A DNA stretch of 64,000 nt from Lautropia sp. SCN 69-89 (GTDB lineage Bacteria; Pseudomonadota; Gammaproteobacteria; Burkholderiales; Burkholderiaceae_E): the NCBI GenBank assembly GCA_001724855.1, contig MEED01000019.1, positions 1 through 64,000 on the forward strand, in the 5' to 3' direction. Each line of letters opens with the position of its first letter. The stretch's first letter is position 1. Below are positions 1 to 64,000 of the stretch, piece after piece. Under the pieces are notes generated by a model. The model saw only the letters and a program-made list of their open reading frames with translations, did not search any database and was not told where the DNA came from. A program made the position numbers and the translations under genes.

Positions 1-1166
1 CGCGGCCTCGTTCAACACGCCGATCGCCGGCGTGGTGTTCGCGATGGAAGTCGTGATGCTCGAGTACACGCTGGTCGGCTTCGCACCGGTGATCCTCGCT
101 GCGGTCAGCGCGACAGCGCTGAGCTGGCTGGTCTACGGCGCCGACCCGGCGTTCACGGTTCCGGAGATGCGACAGCCCTCGCTGCTGGAACTGCCCTGGA
201 TCGTGCTGCTCGGGCTCGTCGTCGGTGCGCTGGCGGCAGCCTACGTGGCCGGCACGCGCCAGCTCGACCGGCGTTCGCGCGAGTTGCCGCTCTGGTTGCG
301 CACGACGCTGGCCGGCGCGTTCACGGGCCTGTGCGCGCTGGGCGTGCCGCAGGTGATGGGACTGGGCTACGACACCGTGCAGCTGGCGCTGCTCGGGGAG
401 ATCGCGCTGTCGACGCTGGTGGCGATCGCGCTGCTGAAGCTGGCGGCGACCGTCGCGTGCGGCGGGCTCGGCTTGCCTGGCGGCCTCATCGGGCCGATGG
501 TCGTGATGGGTGCGGCGGCGGGCGGGGGGCGCGAGCCTGCAGGCGCCACTGGCTGCACTGATGGCGATCCTCGAGCTGACCGGTAGCGCCAGGGTACTGC
601 TGCCCGGAATGGCCGCCGTCATTCCGGCACTGCTCGTGGCTCGCTCGGTGTTCGGGCAGGACCCGATCTTCGTCGCGATCCTGCGCGGGCGCGGAATGGA
701 CTACCGTTTCGACCCGGTTGCCGCGCTGCTCGACCGCACCGGGGTCGCTGCGGCGATGAACCGGCGCTTCGCGATCGTCGACCGCGCGGCCTCGCCTGCG
801 CAGTGGGAACAGGCGCTCGCCACGGCTCCCGACTGGCTGCTGGTCGCCGACGGCGACGCGATCGGCGCGATACTGCAGCCGCCGGCGCCTGCGGCAGCCC
901 AGGACGGCCGCAGCCGCGATCGGTCCGAAGCGCGGAGCGCGGTCGATTCAGGCGAAACCGCCGGCCTCGCCGAGGCGGCGCAGCGCGAGTCGGGGCCCTT
1001 CGCGACCGTGTCGCCGCATGCGACGCTGGGCGAGACCCTGCGCCGCCTCGACGCCGCCGGAGCCCGGCTCGCGCTCGTCTGCAGCGGCGAGACCGCGCGA
1101 GTCGGCGAAGTCTTCGGGGTCGTGGAGCGGCGGGACATCGATGCGAACGTCGGCTACCGCGTCTGA
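1..1166 (+). pseudogene. ClC-family chloride channel, 5' truncated by the window and internally broken
   Basis: This is the C-terminal half of a ClC-type chloride channel or transporter, an inner-membrane protein that moves chloride. The first frame carries the family core (NTPIAGVVFAMEV, then helices ending in GLPGGLIGPMVVMGAAAGG). The second frame resumes at about 538 with ASLQAPLAALMAILELTG and LPGMAAVIPALL, both typical of the last ClC helices. A degenerate CBS-like soluble tail follows to the TGA at 1164-1166. The two halves are in different frames. By comparison with the family, roughly 30 residues (one helix and a loop) are missing at the join near 515-540, in a G-rich run. The break is therefore a deletion of about 90 bases plus a frame change, not a single-base slip. 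It may be a true pseudogene or an assembly gap. The family call is firm; the cause of the break is not. Confidence 0.8.
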
Positions 1167-1184
1167 GCGCCTTCGCCGGTGCCG

Positions 1185-1967
1185 CTACTTCGCGAACTTC
1201 CTGAACTGCGGCTTGCGTTTCTCGAGAAACGCCTGCACGCCCTCGCGCGACTCTTCGGTGTCGTAGTACAGCTTGAGCGCGTACATGCCCATGCCGGCGA
1301 TGCCGGACTGGTGCGCGGTGTCCATGTTGAACGAGCGCTTGGCGATCGCGATCGCGGTCGGGCTCTTCTCCATGATCTCGTCGCACCACTTCTGCACCTC
1401 GGCGTCGAGCTGCTCGTGGGGCACTACCGCGTTGACCAGCCCCATCGCCAGCGCCTCGGCGGCCGGATAGCGCCGGCACAGGTACCAGATCTCGCGCGCC
1501 TTCTTCTCGCCGACCACGCGCGCCAGGTACGCGGTGCCGTATCCCGGGTCGACCGAACCCACCTTCGGCCCGACCTGGCCGAACACCGCCTTCTCGGAGG
1601 CGATGGTGAAGTCGCAGATCGTGCACAGCACGTTGCCGCCGCCGATCGCATAGCCCTGCACGCGCGCGATGACCGGCTTGGGCACGTCGCGGATCGCGGC
1701 GTGCAGTTCCTCGATCGGCAGGCCGATCGTGCCCCGGCCGTCGTACTGGCCCTCGTGAGCCGACTGGTCGCCGCCGGTGCAGAACGCGCGGTCGCCGGCG
1801 CCGGCCAGCACGATCGCGCCGATCGCGCGATCGTACCCGGCGCGGTTGATCGCGTGGATCAGTTCGTCGCAGGTACGGCCGCGGAACGCGTTCATCCTGT
1901 CGGGCCGGTTGATCGTGATCCACGCCGCGCCGTTGCGCACCTCGTAGAGGATGTCCTGATAGTCCAT
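1185..1967 (-). CDS. badI: 2-ketocyclohexanecarboxyl-CoA hydrolase (BadI-like, crotonase superfamily)
   Basis: A 260-residue crotonase-fold enzyme. In Rhodopseudomonas palustris and relatives BadI opens the ring of 2-ketocyclohexane-1-carboxyl-CoA hydrolytically to give pimelyl-CoA, a late step of anaerobic benzoyl-CoA and cyclohexanecarboxylate degradation. The protein matches my memory of BadI almost end to end: INRPDRMNAFRG, AFCTGGDQS, RVQGYAIGGGNVL as the oxyanion hole, GQVGPKVGSVDPGYGTA, and the C-terminal SFNMDTAHQSGIAGMGMYAL. MenB (naphthoyl-CoA synthase) is the nearest other family, but no menaquinone genes lie nearby. The ATG at 1967 is chosen because residues upstream of it resemble nothing, while homology starts directly after it. 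The gene lies 62 bases downstream of moaC on the same strand. No other bad genes are in the window, so it is an orphan here. Confidence 0.87.
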   Translation of the reverse strand: MDYQDILYEVRNGAAWITINRPDRMNAFRGRTCDELIHAINRAGYDRAIGAIVLAGAGDRAFCTGGDQSAHEGQYDGRGTIGLPIEELHAAIRDVPKPVIARVQGYAIGGGNVLCTICDFTIASEKAVFGQVGPKVGSVDPGYGTAYLARVVGEKKAREIWYLCRRYPAAEALAMGLVNAVVPHEQLDAEVQKWCDEIMEKSPTAIAIAKRSFNMDTAHQSGIAGMGMYALKLYYDTEESREGVQAFLEKRKPQFRKFAK

Positions 1968-2029
1968 GTTCGTCCGCCGTGGTGGGAGTGGGTCGGCGAC
2001 GCCTCGCGGCCGGCGCCGGTGGGTCGGCG

Positions 2030-2536
2030 TCAGGCGCCAGCCACGAAACTGCCGCTCTTGCCGCCGTGCTTTTCCATCAGCTGCACGCGCTCGATCACCA
2101 TGCCGCGATCGACCGCCTTGCACATGTCGTAGACGGTGAGCAGGCCGACCTGCACCGCGGTGAGCGCTTCCATTTCGACGCCGGTCTTGCCGTCGCACTC
2201 GACGGTGGCGATGCAATGCACGGCGCTGGCCGCTTCGTCGATGTCGAAGTCGACCGCGACCCGGGTGATCGGCAGCGGATGGCACAGCGGAATCAGGTCG
2301 GCGGTGCGCTTGGCGCCCTGGATCGCCGCGATGCGCGCCACGCCGATCACGTCGCCCTTCTTCGCGGTGCCCTCGCGCACCAGGGCCAGCGTCGTGGGCA
2401 GCATGCGGATCGTGCCGCGCGCCACCGCCACGCGATGCGTGATTGCCTTGCCGGCGACATCGACCATGTGGGCGTGCCCGGCAGCGTCGAAATGGGTCAG
2501 CGCGTCGCCCGGCGCAGCTCGGGTGGCTCTCGTCAT
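2030..2536 (-). CDS. moaC: Cyclic pyranopterin monophosphate synthase MoaC
   Basis: MoaC carries out the second half of the first step of molybdenum cofactor synthesis, turning the MoaA product into cyclic pyranopterin monophosphate in the cytoplasm. The 168-residue protein shows the family landmarks: [15 protein letters not shown] near the start, [27 protein letters not shown] in the middle, then [17 protein letters not shown] and [15 protein letters not shown]. The ATG at 2536 gives the normal family N-terminus, and the frame upstream of it is not conserved. It is transcribed divergently from the M48 protease, with about 50 bases between the two starts. An AT-rich TATGAT patch there (2557-2562) could be part of a promoter for either gene. 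moaC beside an M48 protease gene is a common arrangement in Burkholderiales, as far as I recall. Confidence 0.95.
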
Positions 2537-2586
2537 GGTGTGGCTCCGGTCCCGACTATGATAGCAACCCCTCCCCCGGATTCGCC

Positions 2587-4077
2587 GTGTTGCCGAGCCG
2601 TACCCTGTCATCGCGCTGCCTGGCGGCCTTGCTGGCCGGAACGCTGTCGTTCGCCCCGCCGTTGGCGCGTGCGCAGGTCGACAACCTGCCCAGGCTGGGC
2701 GACGCCTCGGCCGACGAGATGTCGCCGGCCACCGAGCGTCGCATCGGCGAGTCGATCGTGCGCGAGATGCAGCGGCGTGGCATGGTCTACGACGACGTCG
2801 AGATCACCGATTACCTGAACCGCTTCGCCGCGACCCTGACGGCGACGACACCGGCGTCGGGCTACGACTTCGAGTTCTTCCTGGTGCGCGACAGCACGCT
2901 CAACGCATTCGCGCTGCCCGGAGGCTACATCGGCGTGCACACCGGCCTGATCGTCGCGTCGCAGTCGGAGTCCGAACTGGCGTCGGTGCTGGCGCACGAG
3001 ATCGGCCACGTGACCCAGCGGCACCTGGCGCGCATGCTCGCGCGCGAGCGCCAGGCATCGGTGGTGATGCTCGCCTCGCTGGTGCTCGCGATGCTGGCGG
3101 CGCGTTCGAACCCGCAGGCGATCGGCGGGCTGGCCTCGCTCGGCGGCACGGTCGCGCAGTCGCAGATGCTCAGCTTCTCGCGCGACGCGGAGCGCGAGGC
3201 CGACCGCGTCGGTCTCGACATCCTGCGCCAGGGCGGCTTCGACGCCAACGGCATGGTGTCCTTCTTCGGGCGCCTGCAGCAGGCCGGCCGCCTGTACGAC
3301 AGCAATGCGCCCGAATACCTGCGCACGCACCCGGTCACCACCGAGCGCATGGCCGACATCCAGAGCCGCGTCGGCGAGACACGCTACCGGCAGCGGGCCG
3401 ACAGCGTCGACTTCCGGCTCGTGCGCGCGAGGCTGCGCGCGCTGTCCGATACCAGCGTCGACGGCCTGCGGCTCACGCGTGCGCAATTCGAGCGCAGTGT
3501 GCGCGAACGCACGATCGACGATGCGGCCAACTGGTTCGGGCTGGCTACGGTGGCAACCGCGGCCCGCGACTGGCCCGCCGCGCGCAAGGCGCTCGCCGAG
3601 GTGCGCCGCAGACTGCCCGCCGGGCACCCGTTCGTCGAGCGGCTGGCTGCGCGCATCGAACTTGACTCCGGCGATCCGGCGTCGGCGCAGGCCATCGTCG
3701 AGGCGGCGCTGGCGCGCTTTCCGTCGTCGCGAGCGCTGGTGCAGATGCGGGCCACGGTGCTGCTCGCGCGGCGCGACTACTCGGCAGCGGTGCCGGTGCT
3801 GGAGGACGCGCTGAAGCTGTACCGCAGCGACGCCGGCCTGTGGCGGATGCTGTCGGAGGCACAGGGCGGGCTGGGCCAGGCCGCCCGCGCCCATCGCGCC
3901 GCGGCCGAACAGTACGTGCTGCTGGGCGCGACGCCCGCGGCGATCGAGCAGCTGCGGCTGGCGCAGCGCGCCGGCGGGCTCGATTTCCACACCGCTTCGC
4001 AGGTCGACGCCCGGCGGCGCGAGCTCGAGGCGCAGTGGCGCGAAGAGCAGCAGGAGCGCCGCGAGAGCCAGCGCTAG
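2587..4077 (+). CDS. bepA: Periplasmic M48 metalloprotease with TPR tail (BepA/YfgC-like)
   Basis: A zinc metalloprotease and chaperone of the periplasm. BepA in E. coli degrades stalled LptD and assists outer-membrane protein assembly. Starting at GTG 2587 the protein has 496 residues, close to the 487 of E. coli BepA. A signal peptide ends at about ARA-Q (residues 1-28). The zinc motif HEIGH is at residues 137-141, and the third ligand lies in the EREAD stretch at about 202-206. The active-site plug region and [20 protein letters not shown] fit subfamily M48C. Residues after about 280 form helical repeats consistent with TPRs. A TTG follows the GTG, so the exact start is uncertain by one codon. 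The gene ends in CTAG, which also carries the stop of the convergent gene, so the two overlap by four bases. Confidence 0.9.
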
Positions 4078-4628
4078 GGCCGCGGCGTCGCGACGAAGCC
4101 GAGGGCCTGCGCAGCCGAAGCGCAGGGCTGCAGGCGCAGTGCGTGCCCGTCGGCGATGAGCACGATGTCATCGCCGTCCTGCGCAAGATCGAGCATCGCC
4201 AGATCGAGATCGTGGACCACGGCCGGACCGGCGTCGGTGCGCAGCAGCACCTCGCCGTCGGGGCCGAGCCAGCCCGCATCGATCCGCATCACCGCAACGC
4301 CGGTGTGCGTAACCAGTCTCAGCCGCGGCGCGACGGCGAGCACGCGCAGCACCAGCGGTGCCGACTCGATGTCCACGTAGACGCGCTGCGGACCGTTCTG
4401 CCAGTACCAGCGGCCGTCCTCGTCGGCGGTGTAGTTGCGGCCGATGAACTCGACGATTCCCGGATGGCTGATCGGGCTGCCCGCGCCGTCGCGGGTTTCG
4501 TCGAAGCCGGCGCGGCCGCGATCCACCAGCAGCCAGCGTCCGCGGCGATCGAGCCGCAGCCAGCCGAATACGGCAGGCACCGCGGGCCAGCGCGCCATCG
4601 CGCGAATCACCTCTTCATCCATCGGCAA
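4074..4628 (-). CDS. Conserved protein of unknown function, 184 residues
   Basis: I do not recognise a named family. The protein is soluble, with no signal peptide or membrane segment. It has a patterned middle (RNYTADEDGRWYWQNGPQRVYV) and a regular run of short beta-like segments, including LRLVTHTGVAVMRIDAGWLGPDGEVLLRT. It overlaps the upstream hydrolase gene by 14 bases, so the two are almost certainly co-transcribed and translationally coupled. It ends convergently with the M48 protease gene over a shared CTAG. From memory, similar proteins sit next to YheT-type hydrolases in other Burkholderiales, which suggests a linked role, but I cannot name one. Confidence 0.75.
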   Translation of the reverse strand: MPMDEEVIRAMARWPAVPAVFGWLRLDRRGRWLLVDRGRAGFDETRDGAGSPISHPGIVEFIGRNYTADEDGRWYWQNGPQRVYVDIESAPLVLRVLAVAPRLRLVTHTGVAVMRIDAGWLGPDGEVLLRTDAGPAVVHDLDLAMLDLAQDGDDIVLIADGHALRLQPCASAAQALGFVATPRP

Positions 4629-5610
4629 GCGCTCCGGCCAGGTGATCCAGCGCGCGCGCGGGCAGCCAGTCGAGGCGGCCTGGCGGAAGCCCCTGGGGAA
4701 AGCCGGCGTGGCCGCCTGCGCCCGGGTAGTCGAGCACGACGTGGGTGGAGACCTCGTCGCGCAACGCCAGCGCCCGCGCAGGCAGGAACGGATCGTTGAG
4801 CGCGTTCAGCACCAGCGTGGGCACGTGGATGTCGGCGAGGAAGCGCCGGCACGACGAGCGTTCCCAGTAGTCGAAGCAGCTCGCGAAGCCGTGCAGCGGC
4901 GCGGTCACCGCGTCGTCGAAGTCGAAGAAGTCGCGCGAGCGCAGCATCCGCGGGCCGTCGAACAGGCCCGGGTACTGCGCGAGCTTGGCCGCGCTCTTGC
5001 GCTTGAGCGTCTTCAGGAAGTGCCGCATGTAGACGAGGTTGAAGCCGCGCGACAGCACGACGGCGCTCGCGTGCAGGTCGTGCGGTGCCGAGACTGCCGC
5101 GGCCGCGCGCACGACGTCGCGCGCGGACTCGCGCTGCTCGCCGAGCCACTTGAGCAGCGTGTTCGCACCGAGCGAGACGCCCATTGCGACGAGCGGCGCG
5201 CCGGGCGTTGCGCTGCGCGCGAAGCGGCGCAGGATCCAGTCGATCTCGGCCGAGTCGCCCGAATGGTAGGCGCGCGGCGCGCGGTTCAGTTCGCCGCTGC
5301 AGCCGCGGAAATGCGCCACCGCGAAGTGCCAGCCGCGCGCCTGCGCGCCTGCCGCGATCGCGCGCGCGTAGTGGCTGCGCGAACCGCCTTCGAGCCCGTG
5401 GAACAGGACCAGCCGCGGCGCGGTGTCGCCGGGATGCGGATCGGACGGGCCGGGCAGCGCGAAATCGACGTCGATGAAGTCGTCGTCGGGCGTGGCCCAG
5501 CGTTCGCGGCGCCAGCGGATCGACGGACACGGCGACAGCGTCGCCGGCCAGATCGTCTGCAGGTGCGACCCCGGCAGCCAGCGGGGCGCCCGGTACGCGG
5601 CGACGGGCAT
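4615..5610 (-). CDS. Alpha/beta hydrolase of the YheT (UPF0017) family
   Basis: A 331-residue cytoplasmic alpha/beta hydrolase. The YheT/ABHD family is annotated as esterase-like and its substrates are mostly unknown. Diagnostic pieces are the N-terminal RAPRWLPGSHLQTIWPA, the FHGLEGGSRSHYARAI oxyanion region, FRGCSGELNRAPRAYHSGD, the nucleophile elbow AMGVSLGANTLLKWLGE (Ser in GVSLG), and the late ALNDPFLP (Asp) and DYPGAGGHAGF (His) segments. All members of the catalytic triad are present. It heads a two-gene unit with the unknown 184-residue protein. Family assignment is confident, substrate unknown. Confidence 0.9.
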   Translation of the reverse strand: MPVAAYRAPRWLPGSHLQTIWPATLSPCPSIRWRRERWATPDDDFIDVDFALPGPSDPHPGDTAPRLVLFHGLEGGSRSHYARAIAAGAQARGWHFAVAHFRGCSGELNRAPRAYHSGDSAEIDWILRRFARSATPGAPLVAMGVSLGANTLLKWLGEQRESARDVVRAAAAVSAPHDLHASAVVLSRGFNLVYMRHFLKTLKRKSAAKLAQYPGLFDGPRMLRSRDFFDFDDAVTAPLHGFASCFDYWERSSCRRFLADIHVPTLVLNALNDPFLPARALALRDEVSTHVVLDYPGAGGHAGFPQGLPPGRLDWLPARALDHLAGALADG

Positions 5611-5645
5611 CGACCGGCTCCGGCCCGCGGGCGCGCGCCGCGTCG

Positions 5646-6074
5646 TCAGTGCAGCACCGTCGAGCTCGCGAGCGTCGGCGGGTCGCCGGAGCCCGGGCCG
5701 GAATGGTGCAGCAGGATGCGCCAGCCGTTGGCGTGCTTGATGTAGACGTTGGTGGCCACGCAGCAGACCAGTTCCTGGCCGGTGCGGCCGGTGACGACCA
5801 CCTGCTCGACCAGGTTGTGCACCGCGAGCATCGCGCCGGTGAGCGCGCGTACTTCATCGACGCGCACGTCCACGCCGCCGCCGGCGAAGATCGCGGCCCA
5901 CGATGCGCGGATCGCGTCGAGCCCGATCAGGCGCTGGTGCCCGGGGTGCACGCACATCACCTCGTCGTCGTCGGCCCACAGGGCCATCATCGCCTCGAGG
6001 TCGGCGCGTCGCATCGCGTCGTAGAAAGCTTCCTCGGCGGCTTCGGCGGTGGAGAGAATCGGCGCGCGGCGCAT
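5646..6074 (-). CDS. NTF2-like / SnoaL-type protein (DUF4440-like)
   Basis: A 142-residue cone-shaped NTF2-fold protein. The pattern AAEEAFYDAMRRADLEAMMALWADDDEVMCVHPGHQRLIGLDAIRASWAAIF is typical of the SnoaL/DUF4440 group. The later strands, HNLVEQVV, CVATNVYIKHANGWRILLHH, complete the fold. Such proteins bind small ligands or act as isomerase-like enzymes. Here no specific activity can be read from the sequence. The ATG at 6074 gives the normal family N-terminus; the longer open frame upstream is not conserved protein. It lies 35 bases upstream of the YheT-type hydrolase gene and 53 bases downstream of waaF on the same strand, so one long transcript is plausible. Confidence 0.85.
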   Translation of the reverse strand: MRRAPILSTAEAAEEAFYDAMRRADLEAMMALWADDDEVMCVHPGHQRLIGLDAIRASWAAIFAGGGVDVRVDEVRALTGAMLAVHNLVEQVVVTGRTGQELVCCVATNVYIKHANGWRILLHHSGPGSGDPPTLASSTVLH

Positions 6075-6127
6075 CGCTGGTGGGCGTTTCGACGAAACCC
6101 GCAGTGTATGCGGTCCGCGGTGCAGGC

Positions 6128-7180
6128 TCAGCGCACCGGGCGGGCGCCAGCCGCCTCGAAGTGCATCACCTTCGACAGGCTCTCGAAGACGACCGACGGG
6201 GCGATGCGGCTCAGGCAGTCGGGGTCGCCCTTGGCGCAGGCGGGTCGGGCGCACGGCGGCGTGCATTCGCGATCCAGCCATTCGACCCGCGCGCGCGGCG
6301 AGCGCGGCGGACTGTGGCGCGGATCGCCGCTGCCGAAGATCGCGACCTGCGGCCGGCCAAAAGCGGCAGCCAGGTGCATCAGCCCCGTATCGCCGGAGAC
6401 CACGCCGCTCGCCTGGGACACCAGCGCGATCGCCTCGCCGACCGAGGTTTCGCCGGCCAGGTTGCGCAGCGACAAGCCGGACAGCGCGGTGATCTCGGTG
6501 GCCACCGCGCGATCGCGCGCGGAACCGACCAGGATCAGTTGCGCCTCCGGCCACTCGTCGGCCAGCAGGTTCGCCAGCGCGGCATAGTGGCGCCGGGGCC
6601 AGCGCGGGGCGCTGCGGCCGCCGTCGGGGCACAGCACGATGACCGGCGCGGAAGGGTCGATGGCGAAGCGGGTGCGCACTGCGCGCTCCCGCTTCGCCTG
6701 TCGGGCAAGGCGGGGAGCGGGCAGCGCGCCCGCGAGCGGCTGGTTCGGCGCGAAGGCCAGCCGTGCGTAATGCTCGACCCGGGGAAGCGGATCCGCGGCC
6801 TGCGCTTCGTGGACCCGGTTCAGCAACAGCCGGTGCGCCTCGCCGCAGTAGCCGATGCGCTCGGGAATGCCGGCGATGAGCGCGGCCAGCATCGAACCCG
6901 GCGGGTCGGCCAGCGCGTAGGCACGGCGGTAGTCGCGCGCGCGCAGCCGCAAGCCGAGGCGGCAGGCGCGGCCCAGGCGCGCCAGCGTCGCGCCGGTACC
7001 GGCTGCGTCGAATACTTCGCTCACCTCGGGCATGGCACGGAACACCGAAGCGATGCGCCGCGGGCTCAGCACGTCGATGCGCAGCGAGGGTTCCCGCTGG
7101 CGCAGCAGGGCCAGCAGCGGCTGCGCCATGACGGCGTCGCCGATGCGATTCGGAGCGATCACGAGCGCGCTGGCACTCAT
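6128..7180 (-). CDS. waaF: ADP-heptose:LPS heptosyltransferase II (WaaF/RfaF)
   Basis: A 350-residue GT9 glycosyltransferase that adds the second heptose to the lipopolysaccharide inner core on the cytoplasmic face of the inner membrane. The start (LVIAPNRIGDAVMAQPLLALL) is the GT9 acceptor-side motif. PVIVLCPDGGRSAPRWPRRHYAAL and VVSGDTGLMHLAAAFGRPQVAIFGSGDPRHSPP form the ADP-heptose site. The Cys-rich tail (CTPPCARPACAKGDPDC) is typical of WaaF rather than WaaC. The ATG at 7180 begins the homology. In other Burkholderiales, as I recall, waaF follows ilvE and a zf-CHCC gene directly. Here 4.6 kb of oxidoreductase genes lie between them. Confidence 0.92.
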   Translation of the reverse strand: MSASALVIAPNRIGDAVMAQPLLALLRQREPSLRIDVLSPRRIASVFRAMPEVSEVFDAAGTGATLARLGRACRLGLRLRARDYRRAYALADPPGSMLAALIAGIPERIGYCGEAHRLLLNRVHEAQAADPLPRVEHYARLAFAPNQPLAGALPAPRLARQAKRERAVRTRFAIDPSAPVIVLCPDGGRSAPRWPRRHYAALANLLADEWPEAQLILVGSARDRAVATEITALSGLSLRNLAGETSVGEAIALVSQASGVVSGDTGLMHLAAAFGRPQVAIFGSGDPRHSPPRSPRARVEWLDRECTPPCARPACAKGDPDCLSRIAPSVVFESLSKVMHFEAAGARPVR

Positions 7181-7359
7181 GCGGGGATCCCGGCCGGGCT
7201 CACTCTGGTTATGTTGTCGGATCGTACGCCTGGGTGCGCCATTGTGGCGAGCGAGCCGGCTCGGCGCGCCGACCTTTTTCACGTCGGCCGGATTGACGCC
7301 GCCGCGCCTCGCCGACGGCAGGGCACCGGCGGGACGGGACGCAAGGACGGCGCGCAGCG
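7181..7359. other. Non-coding spacer between waaF and the oxidoreductase cluster
   Basis: At 179 bases this is one of the longest spacers in the window. I see no protein. It contains a palindromic GAGCCGGCTC near 7252 and a six-pair stem, GCCGAC/GTCGGC at 7268-7273 and 7283-7288, with a T-rich loop. There is no T tract placed to act as a terminator for the oxidoreductase genes. It must hold the waaF promoter if waaF is not read from upstream. It may be the junction of an inserted block. Confidence 0.5.
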
Positions 7360-8259
7360 CTACGCGGCCGCGACCGGATTCACTTCGCTCGCCGCCACCC
7401 GCTGCATCAACCGCTCCCACCCGGCGTCGACATCGGCCTGCAGCGTCTCGATCTCATGCTGCTTCAGGTGCCGGTAGCGGCGCTGAAGCGCGAGGTAGTC
7501 GGCGACCGGCCGCGTGCGCCGCGCGTGGTTGAGCGTGTAGCGGTAGCCGTCCTCGACCTCGTACAGCGGGAACACGCCGCTCTCCACCGCGAAGCGTGCG
7601 GCTCGCAGCCCGCCGTCGTCGGGCAGGCCCCAGCCGTCGATGCACGGGATCAGAAGCGTCAGCAACCGCGTACCCCGGATCGTCTTCGCCTTGTTCACCT
7701 TGCGCACCAGATCGGGCAGGAAGCCGGCAGTGGCCGTCGCCGCATACGGGACCTCGTGCGCGGCCATGATCTCGGTGAGGTTCTTCTTCCGCGACAGCTT
7801 GCCTGCGGGTGTCGACCCGGTCGATGCGTAGCGCGGCGTCGACGACGATTTCTGCGCGCCGGTGTTCATGTAGCCCTCGTTGTCGAGGCACACGTAGAGG
7901 AAGTTCTCGTTGCGCTCGGCTGCCGACGACAGGCACTGGAAGCCGATGTCGTAGGTGCCGCCGTCTCCGGCGAAGACGACCACCTGCGTGTCGTGCTTGC
8001 CCTGTGCGTCGAGCGCGCGGCGCAGCCCGGAAGCGGCCGCCGCGCTGGACTCCAGCGTCGGCTGGTACACCGGAATGCGCAGCGACGAGAACGGCTGCGG
8101 TCCGGCGATGATGGCCATGCACGACGGCGGGACGACGGCCACGGTGTCCGGTCCGAGCGTGGCGAGCACGTGCCGGACCGACAGCGCCTCGATGCACCCC
8201 GGGCACGCCGCGTGTCCCGAGCAGAACATCGCTTCTTCGGCGACTTCGAGCTTTCTCAT
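7360..8259 (-). CDS. 2-oxoacid:acceptor oxidoreductase, beta (TPP-binding) subunit
   Basis: The thiamine-diphosphate subunit of a PorB-type 2-oxoacid oxidoreductase, which decarboxylates a 2-oxoacid to an acyl-CoA. In the 299-residue protein an N-terminal cysteine group ([10 protein letters not shown], residues 13-22) can ligate a 4Fe-4S cluster. The TPP/Mg motif is [11 protein letters not shown] followed by [18 protein letters not shown]. The ATG at 8259 is chosen over one eight codons upstream because an AGGGAG ribosome site sits just before it. It is the last gene of a gamma, flavoprotein, alpha, beta cluster. Candidate substrates include pyruvate, 2-oxoglutarate, aryl-pyruvates and phenylglyoxylate; sequence alone does not decide between them. 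Confidence 0.9.
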
Positions 8260-8287
8260 CGCGATCTCCCTGTTTGCGCGCAACGCG

Positions 8288-9511
8288 TCAGCTCAGCCAG
8301 ACCGACTCGGGTCCGGCGTCGTACGACGCGGCGTTGCGCACGAATTCGTAGATCCGCCCGGGCGGCACGTTCACGCCGCCGACACCGGCGAGCAGCCCGC
8401 GGATCGTCGGCGCATCGGGCATTCCGTAGAGCGCCGAGCGCAACTCCTGGTGCAGCACGCCCCCGCAGCCCGGCGAATAGTTGCGGTCGAGGACGATCGC
8501 CTCGGCGACGCCCGCGAGCGCAGCGCGCAGCGCGGCGACGGGCAACGGCCGGAACAGCCGCACTTTCAGCAATCCGACCGCGACGCCTGCGTCGCGCATC
8601 GCGTCGACCGCGTCGCGCGCGGTGCCGCACATGCTGCCCATCGTCACCAGCACCGTGCGCGCGCCGTCGCAGCGGTAGCGCTCGACGATGCCCCAGCTGC
8701 GGCCGGTGAGCCGCGCCCATTCGCGATCGACGTCGACCGCGAGCTGCGGCACCTTCGCCATCGCCTCGGCGAGATCGCGCCGATGCCGCGCGAACATCTC
8801 CTGCGTGACCACGTTGCCCCACGACTCGACCTGCGCCGGGTCGATGCGGTGCGGCGGCGCGTATTCGGGCAGGTAGGCGTCGACCAGTTCCTGCGCCGGC
8901 ACCTTCACCGGCTCCAGCGCATGCGAGACGTAGAACGCGTCGTGGCTCACCATGGCCGGAACCAGCACGGCCTCGGCAATGCGAAACGCCTGGATCACGC
9001 TGTCGAGCGATTCCTGCGCACTCTCGCTGTAGAGCTGGATCCACCCGGTGTCGCGCTGCGCGAGGCTGTCGGTCTGGTCGGGCCAGAACGCCCACGGCGA
9101 CGCGACCGTCCGATTCACGTTGGCCACCACGATCGGCGCGCGCGCGCCGCTGGCGTAGTGCAGCACCTCGTGCATCAGCAGCAGGCCCTGCGAGGCGGTC
9201 GCGGTGAACACGCGCACGCCGGCGAGCGAGGCCGGAATGCACGAGGCCATCACCGAGTGCTCCGACTCGGGCGTGATGATCTCGGCGTCGAATTCGCCGG
9301 CTGCCTCGAACTCGGTGAGCTTCTCCAGGATCGGTGTCTGCGGGGTGATCGGATAGCCGGGCGCGAACTTCGGCCGCGCGAGCTTCGCGGCCCACGCCAC
9401 CGCGTGATTGCCGGTGAGCAGCATCGTGCGCTCGCGTGCCGGCGCATCGACCGGATCGGATGCAACGCCTGCGGCGCGCTCGGCTGCCGGCTGCGACAGG
9501 ACCTTGCTCAT
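8288..9511 (-). CDS. 2-oxoacid:acceptor oxidoreductase, alpha subunit
   Basis: The 407-residue alpha subunit (PorA type) forms the active site together with beta. It shows [32 protein letters not shown], a glutamate-bearing [35 protein letters not shown], and [26 protein letters not shown], all of the Por N-domain. The domain [25 protein letters not shown] tail follows. Its ATG (9511) overlaps the stop of the flavoprotein gene as ATGA, and GAGGTGA precedes it, so translation is coupled. Subunit order and size (about 44 kDa) resemble PadG of the phenylglyoxylate:acceptor oxidoreductase of denitrifying aromatic degraders, but pyruvate-type enzymes are equally compatible. Confidence 0.9.
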
Positions 9512-11229
9512 TTCACCTCCTCGGTCATCTCCATCGAGCCGGTCGGGCACTCGCGCACGCAGATCCCGCAGCCTTTGCAGTAATTGCCGTCGACCTCGTA
9601 GCCGCCGTCGGGCAGGCGGCGGATCGCGAGGTCGGGACAGTAGTGGAAGCAGTTGTCGCACGAGATGCAGGTGCCGCACGAGAAGCAGCGCTGCGCTTCG
9701 TCGAGCGCGCGCTCGACGTCGAAGCCGAGCTGCACCTCGGCATCGCCGAGGCGCTCGCCGACCGGCAGCCGTGCTTCGGGTGCGCGCGACGCCTGCGGGT
9801 AGTAGAAGATGGCGATCGCATCGAGCGGAACGAGCTGCTGCACGTCGACGCCCAGGCCGGGCAGGCGCGCACCCGCGAGCCGCTCGCCGATCGCAGCCTC
9901 GGCGCCGTGGTTCGGCCCGGAGGTTCGCGCGGCCTTCTCCGACAGTTCGCGATCGATCGCGATTGCCGCGCGCTTGCCCATGCCGATCGCCTCGGTGACG
10001 AAGCGCGCCATGCTCGCGACGTCGCCGCCGGCCCAGACGCCTGGCGCCCCGGTGGTTTGCAGCGCATCGACGCGCAGCAATGCGCCCTGGGCCGGCACCG
10101 ACTGCGCGAACGGTGCGAGCTCGGGGTCCTGCCCGATCGACGGGACGATCGCGTCGGCCTCGAGCCGGAACTCGCTGCCGGCGATCGGCTCGATGCGAAA
10201 GCGTCCGCGCTCGGCGCCCGCGACGAAATTCACGCGCACGCATTCGAGCACGGCGCGGCCCTCTTCGGCGAAGGCGCGCACCAGCGACGCGCCGTCGACG
10301 AGCCGCACGCCTTCCTCGAGCGCCTCCTCGACCTCGGCGCGCTGCGCCGGCATCTGCTCGCGCGATTCGAGCGCGAGCATCGTGACCTCGTGCCCGGCGC
10401 GTCGCGCGCTGCGCGCGACGTCGATCGCCGCGCTGCCGCCGCCGATGACGACGATGGCCCTGCCCAGGGCAGGCGCATGGCCGGCGTTCGCCTGCGCGAG
10501 CCACGCCGCGCCATCGACGACCCACGGCTGGCCGTAGTCGAGTTGCGGCAGCCGCTTCGGGCGCCGGGCGCCGGCCGCCACGTACACCGCGTCGAAGGAC
10601 TCACGCAGCCGCGCGAAGGCCTGCGGCGAATCGATCGTCTCGCCGCAGCGCATCTCGACGCCGAGTGCGAGGATGCGGGCGATCTCGCCGTCGAGCACGT
10701 CGCGCGGCAACCGGTAGGCGGGGATCCCGTCGCGCATCAGGCCGCCAGGCTGCGGCTGCGCCTCGAAGACCGTGACCGCATAGCCGCGGCGCCGCAGGTG
10801 GTAGGCGGCCGACAGCCCCGAGGGTCCGCCGCCGACGATCGCCACGCGCTCGCTTCGCTCGGCGACCGGCGCCGGATACGACCAGCCTTGCGCCAGGCCC
10901 AGGTCGCCCACCTGCCGTTCGAGCTTGCAGATCGACAACGCTTCGTCGTAACCCTGCCGGTTGCACGCCGTTTCGCAGGGGTGATGACAGACGCGACCGG
11001 CCACCGCCGGGAACGGGTTGTTGCGCGTGAGGATCTCCCAGGCGCCGCGGAAGTCGCGCTCGCGCGCGCGGCCGATCCAGTGCGCAATGTCGCCGTTCAC
11101 CGGGCACGCGGCGTGACACGGCGAAGGCGCGCTCACGTGGCGCGGCAATCTCGCGCGCCAGGTGCCGGTCTTGAAGACCTCGGTGCTGCCGGTCGTCCAG
11201 GCGGTCGGGGGCAGGTTTCGTGCGTTCAT
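9508..11229 (-). CDS. GltD-like FAD/NAD(P) oxidoreductase fused to a 2x[4Fe-4S] ferredoxin domain (delta/epsilon subunit)
   Basis: A 573-residue fusion. Residues 1-120 form a GltD/DPYD-type Fe-S domain with cysteines at 38, 42, 81, 85, 89 and 101. From about 128 a FAD-binding Rossmann domain follows (VAIVGGGPSGLSAAYHL), then an inner NAD(P) domain (AIVVIGGGSAAIDVARSA) and the FAD-closing GVWAGGDVASMARFVTEAI. The last 75 or so residues are a ferredoxin domain with two cluster motifs, CFSCGTCISCDNCFHYCP and CKGCGICVRECP. In Por/Pad enzymes the delta ferredoxin and the NAD(P) diaphorase are usually separate chains; here they are one. This suggests electrons pass straight from the 2-oxoacid to NAD(P)+. 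Start and stop overlap both neighbours as ATGA, so the stoichiometry is coupled. Confidence 0.9.
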   Translation of the reverse strand: MNARNLPPTAWTTGSTEVFKTGTWRARLPRHVSAPSPCHAACPVNGDIAHWIGRARERDFRGAWEILTRNNPFPAVAGRVCHHPCETACNRQGYDEALSICKLERQVGDLGLAQGWSYPAPVAERSERVAIVGGGPSGLSAAYHLRRRGYAVTVFEAQPQPGGLMRDGIPAYRLPRDVLDGEIARILALGVEMRCGETIDSPQAFARLRESFDAVYVAAGARRPKRLPQLDYGQPWVVDGAAWLAQANAGHAPALGRAIVVIGGGSAAIDVARSARRAGHEVTMLALESREQMPAQRAEVEEALEEGVRLVDGASLVRAFAEEGRAVLECVRVNFVAGAERGRFRIEPIAGSEFRLEADAIVPSIGQDPELAPFAQSVPAQGALLRVDALQTTGAPGVWAGGDVASMARFVTEAIGMGKRAAIAIDRELSEKAARTSGPNHGAEAAIGERLAGARLPGLGVDVQQLVPLDAIAIFYYPQASRAPEARLPVGERLGDAEVQLGFDVERALDEAQRCFSCGTCISCDNCFHYCPDLAIRRLPDGGYEVDGNYCKGCGICVRECPTGSMEMTEEVK

Positions 11230-11783
11230 GCCGCGCTCCGCTGCAGTTGCGCATCGACGCAGCGCCAGCCTTCCTCGCCGGCGGCGGCGTTCGCTTCCTT
11301 CTGCTTGGGCGCTTCCTCGATCAGCGTGCGCTGCAGCCCCTCGAGCGACGGCTCGCCGATGGCGCGCGCCATCGCACCGAGCAGCACCGAGTTGACGATG
11401 CGCCCCAGCCCGTGGCGGCGCGCGATCGAGATCGCGTCGACCGCGACGACGCGCCGCCCCGGCAGCAGCGCCGCGAAGTGCTGCGCCGACTGCGCGGAGT
11501 TCACGACGATCAGCGTGTGCGGCGCGGCGCTGGCCAGGAGCCTGCCCTCGAGCAGGCTCGCGTCGAAGCACAGGATCGCGTCGGCTGTCTCGATGTCGCA
11601 GCGCACGCGAATCGGCTTGTCGTCGACGCGGATGTACGAGCTGACCGGCGTTCCGCGCCTTGCGCCGCCGTAGCTCGCGAAGCTCTGCACCTGCCGGCCC
11701 TCGGCGAAGAACGCCGTGGCAAGCAGGTTGCCGGCGGTCTGCGCGCCTTGCCCGCCGCGCCCCTGGACGATGATCTGCAGCAC
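11226..11783 (-). CDS. 2-oxoacid:acceptor oxidoreductase, gamma subunit
   Basis: A 185-residue PorG-type subunit and the first gene of the four-gene cluster. It starts with LQIIVQGRGGQGAQTAGNLLA, then SFASYGGARRGTPVSSYIRVDDKPIR, and later VDAISIARRHGLGRIVNSVLLGAMAR, all family hallmarks. I use the GTG at 11783, which follows a GAGGAGG ribosome site at ideal spacing; no ATG fits. The stop overlaps the flavoprotein ATG. The subunit completes the enzyme together with alpha, beta and the fused redox chain. Confidence 0.9.
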   Translation of the reverse strand: MLQIIVQGRGGQGAQTAGNLLATAFFAEGRQVQSFASYGGARRGTPVSSYIRVDDKPIRVRCDIETADAILCFDASLLEGRLLASAAPHTLIVVNSAQSAQHFAALLPGRRVVAVDAISIARRHGLGRIVNSVLLGAMARAIGEPSLEGLQRTLIEEAPKQKEANAAAGEEGWRCVDAQLQRSAA

Positions 11784-11818
11784 GATGCCTCCTCGACCGG
11801 CTTGCGCGCCCACTGGCG

Positions 11819-11837
11819 CGTCGATACCCGATCGACG
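11819..11837. repeat. Inverted repeat CGTCGAT-n5-ATCGACG upstream of the oxidoreductase operon
   Basis: A perfect seven-base inverted repeat with a five-base spacer (ACCCG), centred 45 bases upstream of the GTG start of the gamma-subunit gene. Position and symmetry suit an operator for a dimeric regulator, or an mRNA hairpin in the 5' leader. No regulator gene is adjacent. Confidence 0.4.
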
Positions 11838-11884
11838 ACTACATCGCTTGCGCGGCGCGGCGTCATTGATCTGCCGCAAGAAGC

Positions 11885-12106
11885 TCAGTGAGCGCCGTGG
11901 ACGATCGCGCCGGCGGCCAGCCGGTAGACGGTGCTGCAGTAGGGGCATTGCGCCGCTTCGCCGTGCGTCACGTCGAGGTAGACGCGCGGGTGCGAGGACC
12001 ACAGCGGCATCTTCGGGTTCGGGCAATGCGCCGGCAGGTCGGCGGCGTCGAGTTCGACGAGACCGCGCGCCGCCTGGCCCGCGGCGCGCGTGGGGGAGTC
12101 GCTCAT
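11885..12106 (-). CDS. zf-CHCC zinc-finger domain protein
   Basis: A 73-residue protein with the zf-CHCC pattern: Cys28, His39, Cys54, Cys57 (HCPNP...SSHPRVYLDV...AAQCPYCSTVYRL). It is the bacterial relative of the mitochondrial complex I subunit NDUFS6, and in bacteria its role is not settled. The ATG at 12106 gives the usual length. It sits 23 bases downstream of ilvE on the same strand, the arrangement seen in other Burkholderiales. Confidence 0.9.
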   Translation of the reverse strand: MSDSPTRAAGQAARGLVELDAADLPAHCPNPKMPLWSSHPRVYLDVTHGEAAQCPYCSTVYRLAAGAIVHGAH

Positions 12107-12129
12107 CGCGTGGTTTCCTTCGCGCAGCG

Positions 12130-13050
12130 TCAGACGGGAGTGAGCCACTTCGTGTAGCGCTCGTTGCGCCCGCTCACCACGTCGAAGAACACCGACTGCA
12201 GCTTGCCGGTGACCGGGCCGCGGCTCCCGTCGCCGATCTGGCGATCGTCGAGTTCGCGGATCGGCGTGATCTCGGCGGCGGTGCCGCTGAAGAAGGCTTC
12301 GTCGGCGCAGTACATCTCGTCGCGGGTGATGCGCTTCTCGCGCACCTCGATGCCGAGGTCGCGGGCCATGGTGATCACCGAGTCGCGGGTGATGCCGTCC
12401 AGGCACGACGCGAGGTCGGGCGTGTACAGGATGCCGTTGCGCACGATGAAGACGTTCTCGCCGGCGCCCTCGGAGACGTAGCCCTCGGTGTCGAGCAGCA
12501 GCGCCTCGTCGTAACCTTGCGCAGTGACTTCCTGGTTGGCGAGGATCGAGTTGATGTAGTAGCCGCTCGCCTTGGCGCGCACCAGCGAGACGTTGACATG
12601 GTGGCGCGAATACGAGGAGGTCTTCACGCGGATGCCCTTGGTGAGGCCTTCCTCGCCGAGGTATGCGCCCCAGGACCAGGCAGCGACCGCGACGTGGATC
12701 GTGTTGCCGCGCGGCGAGACGCCGAGCTTTTCGGAGCCGATCCAGGCGATCGGCCGCAGGTAGCACGACTCGAGCCCGTTGGCGCGCACCACGTCTTTCT
12801 GTGCCTGCACGATCTCGTCGAACGAGTACGGCAGCTTCATCTGGAAGATCTTCGCCGAATTGAACAGCCGGCGCGTGTGCTCGGGCAGCCGGAACACCGC
12901 GGTGCCCGACGGTGTCTTGTAGGCGCGTACGCCCTCGAATACCCCCATCCCGTAGTGCAGCGTGTGGGTGAGCACGTGGATCCTGGCGTCGCGCCAATCG
13001 ACCATCTTGCCGTCGAGCCAGATCTGACCGTCGCGGTCCGCCATCGACAT
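12130..13050 (-). CDS. ilvE: Branched-chain amino acid aminotransferase IlvE
   Basis: A PLP enzyme that makes valine, leucine and isoleucine from their 2-oxoacids with glutamate, in the cytoplasm. The 306-residue protein has the full class IV aminotransferase pattern: IWLDGKMVDWRDARIHVLTHTLHYGMGVFEGVRAY, YLRPIAWIGSEKLGV, the PLP-binding lysine at residue 160 in VRAKASGYYINSILANQEV, and LDTEGYVSEGAGENVFIV. A second in-frame ATG lies two codons in (13044). Upstream on the same strand a TAGAAT box (13089-13084) with a weak TTAGCG 17 bases before it may be its promoter. Confidence 0.95.
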   Translation of the reverse strand: MSMADRDGQIWLDGKMVDWRDARIHVLTHTLHYGMGVFEGVRAYKTPSGTAVFRLPEHTRRLFNSAKIFQMKLPYSFDEIVQAQKDVVRANGLESCYLRPIAWIGSEKLGVSPRGNTIHVAVAAWSWGAYLGEEGLTKGIRVKTSSYSRHHVNVSLVRAKASGYYINSILANQEVTAQGYDEALLLDTEGYVSEGAGENVFIVRNGILYTPDLASCLDGITRDSVITMARDLGIEVREKRITRDEMYCADEAFFSGTAAEITPIRELDDRQIGDGSRGPVTGKLQSVFFDVVSGRNERYTKWLTPV

Positions 13051-13124
13051 GGAAATTCTCCCGTTTGCGCGCGAAAACCACCCATTCTAGCGAACGCGCC
13101 GCCGGGCGCTAAACTGCGGCCCTC

Positions 13125-14364
13125 ATGTACGCCACGCTGCGCTTCCAGATGGGCCTGCTGACGCTGATGCAGGCGCTCTTGCTCACCAACAACGTCACGC
13201 TGATCGCGGTCAATGGCCTGGCGGGCCTGCAACTGGCCGACAACAAGCTGTTCGCGACCTTTCCGGTCACCGGCTACGTGCTGGGCGGCGCGGTCTGGGC
13301 GATGCCGGCGGCGGCGTTCATGCGGCGCTACGGCCGGCGCGCCGGCTACACCGCCGGCTCGCTGGCGGCGATGGCGGGCGCGGTGCTCGCCTGGCACGCG
13401 ATGACGATTGGCAGCCTGGCGCTGCTGTGCACCGCGACCTTCGTCTGCGGGCTGTACAACGCGTTCGGCGCGAGCCTGCGCTTCGCCGCGGCCGACGTCG
13501 CAGACACCTACCGTCCCGACTTCCGCGCGCGTGCCATCTCGCTGGTGCTCACGGGCGGCATTGCCGGCGGCGTCATCGGGCCCGAGGTGTCGAAGTGGTC
13601 GCGCGAGTGGTTGCCGACGCAATTCGCCGGCACCTACCTGACGCTGGTCGGGTTCGCGCTCGCTTCGCTGCTGCTCGCGCAACTGCTGCGCCTGGAGGCG
13701 TCGCGCCAGGCCGGGGCGGCAGGCCCGGCGCGCCCGCTCGCCGCTCGCCTACGGCGTGATGAACCTGCTGATGGTGGCCACGCCGCTGGCGATGGAGGTC
13801 TGCCGCCACCCGTATTCGGCGGCCGCGCTGGTGATCGAGTGGCACGTGATCGGCATGTTCGCGCCCGGGTTCTTCACGGGCTCGCTGATCGGCCGCTTCG
13901 GCGTGCTTCCGGTGATCGTGGCCGGCTGCCTGCTGATGCTGGGCTGCGTGGCGATCGCGTTGTCGGGCGTCGAACTGATGCACTTCGTCTCCGCGCTGAT
14001 CCTGCTCGGCATCGGCTGGAACTTCATGTACACCGGCGCCTCGACGCTGCTGACCAGCACCTACCGGCCGAGCGAGAGGAACAAGGTGCAGGGCTTCATG
14101 GACCTGTGCGTGTTCACCGTGATGATCACCAGCTCGGCTTCGTCCGGCGCGCTGCTGTTCGTGAACGGCTGGTCGATCCTGAACCTGATGTCGCTGCCGT
14201 TCCTGCTGGCCGTGCTCGGCGCGGTCGCGTGGCTGGCACGGCAGGGCTGCCCACCCGGCTTTGCCGCTACCGCAGCACCGCCTCCCACAGTGCCGTCACC
14301 GCCTCGCGCTCGGTCGCGACGGCCGCCGGTGCGACCCGCGCGTACGGCGCGTCGTCGAGCTTGA
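13125..14364 (+). pseudogene. MFS transporter, frame broken in the middle
   Basis: A 12-helix major facilitator. Residues 1 to about 203 give helices 1-6 (LFATFPVTGYVLGGAVWAMP; AAFMRRYGRRAGYTAG). The rest is in another frame from about 13744 (LAYGVMNLLMVATPLAM, then EWHVIGMFAPGFFTGSLIGRFG). The join near 13725-13750 lies at a repeated GCTCGCC and, compared with the family, lacks about 20 residues of the helix 6-7 loop and the start of helix 7. So it looks like a deletion of some 60 bases with a frame change. The tail also runs about 98 bases into the convergent glnE gene without the usual stop, so a second fault near 14240-14270 is possible. Substrate is unknown. Some relatives are annotated as riboflavin or organic-acid carriers. 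Confidence 0.8.
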
Positions 14365-16945
14365 GCTGGTGCTGTAACCTGCGGTAGCGCCGATAGGCGT
14401 CGGCGCAGCGGGTCGCCAGTCCCGCGTCGATCAGCCCGCAGGCGGCCGCGCGTCCGAGCAGCGCGATGTTGCCGGCGTTGTCGAGCAGGGTGGGGTGGTC
14501 GCACGAGAGGCCGAGCACGAGGTACTGCACCAGGAACTCGATGTCGACCATGCCGCCGCGGTCGTGCTTGAGGTCGAACAGTTCGCTGCGGTTCGGATGG
14601 CCTTCGTGCATCTTGCGGCGCATCGCGATCACCGCGTCGCGAAGGCTCGCCAGGTCGCGACGCTGCGACAGTGCGGCGCGGCGGATCGCCTCGAAGCGCT
14701 CGCCGATCGCGCGGTCGCCGGCCGAGAAGCGCGCACGCGTGAGTGCCTGGTGCTCCCAGACCCAGGCCGACTCGCGCTGGTAGGCGTCGAAAGCCGACAG
14801 CTTCGAGACCAGCATGCCGGCCGCGCCGTTCGGCCGCAGTCGCAGGTCGATCTCGAACAGCAGGCCCGCGGCGGTGCGCGCCGACAGCCAGCCCGACAGC
14901 CGCTGGGCCAGCAGCGCATAGGCCTCCGGCGCGCGCTCGTCGTCGTCGTCGTACAGGAAGACCAGGTCGAGGTCGGAGGTATATCCCAGCTCCTTGCCGC
15001 CGAGGCGGCCATAGGCCACCGCGGCGAAGCGCGGCGTGTCGCGAAAGCGCAGCCTGAGCGTTGCCCAGACCAGCTCGATCGCCAGCCCCAGCACGCGGTC
15101 GGCCAGCTCGCTCAGGTGGTCGGAGACGCGCTCGACGGTGAGCCGCCCGGCGAGGTCCTGCGTCATCAGCCGGAACACCTGCGCGTGATGGGCCTCGCGG
15201 ACGATGTCCATCTGCCGCTCGACATCGGGTTCGCCGTCGTGCCGCGCGGCGTCGACGCGTTCGCGCAGCTGCTGGCTCCAGCTCTCGTAGTCGGGCTGCT
15301 CGAGCAGCTCGTCGTCGAGCAACTCGTCGAGCACCACCGGGTGCTGCATCAGGTAGTCCGCTGGCCACTTCGCCCAGTCGAGGATGCGCAGCACGCGGCC
15401 GAAGGCCTCGGGGTACTTGCCGAGCAGTGTCACGTAAGCCGGGCGCCGGCAGACGGTGTCGAGCAGGTCGACCAGCCGGACCAGTCCGGCGTTGCCGACG
15501 CGCTTCTGCACCGCGGTCGCCAGCAATCGCTCGATGGACGCGCGGGTCTCCGGACGCGCCGCACCGTAGCGCGGGCCGGCACGAAATGCATCGAAACGGC
15601 GGCGCACCTCGGCGTCGAGCCCGTTCTCGCCGGCCTCGCCCTCGGCCGCGGGCTGCTCGCCGCTGTCCTCGGGAGCGAGCAGGCGGTCGAAGACCCGCGC
15701 GACCTGCTCGGTGCCGCTGGCGATCGCGTGGTCGAATTCGTCGCGCGTCATGCGCAGCATCGCTGCTGCCTCGTCGCGTTCGATTCCGTCGTTGGGCAGG
15801 CGGTGCGTCTGTGCATCCTCGCGGTACTGCAGCGCGTGCTCGGTGCGGCGCAGCAGCCGGTAGGCCTGCACCAGCGCCTGCGACTCCTCGGCGGGCAACA
15901 GGCCGCGATCGACCAGCGTCGCCAGTGTCTCGACCGTGCTGCGGCTGCGCAGCGCGGGGTCGCGGCCGCCGCGCACGATCTGGAAGAGTTGAGCGATGAA
16001 CTCGATCTCGCGGATGCCGCCGCGGCCGAGCTTGACGTCGATCGCGCCCGGGTCGCGCGCGGTGCGCCGCGCCACCTCGCCGCGGATCTTCGCGTGCAGA
16101 TCGCGCAGCGCGGCGAAGGCTTCGTAGTCCATGTACCGGCGGAAGACGAACGGCGTGACGACGCGCTCGAGCGCGGACTCGTCGTCGCGGCGCGTCGCCT
16201 CGCCCGCGAGGCCGGAGTCGGCGATCACGCGGCCCTTCAGCCACGCGAAGCGCTCCCACTCGCGGCCCTGCGCGTAGAAGTACTGTTCGAGCATGCCCAG
16301 CGAAACCACCAGCGGGCCCGAGTCGCCATTCGGGCGCAGCCGCGTGTCGACGCGGAACACGAAGCCGTCGGCGGTGTACTCGGCCAGCAACTCGATCGCG
16401 CGGCGCGCGAGCCGGTGCATCCACTCGCTGCTGGCGAGGCGCCCGTGGCCCGCGGCAGCGTCGGTGCCCTCGGTTTCGCCGTCTTCGCGATAGACGAAGA
16501 CCAGGTCCAGGTCGGACGACACGTTCAGCTCGTTGCCGCCGACCTTGCCCATGCCGACCGCGAGGAGATCCTGCGGGCGTCCCTGACGGTCGAGCGGCCG
16601 GCCGTGGCGGGCGGCGAGTTCGGCGGCGGCGCTGCGCAGCGCGGCGGCGGTGGCGAACGCGGCGAACGTGGTCATCGCCGTGCAGACCTCTTCGAGCGGC
16701 GCGACGCCGCCCAGGTCGCGCTCCATCAGTGCCAGCAGCAGCCAGGTGCGTGCGCGTCGCAGCGTGGCGCCGGTGTCGCCGGGTACGTCGACTTCGGCGG
16801 CGAGCCGGGCAATCGCCGCGCCGTCGACCGGCTGGCGCGCGAGCGCGGCGAGCCGGGCCCGCGCCGCGTCTTCGCCGAGGGTCGCCGACAACGACCGCAG
16901 CGCCCGCCGGAACCACGCGGAATGCTGCTCGCCGTGGAATTGCAT
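14267..16945 (-). CDS. glnE: Bifunctional glutamine synthetase adenylyltransferase/deadenylase GlnE
   Basis: GlnE adds and removes AMP on glutamine synthetase in response to PII, tuning nitrogen assimilation. The 892-residue protein carries two nucleotidyltransferase domains. The N-terminal (deadenylase) copy is GMGKVGGNELNVSSDLDLVF with catalytic aspartates at 145 and 147. The C-terminal (adenylylase) copy is AYGRLGGKELGYTSDLDLVFLYDDD at about 640-665. Between them lie KLGRGGIREIEFI and the helical GlnD/PII-type regulatory region; a second KHDRGGMVDIEFLVQYL follows. E. coli GlnE has 946 residues, the difference being a shorter N-terminus. It diverges from yhdP with 43 bases between starts, the usual Burkholderiales order. 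Confidence 0.97.
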   Translation of the reverse strand: MQFHGEQHSAWFRRALRSLSATLGEDAARARLAALARQPVDGAAIARLAAEVDVPGDTGATLRRARTWLLLALMERDLGGVAPLEEVCTAMTTFAAFATAAALRSAAAELAARHGRPLDRQGRPQDLLAVGMGKVGGNELNVSSDLDLVFVYREDGETEGTDAAAGHGRLASSEWMHRLARRAIELLAEYTADGFVFRVDTRLRPNGDSGPLVVSLGMLEQYFYAQGREWERFAWLKGRVIADSGLAGEATRRDDESALERVVTPFVFRRYMDYEAFAALRDLHAKIRGEVARRTARDPGAIDVKLGRGGIREIEFIAQLFQIVRGGRDPALRSRSTVETLATLVDRGLLPAEESQALVQAYRLLRRTEHALQYREDAQTHRLPNDGIERDEAAAMLRMTRDEFDHAIASGTEQVARVFDRLLAPEDSGEQPAAEGEAGENGLDAEVRRRFDAFRAGPRYGAARPETRASIERLLATAVQKRVGNAGLVRLVDLLDTVCRRPAYVTLLGKYPEAFGRVLRILDWAKWPADYLMQHPVVLDELLDDELLEQPDYESWSQQLRERVDAARHDGEPDVERQMDIVREAHHAQVFRLMTQDLAGRLTVERVSDHLSELADRVLGLAIELVWATLRLRFRDTPRFAAVAYGRLGGKELGYTSDLDLVFLYDDDDERAPEAYALLAQRLSGWLSARTAAGLLFEIDLRLRPNGAAGMLVSKLSAFDAYQRESAWVWEHQALTRARFSAGDRAIGERFEAIRRAALSQRRDLASLRDAVIAMRRKMHEGHPNRSELFDLKHDRGGMVDIEFLVQYLVLGLSCDHPTLLDNAGNIALLGRAAACGLIDAGLATRCADAYRRYRRLQHQLKLDDAPYARVAPAAVATEREAVTALWEAVLR

Positions 16946-16988
16946 GGTGGCCGGTCCGAAAGGTTATGCTTGGCCGGGATTGTCGCTC

Positions 16989-19900
16989 ATGTCCTTGCCG
17001 CCTCCTTCGAGCCCCACCGGATCGCCTGCCGAGCCCGCGCCCGCCGACGCTGCTGGCGCCGCACGCGATGTCCGTTCGGCGCGCTGGGTCCGCCGCGCGG
17101 CGGGCGTGCTGCGCTGGAGCGCCTGGGCGGTGTTCGCCTCGGTCGTCCTGCTGGGGCTTTCCTGGCTCACGCTTCGCTACTACGTCTGGCCCAACCTCGA
17201 CCGCTGGCGCCCGGCCATCGAGAGCCGGCTCGCCGAGGCGGTCGGCCGGCCGGTGAAGCTCGGGCCGCTCGCCACCGGCTTCGAGGGGCTGCGCCCGCTG
17301 CTGATCGCACGCGAGGTTTCCATCGACGACGAAGACGGCCAGCAGGCCTTCGCCGCGGCGGAAATCCGTGCGCTGCTGTCGCTGCGCTCGCTGGCGACGG
17401 GCAGGCCCGCGCTGGCACTGCTCGAGATCGACTCGCCGTCGTTGCGCATCGAGCGGGTCGCCGCGCGCCGCCTGCGCGTGGCCGGCGTGGACATCGACCT
17501 CGACGCATCGGCGGGCGGGGAGTGGCTCGACCGGCTGTTCGCGCAGCGCCGCATCGTGCTGCGGCACGCGCAGGTGCAGTGGCACGACCGGCTTTCCGGC
17601 GAGTCCGGATCGCTGGCCGACATCGACCTGGTGCTCGGCTCGGCCGGGCGCCGGCACCGCGTTTCGCTGCAGGCGCCGGCGCTGGCAGAACTCGGAAGCG
17701 GCGTCGATCTCGCGGTCGAGTTCCGCCGGCCGCCGTTCTCCAGGGCTGGCGACTGGCGCAAGTGGAAGGGTGAAGTCCGGGTCGGCGCAGCGCGTCTCGA
17801 CCTCGCGGCACTGGCGCGGCGCGGGCAACAGTGGGACGCCACTGCCGCTCCCTCGATGACGGTGCGTGCCGGGCAGGCGCGGCTGCGCGGCTGGTCGCAC
17901 TTCGAGAATGCGGCCTTGGTCGACGGAATGCTGGAGTTCGCTGCCGACGGCGTAGACGCCGAGCTCGACGGACGGCCGCTGCCGCTGCGCGCGCTCACGG
18001 CCGAGGCGCATGCGCGCCGGCAGGCCGACGGCAGCACGCTGGTCGCCCTGCCGGTGCTGCGCGTGTCGGACGCGGAGGGGTGGTCGTTGACCGCGAGCCC
18101 CGAGGGCTCGAAGCTGGTGCTGTCGCCGCGAGGCGCGCCGGCGGCGGCGCGGCTGACGCTCGATCGTTTCGACGCGGCCGAAGTGGCGAGGCTGCTCGGC
18201 CGTCTGCCGCTGCCCGAGGCGCTGGGCGCCGGCTTCGCATCGATGAAGCTCGACGGTATCGTCGAGCGGCTGGCGATCGACTGGTCGGCCGACGAGCGTG
18301 CCGATGCGACCGGGTCGGCGCCATCGCATTTCGGGATCGAGATGGCTTTCGAGCGCCTCGGTTTCCAGCGGATCGAGGCACCGCCGCGTCCGGGCGAACT
18401 GAAGCTGCCGGGGTTTGCCAACGTCTCGGGCAATGCGCGGATCACCGAACGCGGCGGCCGGGTCTCCCTTCACGGCGAATCGGTCGTCCTGCGCTTTCCC
18501 GGCCTGTTCGCCGAGCCGGAGGTGCCGCTCGACCGGCTCGAGGCTCAGGCCAGCTGGACGCTGGCGCCGCCGCCGACCGAGGGAGCGGCCCCGGTCGTCG
18601 ACCTGGCAATCGAGTCCTTCCATTTTGCCAATGCCGATGCCAGCGGCGAAGTCAGTGGCCACTACCGTAGCGGCGGCAAGGGTGCGGGCCTGGTCGACCT
18701 GCGGGGTAGCCTGCAGCGCGCCGACGCGGCGCGCACCGCGCGCTACCTGCCGCTGGAAATCCCCGAAGAGGTCCGCCACTGGGTGCGCGATGCGGTCCTC
18801 GCGGGTCGCTCGAACGACGCGCGCTTCGTGCTGAAGGGCGACCTCGAGGACTTCCCCTACCGGGAGCCCGCCACCGGCGAATTTCGCGTCGAGGCGAGCC
18901 TCGCGGACGCCACGCTCGCCTATGCGCCCGGCTGGCCGGCGATCGAGCGGATCCAGGGCCGCCTGCGCTTCGAGCGCGCGGGCATGGAGATCGAGATGCG
19001 TTCGGGCCGGGTGTGGGACGTGGCGCTCGCGCAGACCCGGGCGCGCATCGCCGAGTTCCGCGAACCGCTGCTGCGCATCGAAGGCAGCGGGCAGGGGCCG
19101 GCGCAGGACATGGTGCGCTTCGTCAACGAGAGTCCGCTGCTGGCGCGCATCGACGATTTCACGCGCGACGTGGCGATCGACGGCGGCGCGACGCTGCGGC
19201 TGGCTTTCGAGATGCCGCTGGAAGACATCGACGCGACGCGGGTCCGCGGCAGTGTGCAGCTGCCGGGCAACGACCTCGTGCTCGACCGCACGCTGCCGCG
19301 CTTCGAACGCGTGGCGGGCCGGCTCGAGTTCACCGAGGATCGCCTCTCGCTGCGCTCGATGACCGCGACCCTGCTGGGCGGGCCGATCAGCGTGGAAGGC
19401 GACACCCCCGAGCCGGGCCGCTTCCAGCTGCGGGCACGCGGGACCATGCCCGCCGAGGGCATCGTGCGCCTGGCCGACAACGTGCTGACGCGACATCTGG
19501 CCGGCTCGGCACAGTACTCGGCCGAGGTCGACGTGCGCAGGCGCGCCGCGACGCTGATCGTCGATTCCGACCTCGAGGGGCTCGCCAGCACGCTGCCGGC
19601 GCCGTTCGGCAAGGCAGCCGATGCGAGGTGGCCGCTGCGCATCGAGTCGCGACCGGTGCCGCCGCCGGGGCCCGCCGAGCGGCCGGTGCGCGACACGCTC
19701 ATGGTGAGCCTGCGCGATGACGTGCGGCTGGTCTTCGAGCGCGAGCGCGATCCGGGCTCCGAGCAGCTCAGGGTGCGACGCGGCGCCTTCGCGGTCGCCG
19801 ACGCGCCGACGCTGCCCGACGCAGGCTTCGCCGTGCTGCTGAGAACGGCGGCGGTCGACCTCGACGCCTGGAACGCGCTGCTCGGCGACGAACTGCTCGA

Positions 19901-21053
19901 CGGCGCGCGCGCAGGTGCCCCGGAAGGCTTCTCGCTGATGCCCGACACGGTGTCGCTGGTCGCGGGCACGGTGGAGGTGGCCGGCAAGGCGCTGCACGAC
20001 GTGGTGCTGGGGGCCTCGCGGGCCGACGGATCCTGGCGCGCCAACATCCACGCGCGCGAGATCGACGGCTATTTCAGCTGGCGCAAGCCCCGGCCGGGCG
20101 AGGCGCACGGCACGCTGACGGCGCGCTTCGCGCGCCTGGAAATCCCGCGCGACCGGATCGACGACTTCGAGGCGCTGCTCGAGACGCCGCCGCAGTCGCT
20201 GCCGGCCCTGGACGTGACCGCCGAACAGCTGATCCTGAACGACCGCCGACTCGGCGCGCTCGATCTCGCGGCGGTCAACACCGGCAGCGCCGCGGCGCCG
20301 GTGTGGCAGCTGCAGCGGCTGCGCATCCGCAATCCGGCGGCGACGCTGAACGCAAGCGGCAGCTGGCAGACGCGCCCGGGCGTGCTCCGGCGCGCCACCG
20401 CGCTCGACTTCGACCTGCAGATCGCCGACGCCGGCGCGCTGCTCGGGCTGTTCGGCTTTCCGCAGACCGTGCGCGGCGGCAGCGGGACGCTGGGCGGCCA
20501 GGTCCGCTGGATCGGCTCGCCGATGCGGCTCGACTACCACAGCCTCGGCGGCGAGCTGTCGATCGACCTCGGCAAGGGCCAGTTCCTGAAGTCGGATCCC
20601 GGCATCGCCAAACTGATCGGCGTGGTGAACCTGCAGTCGCTGCGCAGGCGCCTGGCCTTCGACTTCCGGGATGTCTTTGCCGAGGGCTTCGCGTTCGACC
20701 GCATCACCGGCAACGCGCGAATCGAAGGCGGCATCGTGCGCACCGACGATTTCGCGATGCGCGGCGTGGCCGCACAAGTCGGCATTCGCGGGCAGACCGA
20801 CATCGCCGCCGAAACCCAGACGCTGGTCGTCGAGGTGCGTCCCGAACTGAACGCCGCGCTGGCTTCGCTCGCCTACGGGGCGCTGGTCAATCCGGCCGTC
20901 GGGCTGGGCTCGCTGGTCGCGCAACTGGCGCTGCGCACGCCGCTGCAGCAGATCTTCGCGTACGAATACGATGTGACCGGTCCCTGGAGCGACCCGCAGG
21001 TGACGGCGCGTTCGCGGGGGCCCGCGGCGGCGCCAGTGCCCGCCTTACCCTGA
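16989..21053 (+). CDS. yhdP: YhdP-family AsmA-like envelope protein
   Basis: A 1354-residue inner-membrane-anchored periplasmic giant of the AsmA/TamB/YhdP clan. In E. coli YhdP is one of three redundant proteins implicated in moving phospholipid to the outer membrane. One transmembrane helix is at about residues 45-65 (WAVFASVVLLGLSWLTLRYYV). After it comes LDRWRPAIESRLAEAVGRPVKLGPL, the DUF3971 start, then a long beta-rich body and a C-terminal AsmA_2 part with GQFLKSDPGIAKLIGVVNLQSL. The ATG at 16989 is used because the 113 residues upstream are antisense to glnE and not conserved. The stop overlaps the first possible ATG of the next gene (TGATG). Confidence 0.92.
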   Translation: MSLPPPSSPTGSPAEPAPADAAGAARDVRSARWVRRAAGVLRWSAWAVFASVVLLGLSWLTLRYYVWPNLDRWRPAIESRLAEAVGRPVKLGPLATGFEGLRPLLIAREVSIDDEDGQQAFAAAEIRALLSLRSLATGRPALALLEIDSPSLRIERVAARRLRVAGVDIDLDASAGGEWLDRLFAQRRIVLRHAQVQWHDRLSGESGSLADIDLVLGSAGRRHRVSLQAPALAELGSGVDLAVEFRRPPFSRAGDWRKWKGEVRVGAARLDLAALARRGQQWDATAAPSMTVRAGQARLRGWSHFENAALVDGMLEFAADGVDAELDGRPLPLRALTAEAHARRQADGSTLVALPVLRVSDAEGWSLTASPEGSKLVLSPRGAPAAARLTLDRFDAAEVARLLGRLPLPEALGAGFASMKLDGIVERLAIDWSADERADATGSAPSHFGIEMAFERLGFQRIEAPPRPGELKLPGFANVSGNARITERGGRVSLHGESVVLRFPGLFAEPEVPLDRLEAQASWTLAPPPTEGAAPVVDLAIESFHFANADASGEVSGHYRSGGKGAGLVDLRGSLQRADAARTARYLPLEIPEEVRHWVRDAVLAGRSNDARFVLKGDLEDFPYREPATGEFRVEASLADATLAYAPGWPAIERIQGRLRFERAGMEIEMRSGRVWDVALAQTRARIAEFREPLLRIEGSGQGPAQDMVRFVNESPLLARIDDFTRDVAIDGGATLRLAFEMPLEDIDATRVRGSVQLPGNDLVLDRTLPRFERVAGRLEFTEDRLSLRSMTATLLGGPISVEGDTPEPGRFQLRARGTMPAEGIVRLADNVLTRHLAGSAQYSAEVDVRRRAATLIVDSDLEGLASTLPAPFGKAADARWPLRIESRPVPPPGPAERPVRDTLMVSLRDDVRLVFERERDPGSEQLRVRRGAFAVADAPTLPDAGFAVLLRTAAVDLDAWNALLGDELLDGARAGAPEGFSLMPDTVSLVAGTVEVAGKALHDVVLGASRADGSWRANIHAREIDGYFSWRKPRPGEAHGTLTARFARLEIPRDRIDDFEALLETPPQSLPALDVTAEQLILNDRRLGALDLAAVNTGSAAAPVWQLQRLRIRNPAATLNASGSWQTRPGVLRRATALDFDLQIADAGALLGLFGFPQTVRGGSGTLGGQVRWIGSPMRLDYHSLGGELSIDLGKGQFLKSDPGIAKLIGVVNLQSLRRRLAFDFRDVFAEGFAFDRITGNARIEGGIVRTDDFAMRGVAAQVGIRGQTDIAAETQTLVVEVRPELNAALASLAYGALVNPAVGLGSLVAQLALRTPLQQIFAYEYDVTGPWSDPQVTARSRGPAAAPVPALP

Positions 21054-21064
21054 TGGAGGAACCG

Positions 21065-21946
21065 ATGGCCCAGGCAAGGAATGCGACGGGCGCGCAGGCG
21101 ACATCGGCCGAGCCGACGCTGCGCGTCGCAGCGGTGCAGATGGTTTCGGCGGTGAACGTTTCGGACAACCTGGCGCGCGCCGAGGAGCTGATCGGCGAGG
21201 CGGCGGCAGCGGGCGCGCGGCTGGTCGCGCTGCCCGAGCACTTCGCGCTGCTCGGGCGCAGCGACCGCGACAAGCTGTCGATTCGCGAGCCCGATGGCGC
21301 CGGTCCGCTGCAAGCCTTCCTGTCCGGACAGGCGGCCGCGCACGGCATCTGGCTGGTCGGCGGCACGTTGCCGCTGGCGAGCCCGAACCCGGGCAAGGTG
21401 CTCAACAGCTCGCTGGTCTACGGCCCCGACGGCCGGCGCGTGGCGCGCTACGACAAGATCCATCTGTTCGGCTTCGAGCACGGCAGCGAGCGCTTCGACG
21501 AGGCCGCGACGATCGCGCCGGGGCGCACGCCGGCGGTGTTCGACCTGGAGGCGGCACCGCAGGGTGGCGCACCGGCGGCCGCCTGGCGCATCGGGTTGTC
21601 GGTGTGCTACGACCTGCGCTTTCCCGAGCTGTACCGGGTGCTCGCGCCGGTCGACCTGCTGCTGGCGCCTTCGGCGTTCACCTTCACCACCGGCAGCGCG
21701 CACTGGGAGGTGCTGCTGCGCGCGCGCGCGATCGAGAACCAGTGCTACCTGCTGGCGCCCGCGCAGGGCGGCCAGCACGAGAACGGGCGGCGCACCTGGG
21801 GCCACTCGATGCTCGTCGATCCATGGGGTGAGATCGTCGCGCAGCGCGAGCCCGACGGCGAGGGGATCGTCGTCGGCGACGTCGCCCGCGCGAGGCTGAG
21901 GCAGGTGCGTGCCGGCCTTCCAGCCCTGTCGCACCGCGTCATGTAG
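21065..21946 (+). CDS. Carbon-nitrogen hydrolase, Nit1/NIT-type (deaminated glutathione amidase-like)
   Basis: A 293-residue nitrilase-superfamily amidase. Glu58 (LPEHFALLG), Lys131 (YDKIHLFGFE) and Cys181 (SVCYDLRFPELYR) form the catalytic triad. The Nit1 branch repairs deaminated glutathione, and bacterial members such as YbeM share that role. The GS.RFDEA and ENGRRTWGHSMLVDPWG segments fit this branch. I chose ATG 21065 because GGAGGA lies just before it; an in-frame ATG at 21053 overlaps the yhdP stop. The gene sits between yhdP and tldD, a conserved neighbourhood. Confidence 0.9.
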   Translation: MAQARNATGAQATSAEPTLRVAAVQMVSAVNVSDNLARAEELIGEAAAAGARLVALPEHFALLGRSDRDKLSIREPDGAGPLQAFLSGQAAAHGIWLVGGTLPLASPNPGKVLNSSLVYGPDGRRVARYDKIHLFGFEHGSERFDEAATIAPGRTPAVFDLEAAPQGGAPAAAWRIGLSVCYDLRFPELYRVLAPVDLLLAPSAFTFTTGSAHWEVLLRARAIENQCYLLAPAQGGQHENGRRTWGHSMLVDPWGEIVAQREPDGEGIVVGDVARARLRQVRAGLPALSHRVM

Positions 21947-21947
21947 C

Positions 21948-23417
21948 ATGTCCGCGATGAAACCCGCAGAACCTCCCTTCGCACACCTGGCGATCGCGCG
22001 ATCGGTGCTGCTCGAGCCGTACGGGCTCGACGAAGCGCACCTGGGCGCGGCGCTCGCCGAGATCTTCCGCCACCGGGTCGACTACGCCGACCTGTACTTC
22101 CAGTTCACCCGCAGCGAGGGCTGGAGTCTCGAGGAAGGCATCGTCAAGTCCGGCAGCTTCTCGATCGACCAGGGCGTCGGCGTGCGCGCGGTCTCGGGCG
22201 ACAAGACCGCCTTCGCCTACTCCGACGTGATCGGCGCCGAAGCGCTGATGTCGGCGGCGCGTGCCGCGCGCACGATCGCTTCGCGCGGCGCCGGGCGGGT
22301 GAAGGTTGCCGGCGCGCTCCGGCCAGGGGCCGGCCGCGCGCTGTACGCCGCCGAAGACCCGATTCCGCGGCTGGAGGCGGCGGCCAAGGTGGCGCTGCTC
22401 GAGCGCGTCGAGCGCATGGCGCGCGCGAAGGATCCGCGCGTGAAGCAGGTGATGGCCGGTCTCGCCGCCGAATACGACGTGGTTCTGGTGGCGCGCTCCG
22501 ACGGACTGCTGGCGGCCGACGTGCGGCCGCTGGTGCGCGTCTCGGTCACGGTGATCGCCGAGCAGGGCGGGCGGCGCGAGCAGGGCCACAGCGGTGGCGG
22601 CGGCCGATTCGATCTCGGTGCGTTCGATGACTCGCGGCTCGCCGGCTACGTCGACGAGGCGGTGCAGGCCGCGCTCACCAATCTCGAAGCGCGGCCGGCG
22701 CCGGCCGGAACGATGACCGTCGTGCTCGGCCCCGGCTGGCCCGGCGTGCTGCTGCACGAGGCGGTCGGCCACGGCCTGGAGGGCGACTTCAACCGCAAGG
22801 GCTCGTCGGTGTTCGCCGGGCGCGTCGGCCAGCGCGTCGCCGCGCGGGGAGTCACCGTGGTCGACGACGGCACGCTGCCCGAGCGGCGCGGCTCGCTGAA
22901 CATCGACGACGAGGGCAATCCGACGCAGCGCAACGTGCTGATCGAGGATGGCGTCCTGAAAGGCTATCTGCAGGACACGCTGAACGCGCGGCTGATGAAG
23001 GTGCCGGTCACCGGCAACGGCCGTCGCGAGTCGTTCGCGCACCTGCCGATGCCGCGGATGACCAACACCTGCATGCTCGCCGGCGAACGCGATCCCGGCG
23101 AAATCGTCGCCTCGATCGATCGCGGCCTGTATGCGGTGAACTTCGGCGGCGGACAGGTCGACATCACCAACGGCAAGTTCGTGTTCTCGGCATCCGAGGC
23201 CTGGTGGGTCGAGAACGGCAAGCCGCAGTACCCGGTCAAGGGCGCCACGATCATCGGCAACGGCCCCGACGCGCTCACGCGCGTGACGATGATCGGCAAC
23301 GACATGCGGCTCGACGCAGGCATCGGTGTCTGCGGCAAGGACGGGCAGAGCGTGCCGGTGGGCGTCGGCCAGCCGACGCTGCGCATCGAGGCGCTCACCG
23401 TCGGCGGGACGGCATGA
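21948..23417 (+). CDS. tldD: Metalloprotease TldD
   Basis: TldD pairs with TldE/PmbA to form a zinc protease that trims unfolded peptides, for example microcin precursors and the CcdA antitoxin in E. coli. The 489-residue protein has the zinc motif HEAVGH at residues 270-275 in LLHEAVGHGLEGDFNRKGSSVFAGR, plus DYADLYFQFTRSEGWSLEEG and YVNFGGGQVD-like and FVFSASEAWWVENGKPQYPVKGATIIGNGP segments. E. coli TldD has 481 residues. The ATG at 21948 lies one base after the amidase stop; another ATG at 21957 is possible. The TldE partner is not in this window. Confidence 0.95.
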   Translation: MSAMKPAEPPFAHLAIARSVLLEPYGLDEAHLGAALAEIFRHRVDYADLYFQFTRSEGWSLEEGIVKSGSFSIDQGVGVRAVSGDKTAFAYSDVIGAEALMSAARAARTIASRGAGRVKVAGALRPGAGRALYAAEDPIPRLEAAAKVALLERVERMARAKDPRVKQVMAGLAAEYDVVLVARSDGLLAADVRPLVRVSVTVIAEQGGRREQGHSGGGGRFDLGAFDDSRLAGYVDEAVQAALTNLEARPAPAGTMTVVLGPGWPGVLLHEAVGHGLEGDFNRKGSSVFAGRVGQRVAARGVTVVDDGTLPERRGSLNIDDEGNPTQRNVLIEDGVLKGYLQDTLNARLMKVPVTGNGRRESFAHLPMPRMTNTCMLAGERDPGEIVASIDRGLYAVNFGGGQVDITNGKFVFSASEAWWVENGKPQYPVKGATIIGNGPDALTRVTMIGNDMRLDAGIGVCGKDGQSVPVGVGQPTLRIEALTVGGTA

Positions 23418-23418
23418 A

Positions 23419-26400
23419 GTGAGCGAGCCCGCGGCGTCCGCGGCTCAGGCCGGCGACTCGGCAGGCCGCCGTCGCCGGTGGCTGCGGGTGTTGCTGGCCG
23501 TGCTGGCGGCCGTGGGCGTCTATGCGCTGCTCGGCTTCGTGGTTGCGCCGCGCGTCGCGCAGGGCCAGCTCACCGAGCGGCTGGCCGCGGAACTGGGGCG
23601 GCCGGTCGCGATCGGGCGCATCGAGTTCAATCCGTTCACGCTGGTGCTGCGCGTGCACGACTTCAGCGTCGCCGAGCCGGCTGGCGGCGGCGCCGGGGAA
23701 TTCGCCGGCTTCGCGCAGCTCGAGGCCGACGCATCGTGGCGCTCGCTGTACCGGTTCGCGCCGGTGCTGTCCTCGGTCAGCCTGCACCAGCCGCGCCTGC
23801 ACCTCGCGCGCGACGCCGCAGGCCGCACCAACATCCAGGACCTGCTCGACAAGTGGGCTGCGCGGCCGCCGTCCCCGCCGGGCCCGACGCCACGCTTCTC
23901 GGTGGCCAACATCGCGGTGGATGACGGCCGTTTCGCATTCGACGACGCGAAGCTCGACGCGCGGCACGAGGTCACCGGGCTGGCGCTGCGCGTGCCGTTC
24001 GTCTCCAGCCTTCCGGTCGACGAGAAGGTGTACGTCGAGCCGAGCCTGCGCGCATCGATCGACGGCGCGTCGTTCGAACTGCAGGGGCGCTCGCTGCCGT
24101 TCAGCGCGACGCACGAGTCGACGCTCGATCTCGAGCTCGACGGCGTCGACCTTACCCGCTTCGTCGGCTATGTGCCGGCGGCGCTTCCGTTCGAGTTGCG
24201 CTCGGCGCGGCTGGAGTCGGCGCTGAAGCTGGCGTTCTCGCAGGCCGAAGGCGCCGCGCCGTCGATCGCGGTGACCGGCAGCGCGAAGCTCGACGCGATC
24301 GACCTGCGCGAGCCCGGTGGCGCGCCGCTGCTGGCCGCCGAGTCGATCGCCGCCGACGGGATTTCGCTTGCATGGCCGGCCGGCAGGTACACGGTCGGCC
24401 GGGTCGCTGTCGGCGCGCCCGCGGTGTCGGTTGCACGCAGGGCGGGCGAGCGGCGCTTCCTCGAGCCGGTGCTCGCGGCGATCGAGCGCGGCCGCGGCGC
24501 GGCTGCGGCGACGACCAAGGCCGGCGATGCCGCTGCGACGAAGTCCGAGTCGCAATGGAACGTGGACGAAATCGTCGTCAGCGGCGGCCGGCTCGTATTC
24601 GAAGACGCGCAGTTCCAGCCGCGGCCGCTGCGCCTGGACGCCAGCGCGATCGAGGCGACGGTGCGCAAGCTCGCGAGCGACCCGGCAGCCGCGGCCGACT
24701 TCGATCTGGCGTTCTCGCTGGCCGGCGGCGAGCACGCGAAAGTGTCGGGCACCGCGTCTTGGCAGGACGGGGCGGTCGATGCGAAGGCGCAGTTGTCCGG
24801 GCTCGCGCTCGCGAACTGGTGGTGGATCGCCGAGCCCGTGCTCGCGATCGACGCGACGGGCGGTGCGCTCGCGCTGCAAGCGCGGGTGCACGTCGCGCCC
24901 GTGCAGGGCGGCTCGCCGGCGATCCGCGTGGAGGAGGGTTCGGCCAGGCTCGTCGACCTCGCGCTGCGCCAGCGCTGGGACAAGCGCACGCTGCTCGCGC
25001 TGCCGCAGCTCGACCTCGACGCGGTGTCGATCGACTTCGCGCAACACCGGATCGCGCTGGGCACGCTGGCGACCCGCGGCGGCCAGCTGCTGGTGCGGCG
25101 CGAAGGCGACGCGCGCTTCAACCTGCAGCGTCTGGGCGCCGACCATCCGGGCGCCGCGAAGGAAGCGGCCACGAAGGATTCCGGGCCGGCGCGCGCCGCG
25201 CCGGGCTCGGGCGAGGCGGCGCAGCCATGGGCGATCTCGCTCGGCAAGCTCGCGGTGAGCGGCTTCGGCGTAGACGTGGAGGACCAGCGCGGCGGCAAGG
25301 CCGCGAACCTGCACCTGAGCGCGATCGAGATCGGCGCGAGCGGGCTTTCCAGCGCCGATCGCGCGCCGCCCGCGAAGGTCGAGATGCGGGCGCGGGTCGA
25401 TCGCCGCGGAACGCTGTCGCTGTCGGGCGAGGTCGGTGCGAAGCCGCTGGGCGGTACGCTGCGCGTGGCTGCGCGCGACCTGGTGATCGTGCCGTTGCAG
25501 CCGTATTTCACCGAGTACGTGAACGCGCTCGTGTCGAGCGGCTCGGTCAGCGCGGACGGCAACCTGCGCTTCGCGGTCCGCGAGGGGGCCGCGCCGCGCG
25601 TCGGCTGGAAGGGACGAGTCTCGGTGGCCGGTTTCTCGGCGGTCTCGAAGGAGGCGAACAACGACCTGTTGCGCTGGAAGTCGCTCGCCTTCGACCAGGT
25701 CGATTTCGATTCCGAGCCGTTGAAGGTCGACGTCGGCGGCATCGCGCTGGAAGACTTCTACGCGCGCGTGATCCTGAACCCCGAAGGCCGGCTGAACCTG
25801 CGCGAACTGCTGGTCGATCGGCAGGGACCGGCGCCCGACGGACAGGGGCAGCCCGAGCGCGGCGCGTCGGTCGCGGCGCCCGGTGCAGCGCCAGCGGCCG
25901 CGCCTGCGTCGGCATCGTCGCCGACGTCCGACGCCGCGAAGCCCGCAGCGCCGGCACCACAGCGCAACCTGCGCGTGGGCGGCGTGCGACTGGTCAACGG
26001 CAACATCGACTTCAGCGACTTCTTCGTGAAGCCGAACTACTCGGCCAATCTCACGGGCATGAACGGGCAGATCTCGCAGATCACGCCGGGCCAGGCCGGC
26101 GATCTCGAACTGCGCGGACGCATCGACCACACCGGCAGCGTCGAGATTCTCGGCAAGGTGAACCCGCTGGCCGATCCCCTGTACCTCGACCTGAAGGCCA
26201 GCGCCAGCGACATCGACCTGCCGCGGCTGTCGCCGTATTCCGGCAAGTACGTCGGCTACGGCATCGAGAAGGGCAAGCTGTCGGCGAAGGTGGCCTACAA
26301 GGTCGAGAACCGGCAACTGAGCGCCGAGAACAACATCGTGCTCGACCAGCTCACCTTCGGCGACAAGGTCGAGAGTCCCGACGCGATCAAGCTGCCGGTG

Positions 26401-27162
26401 CTGTTCGCGGTGTCGCTGCTGAAGGACCGCAACGGCGTCATCGACGTGAACCTGCCGATCAGCGGATCGCTGGACGATCCGCAGTTCAGCGTCGGCGGCA
26501 TCGTGCTGCGGATCATCGTCAACCTGATCGTCAAGGCGGTCACCGCCCCGTTCGCGCTGATCGCGAACCTGGTCGGCGCGAGCGGTGCCGAGTTGTCGTG
26601 GGTCGGCTTCGAGCCGGGCAGCCCCGATCTCGACGCGGCCACGCTCGGCAAACTCCAGTCGATCGCCAGGGCGCTGACCGATCGACCGGGCCTGAAACTG
26701 GATCTCGCCGGCCGCGCCGATCTGGCGGCCGACCGTGAAGCCCTGCGCCGGCTCGCACTGCAGCGGTCGGTCAAGGCGGAGAAGCTGAAGGAGACGGTCA
26801 GCGGCGGCGGCGATGTCGCGGCGATCGACAAGGTGCAGGTCGATCCGAAGGAGTACCCGAAGTACCTCGAGCGCGCATGGCGCGCCGCGAAGTTCGACAA
26901 GCCGCGCAACGCGATCGGCCTGGTGAAGTCGCAGCCCGTTGCCGAGATGGAACGGATGATGCTCGCGCACATCGAGGCGACCGACGCCGAGTTGATCGCG
27001 CTGGCCAACGAGCGCGCGCAGCACGTGAAGGACTGGCTGATCGAGACGGGCAAGGTGCCCGGCGAGCGGATGTTCATCGTGACGCCGAAACTCGGCGCAG
27101 GCGACGCGGGCGCCCCGGCACCGGCGTCCCCGCTTTCCCGGGTCGATCTCTCGCTGAAGTAG
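23419..27162 (+). CDS. DUF748-domain AsmA-like envelope protein, 1247 residues
   Basis: A large inner-membrane-anchored periplasmic protein with DUF748 repeats, part of the AsmA-like clan. One transmembrane helix lies at about residues 18-40 (LRVLLAVLAAVGVYALLGFVVAP). GRPVAIGRIEFNPFTLVLRVHDFSV follows at the DUF748 start, and then long beta-strand repeats. An Ala/Pro-rich linker (about 815-850) precedes RVGGVRLVNGNIDFSDFFVKPNYSANLTGMNGQI and the strongly conserved LPVLFAVSLLKDRNGVIDVNLPISGSLDDPQFSVGGIV. The C-terminal 180 residues are helical, charged and OmpA-like in layout (FEPGSPDLD, ALANERAQHVKDWL). Start is GTG 23419, two bases past the tldD stop, with no strong ribosome site, which suggests coupling to tldD. 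Function is unproven. Confidence 0.87.
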   Translation: MSEPAASAAQAGDSAGRRRRWLRVLLAVLAAVGVYALLGFVVAPRVAQGQLTERLAAELGRPVAIGRIEFNPFTLVLRVHDFSVAEPAGGGAGEFAGFAQLEADASWRSLYRFAPVLSSVSLHQPRLHLARDAAGRTNIQDLLDKWAARPPSPPGPTPRFSVANIAVDDGRFAFDDAKLDARHEVTGLALRVPFVSSLPVDEKVYVEPSLRASIDGASFELQGRSLPFSATHESTLDLELDGVDLTRFVGYVPAALPFELRSARLESALKLAFSQAEGAAPSIAVTGSAKLDAIDLREPGGAPLLAAESIAADGISLAWPAGRYTVGRVAVGAPAVSVARRAGERRFLEPVLAAIERGRGAAAATTKAGDAAATKSESQWNVDEIVVSGGRLVFEDAQFQPRPLRLDASAIEATVRKLASDPAAAADFDLAFSLAGGEHAKVSGTASWQDGAVDAKAQLSGLALANWWWIAEPVLAIDATGGALALQARVHVAPVQGGSPAIRVEEGSARLVDLALRQRWDKRTLLALPQLDLDAVSIDFAQHRIALGTLATRGGQLLVRREGDARFNLQRLGADHPGAAKEAATKDSGPARAAPGSGEAAQPWAISLGKLAVSGFGVDVEDQRGGKAANLHLSAIEIGASGLSSADRAPPAKVEMRARVDRRGTLSLSGEVGAKPLGGTLRVAARDLVIVPLQPYFTEYVNALVSSGSVSADGNLRFAVREGAAPRVGWKGRVSVAGFSAVSKEANNDLLRWKSLAFDQVDFDSEPLKVDVGGIALEDFYARVILNPEGRLNLRELLVDRQGPAPDGQGQPERGASVAAPGAAPAAAPASASSPTSDAAKPAAPAPQRNLRVGGVRLVNGNIDFSDFFVKPNYSANLTGMNGQISQITPGQAGDLELRGRIDHTGSVEILGKVNPLADPLYLDLKASASDIDLPRLSPYSGKYVGYGIEKGKLSAKVAYKVENRQLSAENNIVLDQLTFGDKVESPDAIKLPVLFAVSLLKDRNGVIDVNLPISGSLDDPQFSVGGIVLRIIVNLIVKAVTAPFALIANLVGASGAELSWVGFEPGSPDLDAATLGKLQSIARALTDRPGLKLDLAGRADLAADREALRRLALQRSVKAEKLKETVSGGGDVAAIDKVQVDPKEYPKYLERAWRAAKFDKPRNAIGLVKSQPVAEMERMMLAHIEATDAELIALANERAQHVKDWLIETGKVPGERMFIVTPKLGAGDAGAPAPASPLSRVDLSLK

Positions 27163-27172
27163 GGCCGATCGT

Positions 27173-27877
27173 TCAGCCGAGCCCGGTCACCGGCAGCGCG
27201 ACCCCGTGCACCGCCCGGGCCTCGTCCGATGCCAGGAAGGCAATCACGTTCGCCAGGTCGCCGGGCGCCACCCAGCGGGCCGGGTCGGCGCCGGGCATCG
27301 CGGCGCGATTCTCCGGCGTGTCGATGATCGTCGGCAGCACGCAGTTCACGTTGATCCCCTTGTCGCGCAGTTCCGCCGACAGCGTCTCGGTGACGCGGAT
27401 CACTGCCGACTTCGCGGCGACGTAGGCGCCCATCAGGGCCGCGCCCTTCTGTGCCGCGAACGCGCCCACGTTGACGATGCGTCCGCCGCCGGCTTCGATC
27501 ATCTTCGGTACGACGGCGGTGGTCGTGCGCAGCAGCGTGCGCACGTTGATGTCGAACATCGCGTTCCAGTCGGCATCGGCAGTCTGGTGCGCAAGCGTGC
27601 CCATCCGGAATCCGCCGGCCAGGTTGCACAGCACGTCGATGCGTCCGAAGCGCCCGACCGCCGCGGCCACGGCAGCCTCGACGCCCGCCTGGTCGAGCAG
27701 GTCCACCGGCGCGAACATGCGTCGCGCGTCCTCGCCGCCGAATGCGCGCTGCAGGTTCTCCGCGCGCGCGTCCGCCAGCACCAGCGCGGCGCCGCGCGCC
27801 GCGAAAGCCTGCGCCACCGCGCGGCCGAGATTGCCGGCGGCGCCGGTCACCAATACGCATCGATCGTCGAAATTCAC
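27173..27877 (-). CDS. Short-chain dehydrogenase/reductase family protein
   Basis: A 234-residue classical SDR fold: LVTGAAGNLGRAVAQAF binds NAD(P), DVLCNLAGG replaces NNAG, and YVAAKSAV carries Tyr and Lys. The usual catalytic serine, about 13 residues before the tyrosine, is replaced: the stretch reads VNVGAFAAQKGAALMG. The enzyme may act without it, as some SDRs of this VNVGA type seem to, or may have lost reductase activity. The GTG start (27877) overlaps the stop of the FUSC gene as GTGA, and the GGAGGA before it serves as ribosome site, so the two are coupled. It ends 10 bases from the convergent DUF748 gene. Confidence 0.87.
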   Translation of the reverse strand: MNFDDRCVLVTGAAGNLGRAVAQAFAARGAALVLADARAENLQRAFGGEDARRMFAPVDLLDQAGVEAAVAAAVGRFGRIDVLCNLAGGFRMGTLAHQTADADWNAMFDINVRTLLRTTTAVVPKMIEAGGGRIVNVGAFAAQKGAALMGAYVAAKSAVIRVTETLSAELRDKGINVNCVLPTIIDTPENRAAMPGADPARWVAPGDLANVIAFLASDEARAVHGVALPVTGLG

Positions 27878-30087
27878 GGCAATCCTCCGGATTCAGCCTT
27901 GTACCCGATCGGCCGGGATGCGCCCAGCGCCGCCAGAGCCGCGCGGGCGGCGCCGGCGATCGCGGGCCCCTCTGCGGCGGCCACCCTGAGCCGGCGCGAC
28001 AGCCATGGCAGCAGGTCCTCGCCCGGCGGCTCGGCCGGCAGCAGCGCGAGCGCAAGCTCGTCCGGCCGCTGTCCGGTCGCCGCCGTCTTCGGGGCCGGCC
28101 CGAGCGAGGCCTGCAGCGCGCGGCGTGTGTCCCGGAGCGCGGCGAGCGCTTCCGGGCTGCGCAGCGACGCGCCGCCGCGCGCAAGCATCAGGCGGATCAT
28201 CGACAGGTGCGCCATCAGCCGCTGTCCGTGATCGAGCAGCGCAGTCAGTTCGTGGATCGGCGGCCGCACCGTCGAGGGTTCGAAGGCGCTGCGCTTGAGG
28301 GCCGCGGCGATCGACCCGAGCGCGTCGTAGGCCCTGCGTCGCGCCAGCCGCTGGGCCAGCGCCGCATCGGCGCCGACCTCCAGCGAATGTTCGGCGTATT
28401 CGCGCAGTGCCTGCAGCGTCCGCCTGATCACCCGCGGCATCGCCCGCCGTTCCCACGACGGCAGCACGTAGCTGAAGCCCCAGGCCAGCAGCGCGCCCAG
28501 CAGCGTGTCGGCCAGCCGCTCGAAGATCGCGAAGCCGCTGGACGGATCCAGCAGGTGAGCCTGAAGCAGCGCCGTGACCGTGCCGGCTGCCGCGGTGACG
28601 AGGTACTGGACAGCCACGAACGCGTGCGCCACGCCTGCCGAAACGGGAAAGATCGAAGCCAGCAGCCCGGGGGAGTCCAGGCGCGCGAGCGCCAGCACCA
28701 GCAGGCAGCCGAGGACCGTGCCCAGCACGCGGGCGTTGCGGCGCGACAGCGTCTGCTCGAGGCTGCCGCGCAGAACGACCGCGACGCTGAGCACCAGCCA
28801 GTACGGGTGCGAAGTCCACGGCAGGGCCAGCGCGATCAGGTACGCGGCCGCGAGGGCGAGGCTCGTGCGCACGGCGTGGCGAAAGACCGGCGAGTGCGGC
28901 GAGAGCTGCGCGCGCAGCGCGCTCGGTGGCCATCCCTCGGGCGCGACGAAGAGCCTGAGCTGGTCGCGCGACAGCGGCACCTGAGCGGTATCCTCGCGGC
29001 CCCCGAGCAGCGCACGAATCCGCGCCGCGTCGGCATCGAGGTGCACGAGGCGGTCGGTCAGCGCCGGCAACAGGCGCAGCCGCAGGTCGCCCGGTTCGAG
29101 CCGCACGGCTTCGAGCGCGCTGCCCGGGGATCGCGGACCGCAACCGGCCGCCCCCGGCGCGATTGCGCGGCGCAGCGCCGCTTCGGCGAACTCGAGCTCC
29201 GCCGCGACGCGCCCAAGGCCGTCGGCGAGCGCTGCGCGCATCGCGCGCCCCGGCTCGTCGGTGCCGAGCAGGTCGACGTCCAGGCGGCTGGCCGTCAGGA
29301 TGTCGCGCAGGTCGATCGCCTCGAGCAGGATCGCGGTCTCGCGGCGCACGCGCGGCGTGTCGGGCGCGCAGAACAGCAGGTCGCGCGCCGCCTGCAGGCG
29401 CTCGGCCAGCTGCGCCTCGTCGTCGATCCAGGTGCGCAGCGCGCGCGCATCCGCATCGGTGCCCGGCGGGGCCTCGAGCGCGTCGGCGCGCGAGCGCAGC
29501 AGTCGCGCCGTCGCGCCCAGCGCGGCAGCCAGCGCGAGGCTGCGATAGCGTCGCCGCAGCATGGCCCCGCAGGCGCACGAACAGGCCAGGTAGGCGAGGG
29601 CTCCGGCGGCATTCCAGGCTGCCGAGGTGGCCGCGTGGCCGGCGTGTGCGGGCTGGGCCATCGTGAAGACGATCGAGAGGATCGGGGCGAACGAGATCGG
29701 GCCGGCGCGCGCCCCCCATGACATCGCCATCGCGGCGGCAAAGCCGATGGCCGCGATTGCCGGAGCAAGCGCGAGCGGCCAGGGTCGCAGCAGGCCCAGC
29801 ACGAATGCGGTGGCGCAGCCGAGCGCGCCGGCCGCGAGCACGCTGCGCCAGTTGCGCTCGAACCGTACCGGCAGGTCGGCGAGGCTCGCATAGACCGCTC
29901 CGGCGACTGCGAGCTGCGCGGCCACGTGATCGGCGAGCCCGGCGAACAGCCACTGGACCATGCCGATGCCCAGGCCCACCGTGAGCCCGTTGAGCAGGTG
30001 CGCGGGCGGTCCGGGCAGCCGCAAGCGCGCGGCAACCGGCCCAGCGCTCGCGGCATGCGGATCGGTGTGTGGCATGGCGATCAGCAT
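27874..30087 (-). CDS. FUSC-family membrane protein (YccS/AaeB-like)
   Basis: A 737-residue inner-membrane protein with two blocks of helices: residues about 25-170 (LLNGLTVGLGIGMVQWLF onward) and 400-540 (AVRTSLALAAAYLIALALPWTSHPYWLVLSVAVVLRG). Soluble helical stretches follow each block. This is the fusaric-acid-resistance/aromatic-acid-exporter layout. WTSHPYWLVLSVAVVLRGSLEQTLSRRNARVLGTVLGCLL matches the YccS-type C-terminal FUSC domain. Aromatic-acid efflux is plausible but unproven. The start is 30087 or the ATG four codons on (30075); neither has a strong ribosome site. It diverges from the aroG leader region and overlaps the SDR gene downstream. Confidence 0.85.
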   Translation of the reverse strand: MLIAMPHTDPHAASAGPVAARLRLPGPPAHLLNGLTVGLGIGMVQWLFAGLADHVAAQLAVAGAVYASLADLPVRFERNWRSVLAAGALGCATAFVLGLLRPWPLALAPAIAAIGFAAAMAMSWGARAGPISFAPILSIVFTMAQPAHAGHAATSAAWNAAGALAYLACSCACGAMLRRRYRSLALAAALGATARLLRSRADALEAPPGTDADARALRTWIDDEAQLAERLQAARDLLFCAPDTPRVRRETAILLEAIDLRDILTASRLDVDLLGTDEPGRAMRAALADGLGRVAAELEFAEAALRRAIAPGAAGCGPRSPGSALEAVRLEPGDLRLRLLPALTDRLVHLDADAARIRALLGGREDTAQVPLSRDQLRLFVAPEGWPPSALRAQLSPHSPVFRHAVRTSLALAAAYLIALALPWTSHPYWLVLSVAVVLRGSLEQTLSRRNARVLGTVLGCLLVLALARLDSPGLLASIFPVSAGVAHAFVAVQYLVTAAAGTVTALLQAHLLDPSSGFAIFERLADTLLGALLAWGFSYVLPSWERRAMPRVIRRTLQALREYAEHSLEVGADAALAQRLARRRAYDALGSIAAALKRSAFEPSTVRPPIHELTALLDHGQRLMAHLSMIRLMLARGGASLRSPEALAALRDTRRALQASLGPAPKTAATGQRPDELALALLPAEPPGEDLLPWLSRRLRVAAAEGPAIAGAARAALAALGASRPIGYKAESGGLP

Positions 30088-30154
30088 AGCGGGCCCCGGC
30101 GCCATGCCCCGGGGTTCGCATGCGACACCGATGCGACAGCGCTGCGAGGCCGAC

Positions 30155-30183
30155 TTGCGGGCCCGACGATCCGGCCGTACACT
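30155..30183 (+). promoter_or_regulatory. Predicted sigma-70 promoter of the aroG leader
   Basis: A TTGCGG box at 30155-30160 and a TACACT box at 30178-30183 are separated by exactly 17 bases. The expected start of transcription, about seven bases past the second box, falls on or next to the A of the leader ATG at 30190. It is the best-matching promoter I see upstream of aroG. Confidence 0.6.
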
Positions 30184-30189
30184 GTCCTT

Positions 30190-30276
30190 ATGTTGCAGCG
30201 CATCGCGTCTTACTTTTACTTCTTCGGCTTTTCCTGCCACCGGCGGGACGAGTCGGGAGCGCGTTCGCAGACCTGA
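30190..30276 (+). CDS. Aromatic leader peptide of aroG (attenuator peptide), 28 residues
   Basis: A short open frame ends 82 bases before aroG. Residues 8-14 read YFYFFGF, so six of seven consecutive codons are Tyr or Phe. Two of the four Phe codons are TTT, unusual in this GC-rich genome. This is the mark of a ribosome-mediated attenuator sensing charged tRNA-Phe and tRNA-Tyr, comparable in logic to the pheL peptide of enterobacteria. No Shine-Dalgarno sequence precedes the ATG, and the predicted transcript starts at the ATG itself, so the peptide may be translated from a leaderless mRNA. The last Phe codon ends at 30231, directly before the first hairpin arm (30233). The peptide itself probably has no other function. 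Confidence 0.8.
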   Translation: MLQRIASYFYFFGFSCHRRDESGARSQT

Positions 30277-30307
30277 AGCAACGAACCGAATCCGATGAAG
30301 CCGCCGG
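30233..30307 (+). promoter_or_regulatory. aroG attenuator: protector hairpin and antiterminator pairing
   Basis: Segment 1 (30233-30238, CCTGCC) can pair with segment 2 (30242-30247, GGCGGG) as a six-pair protector hairpin with one G-U pair. Segment 2 also contains CCGGCGG (30240-30246), a perfect complement of the 5' terminator arm CCGCCGG (30301-30307). A ribosome stalled on the Phe/Tyr codons would cover segment 1, free segment 2 and favour the antiterminator. A ribosome that passes would let the protector hairpin form, and then the terminator. Confidence 0.7.
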
Positions 30308-30329
30308 CCCCGTCCGGCGGTTTTTTTTT
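30301..30329 (+). terminator. Intrinsic terminator of the aroG attenuator
   Basis: A perfect seven-pair GC stem, CCGCCGG/CCGGCGG (30301-30307 and 30314-30320), with a six-base loop, is followed immediately by nine T residues (30321-30329). It lies 25 bases after the leader-peptide stop and 28 bases before the aroG ATG, so it must be read through for aroG expression. Confidence 0.88.
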
Positions 30330-30357
30330 GCCCTGCCAACCGAAAGCCCTCCGAGCC

Positions 30358-31425
30358 ATGCGCCACACCACCGACGACCTGCGAATCCGCGAGATCAAGG
30401 AGCTCGCGCCTCCCTCACACCTGCTTCGCGAGTTCCCGATCAGCGACCGCGCGGCCGCCACGACCTACGTTGCGCGCCATGCGATCCATCGGGTGCTCCA
30501 CGGCATGGACGACCGGCTGGTGGTGATCGTCGGACCCTGCTCGATTCACAATCCGGAGGCCGCACGCGAATATGCGGCCCGGTTGCGTGGCGAGCGCGAG
30601 CGCCTGGGCGCCGACCTGGAAATCGTGATGCGCGTCTACTTCGAGAAGCCGCGCACCACGGTGGGATGGAAAGGCCTGATCAACGACCCCGACCTGAACG
30701 ACAGCTTCGACATCAACAAGGGGCTGCGCACCGCGCGCGAGCTGCTGCTCGACATCAACGAGCTGGGCCTGCCTGCGGGCACCGAGTTCCTCGACATGAT
30801 CACGCCGCAATACATCGCCGACCTGATCGCGTGGGGGGCGATCGGGGCACGCACCACCGAGTCGCAGGTGCATCGCGAACTGGCCTCCGGACTGTCGTGC
30901 CCGGTCGGTTTCAAGAACGGCACCGACGGCAACCTGAAGATCGCGCTCGACGCGATCAAGGCTGCCTCGCAGCCGCACCATTTCCTGTCGGTCACGAAGG
31001 GCGGGCATTCGGCGATCGTCTCGACCAACGGCAACGAGGATTGCCACGTGATCCTGCGCGGCGGGCGAAAGCCGAACTACGATGCGGCCAGCGTCGAGAC
31101 AGCCTGCCGCGAAGCGGCGGCCGCGGCGCTGGCATGCCGGCTGATGATCGACGCCAGCCATGGCAACAGCCAGAAGAAGCCCGAGAACCAGCCCGCGGTC
31201 GTCGCGGCGATCGCCGCCCAGGTGGCTGCGGGCGACACGCGCATCTTCGGCGTAATGATCGAGAGCCACCTGCAGGCGGGCCGCCAGGACCTGGTGCACG
31301 GCAAGCCGCTGGTGTACGGGCAGAGCATCACCGATGCCTGCATTGGCTGGGACGACACGGTGGCGGTGCTGGACACGCTGGCCGAGGCGGTACGCGCCAG
31401 GCGACTGAAGGCCAACGGAGAGTAG
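30358..31425 (+). CDS. aroG: 3-deoxy-7-phosphoheptulonate synthase (DAHP synthase, class I AroG type)
   Basis: The first enzyme of the shikimate pathway, joining phosphoenolpyruvate and erythrose-4-phosphate. The 355-residue protein is close to E. coli AroG (350). Landmarks are LVVIVGPCSIHNPEAAREYA, VMRVYFEKPRTTVGWKGLINDP, FLDMITPQYIADLIAWGAIGARTTESQVHRELASG, PVGFKNGTDG, and MIDASHGNSQKKPENQP with the metal-binding histidine. Cys61-type and His metal ligands are all present. The ATG at 30358 begins the family homology; an in-frame ATG at 30295 would place its start inside the terminator hairpin and is not credible. Expression is predicted to be controlled by the aromatic leader peptide upstream. 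The N-terminal segment that binds feedback inhibitor in AroF/G/H is present, so feedback control is also likely. Confidence 0.96.
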   Translation: MRHTTDDLRIREIKELAPPSHLLREFPISDRAAATTYVARHAIHRVLHGMDDRLVVIVGPCSIHNPEAAREYAARLRGERERLGADLEIVMRVYFEKPRTTVGWKGLINDPDLNDSFDINKGLRTARELLLDINELGLPAGTEFLDMITPQYIADLIAWGAIGARTTESQVHRELASGLSCPVGFKNGTDGNLKIALDAIKAASQPHHFLSVTKGGHSAIVSTNGNEDCHVILRGGRKPNYDAASVETACREAAAAALACRLMIDASHGNSQKKPENQPAVVAAIAAQVAAGDTRIFGVMIESHLQAGRQDLVHGKPLVYGQSITDACIGWDDTVAVLDTLAEAVRARRLKANGE

Positions 31426-31426
31426 G

Positions 31427-31457
31427 GGTGGCGTGCCCGCACTGCGAGCACGCCACC
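31427..31457 (+). terminator. Strong hairpin directly after aroG
   Basis: A perfect 10-pair inverted repeat, GGTGGCGTGC (31427-31436) and GCACGCCACC (31448-31457), with an 11-base loop, starts one base after the aroG stop codon. It lacks a T tract, so it may be a weak terminator or a 3' mRNA stabiliser. Confidence 0.5.
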
Positions 31458-31552
31458 TGTCGGGAAAACGCCGACGCGCGACCGCCGAGGCCCCCGATAC
31501 GAGCCGGATCGCGCGGTTTGCATGCTATAAACGTCCAAAAATGGAGGTAGCC

Positions 31553-32146
31553 ATGGAAGCGGTCAAGGGCGGCAGCGTGCCCCAGGCATCGGCGACCGCG
31601 GCCGGCCCGGCCAAGCGTACGCCGCACGAGCGGCTGCTCGCCCTGGGCTTGCGTCCGGTCGGGCGCGCCAGCGAATTCGCCGACCAGATCCACGGACTGA
31701 TGGCGCAGACGCCGCTGTTCTCGGGGCTCGACATCCACGAGACGCGCAAGCTCGGCGGGTTCATGTACGTCTACGAGGCGGCCCCCGGGGTCACGATCAT
31801 CAACGAGGGCGAAGCCGGCGACTTCATGATGCTGCTGATGCAGGGCATGGTCGACGTGTTGCGCCGCAACCGCTACAACTATCCTTCGCGGATCGCGGTG
31901 GCGCATTCGGGGCACTCGCTCGGCGAGATGTCGATGTTCGACGGCGAACCGCGCTTCGCTTCGTGCGTCACGCTCGAGAACAGCCGCATCGCGGTCCTGA
32001 CCCGCGACTCGCTGATGCTGGTGCTCGGCGAGGAGCCGAAGCTGGGCAACAAGATCCTGCTGAAGCTGGTGCAGCTGCTGTCCGAGCGCCTGCGCCAGAC
32101 GAGTGCGAAGCTGGTTTCGTACCTCGAAGCCGCGCGCGACGCGTAG
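31553..32146 (+). CDS. Stand-alone cyclic-nucleotide-binding domain protein
   Basis: A 197-residue cytoplasmic protein with one CRP-type cNMP-binding domain (about residues 50-170). It has the phosphate-binding cassette LGEMSMFDGEPRFAS, where the Gly-Glu and Arg that hold cyclic nucleotides are present, and INEGEAGDFMMLLMQGMVDV. It has no helix-turn-helix after the C-helix; the tail (KLVQLLSERLRQTSAKLVSYLEAARDA) is simply helical. It may therefore modulate a partner protein rather than bind DNA. I chose ATG 31553, since GGAGGT sits six bases before it; an upstream in-frame ATG (31541) precedes that site. A TATAAA box at 31526-31531 may belong to its promoter. The effect it has is unknown. Confidence 0.85.
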   Translation: MEAVKGGSVPQASATAAGPAKRTPHERLLALGLRPVGRASEFADQIHGLMAQTPLFSGLDIHETRKLGGFMYVYEAAPGVTIINEGEAGDFMMLLMQGMVDVLRRNRYNYPSRIAVAHSGHSLGEMSMFDGEPRFASCVTLENSRIAVLTRDSLMLVLGEEPKLGNKILLKLVQLLSERLRQTSAKLVSYLEAARDA

Positions 32147-32162
32147 GGCCTCCGAGAAGGCG

Positions 32163-32714
32163 CTAGCGCGGGCGTCCCTTCTCCCACATCACGTCGGCGA
32201 CGCCGGCCTCGCGGTTGAGCACGCGCGACAGCACGAACAGCAGGTCGGACAGACGGTTCAAGTATTGGCGGCAGACCGGCCTGACCGGCTCCTCGCGTCC
32301 CAGCGCGACGATCGCGCGCTCGGCCCGCCGGCACACGGTACGCGCCAGGTGAGCGAGTGCCGCCGGGCGCGAGCCGCCCGGCAACACGAACTCCTGCAAT
32401 CGCGGCAGGTCGGCGTTGTATTTTTCGAGGAGCTCGTCGAGCCGCGCAACGCGCGTCTCCGGCAGGTTCTCCAGCCCCGGTATGCACAGCTCGCCGCCGA
32501 GATCGAAGAGATCGTGCTGGATGTCGGTGAGCGCGGTGCGCACGCCGTCGGGCAGGGCCTCGACCTGCAGCAGGCCGATCGTGGAATTCAGCTCGTCCAC
32601 GCTGCCGATCGCGTCGATGCGCCGGCTGTCCTTGCCGGTGCGACTGCCGTCGCCGAGGCCGGTCGAGCCGTCGTCGCCGGTGCGGGTGGCGATCTTCGAA
32701 AGTCTGAATCCCAT
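32163..32714 (-). CDS. Cob(I)yrinic acid a,c-diamide adenosyltransferase (PduO type)
   Basis: A 183-residue ATP:corrinoid adenosyltransferase that makes adenosylcobalamin. The ATP-binding start (IATRTGDDGSTGLGDGSRTGKDSRRIDAIGSVDELNSTIG) is the PduO/MMAB signature. Later motifs are FVLPGGSRPAALAHLARTVCRRAERAIVAL and YLNRLSDLLFVLSRVLN. Its ATG (32714) faces the D-lactate dehydrogenase gene across 129 bases. A TACACT box upstream on its strand (about 32760) may be part of its promoter. No cobalamin-dependent enzyme is in the window. Confidence 0.93.
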   Translation of the reverse strand: MGFRLSKIATRTGDDGSTGLGDGSRTGKDSRRIDAIGSVDELNSTIGLLQVEALPDGVRTALTDIQHDLFDLGGELCIPGLENLPETRVARLDELLEKYNADLPRLQEFVLPGGSRPAALAHLARTVCRRAERAIVALGREEPVRPVCRQYLNRLSDLLFVLSRVLNREAGVADVMWEKGRPR

Positions 32715-32843
32715 GGGCGGCTCCGTCGGGGGCAAGCGATGGTGCAGTGTACCGCCGGGGTCATTACCGACGTTGCGAGGCACGGTTTCGCGTCGGCGCG
32801 CGCGCGGGGCCGGTCTACAATCGCCGGAACCCCGGAGCCATCG

Positions 32844-34256
32844 ATGAACCACCCGCGAGCCTTTCCCGCGAGCCTGAAGCACCCGCTGCCCGACGCCCTG
32901 GTGGCCGCGCTGCGCGCGCGCTTCGGCGAGCGCTTCAGCACCGCCGCCGCAGTGCGCGAGCACCACGGGCGCGACGAATCGCCGTTTCCGCCCACGCCGC
33001 CCGACGCGGTGGTGTTCGCGCATTCCACCGGAGAGGTCGCCGAGGTCGTCGCACAGTGCCGCGCGCACAAGGTGCCGGTGATCCCCTTCGGCGTCGGCTC
33101 GTCGCTCGAAGGGCACCTGCTCGCGGTGCAGGGCGGCGTGTCGATCGACGTATCGCAGATGAACCGGGTGCTGGCGGTCAATCCCGAGGACCTCACGGTG
33201 ACCGTGCAGGCCGGCGTGACGCGCAAGCAGCTCAACGAGGAACTGAAGTCCACCGGGCTGTTCTTCCCGATCGACCCGGGCGCCGACGCGAGCCTGGGCG
33301 GCATGGCGGCCACGCGCGCGTCGGGCACGAATGCGGTGCGCTACGGCACCATGCGCGAGAACGTGCTCGGGCTCACCGTGGTCACCGCCGAGGGCAAGGT
33401 GGTGCGCACCGCGGGCCGCGCGAAGAAGTCGTCGGCCGGCTACGACCTCACGCGGCTCTACGTGGGGTCCGAGGGCACGCTCGGCGTGATCACCGAGGTC
33501 ACCGTGCGGCTCTATCCGGTGCCCGAGGCGATCTCGGCGGCGGTGGTCAGCTTCCCGAGCCTCGCGCAGGCGATCGACGCGGTGATCCAGATCATCCAGC
33601 TCGGCGTGCCGGTGGCGCGCTGCGAGTACGTCTGCGAGCACGCGATCCGCGCGATCAACGCCTACAGCCACACCACGCTGCGCGAGGCGCCGACGCTGTT
33701 CTTCGAGTTCCACGGCAGCGAGTCGTCGGTGAAGGAGCAGGCCGAAACCGCGCAGCAGATCACGCGCGAGCACGGCGGGCAGGACTTCGAATGGGCCACG
33801 CGCCCGGAAGACCGCACGCGGCTCTGGACTGCCCGCCACAACGCGTATTTCGCCGGAATCCAGATGCGCCCCGGCGGCCGCGCGATCACCACCGACACCT
33901 GCGTGCCGATCTCGCGGCTGAGCGATTCGATCACCGGCACGCAGCGCATCCTCGACACCGCGAAGTTCCCCACGATGATCGTGGGTCATGTCGGCGACGG
34001 CAATTTTCACGCGATGCTCGTGATCGACGCCAACGACCCGCAGGAGATGGCCGAGGCCGAGCGCCTGAACGACGCGATCGTGCGCCTCGCGCTGTCGATG
34101 GACGGCACCTGCACCGGCGAGCACGGCGTGGGCCTGCACAAGATCGGCTTCCTCGAAGAGGAGGCGGGCGACGACGCGCTCGACCTGATGCGCCGGATCA
34201 AGCGCGCGCTCGATCCCGACGACATCATGAACCCGGGGAAGATCTTCAGGCTGTGA
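32844..34256 (+). CDS. FAD-linked D-lactate dehydrogenase (LDHD/Dld-type)
   Basis: A 470-residue flavoprotein of the FAD_binding_4 / VAO family that oxidises D-lactate (or a related D-2-hydroxyacid) and passes electrons to cytochrome c or quinone. Motifs are VIPFGVGSSLEGH, PGADASLGGMAATRASGTNAVRYGTMRENVLGLTVV, YVGSEGTLGVITEV, and the C-terminal GHVGDGNFHAML and GTCTGEHGVGLHK. The layout matches mitochondrial-type LDHD more closely than GlcD. A CGGAG ribosome site precedes the ATG, and a TACAAT box lies at 32816-32821. It differs in sequence from glcD at 50.9 kb, so the two are separate enzymes. Confidence 0.88.
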   Translation: MNHPRAFPASLKHPLPDALVAALRARFGERFSTAAAVREHHGRDESPFPPTPPDAVVFAHSTGEVAEVVAQCRAHKVPVIPFGVGSSLEGHLLAVQGGVSIDVSQMNRVLAVNPEDLTVTVQAGVTRKQLNEELKSTGLFFPIDPGADASLGGMAATRASGTNAVRYGTMRENVLGLTVVTAEGKVVRTAGRAKKSSAGYDLTRLYVGSEGTLGVITEVTVRLYPVPEAISAAVVSFPSLAQAIDAVIQIIQLGVPVARCEYVCEHAIRAINAYSHTTLREAPTLFFEFHGSESSVKEQAETAQQITREHGGQDFEWATRPEDRTRLWTARHNAYFAGIQMRPGGRAITTDTCVPISRLSDSITGTQRILDTAKFPTMIVGHVGDGNFHAMLVIDANDPQEMAEAERLNDAIVRLALSMDGTCTGEHGVGLHKIGFLEEEAGDDALDLMRRIKRALDPDDIMNPGKIFRL

Positions 34257-34315
34257 ACCTGCGCGCCAGCGGCGCCGCAAGTCGCGGCCGGCGCGGGTGC
34301 GACGGCACGGCAGCG

Positions 34316-34344
34316 TTGTGAAACCGAGGTTGGTCATGTAGAAT
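34316..34344 (+). promoter_or_regulatory. Promoter of the toxin-antitoxin pair
   Basis: TTGTGA (34316-34321) and TAGAAT (34339-34344) are 17 bases apart, a good sigma-70 match. The second box lies inside the inverted repeat at 34328-34352, so a bound repressor would block polymerase. Transcription would begin near 34351. Confidence 0.65.
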
Positions 34345-34352
34345 GACCAACC
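34328..34352. repeat. Operator-like inverted repeat GGTTGGTCAT-n5-ATGACCAACC
   Basis: A perfect 10-base inverted repeat with a GTAGA spacer covers the -10 box of the toxin-antitoxin promoter. Phd/YefM antitoxins repress their own promoters through such palindromes, so this is the likely autoregulatory operator. Confidence 0.75.
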
Positions 34353-34393
34353 AGAAGGCGCGCCACCCGGGCGCTGTCGCAACGGGCGCGAAC

Positions 34394-34621
34394 ATGTCGA
34401 AGTTCAACATCGCCGAGGCAAAGAGCCGCTTCTCCGAACTCGTCCAGAAGGCCATGATGGGCGAAGAGGTCATCATCGCCAAGGACAACAAGCCGGTGCT
34501 CAAGCTCGTGCCGCTCGAGCGGCCGGCGCAGCCGCGCGTATCCGGTTCGGGCAGGGGGCAGATCCTCTACATGGCGCCCGATTTCGACGCGACGCCGGAG
34601 GAGTTCCGGGACTACACGTGA
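34394..34621 (+). CDS. Type II antitoxin, Phd/YefM family
   Basis: A 75-residue antitoxin. The N-terminal part (MSKFNIAEAKSRFSELVQKAMMGEEVIIAKDNKPVLKLVPL) is the Phd/YefM DNA-binding fold, and the C-terminal tail (about 45-75) would wrap the toxin. The ATG at 34394 is favoured because an earlier in-frame ATG (34343) lies within the operator and before the predicted transcription start. Its stop overlaps the toxin start as GTGA, so toxin synthesis is coupled to antitoxin synthesis. Confidence 0.9.
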   Translation: MSKFNIAEAKSRFSELVQKAMMGEEVIIAKDNKPVLKLVPLERPAQPRVSGSGRGQILYMAPDFDATPEEFRDYT

Positions 34622-35010
34622 AGCGAATCCTTCTCGACACGCACGCGTTCCTGTGGTGGGTCGAGGGCGATCGCTCGCTGCCCGCGAGGGCACGCGCCGT
34701 GATCGCCGATCCGGATACCGAATGCCTGCTCAGCATGGCGAGCGCGTGGGAAATCGCGATCAAGGTGGCTCTGGGCAAGTTGAGGCTCGTGGTGCCGGCC
34801 AGACGGTACATCGTCGAGCACGTGGCCGCCAACGGCTTCAGGATGCTCGACATCGGGATCGCGCACGTCGGCCGCATCGAGACGCTCGAAAGGCACCATG
34901 GCGACCCGTTCGACCGTCTGCTCGTTGCCCAGGCGCTCGAAGAGGCCGTGCCGATCGTCACGGCCGACCCGGTGTTCCGGAAGTACGGCGTGCGGCGTAT
35001 CTGGCGATAG
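34618..35010 (+). CDS. Type II toxin, PIN-domain ribonuclease (VapC-like)
   Basis: A 130-residue PIN-domain protein, predicted to cleave RNA when the antitoxin decays. The acidic metal site is complete: Asp7 (LLDTHAFLWW), Glu45 (SAWEIAIK), Asp99 (DPFDRLL) and Asp117 (TAD). The DTHAFLWW opening marks the PIN group that usually pairs with Phd/YefM-type antitoxins. It starts with GTG at 34618, overlapping the antitoxin stop. It ends 15 bases from the convergent aapP gene. Confidence 0.9.
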   Translation: MKRILLDTHAFLWWVEGDRSLPARARAVIADPDTECLLSMASAWEIAIKVALGKLRLVVPARRYIVEHVAANGFRMLDIGIAHVGRIETLERHHGDPFDRLLVAQALEEAVPIVTADPVFRKYGVRRIWR

Positions 35011-35025
35011 GGTGCACGCCGCGGT

Positions 35026-35808
35026 TCAGCGGTGCAGGATCTGGCTCAGGAACTGCTTCGTGCGCTCGTTCTTCGGCGCATCGAAGAAGTGCGCGGGGTC
35101 GTTCTCTTCGACGATCTCGCCGCGGTCCATGAAGATCACGCGGTCGGCGACCGCCTTGGCGAAGCCCATTTCATGGGTGACGCACAGCATCGTCATGCCT
35201 TCGCCGGCCAGCATGATCATCGTGTCGAGCACCTCCTTGACCATCTCCGGGTCGAGCGCCGAGGTCGGTTCGTCGAACAGCATGATCGACGGGTTCATGC
35301 ACAGCGCGCGTGCGATCGCCACGCGCTGCTGCTGGCCGCCGGAGATCTGGCCCGGGTACTTGCCCGCCAGTTCGGCGATGCGCACCCGCTCGAGATAGCG
35401 CATCGCGGTCGCCTGCGCCTCGGCCATCGGCTTCTTCAGCACCCAGAGCGGCGCCAGCGTGCAGTTCTGCAGCACCGTGAGGTGCGGGAACAGGTTGAAG
35501 TGCTGGAACACCATGCCGACGGTGGAGCGGACCTTGTCGATGTTCTTCAGGTTGTCGGTGAGCTCGATGCCGTTGACCTCGATGCGCCCCTGCTGGTGGG
35601 GCTCGAGCCGGTTGATGCAGCGGATCAGCGTCGACTTGCCCGAGCCCGAAGGCCCGCAGATCACGATGCGCTCGCCGCGCTGGACGCGCAGGTCGACGTT
35701 CCTGAGTACCTGGAACTCGCCGAACCACTTGTTCAGGCCCTCGATCAGGATCGCCGGCGCGCCGGGCGCCGCGGCGTGAGGGGAGGCGGCTCGCCTGGTG
35801 TCGCCCAT
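35026..35808 (-). CDS. aapP: General L-amino acid ABC transporter, ATP-binding protein AapP
   Basis: A 260-residue ATPase of the polar amino acid uptake family and the last gene of aapJQMP. Walker A is GPSGSGKST, the signature SGGQQQR, and Walker [13 protein letters not shown] with the H-loop THEMGF. The start ([19 protein letters not shown]) is typical of GltL/AapP. The last 20 or so residues match the AapP/GltL tail. AapJQMP takes up a broad range of L-amino acids. It follows aapM after a 19-base gap. Confidence 0.93.
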
Positions 35809-35827
35809 TTGCGTTCTCCGTGCGTGC

Positions 35828-36871
35828 TCAGCGGCGCTCGCCGCGCGCGAGGTCGCGCTCGAGCCACTGGCTGTATTTCGACATCGCGAAGCAGAAGACC
35901 CAGTAGACGACGATCGAGAACAGGAACGCCTCGATGAAGTACTTCTTCCACGAGAAGTCGGTCTCGACCGACTTCTTCACCGCGTACGCGAAGTCGTAGA
36001 TCGCGATGATCACCACCAGCGAGGTGTCCTTGAACAGCGAGATGAAGCTGTTGACGATCGACGGAATCGCCACCCGCAGCGCCTGCGGCAGGATCACCAG
36101 CGCCATCGATTTCCAGTACGGCAGGCCGAGCGCCTCGGCCGCCTCGTACTGGCCCCGCGGAACCGCCTCAAGGCCGCCGCGCACCGCCTCGGCCAGGTAC
36201 GCGGCGACGAACAGGATGATCGCGATCTGCGCGCGCAGCAGCTGCTCGATGCGCATGCCCTCGGGCAGGAACAGCGCGAACATCACCGAGGCCATGAACA
36301 GCACGGTGATCAGCGGCACCCCCCGGATCACCTCGATGTAGATGACCGACAGCGAGCGCACGATCGGCAGGTGCGAGCGCCGGCCCAGCGCGAGCAGCAC
36401 GCCCAGCGGAAACGCGAACGCGATGCCGAAGATCGCCAGGATCAGCGTGACCGGCAGCCCGCCCCACTGTTCGGTGCGCACCGGCATGAGTCCGGCGCCC
36501 CCGCCCATCAGCCAGAACGATACCGCGATGCCCAGCGCCCAGACCGCGACGAGCCAGGGCCGCCAGGCGCGTGGCATCGCCGACACCACGAGCAGCGCGC
36601 ACAGCACGACGATCACGATCGCCGGCCGCCATTGCTGCTCGTACGGATACACCGCGAACAGCATGAAGCGGAACTTCTCCGTGACCACCGCCCAGCAGGC
36701 GCCCTGGCCGCGCACCGCGTCGCAAGCCGAGGCCGGGGCATGGCCCCAGACCGCGTCGAAGAACAGCCAGCGCAGCGCCGGCGGCAGCGCCCAGCCGAGC
36801 AGGGCGAGCATCGCGATCGTCATCGCCGCGTTGGCCGGCGAGGAGAACAGGTTGGCGCGGATCCAGGCCAT
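35828..36871 (-). CDS. aapM: General L-amino acid ABC transporter permease AapM
   Basis: A 347-residue inner-membrane permease with about eight helices. The EAA-type loop that contacts the ATPase is in [44 protein letters not shown]. The N-terminal extension with three to four extra helices (about 1-150) and the [33 protein letters not shown] core are AapM/BztC-like. Its ATG follows the aapQ stop by seven bases. Confidence 0.93.
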
Positions 36872-36878
36872 CGCGCGG

Positions 36879-38021
36879 CTATCGCTCGACCAGGCGCGTG
36901 CGCGCCGCGTACCAGTTCATCAGCAGCGAGATCGCCAGGCTGATGCTGAGGTAGACCGCCATCAGGATCGCGATCGCCTCGATCGCCTGGCCGGTCTGGT
37001 TCATCGTGGTGTTGGCCACCGCGACCAGGTCGGGGTAGCCGATCGCGACCGCCAGCGACGAGTTCTTGGTGAGGTTCAGGTACTGGCTGGTGAGCGGCGG
37101 GATGATCACGCGCAGCGCCTGCGGCATCGTCACCAGGCGCAGGCGCTGGCCCGGCTTGAGCCCGAGCGCCATCGCCGCCTCGGTCTGGCCGTGCGGCACC
37201 GACAGGATCCCGCCGCGCACCACCTCGGCGATGAAGGCCGCGGTGTAGGTGGACAGGCCGAGCAGCAACGCGATGAACTCGGGCGACAGCGATCGCCCGC
37301 CCTGGAAGTCGAAGCCTCCGGGTTGCGGCACATCGAGCCCGGTGGGTGCGCCGCCGGCCAGCCAGGCGGCGGCCGGCAGCAGCACCAGCAGTGCGATCGC
37401 GGGCCAGAACACCGGCCACTGTGCGCCGGTCGCGCGCTGGCGGCGCGCGGCGAGCGTGCGCCAGGCGAAGGCCAGCGCAATGGCGGCGGCCAGCGCCCAG
37501 CCCGCCGCGCTCCAGCCGGGCGCGGCTTGCGGCCACGCGTAGCGCAGGCCGCGCTGGCTGAGGAAGACCAGGTCGCCGAAGGCGATCGCCTCGCGCACCG
37601 GCGGCAGCAGCTCGGTGATCAGGCCGTACCAGACGAACAACTGCAGCAGCAACGGGATGTTGCGCATGAACTCCACGTACGCGGAGGCCAGGCGCGCCAC
37701 CAGCCAGTTGGAGGACAGGCGGGCGATGCCGACCAGCGTGCCGAGGACGGTGGCGGCGACGATGCCGAGCGCCGACACCCAGAGGGTGTTCAGCAGCCCG
37801 ACCAGGAACGCGCGACCGTAGGTGTTCGACGGGTCGAAGGCGACGTGCGACTCGGCGATCTCGAATCCGGCTTCGCGCGAGAGGAACCCGAAACCGACCT
37901 GGATCTGGCGCGTCGAGAGGTTGTGCAGCGTGTTGGCGACCAGGAACCAGCCGACGCCGACGACGGCCGCCAGCAGCAGGGCCTGGTAGAGGATCCCGCG
38001 GACGCGCTCGCTCGCGAACAT
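36879..38021 (-). CDS. aapQ: General L-amino acid ABC transporter permease AapQ
   Basis: A 380-residue permease with a large non-core insert between helices, as in AapQ/BztB. Core segments are TLWVSALGIVAATVLGTLVGIARLSSNWLVARLASAYVEFMRNIPLLLQLFVWYG and, late, EAAMALGLKPGQRLRLVTMPQALRVIIPPLTSQYLNLTKNSSLAVAIGYPDLV, the ATPase-contacting loop. The YVEFMRNIPLLLQ helix is diagnostic of polar amino acid permeases. It lies 58 bases downstream of aapJ in the same operon. Confidence 0.93.
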   Translation of the reverse strand: MFASERVRGILYQALLLAAVVGVGWFLVANTLHNLSTRQIQVGFGFLSREAGFEIAESHVAFDPSNTYGRAFLVGLLNTLWVSALGIVAATVLGTLVGIARLSSNWLVARLASAYVEFMRNIPLLLQLFVWYGLITELLPPVREAIAFGDLVFLSQRGLRYAWPQAAPGWSAAGWALAAAIALAFAWRTLAARRQRATGAQWPVFWPAIALLVLLPAAAWLAGGAPTGLDVPQPGGFDFQGGRSLSPEFIALLLGLSTYTAAFIAEVVRGGILSVPHGQTEAAMALGLKPGQRLRLVTMPQALRVIIPPLTSQYLNLTKNSSLAVAIGYPDLVAVANTTMNQTGQAIEAIAILMAVYLSISLAISLLMNWYAARTRLVER

Positions 38022-38079
38022 GTGCGATCGGCCGGATGCGCGCGCGGCCGCGGGTGTGGGTCGGCGATGGCGCCCGCGT

Positions 38080-39093
38080 TCAGCGGATCGGCGGCGCGTA
38101 CATCAGGCCACCGTCGCGCCACTGCGCGTTGATGCCGCGCGCGATGCCGATCGGGCCGATGTTGCGCTGGTACATCTCGCCGTAGTTCCCCACCGCCTTG
38201 ATCGCGCGCACCAGCCAGTCGTTGTCGATCCCGAGCCCCTTGCCGACGTCGCCGGAGGTGCCGACCAGCCGCTGGATCGTCGGCTCCTTGCTCTCGGCCT
38301 TGAGCTTGTCGACGTTGGCCGAGCCGATGCCGTACTCCTCCGCCTCGATCAGCCCGAACAGCGTCCACTTGACGATGGTGAAGTACTCCCAGTCGCCGCG
38401 GCGCACCAGCGGGCCCAGCGGCTCCTTGGAGATCGCCTCGGGCAGGATCACGTAGTCGTCCTTGTTGGCCGCCTTCAGACGCGTGGCTGCCAGCCCCGAG
38501 ATGTCGGTGGTGAACACGTCGCAGCGTCCCGAGAAGAACGCCTGCTCGACCTGCTGCAGTTCATTCACCACCACCGGCCGGAAGCTCATCTTCTTCGTGC
38601 GGAAGTAGTCGCTCAGGTTCAGCTCGGTGGTCGTGCCCGGCTGCACGCAGACCGTGGCGCCGTTGAGCTGGGTGGCGCTCTTCACGTTGGACGACTTCCT
38701 CACCATGAAGCCCTGGCCGTCGTAGAAGATGGTGCCGGCGAAGACCGCGCCGAGCGTCGAGTCGCGGCTGGAGGTCCAGGTGGTGTTGCGCGACAGGATG
38801 TCGACCTCGCCCGACTGCAGCGTGGTGAAGCGGTTCTGCGTGTTGGTCGGCACGAACTGCACCTTGTTCGCGTCGCCGAGGATCACCGCGGCCACCGCGC
38901 GGCAGAAGTCGACGTCGATGCCGTGCCAGACGCCCTGGCTGTCGGGGGCCGAGAAGCCGAGCAGACCGGTGTTCACGCCGCAGCGCAAGGCGCCCCTCTG
39001 CTTGATCGCATCGAGGGTCGGGCCGGCCGAGGCCAGCGACGGGGCGAGCAGCGCGGCCGCTGCCAGCAGTGCGGCGATACGGATCTTCTTCAT
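38080..39093 (-). CDS. aapJ: General L-amino acid ABC transporter substrate-binding protein AapJ
   Basis: A 337-residue periplasmic binding protein. A signal peptide (MKKIRIAALLAAAALLAPSLASA) precedes GPTLDAIKQRGALRCGVNTGLLGFSAPDSQGVWHGIDVDFCRAVAAVILGD. This is the SBP family 3 start of AapJ/BztA. The ligand-site regions include LSRNTTWTSSRD. It heads the operon aapJQMP. AGGAGGA precedes its ATG, and a good promoter lies just upstream. Confidence 0.95.
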   Translation of the reverse strand: MKKIRIAALLAAAALLAPSLASAGPTLDAIKQRGALRCGVNTGLLGFSAPDSQGVWHGIDVDFCRAVAAVILGDANKVQFVPTNTQNRFTTLQSGEVDILSRNTTWTSSRDSTLGAVFAGTIFYDGQGFMVRKSSNVKSATQLNGATVCVQPGTTTELNLSDYFRTKKMSFRPVVVNELQQVEQAFFSGRCDVFTTDISGLAATRLKAANKDDYVILPEAISKEPLGPLVRRGDWEYFTIVKWTLFGLIEAEEYGIGSANVDKLKAESKEPTIQRLVGTSGDVGKGLGIDNDWLVRAIKAVGNYGEMYQRNIGPIGIARGINAQWRDGGLMYAPPIR

Positions 39094-39124
39094 TTCGGGG
39101 ATCCTCCTGATGGAATATCGCGCG

Positions 39125-39154
39125 AGTCTACGCAGAAGGCCGAGCCCGATACAA
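39125..39154 (-). promoter_or_regulatory. Predicted promoter of the aapJQMP operon
   Basis: On the minus strand TTGTAT (39154-39149) and TAGACT (39130-39125) are 18 bases apart. The expected start of transcription is about 25 bases before the aapJ ATG, which leaves room for the AGGAGGA ribosome site. Confidence 0.6.
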
Positions 39155-39179
39155 GGCGGGGCGGGCGCGCCGAGGGGAA

Positions 39180-39201
39180 ACCCCGAGAAGAGCCCCGGGG
39201 T
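39180..39201 (-). terminator. Terminator-like hairpin after gcvT
   Basis: Read on the minus strand, ACCCCG (39201-39196) and CGGGGT (39185-39180) pair around a 10-base loop, followed by a short TT stretch. It lies 15 bases past the gcvT stop and before the aap promoter, so it plausibly ends the glycine cleavage operon. The T tract is short. Confidence 0.5.
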
Positions 39202-39215
39202 GCGCGGCAGCCTCG

Positions 39216-40363
39216 TCAGCGCTTGTAGCGCTTGGGCACGAACGGCAGCGGCGTGGGCATCACGCCGGGGCGCCGGTCGCGCACGACCGCGCGCAGCGGC
39301 GCGCGGGTCGCGTCGTCGAGCGCGCCACGCTCGACGCGCGCCAGCATGACCGGATGGCCGAGCGTGGGCGAGACCGTCCCGCTCGTGACCTCGCCCACCA
39401 CGCGATCGTCGGGCGCGACGATCGCCGCGTGCGCGCGGATCGGCACCGGCTCGTGCGAGACCAGCCCGACCAGCCTGCGCGGTGCGCCTTCGGCGAGCTG
39501 CGCGAGGATCGTGGCCGCGCCGGGAAAGCCGCCCGCCTTCGCGCCGCCTGCGCGGCGCGAGCGCGGGATCGCGAACGCCAGGCCCGACTCCACCGGGGTC
39601 GTCGACGCGTCGATGTCGCTACCGTGAAGCGGCAGGCCCGCTTCGAGGCGAAGCGTGTCGCGCGCGCCGAGCCCGGCGAGTTGCACGGCCGGATTCTCGA
39701 GCAGCCGGCGCACGATCGCGTCGGCCTGCGCGAGCGGCAGCGAGATCTCGTAGCCGTCCTCGCCGGTGTAGCCCGAGCGGGTGGTGAAGCATTCGGCGCC
39801 GAGCAGCCGCAGCGTCGCGGCCTGCATGAAGCGCATCGGCGCGGCGGCCGGGTCGAGCGCCGCGAGCGCCGCCTCGGCGGCCGGTCCCTGCAGCGCGACG
39901 AGCGCCGCGTCGACCCATTCGATGCTCAGCTTCGGGCAGCGTTCGCGCAGCAGCCGCAGGTCGGCGTCGCGATTGCCTGCGTTCACCACCATGCGGACTT
40001 CGGCGCGCGCGCCGTCGACCAGGTGGACCAGCATCAGGTCGTCCTCGATGCCGCCGCGCCCGTTCAGCAGCAGCGAGTAGCGTTGCGTCGCGTGCGGCCA
40101 GCCCTCGAAGTCCACCGGCAGCGCCGCCTCGAGTTGCGCGTGCAGCGTGGCTGGCCGGTCGTCGGCCGCGCGGATCCGCAGCTGGCCCATGTGCGAGACG
40201 TCGAACAGGCCCGCGCGCTCGCGGGTGTGCAGGTGCTCGGCCTTCAGGCCTGCGGGATACTGGATCGGCATCTCGTAGCCGGCGAAGGCGCCGAACTTCG
40301 CGCCGTGTTCCGCGTGAAGCGCGTGCAGCGGGATGCGTCGCAATGCGCCCTGGTCCGGTCCGC

Positions 40364-40367
<4 letters not shown>
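39216..40367 (-). CDS. gcvT: Glycine cleavage system T protein (aminomethyltransferase)
   Basis: GcvT moves the aminomethyl group of lipoyl-GcvH onto tetrahydrofolate, releasing ammonia. The 383-residue protein has [96 protein letters not shown] and the C-terminal [21 protein letters not shown] with KRYKR end. Its ATG (40367) overlaps the gcvP stop as ATGA. The order H-P-T differs from the E. coli order T-H-P. Confidence 0.96.
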
Positions 40368-43390
<3,023 letters not shown>

Positions 43391-43430
43391 CGAAGGATCA
43401 CGAGGCGCGCATTCGCGCGCCGCCTGGGGC

Positions 43431-43817
43431 TCAGCCGGCGCCGGGCCCGGCCGCGTAGGCGCCGGCGTCGAGCAGCGCGTCGATCTGCGACGGATCGGAC
43501 GGCCGCATCCGGAAAAGCCAGCCGTCGGCGTAGGGCGATTCGTTGACCGTCTGCGGGGCCTCGGCGAGCGCCGGATTCACTGCCAGCACCTCGCCGGCCA
43601 CTGGCGCGTAGACGTCGGAGGCCGCCTTGGTCGACTCGACGACGACGCAGGATTCACCTTGCGCGAGCTTGCGGCCGACTTCGGGCAGTTCGACGTAGAC
43701 CAGTTCGCCGAGCGCGTCCTGGGCGTGAAAAGTGATGCCCACCGTCGCGGTGCCGTCGGCTTCGAGGCGAAGCCACTCGTGCGACGAGGTGTAGCGGAGA
43801 TCGGCGGGGTTGTTCAA
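43431..43817 (-). CDS. gcvH: Glycine cleavage system H protein (TTG start)
   Basis: GcvH shuttles the aminomethyl group on lipoyl-lysine. The lipoylation site is in [20 protein letters not shown]. The opening is [44 protein letters not shown]. With TTG 43817 as start the protein has 128 residues, matching the usual 129. A longer frame to ATG 43892 exists but runs through the glycine riboswitch and is not conserved protein. A GGAG lies about 12 bases before the TTG. It is the first gene of gcvHPT. Confidence 0.92.
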
Positions 43818-43861
43818 GGCAGGGCTCCGAAGGCGGCCGCGTCGCGACCCGTGGTTGATCG

Positions 43862-44092
43862 GAAGCCCCCTCTGTCCGTTTGCCTGAGACATTCAGCGCC
43901 CGCGCCAGCGCGGACCCCTGTTTCCTTCGGCGAGGCATGCACCGCGGTCTCGCGACCGGCGGCGCGGAGCCTTCTCTCCAGAGAGCCGAACCGCTGCAGT
44001 CCTTTTGCCTGAGAGTTTCCGGGGCGATACACCTTCGGCGCCACGCCGGACCGGTCGGCTTGTTTCCGGTCCGCGCAGTCTCTCCCACAGCG
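43862..44092 (-). promoter_or_regulatory. Tandem glycine riboswitch upstream of gcvHPT
   Basis: Two glycine aptamers in series are read on the minus strand. The first has GGGAGAGAC near 44089, GCCGAAGGTG near 44035, and the core CTCTCAGGCAAAAGGAC near 44010. The second has CTCTGGAGAGAAGG near 43980, GCCGAAGGAAACAGGGG near 43925, and TGTCTCAGGCAAACGGACAG near 43885. It is a classical two-aptamer layout and turns on glycine cleavage when glycine is abundant. After the second aptamer, GGGC-T-TCCG (about 43868-43860) can pair with CGGAGCCC just before the TTG start of gcvH, which suggests control of translation start. Confidence 0.95.
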
Positions 44093-44110
44093 GTTGTTCG
44101 GCTGGCGCAA

Positions 44111-44139
44111 AGAGTGCCAATCCGGTGCTTCGGTGTCAA
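44111..44139 (-). promoter_or_regulatory. Predicted promoter of the gcv operon
   Basis: A perfect TTGACA (44139-44134 on the minus strand) lies 17 bases before CACTCT (44116-44111), a weak -10 box that keeps its key A and last T. The transcript would start near 44104, right before the first aptamer. The -35 box overlaps the stop codon of the P-type ATPase gene. Confidence 0.55.
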
Positions 44140-46733
44140 ATTGCCGCGTGCGCGCGCCGGCGCTGTGTCCACAGCTTGAGGGCTTCGGTGAAGACGATGT
44201 ATCCGGCGACGATCGCCAGCGACGTCGCCAGCAGCGCCGGCGGCATCGGCACGAAGCCGAAGGCGGCCGCGACCGGCCCGAGGTACGGAACGCACAGGGC
44301 CGCGATCATCACCACCACGGTGGACAGGCCGAGCAACCGGCCCGGCCTGCTCCGCAGCGCCGGGCGCGCGGTGCGCAGCACCAGCACGACCGCCAGCTCG
44401 GTGAGCAGCGAGACCACGAACCAGGCGGTCTGGAAAGTCGGTTGGTCGGCGCGGAAGCCCAGCAGCAGCACCGCGAAGGCGAGCAGGTCGAAGACCGAAC
44501 TCGCCAGCCCGAACACGACCATGAAGCGGCGCACGTCCCGCACGTTCCAGCGCTGCGCGCGCTCGACGTGCTCGGGATCGACGTTGTCGGTGGACACGGC
44601 CGCCGACGGGATGTCCGACAGGAAGTTGTTCAGCAGGATCTGCTTGGCGGCCAGCGGAAGGAACGGCAGAAGCGGCGTGGCGAGCGCCATGCTGACCATG
44701 TTGCCGAAGTTCGCGCTGGTCGTGATGTTGATGTACTTCATCGTGTTGGCGAACGTGCGGCGACCCTCCTCGACGCCGCGCCGCAGGACGTCCAGGTCGG
44801 GCCTGAGCATCACGACGTCGGCCGATTCCCGCGCGACGTCGACCGCGCCCTCGACCGAGATGCCGACATCGGCGACGTGCAGCGAAGGCGCGTCGTTGAT
44901 GCCGTCGCCCAGGTAGCCCACCGCGTGGCCGGTGCGCTGCAGCGCGCGGACGATCCGCTCCTTCTGCTGCGGATCGACCTCGGCGAACAGGTCGGCGCGC
45001 GCGGCGCGGTACCACAGCGATTCGTCGTTGAGCCCGGCGATCTCCGCGCCGGTCATCATCGCCGACGCATCCAGACCGATCGCGCCGGCGACGTGCGCGG
45101 CCACGTAGCGGTTGTCGCCGGTGATCATCCGCACGCGGATGCCGCGCACCTGAAGGTCGGCGATCGCCTGCGCAGCGCCGGCCTTCGGCGGATCGAAGAA
45201 CAGCAGGAAGCCGGCCAGCGTCATCGACTGCTCGTCCTCGCGCGAGTGGCGCGGGCTCGCCGGCACGCGTTTCGTGGCCACCGCCAGCACCCGGAAGCCC
45301 TCGCCGCCGCGCGCGCGGTACCAGGCGCCCAGGCGCTCGCGCGCATTCGCGTCGAGTTCCTCGTCGCCCGCGTCGGCCGCCACGCGCGTGCAGGCCGCGA
45401 GCACGTTGTCGAAGGCGCCCTTGGTGATCATCAGGTGCATGCCCGCGCCGGCCGCCTCCTCGATCACGATCGTCAGCCGCTTGCGAATGAAGTCGTACGG
45501 GATCTCGTCGATCTTTCGCTCGCCCGCGACGCCCAGCCCCGCCGCCTCCCCGGCGGCGATCAGTGCGGCGTCGAGCGGATTCTCGATGCCGGTCTCGAAC
45601 GCTGCGTTGAGCCAGGCCATCCGCCGCACCGCGTCCGACGGTCGACCCAGCGGATCGGTGGCGGCATCGAGCTGGATCACGCCCTGGGTCAGCGTGCCGG
45701 TCTTGTCGGTGCACAGCGTGTCGATGCTGCCGAGGTTCTCGATCGCCTGGAGCCGCCGGACGATGACGCCGCGCTGCGCCATCGCGCGCGCGCCGTGCGA
45801 CAACGTCACGCTGACGATCGCGGGCAGCAGCTCGGGCGACAGCCCGACGGCCAGCGCGGTCGCGAACAGCAGCGACTCGATCACCGGGCGGTCGAGCGCC
45901 TGGTTGACGACCAGCACGAAGGCCACCATCACCAGCATCACGCGCACGAGCAGGTTGCCGAAATGGCGGATCCCGCGTTCGAACTCGGTCTCGGGAGCTC
46001 GCGCCCGGAGGCTCGCGGCCACTTCGCCGAACAGCGTGCGGCGACCGGTCTCGACCACCAGTACCGTCGCGGTGCCGCTGCGCACCGAGGTGCCCAGGTG
46101 CACGCAGTTCGTGCGTGCGCCGACCGGGCTGTCCGCAGGCACGGTGCCGGGCTGCTTCTCGACCGGAAACGGCTCGCCGGTGAGGCTCGCCTCGGTGACC
46201 AGGAAGTCGCGCGCACGGATCACGACCCCGTCGGCGGGCACCAGGTTGCCGGCCGCGAGCTCGACGACGTCGCCCGGCGCGATGTCGCTGGCGGGCACGC
46301 TGCGCAGCGCGCCGTCGCGCAGCACGCGCACCGTCAGCGCGAGCCGCTGGCGAAGCTCGGCGACCGCCGCCGACGCGCGGTACTCCTGGACGAAGCCGAG
46401 CGCCGCGCTGCCCACGACGATCGCGACCACGATCGAGGCGTCGGCCCAGCTGTGCGCCAGCATCGAGATCAGCGCGCCGAAGACCAGGATCAGCACGAGC
46501 GGGTTGGCGACCTGCCGGAGCAGCAGCCGCACCGCGGTGAGCCCCGGCGCATCCTCGACCGTGTTCGCGCCGTGGACGCGCAGGCGGCGTTCGGCCTCGC
46601 CTTGCGAGAGCCCGCCCGCGCTCGCGCCGAGTTCGCGCATCAGGTCCTGCGCGTCGCGGCTCCACCACGCGTCGACGGGCCGCTGCGGAGCGTCGACGCG
46701 CTCGTCGCGCGGTGCCGATGGCGCTGCGCTCAT
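44136..46733 (-). CDS. P-type ATPase, magnesium-translocating (MgtA-like, type IIIB)
   Basis: An 865-residue cation pump of the inner membrane. The phosphorylated aspartate is residue 343 in DTLCTDKTGTLTQG. Actuator LTGEPFPVEKQ, hinge MITGDNRYVAAHVAGAIGL and GDGINDAPSLHVADVGISV are present. The SPELLPAIVSVTLSHGARAMAQRGVIVRRLQAIENLGSIDTLCTDK stretch and the tail FLSDIPSAAVSTDNVDPE are typical of MgtA/MgtB rather than calcium or copper pumps. It would import magnesium. Its ATG overlaps the stop of the EamA gene upstream as ATGA. No magnesium-sensing leader is visible in front of that unit. Confidence 0.9.
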   Translation of the reverse strand: MSAAPSAPRDERVDAPQRPVDAWWSRDAQDLMRELGASAGGLSQGEAERRLRVHGANTVEDAPGLTAVRLLLRQVANPLVLILVFGALISMLAHSWADASIVVAIVVGSAALGFVQEYRASAAVAELRQRLALTVRVLRDGALRSVPASDIAPGDVVELAAGNLVPADGVVIRARDFLVTEASLTGEPFPVEKQPGTVPADSPVGARTNCVHLGTSVRSGTATVLVVETGRRTLFGEVAASLRARAPETEFERGIRHFGNLLVRVMLVMVAFVLVVNQALDRPVIESLLFATALAVGLSPELLPAIVSVTLSHGARAMAQRGVIVRRLQAIENLGSIDTLCTDKTGTLTQGVIQLDAATDPLGRPSDAVRRMAWLNAAFETGIENPLDAALIAAGEAAGLGVAGERKIDEIPYDFIRKRLTIVIEEAAGAGMHLMITKGAFDNVLAACTRVAADAGDEELDANARERLGAWYRARGGEGFRVLAVATKRVPASPRHSREDEQSMTLAGFLLFFDPPKAGAAQAIADLQVRGIRVRMITGDNRYVAAHVAGAIGLDASAMMTGAEIAGLNDESLWYRAARADLFAEVDPQQKERIVRALQRTGHAVGYLGDGINDAPSLHVADVGISVEGAVDVARESADVVMLRPDLDVLRRGVEEGRRTFANTMKYINITTSANFGNMVSMALATPLLPFLPLAAKQILLNNFLSDIPSAAVSTDNVDPEHVERAQRWNVRDVRRFMVVFGLASSVFDLLAFAVLLLGFRADQPTFQTAWFVVSLLTELAVVLVLRTARPALRSRPGRLLGLSTVVVMIAALCVPYLGPVAAAFGFVPMPPALLATSLAIVAGYIVFTEALKLWTQRRRAHAAI

Positions 46734-47668
46734 CGATGCCCCGCGCCGGTCGGGGCCGGCCACGCGACGAGCGCGATGCCCGCCGCGGCGCAGGCGAACG
46801 CGATCGCGTCGCTCGCGCCGAATCGCTCGCCGAGAAATGCGACGCCGGTCGCGCTCGCGGTGACCGGCAAGGCGACCGTGAACACGCCGCTGTGCTGCGC
46901 CGGCACCCGCCGCAGTCCGCTCAACCAGAGCCAGGTCGAGAACATGCTCGCCGACAGCGCGTAGAACACGAGCAGCGTCCAGAGGCCCGGCGTGAGTGCG
47001 CCGATATCGAATCCGCGCGCCTGCCACAGGCCGAACGGGGTCGTCAGCGCGAGGCCCCAGGCATTGATCAGCGCCGAGATCCGCTGCGGTGACAGCGACG
47101 CGGTCAGACGCTTGCCGAGGATCACGTAGGCGGCTTCGCAGCCGACGCAGGCGAACACCAGCAGGTTGCCGAGCCAGGCGCGCTCGCCGGGCCCCGCCGT
47201 CGACGTCGCGTTGCCGCCGGCGCTCAGCACGGCGATGCCGGCGGCGGCCAGCATCACGGCGAGCGCCGACCGCTGCGTCATCGTCTCGCGCAGGAACACC
47301 CAGGCGAACAGCGCGACGACCGCCGGAAGCGTCGCCAGGACCACGCCGGCCGCGCTCGCCGACGTCATCGAGACGCCGTAGAGCATGAACACCGAGAACA
47401 GGAAATTCCCCAACAGCGACTGCAGGAACAGCGTCCGCGCGATCCGGGCGTCGATCGGCGCGTCGCCGGGTGTCGCGCGCAGCCAGGGCAGCATCGCCAC
47501 CGCGCCGATGCCGAAGCGCAGCCACGCGAGCAGGAACACCGGCATCGCCGCGACCAGCGGCTTGACCAGCGCCACGTAGAGCCCGACCAGCGCCATCCCG
47601 GCGAGCAGCAGCCCGTATCCGGCCAGGCGTTCGGGGGTCGGGTTCGTCTCGCGCATGGGTGGCGACAC
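46730..47668 (-). CDS. DMT-superfamily exporter with two EamA domains
   Basis: A 312-residue inner-membrane protein with about 10 helices in two EamA repeats (GMALVGLYVALVKPLVAAMPVFLLAWLRFGIGAVAMLPWL and, late, HSGVFTVALPVTASATGVAFLGERFGASDAIAFACAAAGIALVAW). Family members export metabolites such as amino acids; the substrate is not readable. Start may be 47668 or the next ATG (47656). It is coupled to the P-type ATPase gene by ATGA. Confidence 0.88.
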   Translation of the reverse strand: MSPPMRETNPTPERLAGYGLLLAGMALVGLYVALVKPLVAAMPVFLLAWLRFGIGAVAMLPWLRATPGDAPIDARIARTLFLQSLLGNFLFSVFMLYGVSMTSASAAGVVLATLPAVVALFAWVFLRETMTQRSALAVMLAAAGIAVLSAGGNATSTAGPGERAWLGNLLVFACVGCEAAYVILGKRLTASLSPQRISALINAWGLALTTPFGLWQARGFDIGALTPGLWTLLVFYALSASMFSTWLWLSGLRRVPAQHSGVFTVALPVTASATGVAFLGERFGASDAIAFACAAAGIALVAWPAPTGAGHR

Positions 47669-47690
47669 GTTAGCATCCGGCCGCGGCGCG

Positions 47691-47719
47691 TTGACAGCCC
47701 CGCGGGTCGGCCCGATCCT
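47691..47719 (+). promoter_or_regulatory. Possible promoter of the alcohol dehydrogenase gene
   Basis: TTGACA (47691-47696) is 17 bases before GATCCT (47714-47719). The -35 box is perfect and the -10 box weak. The dehydrogenase ATG is at 47755. Confidence 0.45.
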
Positions 47720-47754
47720 TGGGCCTCGCCTCAGCTGCGGAGTCCGGATTCCCG

Positions 47755-48870
47755 ATGCGCGTGCGCAGTGCCGTCTTCCACCGTCCCGGCGATCCCCTGT
47801 CGATCGAGGAGATCGAGCTCGATCCGCCGCAGGCGGGCGAGTTGCTGGTCCGCGTCGAGGCCGTCGGCCTGTGCCGGACCGACTGGCACGTGATGCAGGG
47901 CGAGCGGCGCGTCGCGATGAGCCCGATGGTCCTCGGCCACGAGGGCGCTGGCGTCGTCGAGGCGATCGGCCCGGGCGTCGCCGGCGTCGCCCCCGGCGAT
48001 CACGTCGTGCTGGCCTTCATTCCGGGCTGCGGCACCTGCCGCTGGTGCCGGGCCGGCCGCGAGCACCTGTGCGTGCTCGGGCCGAGGATCACGCTGGGCC
48101 CGCAGGTCGACGGCACCTTTCGCCGGCGCGATGCGACGGGGCGCGACGTCGGCGCGTTCTGCATGATCGGCGCGTTCGCGCAGTACACGGTCGTGCACCA
48201 GGCCTCGGTCGTGCCGATCGACCGCGACCTGCCGCTGGACCTCGCCAGCCTCGTGGCCTGCGGCGTGCCGGCCGGCGTCGGCGCGGCGCGCCATCGCGCG
48301 AAGGTCAGGCCCGGCGACTCGGTGCTGGTGGTCGGCGTCGGCGGCGACGGCATGAACGTCGTGCAGGGCGCGAGGCTGGCCGGCGCGGCCACGATCGTCG
48401 CCGCCGACGTCGTCGCGCACAAGCTCGACTGGGCGCGCGCGTTCGGGGCGACGCACACGATCGACGCCGGCCGCGAGGACCTGGTGGCCGCCGTGCACGC
48501 GCTCACCGACGGCGTCGGCGTCGACCATGCGTTCGTCTGCATCGACCCGCCGCGCACGCTGCTGCCGGCGTTTCGCGCGACGGCGAAGGCCGGCAACGTC
48601 GTCGTGACCGCGCTGACCCCGGCCGACGAGCTGTCGCTGCCGGTGCCGCCCCTCGAACTCGTGACCTCGCAGAAGGCGATCATGGGCTCGGTCTACGGGT
48701 TCGCCAGCCCGCGGGTGCAGATCCCCGAACTCGTCGCGCTCTACCGCCAGGGCGCGATCCGGCTCTCCGAGCTGGTCACGCGACGCTATCCGCTCGACGC
48801 GATCAACGACGGCTACGCCGACCTGATCGCCGGACGCAACCTGCGCGGGGTCGTGCTGCCCTTCGCGTGA
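47755..48870 (+). CDS. Zinc-dependent alcohol dehydrogenase (MDR superfamily)
   Basis: A 371-residue medium-chain dehydrogenase. Catalytic zinc ligands lie in GLCRTDWH and GHEGAGVVEAIG. The four-cysteine structural zinc loop is CGTCRWCRAGREHLC. The nucleotide-binding turn is VGVGGDGMNVVQGARLAGA, and the mid segment VACGVPAGVGAARHRAKVRPGDSV resembles class III/NDMA-type alcohol dehydrogenases. Substrate is unknown; primary alcohols or aldehydes are likely. The ATG at 47755 is the start of homology. Immediately after the stop there is a 16-base GC palindrome (48871-48886). Nearby genes for glycolate oxidation could consume an aldehyde-derived product, but that is a guess. Confidence 0.87.
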   Translation: MRVRSAVFHRPGDPLSIEEIELDPPQAGELLVRVEAVGLCRTDWHVMQGERRVAMSPMVLGHEGAGVVEAIGPGVAGVAPGDHVVLAFIPGCGTCRWCRAGREHLCVLGPRITLGPQVDGTFRRRDATGRDVGAFCMIGAFAQYTVVHQASVVPIDRDLPLDLASLVACGVPAGVGAARHRAKVRPGDSVLVVGVGGDGMNVVQGARLAGAATIVAADVVAHKLDWARAFGATHTIDAGREDLVAAVHALTDGVGVDHAFVCIDPPRTLLPAFRATAKAGNVVVTALTPADELSLPVPPLELVTSQKAIMGSVYGFASPRVQIPELVALYRQGAIRLSELVTRRYPLDAINDGYADLIAGRNLRGVVLPFA

Positions 48871-48936
48871 CGCGCGGCGCCGCGCGCGTCGCGCCGCGGT
48901 TCGCGTGCGGCGACGGCGGCGCGCCCCGTGTCGAAC

Positions 48937-49218
48937 TCAACGCCTGAGCGGCTGCCCGACCGAGGCCTGCGGGGCAATGTGGTATTGCGGCGGATCCTGG
49001 TCCCACAGCGCCAGGTTCACCGCCCTGACCAGCGGATCGGCACCGTGCTTGCGTTGCAGCGCGGCGAGATCGATTCGCGGTGTCGGCGTCGGCGCGTGAT
49101 TGAGCATCCGCTCGAAGCTGGCGGCGACCTGGTCGTCGGCGAGCGGCGGGCCCGCGAACGCGCTGCACGCCAGGCCGGCGAACGCGAGGCCGGCGAGGGA
49201 CTTGATCATTCGTTGCAT
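48937..49218 (-). CDS. Small secreted protein of unknown function
   Basis: A 93-residue protein with a clear signal peptide (MQRMIKSLAGLAFAGLACSAFA, cleavage before GPPLADDQ). The mature part of about 70 residues has no cysteine and ends QYHIAPQASVGQPLRR. I do not recognise it. AGGAG lies 10 bases before the ATG (49218). It diverges from the sigma-54-type regulator, with repeats between them, so the regulator may control it. Confidence 0.7.
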   Translation of the reverse strand: MQRMIKSLAGLAFAGLACSAFAGPPLADDQVAASFERMLNHAPTPTPRIDLAALQRKHGADPLVRAVNLALWDQDPPQYHIAPQASVGQPLRR

Positions 49219-49367
49219 GGTGGGCTGCTCCTGCTGTTGACCGCGAATGCCCGGGCCGATTGCCCGGCGCCGATGTCCCAGCGAGATCCGTGCCAGCCCC
49301 GCCCGGACGCCCGGCACCCCTGCGCCGAGCGCATCGGGGGTGGCACGACACCGGTCGGTGCACCTTG

Positions 49368-49389
49368 TGAACGTTCAGGTGGACGTTCA
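49368..49389. repeat. Direct repeats TGAACGTTCA / TGGACGTTCA between divergent genes
   Basis: Two copies of TGRACGTTCA start 12 bases apart (49368 and 49380), about one turn of the helix. The first copy is itself a palindrome. They lie 23 bases upstream of the regulator ATG and 150 bases upstream of the small secreted protein. Spacing and position suit a binding site for a dimeric transcription factor. Confidence 0.55.
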
Positions 49390-49411
49390 TACTGGACACT
49401 CGGGGTGCCCC

Positions 49412-50797
49412 ATGATCACGATCGCCGCGCTGAAAAACCTGCTCGACAACCTCGAGGAGGGAGTCGTCTTCGTCGACGCGCAGCGGCGCGTCGTCGAGAT
49501 CAACGCGGCGGCCGGCCGCCTGCTCGGGCGCGACGGCGATCACCTGCTCGGCACCGCGTGTCCGACGCTGTTCGCCGGTACCCGCTGCGCGCGCGAATGC
49601 CTGAGCGGCGGGCGCTGCTCGCTGGTGCCGGGCGGCGCCGACGCGCGAAAGGTCCAGGACATCTCGCTGCGGCGTCCCGACGGCAGCGAGATCGCGCTGC
49701 GCATGTGGGCGATGCTGCTGCCGGCCAACGACGCCGGCCTGCACTGCTCGATCGTGCTGCGCGACCGCTCGCGCGAGGTGGCGCTCGAGGCCGAGGTGCG
49801 CGAACGCTGGCGCCTGGGCGCACTGGTCGGCCGCGCGCCGGCGATGCAGGCGCTCTATGCGCAGCTGTTGCGCGCCGCGGTGAGCGACGCCAGCGTGCTG
49901 GTCACCGGCGAGAGCGGCGTCGGCAAGGAGCTCGTCGCGCGAGCGCTGCACGACAACTCGCCGCGCGCGCACGGTCCGTTCGTCCCGCTCGACTGCGGCG
50001 CGCTGCCCGAGAACCTGCTCGAGTCGGAGCTCTTCGGCCATGCGAAGGGCGCGTTCTCGGGCGCGGCCGCGGCACGCGTCGGGCGCTTCGAGGCCGCGAA
50101 CGGCGGAACGCTGCTGCTCGACGAGATCGGCGAGATCTCGCCCGCCATGCAGACCAAGCTGCTGCGCGTGCTGCAGGAACGCGAAGTCGTGCGGCTCGGC
50201 GAGAACCACCCGCGCAAGGTCGACGTGCGCGTCGTCGCGGCGACGCACCGCGATCTCGACGCGATGGTGCGCGGCGGCCAGTTCCGCGAGGACCTCTACT
50301 ATCGGCTGCGCGTGCTGCCGCTGCACGTACCGCCGCTGCGCGAGCGCGCGAGCGACATCGCGCTGCTGGCTGCGCGCATGCTCGGCGAACTGGCCGAACG
50401 CTATCGACGCGCGCCGCTGCGCGTGTCGCCCGAGGCGCTGACCGCGCTCGAGGCCTATCGCTGGCCCGGCAACGTGCGGCAGCTGTTCAATGCGCTCGAA
50501 TTCGCGATGGTGCAGGCCGACGGCCCCGTGATCCTTCCGCACCACCTGCTGCCGGAGATTCTCGCGCCCGGCGCCCGGGGCGACGAGCGCGCGCCGGCGG
50601 CGCCCGGGCCGGTGCGCGCGTCGGCGGCCGAGCCGCGCGGGTCCTACTACCGGCGCGCGATGCGCGCCGACGAGGAGCAGGCGATGATCCGCAGCGCGCT
50701 CGAGGAAGCCGGCGGCAACCGTGCCGAAGCGGCGCGCAGGCTGGGGATGTCGCGAACCACGCTCTGGAAGAAGCTCAAGGACGCGCGGCCTGGCTGA
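49412..50797 (+). CDS. Sigma-54-type response regulator with PAS, AAA+ and Fis domains
   Basis: A 461-residue NtrC-family activator. Residues 1-130 are a PAS sensor with cysteines at 50, 59, 63 and 69 (GTACPTLF...RCARECLSGGRC), which could bind metal or sense redox state. The AAA+ domain has Walker A GESGVGKE and Walker B GGTLLLDEIGE. The sigma-54 contact loop reads GAFSGA, with Ser216 where the consensus GAFTGA has Thr. The Fis-type helix-turn-helix is GGNRAEAARRLGMSRTTLWKKL. It lies between the alcohol dehydrogenase and glcDEF. I found no clear -24/-12 sigma-54 promoter nearby, so the target genes are uncertain. Confidence 0.88.
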   Translation: MITIAALKNLLDNLEEGVVFVDAQRRVVEINAAAGRLLGRDGDHLLGTACPTLFAGTRCARECLSGGRCSLVPGGADARKVQDISLRRPDGSEIALRMWAMLLPANDAGLHCSIVLRDRSREVALEAEVRERWRLGALVGRAPAMQALYAQLLRAAVSDASVLVTGESGVGKELVARALHDNSPRAHGPFVPLDCGALPENLLESELFGHAKGAFSGAAAARVGRFEAANGGTLLLDEIGEISPAMQTKLLRVLQEREVVRLGENHPRKVDVRVVAATHRDLDAMVRGGQFREDLYYRLRVLPLHVPPLRERASDIALLAARMLGELAERYRRAPLRVSPEALTALEAYRWPGNVRQLFNALEFAMVQADGPVILPHHLLPEILAPGARGDERAPAAPGPVRASAAEPRGSYYRRAMRADEEQAMIRSALEEAGGNRAEAARRLGMSRTTLWKKLKDARPG

Positions 50798-50856
50798 TCA
50801 TTGCGGGCGTCGCGCCGCGACGCCGCTGCGGGATCGTGCACAATCGCGGGAGCGCC

Positions 50857-52407
50857 ATGAGCACACCGACCGTACCCACCGCCGAGCGACCCGACGCCGA
50901 AGCCGCAGGCTTCGACGACCGCTTCGCCGACCTCGCCGCGAAGCCTGCGCCGGAGCGCCAGCGCGAGGTCGTCGAGCGGCTGCGCGCGATCGTGCCGGAC
51001 CACTGCCTGCTGTATCGCGAGGAAGACACCAGACCCTACGAGTGCGACGCGCTGTCGGCGTTCCGGCAGCTGCCGATGGTGGTGGTGCTGCCCGAAGTCG
51101 AAGAGCAGGTGCGCGCGATCCTGAAGGCCTGCCGGGAGCTCGACGTGCCGGTGGTCGCGCGCGGCGCCGGCACCAGTCTCTCGGGCGGCTCGATGCCGCA
51201 CGCGTCGGGCGTCGTGCTGTCGCTCGCGAAGTTCAACCGCATCCTGTCGATCGACCCGCTGGCGCGCATCGCGCGCGTGCAGCCGGGCGTGCGCAACCTC
51301 GCGATCTCCGACGCCGCGACGCCCTACGGCCTGTACTACGCGCCCGACCCGTCGTCGCAGATCGCCTGCACGATCGGCGGCAACGTCGCCGAGAACTCGG
51401 GCGGCGTGCATTGCCTGAAGTACGGGCTGACGGTGCACAACGTGCTGCGCGTGCGCGCGCTGACGATCGAAGGCGAGACGGTCGAGTTCGGCAGCGAGGC
51501 GCTCGATTCGCCGGGCCTCGACCTGCTCGCGCTGATGATCGGTTCCGAGGGCATGCTCGCGGTCGTCACGGAGATCACCGTGAAGCTCGTGCCCACGCCG
51601 CCGCTGGCGCGCGTCGTGATGGCCTCGTTCGACGACGTCGTCACCGCCGGCGACGCCGTGGCGCGGATCATCGCAGCCGGCATCGTTCCGGCCGGGCTCG
51701 AGATGATGGACCGCAAGGCGACCGTCGCGGTCGAGGAGTTCGTCCACGCGGGCTACGACCTCGAGGCCGCGGCGATCCTGCTCGCCGAGTCCGACGGCAC
51801 GCCCGAGGAAGTCGCCGACGAGGTCGCGCGCATCGAGCGGGTGCTGCGCGAGGCGGGCGCGACCGGCATTCGCGTGTCGAACTCCGAGGCCGAGCGGCTG
51901 CTGTTCTGGTCGGGGCGCAAGAACGCGTTCCCGGCCGCCGGTCGCCTGTCGCCCGACTACTACTGCATGGATGGCACGATCCCGCGCCGCAACCTCGGGC
52001 GCATGCTCGCGTCGATCGCCGCGATGGAGGAGAAGTACCGGCTGCGCTGCATGAACGTCTTTCACGCCGGCGACGGCAACCTGCATCCGCTGATCCTGTT
52101 CGACGCGAACGACCCCGACGAATGGCAGCGCGCCGAGCGCTTCGGCGCCGAGATCCTCGCGCTCTCCGTCGAGTACGGCGGCACGATCACCGGCGAGCAC
52201 GGCGTCGGCGTCGAGAAGATCGATTCGATGTGCGTGCAGTTCTCGCGCGCCGAGCTCGCGAGCTTCTTCGCGGTCAAGCGCGCGTTCGACCCGCCGGGCC
52301 TGCTCAACCCGGGCAAGGCGATCCCCACGCTGGCGCGCTGCGCCGAGTACGGCAAGATGCACGTGCACGGCGGACGTCTCGCGTTCCCCGAGCTGCCGCG
52401 CTTCTGA
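50857..52407 (+). CDS. glcD: Glycolate oxidase subunit GlcD
   Basis: The FAD subunit of the membrane-linked glycolate dehydrogenase, which turns glycolate into glyoxylate. The 516-residue protein has VVARGAGTSLSGGSMPHASGVVLSLAKFNRIL, SSQIACTIGGNVAENSGGVHCLKYGLTVHNVL, and the tail CMNVFHAGDGNLHPLILFD and GGTITGEHGVGVEK. E. coli GlcD has 499 residues. CGGGAG precedes the ATG, and a CACAAT box lies 30 bases upstream. It opens the operon glcD-glcE-glcF. Confidence 0.95.
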   Translation: MSTPTVPTAERPDAEAAGFDDRFADLAAKPAPERQREVVERLRAIVPDHCLLYREEDTRPYECDALSAFRQLPMVVVLPEVEEQVRAILKACRELDVPVVARGAGTSLSGGSMPHASGVVLSLAKFNRILSIDPLARIARVQPGVRNLAISDAATPYGLYYAPDPSSQIACTIGGNVAENSGGVHCLKYGLTVHNVLRVRALTIEGETVEFGSEALDSPGLDLLALMIGSEGMLAVVTEITVKLVPTPPLARVVMASFDDVVTAGDAVARIIAAGIVPAGLEMMDRKATVAVEEFVHAGYDLEAAAILLAESDGTPEEVADEVARIERVLREAGATGIRVSNSEAERLLFWSGRKNAFPAAGRLSPDYYCMDGTIPRRNLGRMLASIAAMEEKYRLRCMNVFHAGDGNLHPLILFDANDPDEWQRAERFGAEILALSVEYGGTITGEHGVGVEKIDSMCVQFSRAELASFFAVKRAFDPPGLLNPGKAIPTLARCAEYGKMHVHGGRLAFPELPRF

Positions 52408-52411
52408 GCCG

Positions 52412-53503
52412 ATGACCGATCCCGCGAGCGACCCCGCCCTGGCCGGATTGCGCGACCGCGTCCGCGCCGCCGCTGCGGCGCGCAGGCCGCTGTGCATCCG
52501 CGGTGGCAGCACCAAGGATTTCTACGGCGAGGCGCTCGCCGGCGACCCGCTCGACATGCGCGGCTATCAAGGCATCGTGAGCTACGAGCCGACCGAACTG
52601 GTCGTCTCGGTGCGATGCGGGACGCCGCTGGCCGAGGTCGAGGCCGCGCTGGCCGAGCGCGGGCAGATGCTGGCGTTCGAGCCGCCGGCGTTCGGTCCGT
52701 CGGCGACGATCGGGGGCGTGGTTGCCGCCGGCCTCGCCGGGCCGCGACGCGCCAGCGCCGGAGCGGTGCGCGACTTCGTGCTCGGTGCGACGCTGCTCGA
52801 TGCGTCGGGCAACGTGCTGCGCTTCGGCGGCCAGGTCATGAAGAACGTGGCCGGCTACGACGTCTCGCGGCTCGCCTGCGGGTCGCTGGGCATTCTCGGC
52901 CCGATCCTCGAAGTGTCGCTGAAGGTGCTGCCGGTCCCCGCGTCCGAATGCAGCGTGCGCATGCCGATGGACGAGGGCGCCGCGCTGCAGGCGCTCAACC
53001 ACTGGGGCGGCCAGCCGCTGCCGCTGTCGGCCAGCGCGTGGCGCGACGGCGTGCTGACGTTGCGGCTGTCGGGCGCGCCGGCGGCGGTCGACGCCGCCGC
53101 GGTGCGCTTCGTGCGCGAACGCGGTGCCGCGCGTCTCGACGAGCCGCAAGCCCGCGCATTCTGGGCCGGCATCCGCGAGCAGACCGACGGATTCTTCGGC
53201 GGACCGCTGCCGCTGTGGCGGCTATCGGTGCCGTCGGTCGCGCCGGCCCTCGGCCTCGACGGCGCGTCGATGCTCGAGTGGGGTGGCGCGCTGCGATGGT
53301 TGCGCAGCGACGCGCCGGCCGGAGAGATCCGCGCCGCGGCCGCTCGGGTCGGCGCCAGCGCGACGCTGTTCCGCGGCGGCGACCGGGCGGCCGGCGTGTT
53401 CCATCCGCTGCCGCCGGCCAACGCGGCGCTGCATCGGCGGCTGAAGGACGTCTTCGATCCGGCCCGGCTGTTCAACCCGGGACGCATGTACCCCGACCTC
53501 TGA
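52412..53503 (+). CDS. glcE: Glycolate oxidase FAD-binding subunit GlcE
   Basis: A 363-residue subunit related to the N-terminal half of GlcD: CIRGGSTKDFYG, YEPTELVVSVRCGTPLAEVEAALAERGQMLAFEPP, TIGGVVAAGLAGPRRASAGAVRDFVLGATLLDASGNVLRFGGQVMKNVAGYDVSRLACGSLG are all typical. The end FDPARLFNPGRMYPDL matches the family. It begins four bases after the glcD stop and one base before glcF. Confidence 0.95.
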   Translation: MTDPASDPALAGLRDRVRAAAAARRPLCIRGGSTKDFYGEALAGDPLDMRGYQGIVSYEPTELVVSVRCGTPLAEVEAALAERGQMLAFEPPAFGPSATIGGVVAAGLAGPRRASAGAVRDFVLGATLLDASGNVLRFGGQVMKNVAGYDVSRLACGSLGILGPILEVSLKVLPVPASECSVRMPMDEGAALQALNHWGGQPLPLSASAWRDGVLTLRLSGAPAAVDAAAVRFVRERGAARLDEPQARAFWAGIREQTDGFFGGPLPLWRLSVPSVAPALGLDGASMLEWGGALRWLRSDAPAGEIRAAAARVGASATLFRGGDRAAGVFHPLPPANAALHRRLKDVFDPARLFNPGRMYPDL

Positions 53504-53504
53504 G

Positions 53505-54761
53505 ATGGAAACGCATCTTGCCGACTGGCTGAAGGGGAGTGCCGACGGGATCGAGGCCGAGTCGATCCTGCGCAAGTGCGTGCACTGCGGCTTCTGTACC
53601 GCGACCTGCCCGACCTACCAGCTGCTCGGCGACGAGCTCGACGGGCCGCGTGGGCGCATCTACCTGATGAAGCAGGTCGTCGAAGGACACGAGCCCGGTG
53701 CATCGACGCAGGCACACCTCGATCGCTGCCTGACCTGCCGCAACTGCGAGTCCACTTGCCCGTCCGGCGTCGACTACGGCCACCTGCTCGACGTCGGGCG
53801 ACGTCTGGTCGACCAGCGCGTGCGCCGTCCGCTGGCGCAGCGACTGATCCGGTTCGTGCTGCGCGAGTCGCTCACGCGTCGCTGGCTGTTCGATCCGGCG
53901 ATGCGCATCGGGCAATGGATGCGTCCGGCGCTGCCCGCGGTGCTTCGCGACAAGGTTCCGGCACGACGGGCCGCGGGCGAGTGGCCGCAACGCGAGCATC
54001 CGCGCAAGGTATTGATCCTGAACGGCTGCACGCAGCCGGCGATGATGCCCGGCATCGACGCATCGACCGCGCGCGTGCTCGACCGCATCGGCATCCAGGT
54101 CGTCGTCGAGCGCCGCTCGGGATGCTGCGGCGCCATCCGCCATCACCTGGGCGACACCGACGGTGCGCTCGGCCAGGCGCGCCGCAACATCGACGCCTGG
54201 TGGCCGCACCTCGAGCGCGGCGTCGAAGCGATCGTGATCAACGCGTCCGGCTGCGGCGCGATGGTGAAGGAGTACGCGCACCTGCTGCGCCACGACCCCC
54301 GCTACGCCGCGAGGGCGCAGCGCATCGTCGAGGCCACGAAGGACCTCGCCGAATGGTTGCCGACGCAACTGGCAGGCTCGATCGACGCGATTCGCGCGCG
54401 GCTGCGCGCGCGAGGCGCCGATGGCGCCGAGCGCGTCGCGTTCCACCCGCCGTGCACGCTGCAGCACGGCCAACGGATCCGCGGCGAGGTCGAGCGCCTG
54501 CTCGATGCGCTCGGCGTCGCGCGGCTCGGCGTGGCCGAATCGCACCTGTGTTGCGGCTCGGCCGGCACCTACTCGGTGCTGCAGCCCGAGCTGTCGCTGC
54601 GCCTGCGCGAGCGCAAGCTGGCCGCGCTGCAGGCCGGCGGGCCGACGCTGATCCTGTCGGCCAACATCGGCTGCCTGGCGCACCTGCAGGCCGGCACGGG
54701 CACACCGGTCCGGCACTGGATCGAGTGGCTCGACGGGGCGATGGAAGCACCGCAGCAGTGA
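53505..54761 (+). CDS. glcF: Glycolate oxidase iron-sulfur subunit GlcF
   Basis: The 418-residue electron-transfer subunit. Two ferredoxin motifs are CVHCGFCTATCPTYQ and CLTCRNCESTCPSGVDYG. Two CCG domains follow (NGCTQPAMMPGIDASTARVL with RRSGCCGAIRHHLGD, then HPPCTLQHGQRIRGEVERLL with SHLCCGSAGTYSVLQ). It passes electrons from GlcD/E to quinone. A GTTCCG/CGGAAC stem after the stop has no T tract. Confidence 0.95.
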   Translation: METHLADWLKGSADGIEAESILRKCVHCGFCTATCPTYQLLGDELDGPRGRIYLMKQVVEGHEPGASTQAHLDRCLTCRNCESTCPSGVDYGHLLDVGRRLVDQRVRRPLAQRLIRFVLRESLTRRWLFDPAMRIGQWMRPALPAVLRDKVPARRAAGEWPQREHPRKVLILNGCTQPAMMPGIDASTARVLDRIGIQVVVERRSGCCGAIRHHLGDTDGALGQARRNIDAWWPHLERGVEAIVINASGCGAMVKEYAHLLRHDPRYAARAQRIVEATKDLAEWLPTQLAGSIDAIRARLRARGADGAERVAFHPPCTLQHGQRIRGEVERLLDALGVARLGVAESHLCCGSAGTYSVLQPELSLRLRERKLAALQAGGPTLILSANIGCLAHLQAGTGTPVRHWIEWLDGAMEAPQQ

Positions 54762-54885
54762 AATAGTTCCGCTTCCGCCGCGACGCCTGCCGCCGTCGGA
54801 ACCCGCGCAGCCGCCGCTTGTCCGGCATGGCTCTGCCTGCACGATCCGTCCGTGCAGACTCGTGTTCCAGGCCATGCTCCCGTAG

Positions 54886-55395
54886 GTGTTGCCCTTGAAC
54901 TCGCGTGGATTCACGCTCGTCGAACTGCTGATCACGATTGCGATCGCCGCGATCCTTTTGTCGGCGGGAGTGCCTGCGTTCAGCGACTTCATCCGGAACA
55001 ACCGGCTGCAGAGCGCGGCGGCCGGCATCGTCGCGGACCTCACGGCCGCCCGGACCGAGGCGGCGCGCACTTACCTGAGCGTCTTCGTCTGCCCGAGCAC
55101 CGCCGGCACCGGGTGTGACGGCACCGACTGGAACACCGGGCGCATCGTCTACGCCGACGCCAACGGCAACGGAATGGTCGAACCGGGCGAGATCATCCGC
55201 TGGTCCGCCCCGCTCGACACCGGGCTGGCGGCCACGGCCACCGGTTTCTCGACGCTGATCGCGTTCCGCCCCACGGGCGCGGCCTCGGCGGCCGGCAGCA
55301 TCGACGTGTGCGACGGCCGAAGCGGCCCGCACGGGCGGCGCGTCGACCTCAACGCGGCGGGCCGGATCTCGCTGCGGCAGGTGAGTTGTCCATGA
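54886..55395 (+). CDS. fimT: Type IV pilus minor pseudopilin FimT/GspH family
   Basis: A 169-residue type II secretion/pilus pseudopilin. The prepilin peptidase site is SRG-FTLVELLITIAIAAILLSAGVPAF, so cleavage follows residue 8 and Glu5 of the mature form is present. The C-terminal GspH-like region shows the DGRSGPHGRRVDLNAAGRISL end typical of FimT. Start is GTG 54886; TTG 54895 would also leave a prepilin leader. A seven-pair hairpin (54837-54857) lies upstream without T tract. It is the first gene of fimT-pilV-pilW-pilX-pilY1-pilE. Confidence 0.9.
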   Translation: MLPLNSRGFTLVELLITIAIAAILLSAGVPAFSDFIRNNRLQSAAAGIVADLTAARTEAARTYLSVFVCPSTAGTGCDGTDWNTGRIVYADANGNGMVEPGEIIRWSAPLDTGLAATATGFSTLIAFRPTGAASAAGSIDVCDGRSGPHGRRVDLNAAGRISLRQVSCP

Positions 55396-55889
55396 AGCGG
55401 ACCCCGACGAGCCAGGCGGGCTTCTCGCTGATCGAGGCGCTGATCGCGATCCTTGTCGTTGCGATCTCCGTGCTCGCGATGGGCGGACTGCAGCTGAGCT
55501 CGCTGCGTTCGACCGGCAGTTCGATGTTGCGCACGATCGCCACGCAGCAGGCCTACGACATCGCAGACCGGGCGCGCGCGAACATGCCGGCCTACCGCAG
55601 CGGCGCCTACGTGGGCGCCGGCGTGAGCCACGCAGCGTGCTTCTCGCTGGCCGGATGCACGCCGCAGGAGCAGGCGGAGATGGACCTGTACCTGTGGAAC
55701 CAGGCCAACGCGTCGGTGCTCCCGGGCGGGCAGGGCGTGGTTTGCGTCGACAGCACCCCGAACGACGGCACGCCGGGCACGCCGGACTGCGACGGCGTCG
55801 CCGGCGCGAACCTGGCGATCAAGATCTGGTGGGACGACGACCGTTCGGGGTCCTCGAACCAGCGCTTCGTGCAGAGCGTGCGGCCATGA
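55392..55889 (+). CDS. pilV: Type IV pilus minor pilin PilV
   Basis: A 165-residue minor pilin with the leader MKRTPTSQAG and class III signal FSLIEALIAILVVAISVLAMGGLQL, in the PilV manner. Glu5 of the mature protein is present. The DYNLWN-like DLYLWNQ and CVDSTP parts fit PilV. Minor pilins prime pilus assembly at the inner membrane and sit near the pilus tip with PilY1. Its ATG overlaps the fimT stop as ATGA. Confidence 0.9.
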   Translation: MKRTPTSQAGFSLIEALIAILVVAISVLAMGGLQLSSLRSTGSSMLRTIATQQAYDIADRARANMPAYRSGAYVGAGVSHAACFSLAGCTPQEQAEMDLYLWNQANASVLPGGQGVVCVDSTPNDGTPGTPDCDGVAGANLAIKIWWDDDRSGSSNQRFVQSVRP

Positions 55890-56695
55890 GGACGAACATG
55901 TCCGGCCGCGGGCAGCGCGGCGCGACGCTGATCGAGCTGATGATTTCGCTCGTGATCGGCCTGCTCGTCGTGCTGGTCGCCTCGAGCCTGTTCGTCGCGA
56001 CCAAGCGGACCAACCGGGTGCAGAGCGACAGCGCGCTGCTGCAGGAGACCGGCCGCTACGTGCTGGAATCGCTCGGGCGCGAGTTGCGGATGGCCGGCTA
56101 CCGCGACTACACCGCCGGCGTGTCGTTCACGTCGGCGGCACCGCCGCTCAGCATGAGCAACGGCACCGGCCTGAACGGAAGCGACGAACTGACGGTGCGC
56201 TACTACGGTTCGAATGCAGCCGGAGGCGGGCCCGATTCGGGCGTGCTCGATTGCCTCGGCAACCCGGTTGCGGCAAACGTGCTGTCGGTGAATCGCTACT
56301 TCGTCGCCACCGACGCGAGCACGGGCGAGCCTGCGCTGCAGTGCGAGTCCTCGTCGGCGCCCGGTGCGCCGGTCGTGCTGGTCACCGGCGTCGAGAGCCT
56401 GCAGATCCTTTACGGCGAAGACACCGACAGCGACGGCGCGCCGAACCGCTACGCGCCGGCCGGCCTGGTCAACCCCGACCGCGTGATCAGCGCGGTCGTC
56501 TCGGCCGTGATCCGCGGCGAGCGTTTCACCGATCCGGCGGGGGGCACGACCGTCTTCAACCACTTCGGCGTCGCCTATGCACCCGGTGGCGTCCCGCCGG
56601 GCACCGACACCGGTGCGGTGTTCGACCCGCCCGACGACCAGCGGCCGCGCCGGATGTTCCAGTTCACGGTCGGCCTGCGCAACCGAATCGGATGA
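55886..56695 (+). CDS. pilW: Type IV pilus minor pilin PilW
   Basis: A 269-residue minor pilin. The leader RGQRG is followed by ATLIELMISLVIGLLVVLVASSLFV, then LLQETGRYVLESLGRELRMAGY, the PilW hallmark. The ESLQILYGEDTDSDGAPNRY segment and the GLRNRIG end also match. It is coupled to pilV by ATGA. Position +1 of the mature pilin is Ala rather than Phe, which is common in PilW. Confidence 0.92.
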   Translation: MRTNMSGRGQRGATLIELMISLVIGLLVVLVASSLFVATKRTNRVQSDSALLQETGRYVLESLGRELRMAGYRDYTAGVSFTSAAPPLSMSNGTGLNGSDELTVRYYGSNAAGGGPDSGVLDCLGNPVAANVLSVNRYFVATDASTGEPALQCESSSAPGAPVVLVTGVESLQILYGEDTDSDGAPNRYAPAGLVNPDRVISAVVSAVIRGERFTDPAGGTTVFNHFGVAYAPGGVPPGTDTGAVFDPPDDQRPRRMFQFTVGLRNRIG

Positions 56696-57252
56696 ACGCC
56701 ATGAAGACCCCGTCGGCCCGCAGCCAGCGCGGCGCATCGCTGTTCGTCGCGCTGGTGATGATGATCGCGATCACGTTGATCGGGATCGCCGGTGCGAACC
56801 TCTCGACCAGCGAGGAGCGCATGGCGCGCAACGCGCGCGACTCGAACATCGCGCTGCAGGCCGCCGAGGCGGCGCTGCGCGACGCGGAGACCGACATCGT
56901 CTCGACGCGCGCGCTCTCGGGCGCGACGCTGTTCTCCACGACTTGCGACCAGACCGGTGGCAAGGGGCTGTGCATTCCGGCCACCAGCGGCACGCAGCGC
57001 TGGGAGGCCTATCTGGAAGACGCGTCGAGGTCGCTTTCGTACGGGGAACAGACCGGCGTACCCGGGTTCCGTCCCTCGACCGAGTCGGGCGGCGTCACCG
57101 GGCAGCCCCGCTACCTGGTCGAGGCCATTCCCGATGCGGTGGGCACCAGCCTGCGCGCCGGCGGCGGCCGCTACATCTACCGCATCACTGCGCTGGGTTA
57201 CGGCGCGCTCTCGGGCACGCGCGTGATGCTGCAGGAATTCTTCCGGCCCTGA
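56692..57252 (+). CDS. pilX: Type IV pilus assembly protein PilX
   Basis: A 186-residue minor pilin-like protein: RSQRGASLFVALVMMIAITLIGIAGANLSTSEERMARNARDSNIALQAAEAALRDAE is the PilX N-terminus, without a Glu5 in the usual place. The ATG at 56692 overlaps the pilW stop as ATGA; the ATG at 56701 is an alternative. It ends seven bases before pilY1. Confidence 0.92.
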   Translation: MNAMKTPSARSQRGASLFVALVMMIAITLIGIAGANLSTSEERMARNARDSNIALQAAEAALRDAETDIVSTRALSGATLFSTTCDQTGGKGLCIPATSGTQRWEAYLEDASRSLSYGEQTGVPGFRPSTESGGVTGQPRYLVEAIPDAVGTSLRAGGGRYIYRITALGYGALSGTRVMLQEFFRP

Positions 57253-57258
57253 CGCGGT

Positions 57259-60200
57259 ATGCGGAGCAATGCCATGAACAGGAACGTGCGCAACAGGATC
57301 GAGTCGACCCGTTCGCGAGCCCGGCGCAACCGCCGCGCCAGGCTGGTCGCCGCGTGCCTGGTCGCGCTGCAGCTGGCCCCGGTCACGCCGGCGTTCGCGC
57401 TCACGCTCGCGCAGTCGCCGCTGTACGCGGGCGGCGCCATCCCGCCCCTGGTGATGCTCGACCTGTCGAAGGACCAGCAACTCTACAAGAAGGCCTACAA
57501 CGACTACTCGGACCTCGACAACGACGGCGAGCTCGAGACGACCTACAAGCACTCGATCGACTATTACGGCTACTTCGACTCGGGCAAGTGCTACAGCTAC
57601 AGCACGAGCAACCAGCGCTTCGAGCCGGTGGCCACGACGAGCACCAAATACTGCACCGCGGGCACCAACCAGTGGAGCGGCAACTTCCTGAACTGGGCGA
57701 CGATGGCGCGGATGGACGCGGTGCGCAAGCTGCTCTACGGCGGCATGCGTTCCACCGACACCGGCAGCGACACCGTCCTCGAGCGCGTCTACATTCCGCC
57801 CGATGCGCACGCCTGGGCCAAGCACTATGCGGGTGCCGACCTCGACCAGTTGACGCCGTTCAGCGTGCCGAGCGCGCCGCCGTCGGGCTCGGTCTACGGG
57901 TCGAACAGCGGCTATTCGAGCAACCAGTCGCAGTCCGTGACCAGCGGAACCAAGTACTTCCGAAACAGCGCGGCCACGGTCTGCGTCGGCGACCAGGTTC
58001 GCGTCGCGCGGACCGCGAGCGACTACGTCACCGGCACCGTCATGGCGGTGAGCGGCGGCGCGGTCTGCGGCACGAGCTTCCAGCTCGACGTGCACAACCC
58101 CACCGGCGTGACCGGGTCTGGCTCGAACCCCGCGGCCACCGCCTGGACGGTCACCAACCTCACCGACGTCGGCCTGTCGATCTGCAACCTCACGATCGGC
58201 ACCTCGACCTCGCAGGCGAACACGAACCCGCCGGTGATCCGCGTCGCGCGCGGCAACTACGGCCTGTGGGCGGCGAACGAGCGCTGGCAATGCCAGTGGC
58301 GCGCCGAATCGACCAGCCCGGGCCGCGTCGCCGACGGCAGCATGTTCAACACCGGCGCCACGCGCAGCAACAGCAACCGCCTGAGCCAGAGCGGGCTCGC
58401 ATCGGCGACCGTCGAGCCGAGCCAGCTCGACCGGGGGCTGGGCAACGGCTACGCGGGGGGGCGCGGGACGAGCTACGACAACGGGCAATACGTGGCGCGG
58501 GTGCAGGCCTGCGTCCCGGGCCTGCTGGGCAACGAGAAGTGCAAGCAGTATCCGAGCGGCAACTACAAGCCGATCGGGCTTCTGCAGGTCTACGGCGAAC
58601 CGGGCCTGATGAAGTTCGGCCTGATGACCGGCAGCTACCAGAAGAACATCTCGGGCGGCGTGCTACGCAAGAACGTCGGCACGTTCACCGACGAGGTGAA
58701 CGCGACCACCGACGGCACCTTCAAGTCGGCGATGCTCTCGGCCGGCGCGGCCGGCATCGTCAACACGATGAACCGGCTCCGGATCTACGGCTACAACTAC
58801 GGCGACGGCACCTATCTCGGTTCGAGCGGCGACAACTGCACGTACCAGCTGACCAGCATCACCGAGGGCAATTGCCGCAGCTGGGGCAACCCGATGTCGG
58901 AGATCTACTACGAGTCGCTCAGGTACTTCGCCGGCAGGTCGCGCACTGCGGCCTACAACTACGGCTCGGGCTCGGCCGACGCGACGCTGGGCCTGCCCAG
59001 TGCCAGCTGGTCCGATCCGCTCTCCAACACCAACTACTGCTCGCCGCTGAACGTGCTGGTGTTCAACTCGAGCGTGTCCTCGTACGACGCCGACCTCGCC
59101 TCGACCGCGCTCGGCGACATCGGCGATGCCGGCAAGACCGCGAGCGGCGTGACCGACCGGGTCGGCGACCTCGAGGGCATCACCGGCAACGACTACTTCA
59201 TCGGCCGCAGCGGCGCGAGCGTCAACGAGCTCTGCGACGGCAAGACGATCACGTCGCTGGGCGGCGTGAGCGGGATCTGTCCCGAGGGGCCGACGGTGGC
59301 CGGCAGCTACCTGATGCCCGGCCTCGCCTACCAGGCGAAGACCAACCGGATCCGCTCCGACCTGTCGGCGGTGCCCAGCGACGACGACCGCTCGCTGAAG
59401 GTGACGACCTATGGCGTGCAGCTCGCGACCAACGTGCCGACGCTGAAGATCAAGGTGCCCGGCCTGGCGTCGAGTCCCGAGGTCGTGATCCAGCCGATCT
59501 ACCGGCTCGACTATCCCGGCCGCGGCCTGGGCGGCGGCGCGCTGGTCGACCTGAAGGTCGTCTCGCAGGACGTCGTCGGGAGCACCGTGCGCGGCAAGGT
59601 CTACGTGAACTGGGAGGACTCCGAGCAGGGCGGCGACTACGACCAGGACGTCTGGGGCATCATCGAGTACGAGCTCGACGCGGCCGCGAACACGGTGCGC
59701 GTGACCACCGACGTGATCGCCGAGTCGACCAACCAGCCGCAAGGCTTCGGCTACGCGATCAGCGGCACCACCAAGGACGGCGCGCACTTCCACTCGGGAA
59801 TCGGCGACACCAGCACGACGGGCTTCAACTTCACCGACCCGACCGGCGTCACCGGCTGCAGCAACTGCCAGCTCAACGATCCGCCGGTCAGCGTGACCTA
59901 CACGCTCGGCTCGAACGTCGCCAAGGAGCTCGAGGATCCGCTGTTCTATGCGGCCAAGTATGGTGGCTTCATCGAGACCGGCAGCGGCAACCAGATCCCG
60001 GACCTGGCGAGCGAGTGGGACGTTCGTGACACGAACGGCTTCCCGGTCTCCGACGGCATCCCGGACAACTACTTCTTCGTCGCGAACCCGCTGGCGCTCG
60101 AGGCGTCGCTCGACCGCGCGTTCATCTCGATCCTGGCGACGTCGTCGGCCTCGTCGGTGGCGACCAACTCGACGTCCCTGCAAACCGGCTCGAGGATTTA

Positions 60201-62130
60201 CCAGGCTCGCTTCAACTCGAACGACTGGAGCGGCCAGCTGCTGTCGTACCCGATCGACTTCAACGGCAACATCTCGCCGACGCCGGACTGGGATTCCGGG
60301 CAGGTGATCAACAGCCAGGCGCCGAACGACCGGCGCATCCTGACCTGGAATTCCGATCCGCTGGCCCCGAGCGCCGGGGTGCCGTTCCGCTTCGCGTCGC
60401 TGTCGACCGCGCAGCAGACCGCGCTGGACACCAACGCGCTGGGCGCCAACGACAGCCGAGGCAGCGACCGGCTGCTGTGGATGCGTGGAGACACCTCGAA
60501 CGAGGGGTCTTCCGCCGGCAAGTTCCGGCGACGCCCGGTGTCGCGGCTCGGCGACATCGTGAACTCGAACCCGCAGTTCGTCGGCGCGCCGAACGCCGGC
60601 TACTGGGAGAACAACTACGCAACGTTCCGCATGAGCAACCTGTCGCGCACGCCGATGATCTACGTCGGCGCCAACGACGGCATGCTGCACGGCTTCGTCG
60701 CCAGCGGCACGGACGCGGGCAAGGAATTGTTCGCCTACGTGCCGTCGATGGTCTACGGCAACCTGTCGCGGCTCAGCGATCTCGCGTACAGCCATCGCTA
60801 CTTCGTGGACGGTACGCCGGCGGTCGCCGATGCGGTCGTCAACAGCAACTGGGCGACGGTGCTGGTCGGTGGGTTGGGCGGCGGCGGCCAGGGCGTGTTC
60901 GCGCTCGACGTGACCGATCCCGCGGCGGTCACCGAGGCCAGTGCGTCGACCAAAGTGCTCTGGGAGTTCAGCGACCGCGACGACCCGGACCTGGGCTACA
61001 CCTACGGGCAGCCCCAGATCGTCAAGCTCGCCAACGACAAGTGGGCCGTGCTGATCGGCAACGGCTACAACAACTCGGAGGCCGACGGCTACGCAAGCAC
61101 CACCGGGCGCGCTTCGCTGTTCATCCTCTTTCTCGACCGCACCCCGGGTTCGCGCACCTGGACGCTGGGCACCGACTACATCAAGCTGCAGACCAGTGCG
61201 GGGTCGGTCGCATCGCCCAACGGGCTCGCCAGCGTGTTCCCGGCCGACGTCGACTTCGACGGCAAGGTCGACTATGTCTACGCCGGCGACCTGCAGGGCA
61301 ACCTGTGGAAGTTCGACCTGACGTCGAGCGCGCCGTCGTCGTGGGGCGTTGCCGCGGGCGGACTGCCGCTGTTCAAGGCGGTCGACCCCTCCGGTACGGC
61401 GCAGCCGATCACCGCGTCGGTCGAGGTGATGAAGAATCCTTATGGCGGCTTCATGGTGCTGTTCGGCACCGGCATCTACCTGCAGCCGAGCGATCCGTCG
61501 GCGCCCTACCAGCGCCAGAGCTTCTACGGCATCTGGGACAAGAACGACGGCTCGACGGTGAGTTCGCGCTCTTTGCTGCAACAGCAGACGGTACAGGGCG
61601 AGGTCGCGGCCGGTGGCAGCGTCTACCGCGTCACTTCGAACAACGTCGTCGACTGGACGAGCCAGCGCGGCTGGTACATGGACTTCCCGACCGACGGGGC
61701 GGGCGCCGAGACCGGCGAGCGGGTCGTCTACCCGCCGCAGATCCGCTTCGGGCGCGTCGTGTTCCCGACGCTGATCCCGTCGACGAGCCCCTGCGACAAG
61801 GGCGGCACCAGCTGGCTGATGGAGCTGGATGCGTTGACCGGCAGCCGCCTTGACTCGTCGCCGTTCGACGTCAACAACGACGCGCTGTTCTCCTCGGCCG
61901 ACCTGGTGACGCACCCGACCAGCGGGTCGCCCACGGCGGTGAGCGGACGTCGCTCGCGCGTAGGGATCACGCCGATGCCGACCGTCATCAGCGGCAGCCC
62001 GCCGCTGACCTCGGGCGCCCCCAAGGAGTTCAAGGTGTCGAGCGGCTCGTCGGGCGGTGTCGAGTCGGTGGCCGAGTCGATCGCCGGCTCGCGCGGCCGG
62101 ATCGCGTGGCGCGAGATCATGAAACGATGA
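57259..62130 (+). CDS. pilY1: PilY1-type pilus tip adhesin
   Basis: A 1623-residue secreted tip adhesin and pilus retraction regulator. A signal peptide is at residues 1 to about 48 (RRNRRARLVAACLVALQLAPVTPAFA). The N-terminal part begins PPLVMLDLSKDQQLYKKAYNDYSDLDNDGELETTYKHSIDYYGYFDSGKCY, the betaproteobacterial PilY1 start, with no MIDAS-type vWA motif. The C-terminal PilY1 beta-propeller begins near RRPVSRLGDIVNSNPQFVG and carries the calcium loop DVDFDGKVD at residues 1330-1338. Alternative ATG at 57274. The stop overlaps a pilE start as ATGA. Confidence 0.94.
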   Translation: MRSNAMNRNVRNRIESTRSRARRNRRARLVAACLVALQLAPVTPAFALTLAQSPLYAGGAIPPLVMLDLSKDQQLYKKAYNDYSDLDNDGELETTYKHSIDYYGYFDSGKCYSYSTSNQRFEPVATTSTKYCTAGTNQWSGNFLNWATMARMDAVRKLLYGGMRSTDTGSDTVLERVYIPPDAHAWAKHYAGADLDQLTPFSVPSAPPSGSVYGSNSGYSSNQSQSVTSGTKYFRNSAATVCVGDQVRVARTASDYVTGTVMAVSGGAVCGTSFQLDVHNPTGVTGSGSNPAATAWTVTNLTDVGLSICNLTIGTSTSQANTNPPVIRVARGNYGLWAANERWQCQWRAESTSPGRVADGSMFNTGATRSNSNRLSQSGLASATVEPSQLDRGLGNGYAGGRGTSYDNGQYVARVQACVPGLLGNEKCKQYPSGNYKPIGLLQVYGEPGLMKFGLMTGSYQKNISGGVLRKNVGTFTDEVNATTDGTFKSAMLSAGAAGIVNTMNRLRIYGYNYGDGTYLGSSGDNCTYQLTSITEGNCRSWGNPMSEIYYESLRYFAGRSRTAAYNYGSGSADATLGLPSASWSDPLSNTNYCSPLNVLVFNSSVSSYDADLASTALGDIGDAGKTASGVTDRVGDLEGITGNDYFIGRSGASVNELCDGKTITSLGGVSGICPEGPTVAGSYLMPGLAYQAKTNRIRSDLSAVPSDDDRSLKVTTYGVQLATNVPTLKIKVPGLASSPEVVIQPIYRLDYPGRGLGGGALVDLKVVSQDVVGSTVRGKVYVNWEDSEQGGDYDQDVWGIIEYELDAAANTVRVTTDVIAESTNQPQGFGYAISGTTKDGAHFHSGIGDTSTTGFNFTDPTGVTGCSNCQLNDPPVSVTYTLGSNVAKELEDPLFYAAKYGGFIETGSGNQIPDLASEWDVRDTNGFPVSDGIPDNYFFVANPLALEASLDRAFISILATSSASSVATNSTSLQTGSRIYQARFNSNDWSGQLLSYPIDFNGNISPTPDWDSGQVINSQAPNDRRILTWNSDPLAPSAGVPFRFASLSTAQQTALDTNALGANDSRGSDRLLWMRGDTSNEGSSAGKFRRRPVSRLGDIVNSNPQFVGAPNAGYWENNYATFRMSNLSRTPMIYVGANDGMLHGFVASGTDAGKELFAYVPSMVYGNLSRLSDLAYSHRYFVDGTPAVADAVVNSNWATVLVGGLGGGGQGVFALDVTDPAAVTEASASTKVLWEFSDRDDPDLGYTYGQPQIVKLANDKWAVLIGNGYNNSEADGYASTTGRASLFILFLDRTPGSRTWTLGTDYIKLQTSAGSVASPNGLASVFPADVDFDGKVDYVYAGDLQGNLWKFDLTSSAPSSWGVAAGGLPLFKAVDPSGTAQPITASVEVMKNPYGGFMVLFGTGIYLQPSDPSAPYQRQSFYGIWDKNDGSTVSSRSLLQQQTVQGEVAAGGSVYRVTSNNVVDWTSQRGWYMDFPTDGAGAETGERVVYPPQIRFGRVVFPTLIPSTSPCDKGGTSWLMELDALTGSRLDSSPFDVNNDALFSSADLVTHPTSGSPTAVSGRRSRVGITPMPTVISGSPPLTSGAPKEFKVSSGSSGGVESVAESIAGSRGRIAWREIMKR

Positions 62131-62579
62131 GCCGGGAGACCGAAGTGAAACGAATCGGACGCGTCATCCAGGGCGGGTTCACGCTGATCGAACTGATGAT
62201 CGTGCTCGTGGTGGTCGCGGTGCTGGCGTCGGTCGCCTACCCGAGCTACACCGAGTACGTCGTGCGGACCAAGCGCGCCGAGGGCAAGGCGGCGCTGCTC
62301 GAGGCCGCCCAGTCCCTGGAGCGGCACTTCACGAACTACAATACGTACCCGTCGTCCCTGTCGGCGGCGGGCGTGCGGACGCACTCGGGCGATAGCCCTG
62401 GCAAGGCTTCCTACACGCTCGCGATTGCCGCCGGCACCACCGGAACGCTCGCCTCGAGCTACGTGCTCACTGCCACGCCCGCGAACGGCCACGTCGATCC
62501 GAAATGCGGAAACCTCAGCATCGACCAGCTCGGGCGCAAGGGCGAGACCGGCACGCTGACGGTCGCGGATTGCTGGTGA
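62127..62579 (+). CDS. pilE: Type IV pilin PilE
   Basis: A 150-residue pilin-like protein with the signal QGG-FTLIELMIVLVVVAVLASVAYPSYTEYVVRTKRAEGKAALLEAAQSLERHF. Mature Glu5 is present, and the two C-terminal cysteines (KCGNLSIDQLGRKGETGT...DCW) form the D-loop. Two starts are possible: ATG 62127, overlapping the pilY1 stop, or GTG 62145, which has a better CGGGAG ribosome site. PilE in this context is the last minor pilin of the operon. Confidence 0.9.
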   Translation: MSRETEVKRIGRVIQGGFTLIELMIVLVVVAVLASVAYPSYTEYVVRTKRAEGKAALLEAAQSLERHFTNYNTYPSSLSAAGVRTHSGDSPGKASYTLAIAAGTTGTLASSYVLTATPANGHVDPKCGNLSIDQLGRKGETGTLTVADCW

Positions 62580-62587
62580 GGCGATCG

Positions 62588-63037
62588 ATGCGCCTGCTGG
62601 TTCCGGCGCTCGCACTGGTCGCGGTGGCTGCGGTCGGCGCGGTGCTCTGGAGCGCCCCCTGGCTGGTCGGAATCGGCGCTGCGACGACCGACGACCTCAA
62701 GACGGTGTCGAACCGCCTGACGGCGAAGCTGCCGGTGATGATCGATGCCGAGACCCGGCTCGAGAGCGCGGAGGCCGGTGCCGGCCTCGAGCAGGTGTTC
62801 CGCTTCCGGCTCGTCAACAAGGACGCGCGCGAGCTCGAGGCGTCCGGCGTCGCCGCGCGCCTGCAGGAGCGCGCGCGTCAGGGGATCTGCGGGCGCTCGT
62901 CGACGGCGCCCCTGGTCACGCGCGGCGTCAGGGTCACCTACGTCTACGAGGACCGCGCCGGCCACGAGGCGATCCGGTTCTCCGTGCGTCCGGTCGATTG
63001 CCTGTGGACGCGGATCCAGCGCGTGGCCGGGGCCTGA
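62588..63037 (+). CDS. Membrane-anchored periplasmic protein of unknown function
   Basis: A 149-residue protein with one N-terminal helix (LLVPALALVAVAAVGAVLW) and a periplasmic domain of about 120 residues. The pattern RLTAKLPVMIDAETRLESAEAG, a strand-rich middle, two cysteines (GICGRSS, VDCLW) and GVRVTYVYEDRAGHEAIRFSV resembles a small conserved family of unknown role that I cannot name. GTGAGG precedes the ATG (62588), which lies nine bases after the pilE stop, so it is likely co-transcribed with the pilin genes and may serve the pilus. Confidence 0.75.
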   Translation: MRLLVPALALVAVAAVGAVLWSAPWLVGIGAATTDDLKTVSNRLTAKLPVMIDAETRLESAEAGAGLEQVFRFRLVNKDARELEASGVAARLQERARQGICGRSSTAPLVTRGVRVTYVYEDRAGHEAIRFSVRPVDCLWTRIQRVAGA

Positions 63038-63041
63038 CGGA

Positions 63042-63755
63042 TCAGCCGGCCTCGCGCCAGTCGAGCAGCTGCCAGCGCACCCAGTCCTCGCGGTAGATCG
63101 GCTTGAAGTCTCCGCCGGGGATCACGTAGCGGCCGGTCCACTCGCGCTGCACCCAGCGGTTGACCGCCGGCGCGTACCAGATCGTCTCTTCGCGGACCGA
63201 TTCCTCGCGCCGGAAGTCGATGTGGACGAACTGGATGATGCGCTCGACGCGCAGCGCCAGGAACTGGCCGGCGGGCACGCGCAGGTCTTCCCAGCCGCGC
63301 GCGACCATCCGCTCGTTCCAGACCAGCGGGTAGTCGCGCCCGAGCACCGAGCGGTAGCCCACCTGCGTGAACCCGCCGCCGCCGACCGCGAGCGGCTCGG
63401 GCAGCAGCGGCACCGGCCGGTCGAAGATCTGCGTGTAGTCGTACGAGGGCTCCTGGACGACGCGCCAGGGGCGGTCGTAGATCTCGTCGTCGCGGCGCCT
63501 GCCGTCCGCGTCGGTCAGGCTCACGCGCAGCTGCGGCGACACCTGGACGACTTCGGCGGTGACGACCGCGCGCCGCTCGCCGTTGTAGCGGTTGATTTCG
63601 TCGTAGCGCCATCGCTGGCCGACCTGCACGCGGGGCGCGGGAATCGCGCCGGCGGGCGGCGGCACGAACTGCGGCCCGGCGCAGCCGACCGGCAGCGCAG
63701 CGGCCGCCGCCAGCAGCAGGCGGCGGCGGCCGGGGCGGGGTGCGAAGGTATCCAT
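63042..63755 (-). CDS. Predicted exported protein, possible lipoprotein
   Basis: A 237-residue protein. The N-terminus PGRRRLLLAAAAALPVGCAGP is a signal peptide with arginines and a weak lipobox (PVGC), so it may be a lipoprotein. The rest is beta-rich, with VGQRWRYDEINRYNGERR, PVLPEPL-like and RWVQREWTGRYVIPGGDFKP segments. I do not recognise a family. It lies four bases from the convergent membrane-anchored gene and 51 bases downstream of the next minus-strand gene. Confidence 0.75.
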   Translation of the reverse strand: MDTFAPRPGRRRLLLAAAAALPVGCAGPQFVPPPAGAIPAPRVQVGQRWRYDEINRYNGERRAVVTAEVVQVSPQLRVSLTDADGRRRDDEIYDRPWRVVQEPSYDYTQIFDRPVPLLPEPLAVGGGGFTQVGYRSVLGRDYPLVWNERMVARGWEDLRVPAGQFLALRVERIIQFVHIDFRREESVREETIWYAPAVNRWVQREWTGRYVIPGGDFKPIYREDWVRWQLLDWREAG

Positions 63756-63806
63756 CGGGCCTGGTCGGGACGTGCGGGTTGCGGCTTACGGGACGCAGCC
63801 GGCGCC

Positions 63807-64000
63807 TCAGGGGATCGCGCGCCCGTCGTTCAGGCGCATCCAGCCCTTGATCATCCGGTAGGCGAACCAGATCTGCGCGAGTACGAAGAACGGCACGAAG
63901 CCGATCGTCAGCATCGTCGGCACCAGCAGCAGCACGAACCACAGCAGCGCCCACCAGAACGAGCGAGTCTGCCAGCGGAAGTGCGACTCGTAGACCGTGC
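63807..64000 (-). CDS. Partial small membrane protein (DUF4870/Tic20-like)
   Basis: Only the C-terminal 63 codons are inside the window; the gene continues beyond 64000. Read on the minus strand it gives TVYESHFRWQTRSFWWAL, a long hydrophobic stretch and FAYRMIKGWMRLNDGRAIP before the stop at 63807. The YESHFRWQ.RTFW opening and RMIKGW...L..G..I end are typical of small two- to three-helix membrane proteins of the DUF4870 kind. Function unknown. Confidence 0.7.
   Translation of the reverse strand, partial: TVYESHFRWQTRSFWWALLWFVLLLVPTMLTIGFVPFFVLAQIWFAYRMIKGWMRLNDGRAIP

Follow-up and report, generated by a model that had tools for sequence, protein, structure and literature searches.

A probable ribosome-mediated attenuator with an aromatic leader peptide upstream of aroG in Proteobacteria

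Ribosome-mediated attenuation is a classic mechanism, and among the systems described so far the Phe leaders of pheA and pheS (Rfam Phe_leader, RF01859) join a short, Phe-rich leader frame to a terminator, as does the locus that we report here. 3-Deoxy-7-phosphoheptulonate (DAHP) synthase is the committed entry step to the aromatic amino acids, and in Escherichia coli the repressors TyrR and TrpR control its genes. For Corynebacterium glutamicum, the available portions of two reports describe a leader peptide with Phe-Tyr-Phe before the DAHP synthase gene of aroR-aroF, whose attenuator responds to limitation of Phe and not of Tyr (PMC11802643, PMC4046766). A Phe-coding upstream frame with a terminator, the uORFC-13-1 motif of Acholeplasma, has been proposed before aroF, also a DAHP synthase gene (PMC8632094, in excerpt). 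Leader peptides can themselves be leaderless, as excerpts describe for trpL of Sinorhizobium meliloti (PMC7298713, PMC10117765) and for several leaders in Streptomyces lividans TK24 (PMC8079986). Partial texts also place the DAHP synthase genes of E. coli in the regulons of TyrR and TrpR (PMC5343134) and report that the two aroG genes of Ralstonia solanacearum are each induced 10-20-fold on deletion of the other (PMC6379268); the words 'attenuat' and 'leader' are absent from the available text of the latter, and an attenuator of the kind described below could be a cause of that induction. Among the open-access literature matches listed, no description of a leader attenuator before a proteobacterial aroG was found; PMC1173090, in the part available, points to Merino's website of predicted attenuators.

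Here we follow up an initial annotation of a 64,000-nucleotide stretch of DNA from Lautropia sp. SCN 69-89 (the window), which had proposed that aroG is controlled by attenuation through an aromatic leader peptide. Judging from conservation, stall geometry and the rediscovery of known Phe leaders, we consider it highly likely that the aromatic leader before aroG (Table 1) is a ribosome-mediated transcription attenuator. Translation reproduces the proposed leader frame and its aromatic run, in which codons 8-14 read Tyr-Phe-Tyr-Phe-Phe-Gly-Phe, and the downstream gene is indeed aroG, its product scoring 577.1 bits against a cut-off of 568 for NCBIfam NF006723. The two arms of the proposed antiterminator, segments 2 and 3, are exact complements, and a terminator with its T run was recovered independently, with a stem at 30297-30324 where the annotation had begun the element at 30301. 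An intrinsic terminator lies between leader and gene, and a short frame rich in codons for the putative regulating amino acids is present both in the window and in its relatives. At Rfam thresholds the sole match in the whole window is a glycine riboswitch elsewhere; sub-threshold matches on the leader are to unrelated families, no Rfam leader family was matched, and the Pfam and NCBIfam models matched neither the leader peptide of the window nor those of four relatives.

Table 1. Leader, switch and gene features at the aroG locus of the window
Feature	Position	Strand	Remarks
-35-like box TTGCGG	30155..30160	+	17 nt before -10 box; TTGC invariant in 12 same-genus sequences; best promoter-like match
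-10-like box TACACT	30178..30183	+	ends 6 nt before leader ATG; T-A-x-A-C-T invariant in 12 same-genus sequences
Leader ORF	30190..30276	+	28 codons, MLQRIASYFYFFGFSCHRRDESGARSQT
Candidate stall codons TAC TTT TAC TTC TTC GGC TTT	30211..30231	+	six Tyr/Phe in seven
Predicted protector (1:2) hairpin	30225..30255	+	-18.4 kcal/mol; kept in genus, not in wider family
Segment 2, CCGGCGG	30240..30246	+	antiterminator 5' arm; copy of terminator 3' arm
Predicted inner antiterminator helices	30252..30296	+	30252-30256/30292-30296 and 30263-30267/30282-30286
Segment 3, CCGCCGG	30301..30307	+	common to antiterminator and terminator
Predicted intrinsic terminator	30297..30329	+	stem 30297-30307/30314-30324, T run to 30329
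aroG, type I DAHP synthase	30358..31425	+	355 aa; NF006723 AroG

Set beside the described systems, the aroG attenuator is very probably a further case of classic leader-peptide attenuation, the attenuation of a DAHP synthase having already been reported in Corynebacterium. The annotation had called it, if general, a distinct regulatory solution, which is too strong given the leader reported in C. glutamicum and the one proposed in Acholeplasma, as far as the available parts of those sources go. By description, which is the basis of both comparisons and comes from partial texts, aroR-aroF belongs to another phylum and has three aromatic codons named, and uORFC-13-1 occurs only in Acholeplasma and environmental sequences and has at least one Phe codon. 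The excerpts on S. meliloti trpL and the Streptomyces leaders place the frame at the mRNA 5' end, as predicted for the aroG leader, but those leaders sense Trp or other amino acids and precede other genes. A probable leaderless start, a mixed aromatic run and a dispensable protector would, if confirmed, mark a variant of the classic arrangement.

Comparison with relatives carries much of the argument. DAHP synthase loci were drawn from a genome-contig collection (the best 80 of at least 591), from the genus of the window, from its order (the places listed) and from its phylum (the 30 best-scoring places), so that the set is weighted towards close relatives. Of the 225 loci collected, L068, L088, L099 and L193 were truncated or of insufficient length and were set aside, leaving 221 for a strict screen that required at least five Phe, Tyr or Trp in nine codons of a short frame and, 15-110 nt beyond the frame and before the gene, a GC-rich hairpin with a T run. 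Leader and terminator pass together at 97 of the 221 loci, which carry 94 different leaders; none of 1105 dinucleotide shuffles passes, nor does any of the 221 reverse complements. The screen accepts 53 of 79 tested loci from the genome-contig collection and 15 of 16 tested aroG orthologues of the same genus, the lone miss (L093) being a contig cut inside a visible leader; the genus also has a paralogue of the enzyme, and none of the 12 paralogous loci fetched carries a leader. Being strict, the screen missed L047, L064, L076, L146-L148, L189 and L190, where aromatic frames with T runs are present. According to record titles, carriers include Burkholderia, Paraburkholderia, Caballeronia, Cupriavidus, Bordetella, Janthinobacterium, Massilia, Rugamonas, Xanthomonas, Dyella, Rhodanobacter, Bradyrhizobium, Mesorhizobium and Devosia; Oxalobacteraceae, Xanthomonadales and Rhizobiales are among the groups represented, and MSAKFYFYFFWYLRPLADREG, MNANRSFYFWYYGFPMPLAEEGVRSP and MITVATSYFWYFSYDSSLAAGGSRSI are examples of the leader peptides. 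The proposal has come through the conservation check in relatives that accompanied it. The leader is not confined to betaproteobacteria, as Xanthomonadales and Rhizobiales have it too, and the wider family adds Trp codons to the aromatic run. Among the 97 called leaders, 62 contain Phe, Tyr and Trp, 32 Phe and Tyr, and 3 Phe and Trp, with Tyr codons in 94 and Trp codons in 65.

An independent view of the family comes from a covariance model, R1, which was built from 56 aroG leaders and run on 120 genomes of the order and 397 of the phylum. For the order genomes, R1 gives 29 full-length matches with E <= 1e-10, of which 28 are followed at a distance of 0-300 nt by a DAHP synthase gene on the same strand, a result that is partly by construction since some of the matched leaders are R1 members; many weaker matches span only the terminator end of the model. 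Strong matches occur at only 28 of the 90 DAHP synthase places in this sample, so many relatives within the order either lack the leader or were missed. For a check of the genes, 20 match regions were chosen outside the known aroG places of order and phylum. Four of these are further DAHP synthases (L282, L283, L284 and L294), two precede pheS (L278 and L286, the gene of the latter being named from its likeness to L278) and two precede the chorismate mutase-prephenate dehydratase gene pheA, with the peptide MKIFNTRFLFGFFF.. (L279 and L280, the second named by likeness to the first). All of the pheS and pheA regions match Rfam Phe_leader RF01859 at 73-84 bits, so a model made only from aroG leaders recognises established Phe attenuators. 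Tyr-rich leaders before an unnamed gene, with no Rfam match, account for L275 and L276, and the other ten (L277, L281, L285 and L287-L293) have no convincing leader-gene pair and are probably chance; L285 does contain an aromatic frame, but it runs into the 3' end of a different coding frame and has no Rfam match. Conversely, neither the window leader (no match up to E 5) nor any of 20 aroG loci of other lineages reaches the RF01859 gathering score, and the aroG leaders differ from that family in the gene that they precede, in their Tyr and Trp codons and in having no Shine-Dalgarno signal.

The history of the leader appears to follow that of the gene. In a FastTree phylogeny of 162 DAHP synthases (a quick method without bootstrap, unrooted and with near-copies present), 82 of 86 leader-bearing proteins fall within one group of 101 (support 87), where Xanthomonadales and Rhizobiales sequences nest among betaproteobacterial ones, and the leader label changes 16 times on the tree vs 53.9 times with shuffled labels. 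This distribution suggests a switch of long standing in the aroG lineage, one that travelled with the gene and was occasionally lost, a direction that we infer on an unrooted tree.

In the window, the two proposed states can be recovered by folding. For the transcript up to segment 3, the antiterminator is the best fold (-39.0 vs -35.7 kcal/mol with the protector forced), and for the complete leader the best is protector plus terminator (-51.9 kcal/mol), the inner protector stem 30232-30238/30242-30248 being present in the minimum-energy fold. Antiterminator and terminator are mutually exclusive in these folds and across the family. The fold of the whole window leader has a z of -1.59, with 16 of 200 shuffles folding equally well, and its own 2:3 pairing ranks 11 of 100 against shuffles; this structure alone is unexceptional, so support for the switch is comparative. 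The pattern CCGGCGG-N35..65-CCGCCGG-N3..12-CCGGCGGTTTT has one occurrence in the 3.8 Mb genome. Across an alignment of 12 same-genus sequences, pairing holds in 98% of the cells of the antiterminator and in 99.3% of those of the terminator and protector together. The protector accounts for 13 pairs with 100% of cells paired (11 pairs invariant, 2 varying on one side only), and the inner antiterminator helices for 10 pairs with 100% of lettered cells paired (1 pair varying, on one side). Pairs changing on both sides were sought in these 12 sequences and none was seen, the genus being so conserved that its alignment neither proves nor disproves the pairings.

The stretch from segment 2 to the terminator is nearly invariant in the genus, which would suit an attenuator whose terminated RNA or peptide also acts elsewhere in the cell. 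There is precedent in rnTrpL/peTrpL of S. meliloti, described in the available parts of two reports as a leaderless attenuator RNA functioning in trans (PMC7298713, PMC10117765). We nevertheless regard such a second role as unlikely here, because the inner antiterminator helices explain much of the invariant stretch and conservation of the peptide between families is limited to its aromatic run and to what segment 2 encodes.

For a ribosome-mediated attenuator of aroG, the parts, their conservation, their narrow spacing and their exclusive pairings can be read directly from the leader sequences. The 2:3 pairing is matched by at most 5 of 100 shuffled segment-2 regions in 72 of 94 leaders (mean z -2.8), and the interior of the 2..3 hairpin is stabler than shuffled interiors across 86 loci (mean z -1.08), with 51 in the best 20 of 100, 20 in the best 5 and the window at rank 9 of 100. 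Next to the invariant GGCGG core, the flanking base is paired in 83% of 76 loci vs 66% when permuted, a level that 0 of 1000 permutations reach, and the pairs are of the types U-A, C-G, U-G and A-U; a control slid by one base pairs equally (84%) and is therefore uninformative, leaving this single covarying position as weak evidence alone. The protector hairpin of the initial annotation fared differently, being present in the window fold and the genus but not across the 94 leaders, where the protector segment pairs about as well as shuffled sequence (median rank 43 of 100, with 8 of 94 leaders in the best 5%) and is hence unlikely to be a defining part. As a general feature it was put to two tests and is unsupported outside the genus.

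The follow-up also added a prediction about the start of the transcript, which the annotation had not raised. In the 12 same-genus sequences, the end of the -10-like box is separated from the leader ATG by 6 nt in eight cases and by 9 nt in four, which places the predicted transcription start at or within a few bases of that ATG, and the aroG leader mRNA of this genus is probably leaderless. A generic sigma-70 scan of 29500-31000 returned no promoter, so the promoter call rests on conservation in the genus. At one locus (L096), an upstream in-frame ATG lies 6 nt after TACACT, and the inner ATG is 55 nt from the best promoter-like match. More widely, 31 of 89 leaders (35%) have their best promoter-like match ending 3-11 nt ahead of the leader start, vs 15% in shuffles, and Xanthomonas-type and Bradyrhizobium-type leaders show, by eye, TATCA and CTATAT elements at a distance of about 8 nt from the ATG. 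The likely -10 of Burkholderia and Oxalobacteraceae is farther away, roughly 20-45 nt upstream of the leader start, so these leaders would not be leaderless; a Shine-Dalgarno signal is absent there too.

Across the 94 leaders, no Shine-Dalgarno signal is found at the leader ATG: the median pairing with the 16S tail is -2.15 kcal/mol vs -2.20 in shuffles and -6.40 at the aroG starts (Wilcoxon p 6e-13 between leader and aroG starts), aroG's own site being weak in the window's genus. One could therefore imagine that the short frame is untranslated and that the switch senses a protein or small molecule, with the aromatic codons as a T-rich spacer, but the coding content makes this very improbable. 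Aromatic residues keep to one frame, the called frame having 6.48 per nine codons vs 2.10 and 1.60 in the other two (94 leaders), although, as it had been picked for aromatic richness beforehand, the comparison is a check against a mere T-rich tract and no blind test. The 5' portion of the frame measures 42, 45 or 48 nt across the 12 same-genus sequences, each a multiple of three, and most of its variation is at third codon positions, including synonymous exchanges of TTT with TTC and of TAT with TAC; the Trp codons of the wider family, in 65 of 97 called leaders, are not T-rich. That the hairpin and T run are an ordinary terminator of upstream transcription beside a chance frame is scarcely credible, for although terminators alone are common, the upstream neighbour (frame 27874-30366) encodes a FUSC-like membrane protein and is read from the other strand, so that the terminator does not belong to it, and leader plus terminator appear in none of the 1105 shuffles.

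The remaining evidence for a ribosome-mediated attenuator concerns geometry. The annotation had argued that the arm positions fit stalling, and the spacing and a ribosome model both agree: the stall codons sit just upstream of segment 2, with the first base of the last aromatic codon a median of 11 nt from it (quartiles 9-13). Median distances are 13 nt from the end of segment 2 to the stop codon and 26 nt from the stop codon to the terminator (94 leaders; 23 nt for the latter in the window). In the model, the ribosome covers the RNA from -15 to +13 nt relative to the A site, and pairing across it is disallowed. When the A site is placed one to eight codons ahead of the last aromatic codon, the modelled mean antiterminator probability over 93 leaders is 0.64-0.65; it is 0.57 on that codon and 0.27 two codons on, so that the aromatic run ends where a stall stops favouring the antiterminator. 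The mean is 0.63 with the ribosome on aromatic codons and 0.15 with the ribosome at the stop codon, a gain that exceeds 0.3 in 74 of the 93; without a ribosome it is 0.50. Codon by codon, the window gives 0.64 while any of the first five aromatic codons is in the A site, 0.46 for the last one and 0.17 two codons later. Its averages of 0.61 when stalled on aromatic codons, 0.36 at the stop codon and 0.62 without a ribosome leave it outside those 74, with a weaker contrast than most relatives. The value without a ribosome argues for read-through as the default and against the superattenuation that a strong protector hairpin would bring.

From these sequences we infer where transcription starts, that the leader is translated, that termination occurs in the cell and that the switch responds to Phe and Tyr, which would fit together as follows. 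RNA polymerase would start at or next to the leader ATG, with a ribosome following. Were Phe- or Tyr-tRNA short, the ribosome would halt on the Tyr/Phe run and leave segment 2, just ahead, free to pair with segment 3 once that is made, so that the terminator would be blocked and aroG transcribed. With charged tRNA plentiful, the ribosome would cross segment 2 to the stop codon; segment 2 would be covered or refolded into the protector, segments 3 and 4 would pair and transcription would end at the T run. More tentatively, these leaders may form a widespread family that travels with one aroG clade across alpha-, beta- and gammaproteobacteria as a two-state switch. In this possible extension, which we hold with less than even confidence throughout, the leader mRNA of several lineages would start at or a few bases from the AUG and have no ribosome-binding site, the antiterminator would be the default fold, the ribosome and not the protector would turn the gene off when aromatic tRNAs are charged, and in most lineages the mixed Phe/Tyr/Trp run would read all three end products.

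An attenuator before aroG would represent RNA-based control, unlike the repressors of E. coli, of the same step in large proteobacterial groups, and a leader that mixes Phe, Tyr and Trp codons would lend itself naturally to sensing three inputs. The covariance model of the aroG leader is ready for use, the finding yields a testable prediction of the amino acids read, and it has a bearing on the engineering of these bacteria to produce aromatics. In the window's own genome, pheA and pheS have no aromatic leader in coding orientation within 1.5 kb flanks, and trpE is preceded by a Trp-rich leader.

Beyond the predicted attenuator itself, an ATG within the window lies in frame with aroG through the intrinsic terminator and would give a frame of 376 amino acids. 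Because the T run before aroG differs in length among relatives, this longer frame has probably not been preserved. The genus has a second, paralogous DAHP synthase gene, and ahead of it lies a short frame of 12-13 residues, MSAAQIEAWIGA or a near variant, which is conserved within the genus and was found at loci L002, L103, L105, L106, L108 and L109.

The covariance model built from aroG leaders (R1) also matched regions ahead of other genes. In two of these (L279, G450:C1; L280, G470:C1), the reading frame of a chorismate mutase-prephenate dehydratase (PheA) extends unbroken into a DAHP synthase-like domain, and a Phe_leader stands ahead of the joint frame. NCBIfam models of both kinds match the L279 product, those for DAHP synthase at residues 411-493 with scores below their cut-offs; the region examined ends inside the domain. 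Two further matches (L275, G130:C20; L276, G043:C11), from two genomes of one family within the window's order, place a tyrosine-rich leader frame and a hairpin upstream of a gene that is possibly aromatic-responsive; none of the Pfam families reaches its cut-off on the product, and the loci match no Rfam family.

The trpE locus of the window's own genome (L228) carries a Trp-rich leader, MRNVQELRSARNANGWRAWRWWCWR, preceded by a TATAGT box and with no five-T run within 150 nt downstream. The window itself also contains tandem glycine riboswitch aptamers.

Coordinates of the additional features
Feature	Location	Strand	Match
ATG in frame with aroG	window 30295 (stretch through terminator, 30295-30357)		
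Trp-rich trpE leader	contig C23, from ~nt 637	reverse	
Glycine riboswitch aptamers	window 43868-44097	(-)	Rfam RF00504, 55.5 and 38.7 bits
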